DNA from: Deltaproteobacteria bacterium
GTDB lineage: Bacteria > JAUYMQ01
Direction: 5' to 3'
DNA: 7,095 nucleotides
NCBI GenBank assembly: GCA_030698575.1
Contig: JAUYMQ010000076.1
Location: 1-7,095, forward strand
Both the position numbers and the translations under genes were made by a program. Numbering within the stretch: position 1 is the stretch's first letter; each line of letters opens with the position of its first letter. Of this stretch, positions 1-7,095 are shown in pieces. The notes under the pieces are model-generated. The model ran no database searches, was not told the origin of the DNA, and was given only the letters and a program-made list of their open reading frames with translations.

Positions 1-1595
1 AACTCACCCGCCTTCAGCCGCCGCATGTAGCTCTCCAGATCGGCCTTGACCTTCCCGCTGAGCAGAATCACGCCGAAGATGTTCGGAAACGCCATCCCGA
101 GGGCCATCAGATCGGAAAAATCGATGACGTTCTCAAGGCTCGACACCGTGCCGAACCAGACACAGGCCAGGAAGAACCACTTGTAGGGGAGCACCGAGCG
201 CAGGCCGAAAAGCTTCACGCAGGACTGCTCGCCGTAGTAGCTCCAGGAAATCATCGTGCTGAAGGCGAAGAGCGTGGCGGCCACGGAGAGCAGGATGGGA
301 AACCAGGAAAAAGCGGTGGCGAAGGCCTCGGAGGTCATCACGATGCCCTCGGCGGTGGGGTGCTGGTAGGCGCCGGTGACGACGAGGACGAGGCCGGTCA
401 TCGTGCAGACGATGAGGGTATCGATGAACGGCTCGAGCAGCGAGACGATCCCCTCGCGCACGGGCTCGTCGGTGGTTGCGGCGGAGTGCGCGATGGCCGC
501 CGAGCCGATACCGGCCTCGTTGCTGAAGGCCGCTCTCCGGAAACCCTGGACGAGCACGCCCACGACGCCGCCGTAGCCCGCGGCCGGCGTGAATGCCGAG
601 CGGACGATCGTCAAGAGCCCATCGTACAGGGCGGAAGCATTGGCGAGCAAAATCCATGCGCCGCAGAGCACGTAGAAGGTGCACATGAAGGGGACGAGGA
701 TCGAAGCCGTGGCCCCGATGCGTTTGATCCCCCCGATAATCACGAGGCCGACGAAGAAGGCGAGGATGACGCCGAACACGCCGGGATGCCCGGCGAACCA
801 GGGAATGACCGTCTCGACCTGCCGGAAGGACTGGTTCGCCTGGAACATATTTCCGGCGCCCAGGGAGGCGCCGATGCACATGAGGCAGAAGAGCACCGAG
901 AGGCCCTTCCCGGTCCGCCCCAGACCCAGCTGTGCGAGGCCGTCCTCCAGATAGTGCATCGGACCGCCCGAGACGTGGCCGTCGGAGCGGATGATCTTGT
1001 ACTTCTGCCCCAGCGTGCATTCGGCGAACTTCGAACTCATTCCCAGAAAACCCGCCACGATCATCCAGAACACGGCGCCGGGCCCGCCCAGCCCGACGGC
1101 TACTGCCACGCCCGCGATGTTGCCGAGGCCCACCGTCGCGGAAAGGGCGGCGCTGAGGGCCTGGAAGTGCGAGATTTCCCCCGTCTCACCGGTGCGGGAG
1201 AAGACGCCGCGGACGCAATCGAACGAGTGGCGGAAGGCCCGGAAATTGATGAACTGGAAGCGAAGGGTGAAGAAGGTGGCCCCGAGGATGAGCCAGAAGA
1301 CAACGATCGGAATGACCCGGTTCTCAGACTCTCCGTTGTCCCAGAAGAGCACGTCCCAGAAAATGACCGTGGAAAGCGGCGCGACCACGAATCGCCCGAA
1401 CAGATCCTCCAGACGATCCGTGAAAGCCCGCGCGCGCGGCGCGGCTGCGGCGGCCTCGGCAGCCGCGGCCGTTTCGGACGGTGCAGCCACTGAGTCCGGG
1501 GCGTCAGCCGGGGCAGTCTCTGCGCTGAGCGCCACCGTGCCGGGCGGCCCGAGCAGGAAGATGACGATGATCGGAGCCAGCCAGAATCTTCGCAT
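1..1595 (-). CDS. Alanine/glycine:cation symporter (AGCS family), 3'-truncated by window edge
   Basis: Inner-membrane secondary transporter, expected to bring alanine or glycine into the cell with Na+ (or H+). 531 residues are visible and no stop is reached, so the C-terminus lies beyond the left edge; AGCS proteins usually have 450-550 residues, so little is probably missing. Family marks seen: SATVGLGNIAG around N159, GGPGAVFWM at 170-178 (close to the AGCS signature, but Ile follows where Trp is usual), FSNEAGIGSA at 357-366, and WSYYGEQ at 451-457. About ten hydrophobic helices follow residue 93. Residues 1-25 look like a signal peptide (MRRFW, then a hydrophobic core and ALSA), followed by an Ala/Pro/Glu-rich linker to about residue 55; some AGCS subfamilies have such an N-terminus. 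The ATG at 1595 was chosen because the signal-like sequence starts there and AGAGG precedes it closely. An in-frame ATG at 1631, 12 codons upstream with a better-formed GGAGGAGG, is a real alternative. Family call very sure; substrate inferred. Confidence 0.95.
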   Translation of the reverse strand, partial: MRRFWLAPIIVIFLLGPPGTVALSAETAPADAPDSVAAPSETAAAAEAAAAAPRARAFTDRLEDLFGRFVVAPLSTVIFWDVLFWDNGESENRVIPIVVFWLILGATFFTLRFQFINFRAFRHSFDCVRGVFSRTGETGEISHFQALSAALSATVGLGNIAGVAVAVGLGGPGAVFWMIVAGFLGMSSKFAECTLGQKYKIIRSDGHVSGGPMHYLEDGLAQLGLGRTGKGLSVLFCLMCIGASLGAGNMFQANQSFRQVETVIPWFAGHPGVFGVILAFFVGLVIIGGIKRIGATASILVPFMCTFYVLCGAWILLANASALYDGLLTIVRSAFTPAAGYGGVVGVLVQGFRRAAFSNEAGIGSAAIAHSAATTDEPVREGIVSLLEPFIDTLIVCTMTGLVLVVTGAYQHPTAEGIVMTSEAFATAFSWFPILLSVAATLFAFSTMISWSYYGEQSCVKLFGLRSVLPYKWFFLACVWFGTVSSLENVIDFSDLMALGMAFPNIFGVILLSGKVKADLESYMRRLKAGE

Positions 1596-1642
1596 TCCTC
1601 TTCCCCCCCCACAGACGGTTGCGCTGATCATCCGTCACGCGG

Positions 1643-1650
1643 CCTCCTCC
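1643..1650 (-). promoter_or_regulatory. Possible ribosome binding site for the alternative upstream start of the symporter
   Basis: Read on the minus strand this is GGAGGAGG, 11 bases before an in-frame ATG at 1631. An in-frame TGA lies three codons before position 1625, just upstream of that ATG, so 1631 is the earliest possible ATG. The spacing is longer than ideal, but the match is stronger than the AGAGG next to the ATG at 1595. It leaves the start undecided. Confidence 0.3.
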
Positions 1651-1852
1651 GGGCGCTGCTGCGCGCGCGGAGCCACCGCAAGCAAAGCCGACGGGGGGCA
1701 ACACTTAACACAGACGTCAGTTGCTCTCCAGATCAGAAGCGATCTGCGGCGACAAGTCGATGTCCGGCCGTCCGGAGATCTTCTGTCCCGGAAGCCGCTG
1801 ACGGCGCGCTGCCGGCCCCATCAGACGTTCTTCGGCCCGCCAGGGCGCTTCC

Positions 1853-1881
1853 TTGACTTCAAGGAGCCTGCGCTTTAGGCT
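1853..1881 (+). promoter_or_regulatory. Candidate sigma70-type promoter for the acyl-CoA synthetase
   Basis: TTGACT (1853-1858, five of six matches to the -35 consensus) is separated by exactly 17 bases from TAGGCT (1876-1881). The latter keeps the first two and the last base of TATAAT but differs in the middle three. Transcription would begin near 1888, giving a leader of about 70 bases. The spacing and -35 are good and the -10 is weak, so this is a plausible but unproven site. Confidence 0.4.
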
Positions 1882-1932
1882 GGAAGCTCAATCCGGGCGG
1901 GGGCTTAGCGGCTTCTCGCGGCCGCGCCGGGA

Positions 1933-1946
1933 TCCCGATTTCGGGA
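1933..1946 (+). repeat. Short inverted repeat overlapping the Shine-Dalgarno of the acyl-CoA synthetase
   Basis: TCCCGA and TCGGGA are perfect 6-base inverted copies around a 2-base centre. The right arm runs into the ribosome binding sequence GGGAGGAGGT (1943-1952). Two bases are too few for a stable RNA loop unless the inner pair opens, so a DNA operator half-site pair is as likely as a hairpin. It could also be chance in GC-rich DNA. Confidence 0.3.
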
Positions 1947-1956
1947 GGAGGTTTCG

Positions 1957-3777
1957 ATGAAGAAGGAGTCAACGCTCGTCCACGTCTTCGCAGCGCGCGT
2001 CCGGGAACTCGGTGACGCGACAGCTCTCAGCTACAAGGAAGGCGGCGTCTGGCGAAACATCTCCTGGCGGGAGTACGGCGACAGCGTGCGGCGGTTCGCC
2101 AAGGGACTCATCAAGCTGGGGTTCCAGCTTCCTGAGACCCGGTCGCTGCCCGAATTGCGCCACTCCCTGGCGCTTCTCGGGTTCAACCGGGCCGAGTGGC
2201 TCATCGCCGACCTGGCGGCCATGTGCGCCGGGGGACTTACCGCGCCCATCTACACCACGAACACCCCGGAGCAATGCGAGTACATCATCAACCACTCCGA
2301 ATCGAGTTTCGTGGTGGTCGAGAACGCCCTCCAGCTCGACAAGATCCTGAAGCGGCGCGACGTGATGCCGCAGGTCCAGAAAATCATCGTAATGGACAAC
2401 AGCGCCGAGGGCGCCGGTGACATCGTGATGAACTTCGATCAGGTGTTGAAACTCGGAGACGATCCCGCGCTGGACGCTGAACTGGATCGCCGCATCGCTG
2501 CCTGCAGCCCTGATCACCTCGCCACACTGGTCTACACCTCGGGAACCACCGGGCCGCCCAAGGCCGTAATGCTCTCGCATCACAACATCACCTGGACGGC
2601 GGACGCGCTGTCCAAGGTAAACGCCGTGGGGACGGACGATGTCGTCCTCTCTTACCTCCCCCTCTCACACATCGCCGAGCACACCGTGAGCGTGTTCGGC
2701 GCGATCATGAACGGCTACGGTGTGGCTTTCGCGGAGAGCATCGAAAAGGTGCCCGACAACCTGAAGGAGATCCTCCCAACCTTCTTTTTCGCGGTCCCGC
2801 GAATCTGGGAGAAGTTTTACGCGGCGATCGACGGAAAAGCCAAGCAGGGGTCGCCCGGCAAGCAGAAGATCTTCGGCTGGGCGAAGGAGGTCGGCAGGAA
2901 GACCTGGGAGCACAAGCTCGCCGGCAGACCGGTTCCTCTGGGAACGCAGATCCAGTTCAACCTGGCGAAAAAGCTCGTCTACTCCAAGCTGCGCGAAGCG
3001 CTCGGCCTCGGCCGCGCCAAGTACCTCGTTTCCGGCGCGGCTCCGATCGCCCGGGAGATTCTGGAGTTTTTCTTTGCGCTCGACATGCCCATCCAGGAGG
3101 TCTACGGGCAGTCCGAGGATTGTGGCCCCACCAGCTTCAACGCGCCCGGCGCCATCCGCATAGGCTCGGTCGGCCAGGTCATCCCGGGAGTCGAGGTCCG
3201 GCTCGCGGACGACGGCGAGATATGCGTGCGGGGCGATAACGTCTTCATGGGGTACCTGAAGGCGCCGGAGGCCACTGCCGAGATCCTGTCGGACGGCTGG
3301 CTCTATTCGGGCGACGTGGGCCGCATGGACGAGGACGGCTTCCTTTTCATCACCGACCGGAAGAAGGATCTCCTCATTACCGCCGGCGGCAAGAACGTCG
3401 GGCCCCAGAACATCGAAAACATGATCAAGACCATCCCCTACGTCAGTCAGGCGTGCGTCATCGGCGACAAGCGGAAGTTCCTCTCGGCGCTCATCACGCT
3501 CGACGCGCCGGCCATCGAGGCCTGGGCGAAGGAGAACGGGGTGGCCGGCAGCCTCGCTGATCTCGCGGCGAGCGAGAAGGTCCAGAAGCTGATCGAGGGG
3601 CACGTCGGGGAGAAGAACAGGGACCTGGCGAAGTACGAGCAGATCAAGCGAATCACCCTGCTTCCGAACGATTTCACGATCGAAACGGGAGAGTTGACGC
3701 CGACCATGAAGATGAAACGGAAGATCGTGAACGAGAAATACAAGGATGCCATCGAGGCCATGTACGCCGACGCCTGA
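1957..3777 (+). CDS. Long-chain acyl-CoA synthetase (AMP-forming fatty-acid--CoA ligase)
   Basis: Activates long-chain fatty acids with ATP to acyl-adenylate and then to acyl-CoA, for beta-oxidation or lipid synthesis; cytosolic or membrane-associated. The 606 residues are complete and match the bacterial FadD15-like and bubblegum-type ligases (about 600). Seen: P-loop motif YTSGTTGPPK at 193-202; VYGQSE at 382-387; YSGDVG with conserved Asp453; TDRKKD at 466-471, the hinge to the C-terminal domain; AGGKNV at 476-481; and LTPTMKMKR at 580-588, where Lys585 aligns with the adenylation lysine. The start is fixed by AGGAGGT at 1946-1952, five bases before ATG. Residues 58-70 hold an imperfect duplication (LPETRS then LPELRHS) in a loop that is usually shorter. 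Single-gene unit: candidate promoter at 1853 and terminator at 3797. Chain-length preference cannot be read, so no fadD symbol is given. Confidence 0.95.
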   Translation: MKKESTLVHVFAARVRELGDATALSYKEGGVWRNISWREYGDSVRRFAKGLIKLGFQLPETRSLPELRHSLALLGFNRAEWLIADLAAMCAGGLTAPIYTTNTPEQCEYIINHSESSFVVVENALQLDKILKRRDVMPQVQKIIVMDNSAEGAGDIVMNFDQVLKLGDDPALDAELDRRIAACSPDHLATLVYTSGTTGPPKAVMLSHHNITWTADALSKVNAVGTDDVVLSYLPLSHIAEHTVSVFGAIMNGYGVAFAESIEKVPDNLKEILPTFFFAVPRIWEKFYAAIDGKAKQGSPGKQKIFGWAKEVGRKTWEHKLAGRPVPLGTQIQFNLAKKLVYSKLREALGLGRAKYLVSGAAPIAREILEFFFALDMPIQEVYGQSEDCGPTSFNAPGAIRIGSVGQVIPGVEVRLADDGEICVRGDNVFMGYLKAPEATAEILSDGWLYSGDVGRMDEDGFLFITDRKKDLLITAGGKNVGPQNIENMIKTIPYVSQACVIGDKRKFLSALITLDAPAIEAWAKENGVAGSLADLAASEKVQKLIEGHVGEKNRDLAKYEQIKRITLLPNDFTIETGELTPTMKMKRKIVNEKYKDAIEAMYADA

Positions 3778-3796
3778 ACAACTCACCCGGACATAA

Positions 3797-3832
3797 AAGA
3801 GCCCCGGAGCGACGCTCCGGGGCTCTTGTTTT
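3797..3832. terminator. Bidirectional intrinsic terminator between convergent genes
   Basis: A perfect 14-bp stem (3797-3810 with 3814-3827, arms starting AAGAGCCCCGG) closes a 3-base GAC loop. On the plus strand GTTTT follows the stem; on the minus strand the stem is followed by TTATGT after its own closing TT. It lies 19 bases after the acyl-CoA synthetase stop and 24 bases after the stop of the leftward gene ending at 3852, so it can serve both. Confidence 0.93.
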
Positions 3833-3851
3833 CAAGCACACGCAAGCGCTC

Positions 3852-4790
3852 CTACTCCTTCGTCGCCTCGACGGTCGTGAGGGGCACAATCGTTCCATCC
3901 CGCGCGCTGATGCGGACGATGTCTATCATCCTGCCTCGCTTGAAGAAGGGGACGTTCCAGTAGGTTCCCTCGCCGCCCTGCCAGGCCGATGCGCCTACCT
4001 GCACCTCCCGGAGCGATTGCAGTATCCGAGGCCCGATCTCGTTCATCGGCAAGCGCACATTGCCGGCGCACCGCTGTTCGCTTCGCGCGAGCAGCTGGCC
4101 TGACTCAGGGTCCATCCGGAGGCCCAGCACGGGCAGGTTGTTGTGGAGAAGCGTCACGTGCAGTTCCTTGCAGCCGTTCCGGACGCGCAGGAACGCAGGC
4201 CCCGGACGCAGACCGCGCAGATAGAGCGCCGCGCGCATCCGCGCTGCCGCCGGGGAAACCGAGGGGCGCCCGTAGGCCGGTGTCCTCGTTGCGCCGAGAG
4301 CCCAGACGACTTGCGATGACGCGCCCGCCCCCGGGAGCACCGCCACGCGGGGCCGCTCGGGGGTCATGACGCCCGCAGCCGCTTCGAAGACCAGGCGGTT
4401 GCCGCTGCGCCCGGCGGAAGTGAGCATGATTCCGGCAACGATGGCGACGAGAAGGTAAACCGGCGCCGTTCGCGTCGACAGAACCATTGCAGGCCGGCGG
4501 AGCACGAGGCGGCAGGCAAGGAGCACGGCGAAGAGGACGACGGCCAGGAAGGCCATCTGGCGATGCGAGCCCATCAGGCCCGCGGGAAGTTCGAGGCCCA
4601 GAAGGCTTTGCTCGGCCAGGTAGCCGCTGTAGGCTGCAGCGCCGCCGCCGACCACGCCCGCCAGGAGGTTCCAGAGCCCCACGACATGCAGCGACGGCCG
4701 TCGAAGCGCGTACCCGAACGCATCGAAAAGCACGCTCACCAGGAGCAGCGCCAGAGGAAAATGGGCGATCGCGGGATGTATTCGTTGCAT
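3852..4790 (-). CDS. DUF2231-like membrane protein with C-terminal tandem PepSY-like repeats
   Basis: 312 residues, function unknown. The N-terminal half fits the DUF2231 membrane domain: it opens with IHPAIAHFP (4-12), has four hydrophobic helices near 8-29, 36-59, 78-97 and 110-126, His76 in a loop, and GNRLVFEAAAGV at 130-141, the usual closing motif of that family. After a linker of about 45 residues, the soluble part (about 185-307) reads as two PepSY-like units. Residues 212-234 (ending DPESGQLL) and 280-302 (ending ARDGTIV) align without gaps, sharing V, R and G plus many similar residues. PepSY domains usually sit outside the cytoplasmic membrane. Cys207 and Cys241 could pair. The start at 4790 fits the family's N-terminus, but its ribosome binding site is weak. 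The gene follows a sensor kinase gene after 110 bases, with a regulator-like repeat array between. Family call from motifs; the PepSY call is inference. Confidence 0.8.
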   Translation of the reverse strand: MQRIHPAIAHFPLALLLVSVLFDAFGYALRRPSLHVVGLWNLLAGVVGGGAAAYSGYLAEQSLLGLELPAGLMGSHRQMAFLAVVLFAVLLACRLVLRRPAMVLSTRTAPVYLLVAIVAGIMLTSAGRSGNRLVFEAAAGVMTPERPRVAVLPGAGASSQVVWALGATRTPAYGRPSVSPAAARMRAALYLRGLRPGPAFLRVRNGCKELHVTLLHNNLPVLGLRMDPESGQLLARSEQRCAGNVRLPMNEIGPRILQSLREVQVGASAWQGGEGTYWNVPFFKRGRMIDIVRISARDGTIVPLTTVEATKE

Positions 4791-4822
4791 GAGTCGCCGT
4801 TAGGTGTTTTGCCAGCCGCAAT

Positions 4823-4837
4823 CCGGGATTTTCCCGG
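4823..4837. repeat. Inverted repeat in the leader of the DUF2231-PepSY gene
   Basis: CCGGGA and TCCCGG are perfect 6-base inverted arms around TTT (AAA in the transcript direction). It lies 33 bases before the start codon, downstream of the 11-base repeats. It could be a small leader hairpin or an operator. No U tract follows, so it is not a standard terminator. Confidence 0.4.
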
Positions 4838-4874
4838 GGCGCTGACACCATCATCTCAGCCGGGGGCTAAAGCA

Positions 4875-4904
4875 GGCCTTAGTGCGGTATTAGAAATGCC
4901 TTAG
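4875..4904 (-). promoter_or_regulatory. Three direct repeats at 11-base period, probable response-regulator binding site
   Basis: On the minus strand CTAAGGCA (4904-4897), CTAATACC (4893-4886) and CTAAGGCC (4882-4875) begin exactly 11 bases apart. One helical turn per repeat of a CTAA/TTAA-type core is the known geometry of OmpR/PhoB-family sites such as the PmrA box. The first copy overlaps the stop codon of the kinase gene, and the array lies 85-114 bases before the DUF2231-PepSY gene. A possible -10, GATGAT at 4855-4850, lies downstream. Repeats and period are seen; the binding protein is inferred. Confidence 0.55.
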
Positions 4905-6370
4905 CTTCCAGCGTTGTCGGGGCCCGGCGCAGGGTCGGGTGGTTCGTTCCCCACGCCGCCTTTTCGCGGGATGGGGAGGAATACGCGCATTCGCGTTCCG
5001 GAGGGGGGCTCCACGCTGGACCCGACCTCGATGCGGCCGCCGAGGTCCTTCACGATCTGCGCGCAGATTGCCAGGCCGAGGCCCGATCCCGCGAATTCGC
5101 TCCCGCGTGCCGTCGAGCCGCGGTAGAAGCGATCGAAGATGCGCGCGCGCTCCTCCTCCTCGATGCCGATTCCCGTGTCTCCCACTTCGACCCGCACCTC
5201 GTCGCCGGCCAGGGCGGCTGTCACCCATGCGCGCCCGCCGGAGCTGGTGTAGCGCACGGCGTTGTCGACAAGGTTGAGGAAAAGCTGTTTCAGCGCGTCT
5301 TCCGACGCCAGCACGACGAGTTCACCCGGCGCCTCCAGGTCGATCGTCACCTTGCGCCCGGCCGCCGCAATTCGCATCTGATCCACGACTTCGCCCAGCA
5401 GCGGCTGAAGCTTAACCTGCCGCCGCTCGGCGGAAACCTCTGCGTCGGCACGGGCAAGTGTCAGGAGCCCGGCGACGAGGCGGCTCAGACGGTCGACCTC
5501 TTCCTGCATGCTGGACATCACTTCGCGATACTCGCCGGGCGGGCGCTCCTTCTTCAGAGCGATCTCGAGCGATCCCTTCATGATCGAGAGCGGCGTGCGT
5601 AGCTCGTGCGACGCATCGGAGGTAAAGCGCATCTGGGCCCTGAAGGCTTCCTCCAGCCGCCCCAGCATCCGGTTCAGCACGCGAACGAGGTGCGCCAGCT
5701 CGTCGGCACCAGCCTCCTCCGGAAGGCGTTGCGACAGGTTACGCTCGCTGATCTCCTGGGCCGCGCGGGCGATCTCGTCCACGGGCCGCAGCGCCTTCTT
5801 CGTCAGGAAGTAGCCGCCCACGCCGATCAGCAGGAGAGCGCTCGCAGCGATCGTCGCGATCAGGCGAAAGAGCTCCGCCAGCGACGACTCCAGCGTCTGG
5901 AGCGAGAGGCCCACCTGCAGAACCTGGCCCACGCCGACAGAGCTTTCGATCGGCAGGTAGAGAACCCGGACGCGACCGCCCGGGATCCGGCTCGTCTCGA
6001 TGAGGACCTTCCCCTCCCGCGCGGCCGCCAGGCCCTCGGGGCTGATGGGGAGAGTGTCGAGGGAAAGGTTGGGCGGAGGCGAGAGGAGCTGCCCGTCGGG
6101 ATCGATGAGCTGAACGGAACGTGCGGCGCGATCAGCCCGCCCGTCCCCGTAACCCGTCCCCGGCGTCATCGGGATGTAGCCGCCGGTGGGATTGAGAAGC
6201 GTGGCCGCCTCGGTCTCGGCGATGGCCCACAGTGAGCTGTCGATGTTCCTGAGGAGGTTCCTTGCCATGCCCGCGTAAAGCAGCACGCCGGCGGCGAGGA
6301 GAATGGCTCCCATCACCAGCATGTGCCAGAGCGTCAGTCTGGATCGGAAGGTGCGCAAGGTCGGCCGCAT
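4901..6370 (-). CDS. Sensor histidine kinase (HAMP-HisKA-HATPase_c, CusS/QseC-like architecture)
   Basis: Inner-membrane sensor that autophosphorylates on histidine and passes the phosphate to a response regulator. The 489 residues are complete. Order: membrane helix about 14-35, periplasmic sensor region about 36-166, second helix about 168-189, HAMP about 190-243, then the H box SDASHELRTPL with phospho-acceptor His255. The ATP domain shows the N box NLVDN (Asn366 to Asn370), G1 box GDTGIGI (397-403), F box IFDRFYRG (411-418) and G2 box GSGLGLAI (428-435). All catalytic motifs are intact. A Pro/Gly-rich tail follows residue 470. The ATG at 6370 is the first possible ATG, GTG or TTG after an in-frame TAA near 6427, although no clear Shine-Dalgarno precedes it. 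Such kinases usually sit directly behind an OmpR-type regulator; none is present within the window on either side. Signal unknown; resemblance to metal-sensing kinases is only architectural. Confidence 0.95.
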   Translation of the reverse strand: MRPTLRTFRSRLTLWHMLVMGAILLAAGVLLYAGMARNLLRNIDSSLWAIAETEAATLLNPTGGYIPMTPGTGYGDGRADRAARSVQLIDPDGQLLSPPPNLSLDTLPISPEGLAAAREGKVLIETSRIPGGRVRVLYLPIESSVGVGQVLQVGLSLQTLESSLAELFRLIATIAASALLLIGVGGYFLTKKALRPVDEIARAAQEISERNLSQRLPEEAGADELAHLVRVLNRMLGRLEEAFRAQMRFTSDASHELRTPLSIMKGSLEIALKKERPPGEYREVMSSMQEEVDRLSRLVAGLLTLARADAEVSAERRQVKLQPLLGEVVDQMRIAAAGRKVTIDLEAPGELVVLASEDALKQLFLNLVDNAVRYTSSGGRAWVTAALAGDEVRVEVGDTGIGIEEEERARIFDRFYRGSTARGSEFAGSGLGLAICAQIVKDLGGRIEVGSSVEPPSGTRMRVFLPIPRKGGVGNEPPDPAPGPDNAGS

Positions 6371-6432
6371 GACGGGAAGGATAGAGGCTTGGCGGGATAC
6401 CCCGCAACCGGGTCCGGCGGCCCGTTAGGCCA

Positions 6433-6463
6433 CCGCCCGGAGGGCGGGGGAGGCCCCCCGCCC
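6433..6463. repeat. Overlapping GC-rich hairpins between the small exported gene and the kinase gene
   Basis: Two perfect inverted repeats compete for the same bases: CCGCCC (6433-6438) with GGGCGG (6442-6447), loop GGA; and GGGCGGGGG (6442-6450) with CCCCCGCCC (6455-6463), loop AGGC. In the minus direction this follows the stop of the gene ending at 6491 and precedes the kinase start at 6370. It may end or attenuate transcription, but no T tract follows. The rest of 6371-6490 shows no gene. Confidence 0.45.
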
Positions 6464-6490
6464 GCCAGGCGGATTGAAGAGGTGGCGCGC

Positions 6491-6817
6491 TCAGTACCCC
6501 GCGGTCACGTCCATGTCGTGCGGCTTCAACGCGTCATGGGTGTAGCTGTCGGTCACCGGGTTGTAGCCGTCGACCAGCTCCATCTCCGTCATTCCGTAAG
6601 TGAACGGCTGCTCGCGAGCCAGCAACCAGATCGGAAGATCCGCGAAGAAGGCGGTCAGCGAAAGCGGGTAAAGGAGGCTCGAGGTCAGGGGGCTGCGATC
6701 CCGCCATTCACTCGCAACCGTATCAGTGTCCTCCGCGAAAGCGGGCGGAGCCGCGGCCACCGCCAGGCTGAAGACCATCGCGACGGCAATCAGAGCGCTC
6801 ATCCATCGTTTCATCAT
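6491..6817 (-). CDS. Small exported protein of unknown function
   Basis: 108 residues; family not recognised. Residues 1-28 form a clear signal peptide: MMKRW, a hydrophobic core, then PPAFA followed by ED, giving probable cleavage after Ala28. The predicted mature part of about 80 residues begins acidic, contains a hydrophobic stretch (SLLYPLSLTAFFADLPIWLL, about 47-66), and ends in a polar Asp/Tyr/Thr-rich tail. No cysteine is present, so it is neither a lipoprotein nor disulphide-bonded. GAGGA at 6829-6825 lies seven bases before the ATG at 6817; a second ATG follows at once (6814), so the start is uncertain by one residue. It lies 120 bases upstream of the kinase gene on the same strand, separated by GC-rich hairpins, so cotranscription is possible but not shown. 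The mature part could attach to the periplasmic face of a membrane; that is inference. Confidence 0.72.
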   Translation of the reverse strand: MMKRWMSALIAVAMVFSLAVAAAPPAFAEDTDTVASEWRDRSPLTSSLLYPLSLTAFFADLPIWLLAREQPFTYGMTEMELVDGYNPVTDSYTHDALKPHDMDVTAGY

Positions 6818-6899
6818 TGGTTCATCCTCGTCTCAAAGGGCCCCCACCCTTGCGGGACCCTTCGCGGCCCATCGTGCCGCGGGGGGAATCTCCGGCCGG

Positions 6900-6938
6900 G
6901 CAGTACGCGGCCAGGCCGGTTCGCCGGGCGCGTACTGC
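6900..6938. repeat. Perfect 10-bp inverted repeat with a nested small hairpin
   Basis: GCAGTACGCG (6900-6909) and CGCGTACTGC (6929-6938) are exact inverted copies 19 bases apart. Inside, CCGG (6916-6919) and CCGG (6924-6927) can pair around TTCG. It lies 83 bases upstream of the small exported gene. As RNA it would be a stable stem in that gene's leader; as DNA, a two-armed operator about three helical turns long. No T tract follows on either strand. Confidence 0.6.
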
Positions 6939-7003
6939 TTACCTCATCGGCGGCCTCCGCCGCGGGCTTGAGCGGCCCGAGCCGTGGCCCGTGGAGCGCC
7001 GCG

Positions 7004-7022
7004 GGGGCTGCTTGACAGCCCC
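7004..7022. repeat. Perfect 7-bp inverted repeat
   Basis: GGGGCTG (7004-7010) and CAGCCCC (7016-7022) pair around CTTGA. The TTGACA hexamer at 7012-7017 overlaps its loop and right arm. Role unknown; there is no T tract. Confidence 0.45.
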
Positions 7023-7041
7023 ACGTCCGCTTCTTCATGAT
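7012..7041 (+). promoter_or_regulatory. Weak rightward promoter candidate
   Basis: A perfect -35 hexamer TTGACA (7012-7017) is followed after 18 bases by CATGAT (7036-7041), four of six matches to the -10 consensus. It would serve a gene beyond the right edge. The -35 lies within an inverted repeat, and the downstream gene cannot be seen, so support is slight. Confidence 0.2.
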
Positions 7042-7053
7042 GGGAATAGGTGA

Positions 7054-7073
7054 CGGGGCAGGTTTTCGCCCCG
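7054..7073. repeat. 6-bp inverted repeat near the right edge
   Basis: CGGGGC (7054-7059) and GCCCCG (7068-7073) pair around an 8-base AGGTTTTC loop. It would lie in the leader of any transcript from the 7012 promoter candidate. It could be chance in DNA this GC-rich. Confidence 0.3.
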
Positions 7074-7095
7074 CGACCGCCACTTCCCGCGCCCG

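Follow-up and report, generated by a model that had tools for sequence, protein, structure and literature searches.

A rare 11-bp direct-repeat array behind a CusS-like kinase gene and its probable regulator in a deltaproteobacterial draft genome

A short word recurs at a fixed spacing where a sensor histidine kinase gene ends and the gap before a DUF2231 membrane protein gene begins, with both genes on the minus strand of the window, by which we mean the whole 7,095-nt stretch of DNA analysed. Do these repeats form an operator, and if so, which regulator would bind it and which genes would respond? The kinase gene (4901..6370) encodes a HAMP-HisKA-HATPase protein according to Pfam. Its best class model was that of the CusS/CopS class, TIGR01386, with a score of 252 bits that lies below the cut-off of 292.55. 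The DUF2231 gene (3852..4790) is the presumed target.

On the minus strand, positions 4904-4879 read CTAAGGCATTTCTAATACCGCACTAA, in which CTAA starts at 4904, 4893 and 4882 with a period of exactly 11, as a sequence-only reading of this DNA had reported. The first half-site (4901..4904) overlaps the kinase stop codon, the TAA at 4903-4901, and the second and third occupy 4890..4893 and 4879..4882. The purine/C-rich tail that the copies were said to share was not recovered, and the common core proved to be NTAA followed by T, G or C. The reported number of three was right for exact copies and incomplete for the array as a whole, which continues into a degenerate fourth half-site, TTTA (4868..4871) followed by G (TTTAG, 4871-4867), lying in the 11-bp register with three of four core bases fitting. 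Alternatively, this element could complete an inverted repeat, CTAAGG-CCTG-CTTTAG, as its second arm. The -10-like hexamer GATGAT (4850..4855), also noted earlier, is indeed present 12 nt after the fourth core, in the same register as the hexamers of three other arrays in this genome and with two mismatches to the strict pattern.

Dinucleotide shuffling of the window, repeated 1000 times, never produced the exact CTAA triple. When any AT-rich 4-mer and any period from 8 to 15 were accepted, a triple appeared in 18 of 20,000 shuffled versions of the surrounding 121 nt. The genome is a single draft of 4.13 Mb in 653 contigs, with about 65% G+C in the contigs examined. Only three exact triples were found genome-wide, versus about 0.0005 expected, together with nine exact doubles, versus about 1.2 expected; the expectations were computed from the CTAA frequency on the own contigs examined. 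A control with the pattern written backwards (word AATC, which is not rare in this genome) gave 25 doubles and no triple.

A genome search allowing one mismatch added an array on contig C154, reading TTAAGGGTCTT CTAATGAGCCC CTAAGCTTCAT TTAA. The four arrays of this genome, in the window and on contigs C373, C575 and C154, shared one layout, in which four half-sites spaced at 11 bp are separated by exactly 12 nt from a -10-like hexamer. This hexamer is GATGAT at the window, TATTCT on C373, TACGGT on C575 and TAAGCT on C154. When the genome was searched for three NTAA half-sites followed by 12 nt and TAnnnT, exactly three places matched perfectly, namely C373, C575 and C154. The window matched this pattern with two mismatches, a level at which a control pattern was equally frequent. 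Random placement across the genome, which the sequence-only reading had named as evidence against its proposal, was not what we observed, as the arrays with a promoter in register adjoin recognizable neighbors. The C154 array lies between the gene for a 222-aa OmpR-family response regulator of the CusR class and a Do-type HtrA/DegP protease gene, the C575 array lies upstream of gspC-like and gspD-like type II secretion genes, and the window array adjoins the kinase. The C373 array is located between the 3' ends of two converging genes and reads into a stretch of about 150 nt that holds no ORF of substantial size and closes with a strong terminator-like hairpin. The fold z-score was -3.15. This stretch probably encodes a small RNA (G000:C373 ~9500-9650, minus strand; L002 ~1345-1480), and it has a ACCUCCUUG motif. 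Two further exact doubles, on C64 beside lysis-like genes and on C397 beside an integrase-like gene, lacked a -10 at the matching distance and were discounted as chance occurrences.

OmpR-type DNA-binding domains occur only twice in this genome, on C154 and C511. The C154 protein (C154:18155-18820; Response_reg plus Trans_reg_C) scored best with the CusR/CopR class model TIGR01387, at 276.3 bits, just below the cut-off of 279.2. It is the genome's sole probable CusR/CopR-class response regulator, and the array lies directly behind its gene. The PhoB-like C511 regulator is encoded at a contig end in a locus of the PhoR/PstS/porin kind, beside genes for a PhoR-like kinase, a PBP-like protein and a phosphate-selective-porin-like protein, and this PhoR-like kinase is the nearest paralogue of the window kinase. 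Across the 4.1-Mb genome, 44 places resembled the C154 regulator, nearly all through the receiver domain alone. A search of contigs from foreign genomes recovered 80 orthologues of the C154 regulator at 54-63% identity. In 69 of these 80 loci a kinase matching that of the window was found. It almost always followed the regulator directly, and in most cases it matched over the greater part of its length. In 23 loci an HtrA gene was nearby. In its phosphotransfer helix (SHELRTPLSIMKGSLEIALKKERPPGEYREVMSSMQEEVDRLSRLV), the window kinase is similar to the foreign partner kinases and unlike the genome's own PhoR. Since the window kinase and the C154 regulator are both otherwise unpaired, and the only other OmpR-type regulator is PhoB-like and sits with a PhoR-like kinase, the two are likely to be natural partners. 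This elimination, the adjacency in foreign genomes and the helix similarity agree on that pairing, in line with the earlier suggestion that the kinase's own regulator is the one involved.

The foreign loci were fetched through the C154 regulator, and the array was found within the same gene cluster. In the gaps separating the kinase (or regulator) from HtrA, identical 4-mers recurred much more often at 11 and 22 bp than at other spacings, and TTAA pairs numbered 36 at 11 bp, with almost none at control distances. Counted across entire loci, CTAA/TTAA pairs gave a weak 11-bp signal that became clear once the count was limited to the post-kinase gap. We called an array when three half-sites scored at least 13 of 15 after the kinase stop, or after the regulator stop if no kinase matched. 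The sequence-only reading had proposed looking for the repeats upstream of orthologous DUF2231 genes. The orthologous loci contained no DUF2231 orthologue, but the same 11-base array followed the equivalent kinase stop in 24 of 75 loci from other phyla, versus 1.2% of mononucleotide shuffles and five loci on the reverse strand. All 24 arrays sit behind a kinase. Their consensus was ATTAa followed by three TTAAT at 11 bp (n=24), and TAnnnT followed the last core in 22 of 24, after 11 nt in 18 and 12 nt in 4. The array was missing behind the kinase in roughly two thirds of the orthologous loci, among them almost all of those from Nitrospina, Binatia and Geobacter.

A scan of the 80 loci revealed further sites beyond the training set, before the regulator in L120 and L132, before HtrA in L148, and behind the kinase in L114 and L150. 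At its threshold of 12, simulated sequence of equal size gave 10 matches, and most real sites scored above 20. One foreign genome (G064) carried four perfect full sites, one of which (C89) looked different in style, and another (G062) carried two. The foreign arrays came mostly from metagenome-assembled genomes, and the record titles of the orthologue loci named Deltaproteobacteria/Thermodesulfobacteriota, Nitrospirae/Manganitrophus, Omnitrophota and Bdellovibrionota. The layout is thus a conserved one, which recurs beside the matching regulator in this genome and behind equivalent kinases in several other phyla, where a protein-quality-control protease gene often comes next.

Of the four arrays in this genome, that of the window is the weakest. 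With a matrix trained solely on the 24 foreign arrays, C154, C575 and C373 scored 20.5, 20.3 and 19.5, while the next best site on the own contigs examined reached 4.0 and the best in 2 Mb of simulated sequence 5.4. In the strict promoter register the window site scored -1.2, which is background level. Relative to the strict promoter position, its three perfect half-sites are shifted one step upstream, and its fourth half-site and -10 are degenerate. These features speak for the main alternative, in which the window copy would be the decaying remnant of a regulator-kinase-array-htrA operon. That operon would have been split with an array retained in both halves, and the DUF2231 gene would now be transcribed only by read-through from the kinase gene, having no functional promoter itself. 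The foreign arrays lend this some weight, because they occupy the same spot just past the kinase stop, whichever gene comes next. Nevertheless, three perfect half-sites survive where CTAA is rare, and GATGAT lies in the right register, so we consider decay unlikely. A consensus terminator scan listed no terminator between the kinase and DUF2231 genes, which is compatible with a relic and a working promoter alike.

The DUF2231 gene may be regulated by the window array, as its position downstream suggests. Pfam identified the protein by DUF2231 alone (PF09990, 60.8 bits), with no PepSY match even at E 10, and the PepSY label given to it earlier stays tentative. Its relatives in the other genomes compared were remote and matched only the N-terminal part. 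A single-sequence structure prediction had a mean pLDDT of 43, too poor to use. Beyond the other end of the gene, where it converges with an AMP-binding ligase gene, a strong inverted repeat at 3798-3832 (GAGCCCCGGAGCGACGCTCCGGGGCTC) is followed by TTGTTTT. This is a likely two-way terminator, although the consensus scan did not list it.

The array might also be bound by another regulator, such as the PhoB-like protein on C511, as PhoB-type regulators likewise bind direct repeats with an 11-bp period. We judge this very improbable. The array-bearing foreign loci were retrieved with the C154 regulator as query and hold array and regulator in one gene cluster, and none of the four own arrays adjoins pst or porin genes. 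Moreover, the Pho boxes described in Desulfovibrio and E. coli differ in sequence, being CTGTCAT or (c/t)GTnAC (PMC3333781). A chance origin of the 11-base spacing, from the kinase stop codon (which does lie in the first CTAA) and a short A+T-richer gap, has a negligible probability given the shuffles of the window, the genome-wide rarity with recurrence beside a regulator gene, and the cross-phylum conservation.

Tandem half-sites about 11 bp apart just upstream of a -10 were present in the four own arrays and in the foreign arrays, most weakly at the window, and the C154 protein is a genome-encoded OmpR-type winged-helix regulator linked to the array. Judging from these sequence features, the array is probably the direct-repeat operator of this CusR/CopR-class, OmpR/PhoB-family regulator, with the window kinase as its partner. 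Upon a presumed stress signal, the phosphorylated regulator would bind as tandem dimers to the four half-sites, whose NTAAT/G core is repeated every 11 bp, close to one turn of the helix. With 11-12 nt between the end of the last half-site and the -10, the array would stand in for a -35 element, and the bound regulator would recruit RNA polymerase as a class II activator. In the window, this would place a promoter between the kinase and DUF2231 genes. Elsewhere in the genome, the regulator would most likely drive htrA/degP, gspC-gspD and the small RNA, which together would make up an envelope-stress set.

Two further features were seen next to foreign arrays. A small protein (MFFKLVMEGGHVGAGKSYEMVRYF...) of about 80-105 aa is conserved between the array and htrA in L100, L116, L117, L120, L145 and L157. 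Just downstream of array promoters in L114, L121, L124, L127, L130, L131 and L135, a stretch of about 125 nt is conserved (79% mean column identity) and apparently yields a transcript that codes for no protein. Anti-Shine-Dalgarno motifs (CUCCUU/CUUCCUUG/CCUCCUCCUUG) are repeated in it, and its intrinsic terminator shows compensatory changes. It looks like an undescribed small RNA under array control, and the small RNA candidates matched no Rfam family.

Tentatively, and with somewhat less than even confidence, we propose an undescribed envelope-stress regulon that spans Deltaproteobacteria/Thermodesulfobacteriota, Nitrospirota, Omnitrophota, Bdellovibrionota and the present isolated lineage, in which a CusRS-class pair acting through a four-half-site direct-repeat operator would drive HtrA/DegP and, in some lineages, an anti-Shine-Dalgarno-rich small RNA. 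Such a pair would be annotated as a heavy-metal system, which suggests that some of these annotations in the phyla concerned may hide an HtrA-linked envelope-stress system. The series ATTAR, three NTAAT at 11 bp, 11-12 nt and TAnnnT provides a sequence handle on the regulon of this widespread two-component system, which is apparently undescribed and belongs to phyla that are mostly uncultured, and a kinase and regulator that have become separated can be re-joined through their common operator.

No description of this array in this regulator class was found in the literature, a result that covers open-access papers and is thus weak evidence of novelty. Several known systems resemble parts of the arrangement. 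CpxAR is an OmpR-family envelope-stress pair that controls a DegP-type protease, and the system proposed here would work alike if our reading is right. However, the CpxR and CpxA models gave 127 and 160 bits, far below the CusR/CusS class, and the operator sequence differs. The CtrA site of Alphaproteobacteria is TTAA-N7-TTAA, is bound by an OmpR-family regulator and often lies over the -35. It shares NTAA half-sites and N7 spacing with the present arrays, but usually has two half-sites, and CtrA has another kinase and other targets; the CtrA model gave 177 bits on the C154 regulator. The PmrA box of enterobacteria (PmrA/BasR) is like the present arrays in half-sites and period: an OmpR-family dimer binds its head-to-tail half-sites CTTAAT and CCTAAG (TTTAAT-like), which repeat at 11 bp (PMC3973317). 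It has two half-sites versus four in the present arrays, and the PmrA model scored the C154 regulator at 187 bits, versus 276 bits for the CusR/CopR class. Within that class, the studied members of the CusR/CopR/CzcR/AgrR group bind inverted repeats of about 16 bp, such as ATKACA-N4-TGTMAT (PMC7380067, PMC11195947). The own arrays were direct repeats and lacked a 6-4-6 inverted repeat of this length, with CTAAGG-CCTG-CTTTAG a possible instance at the window only. AgrR occupies most promoters in the position of a Type II activator, and extra direct half-sites are present in some operators (PMC7380067). The C154 regulator would share its class with these proteins, whose operators are inverted repeats, in contrast to the four direct repeats found here.
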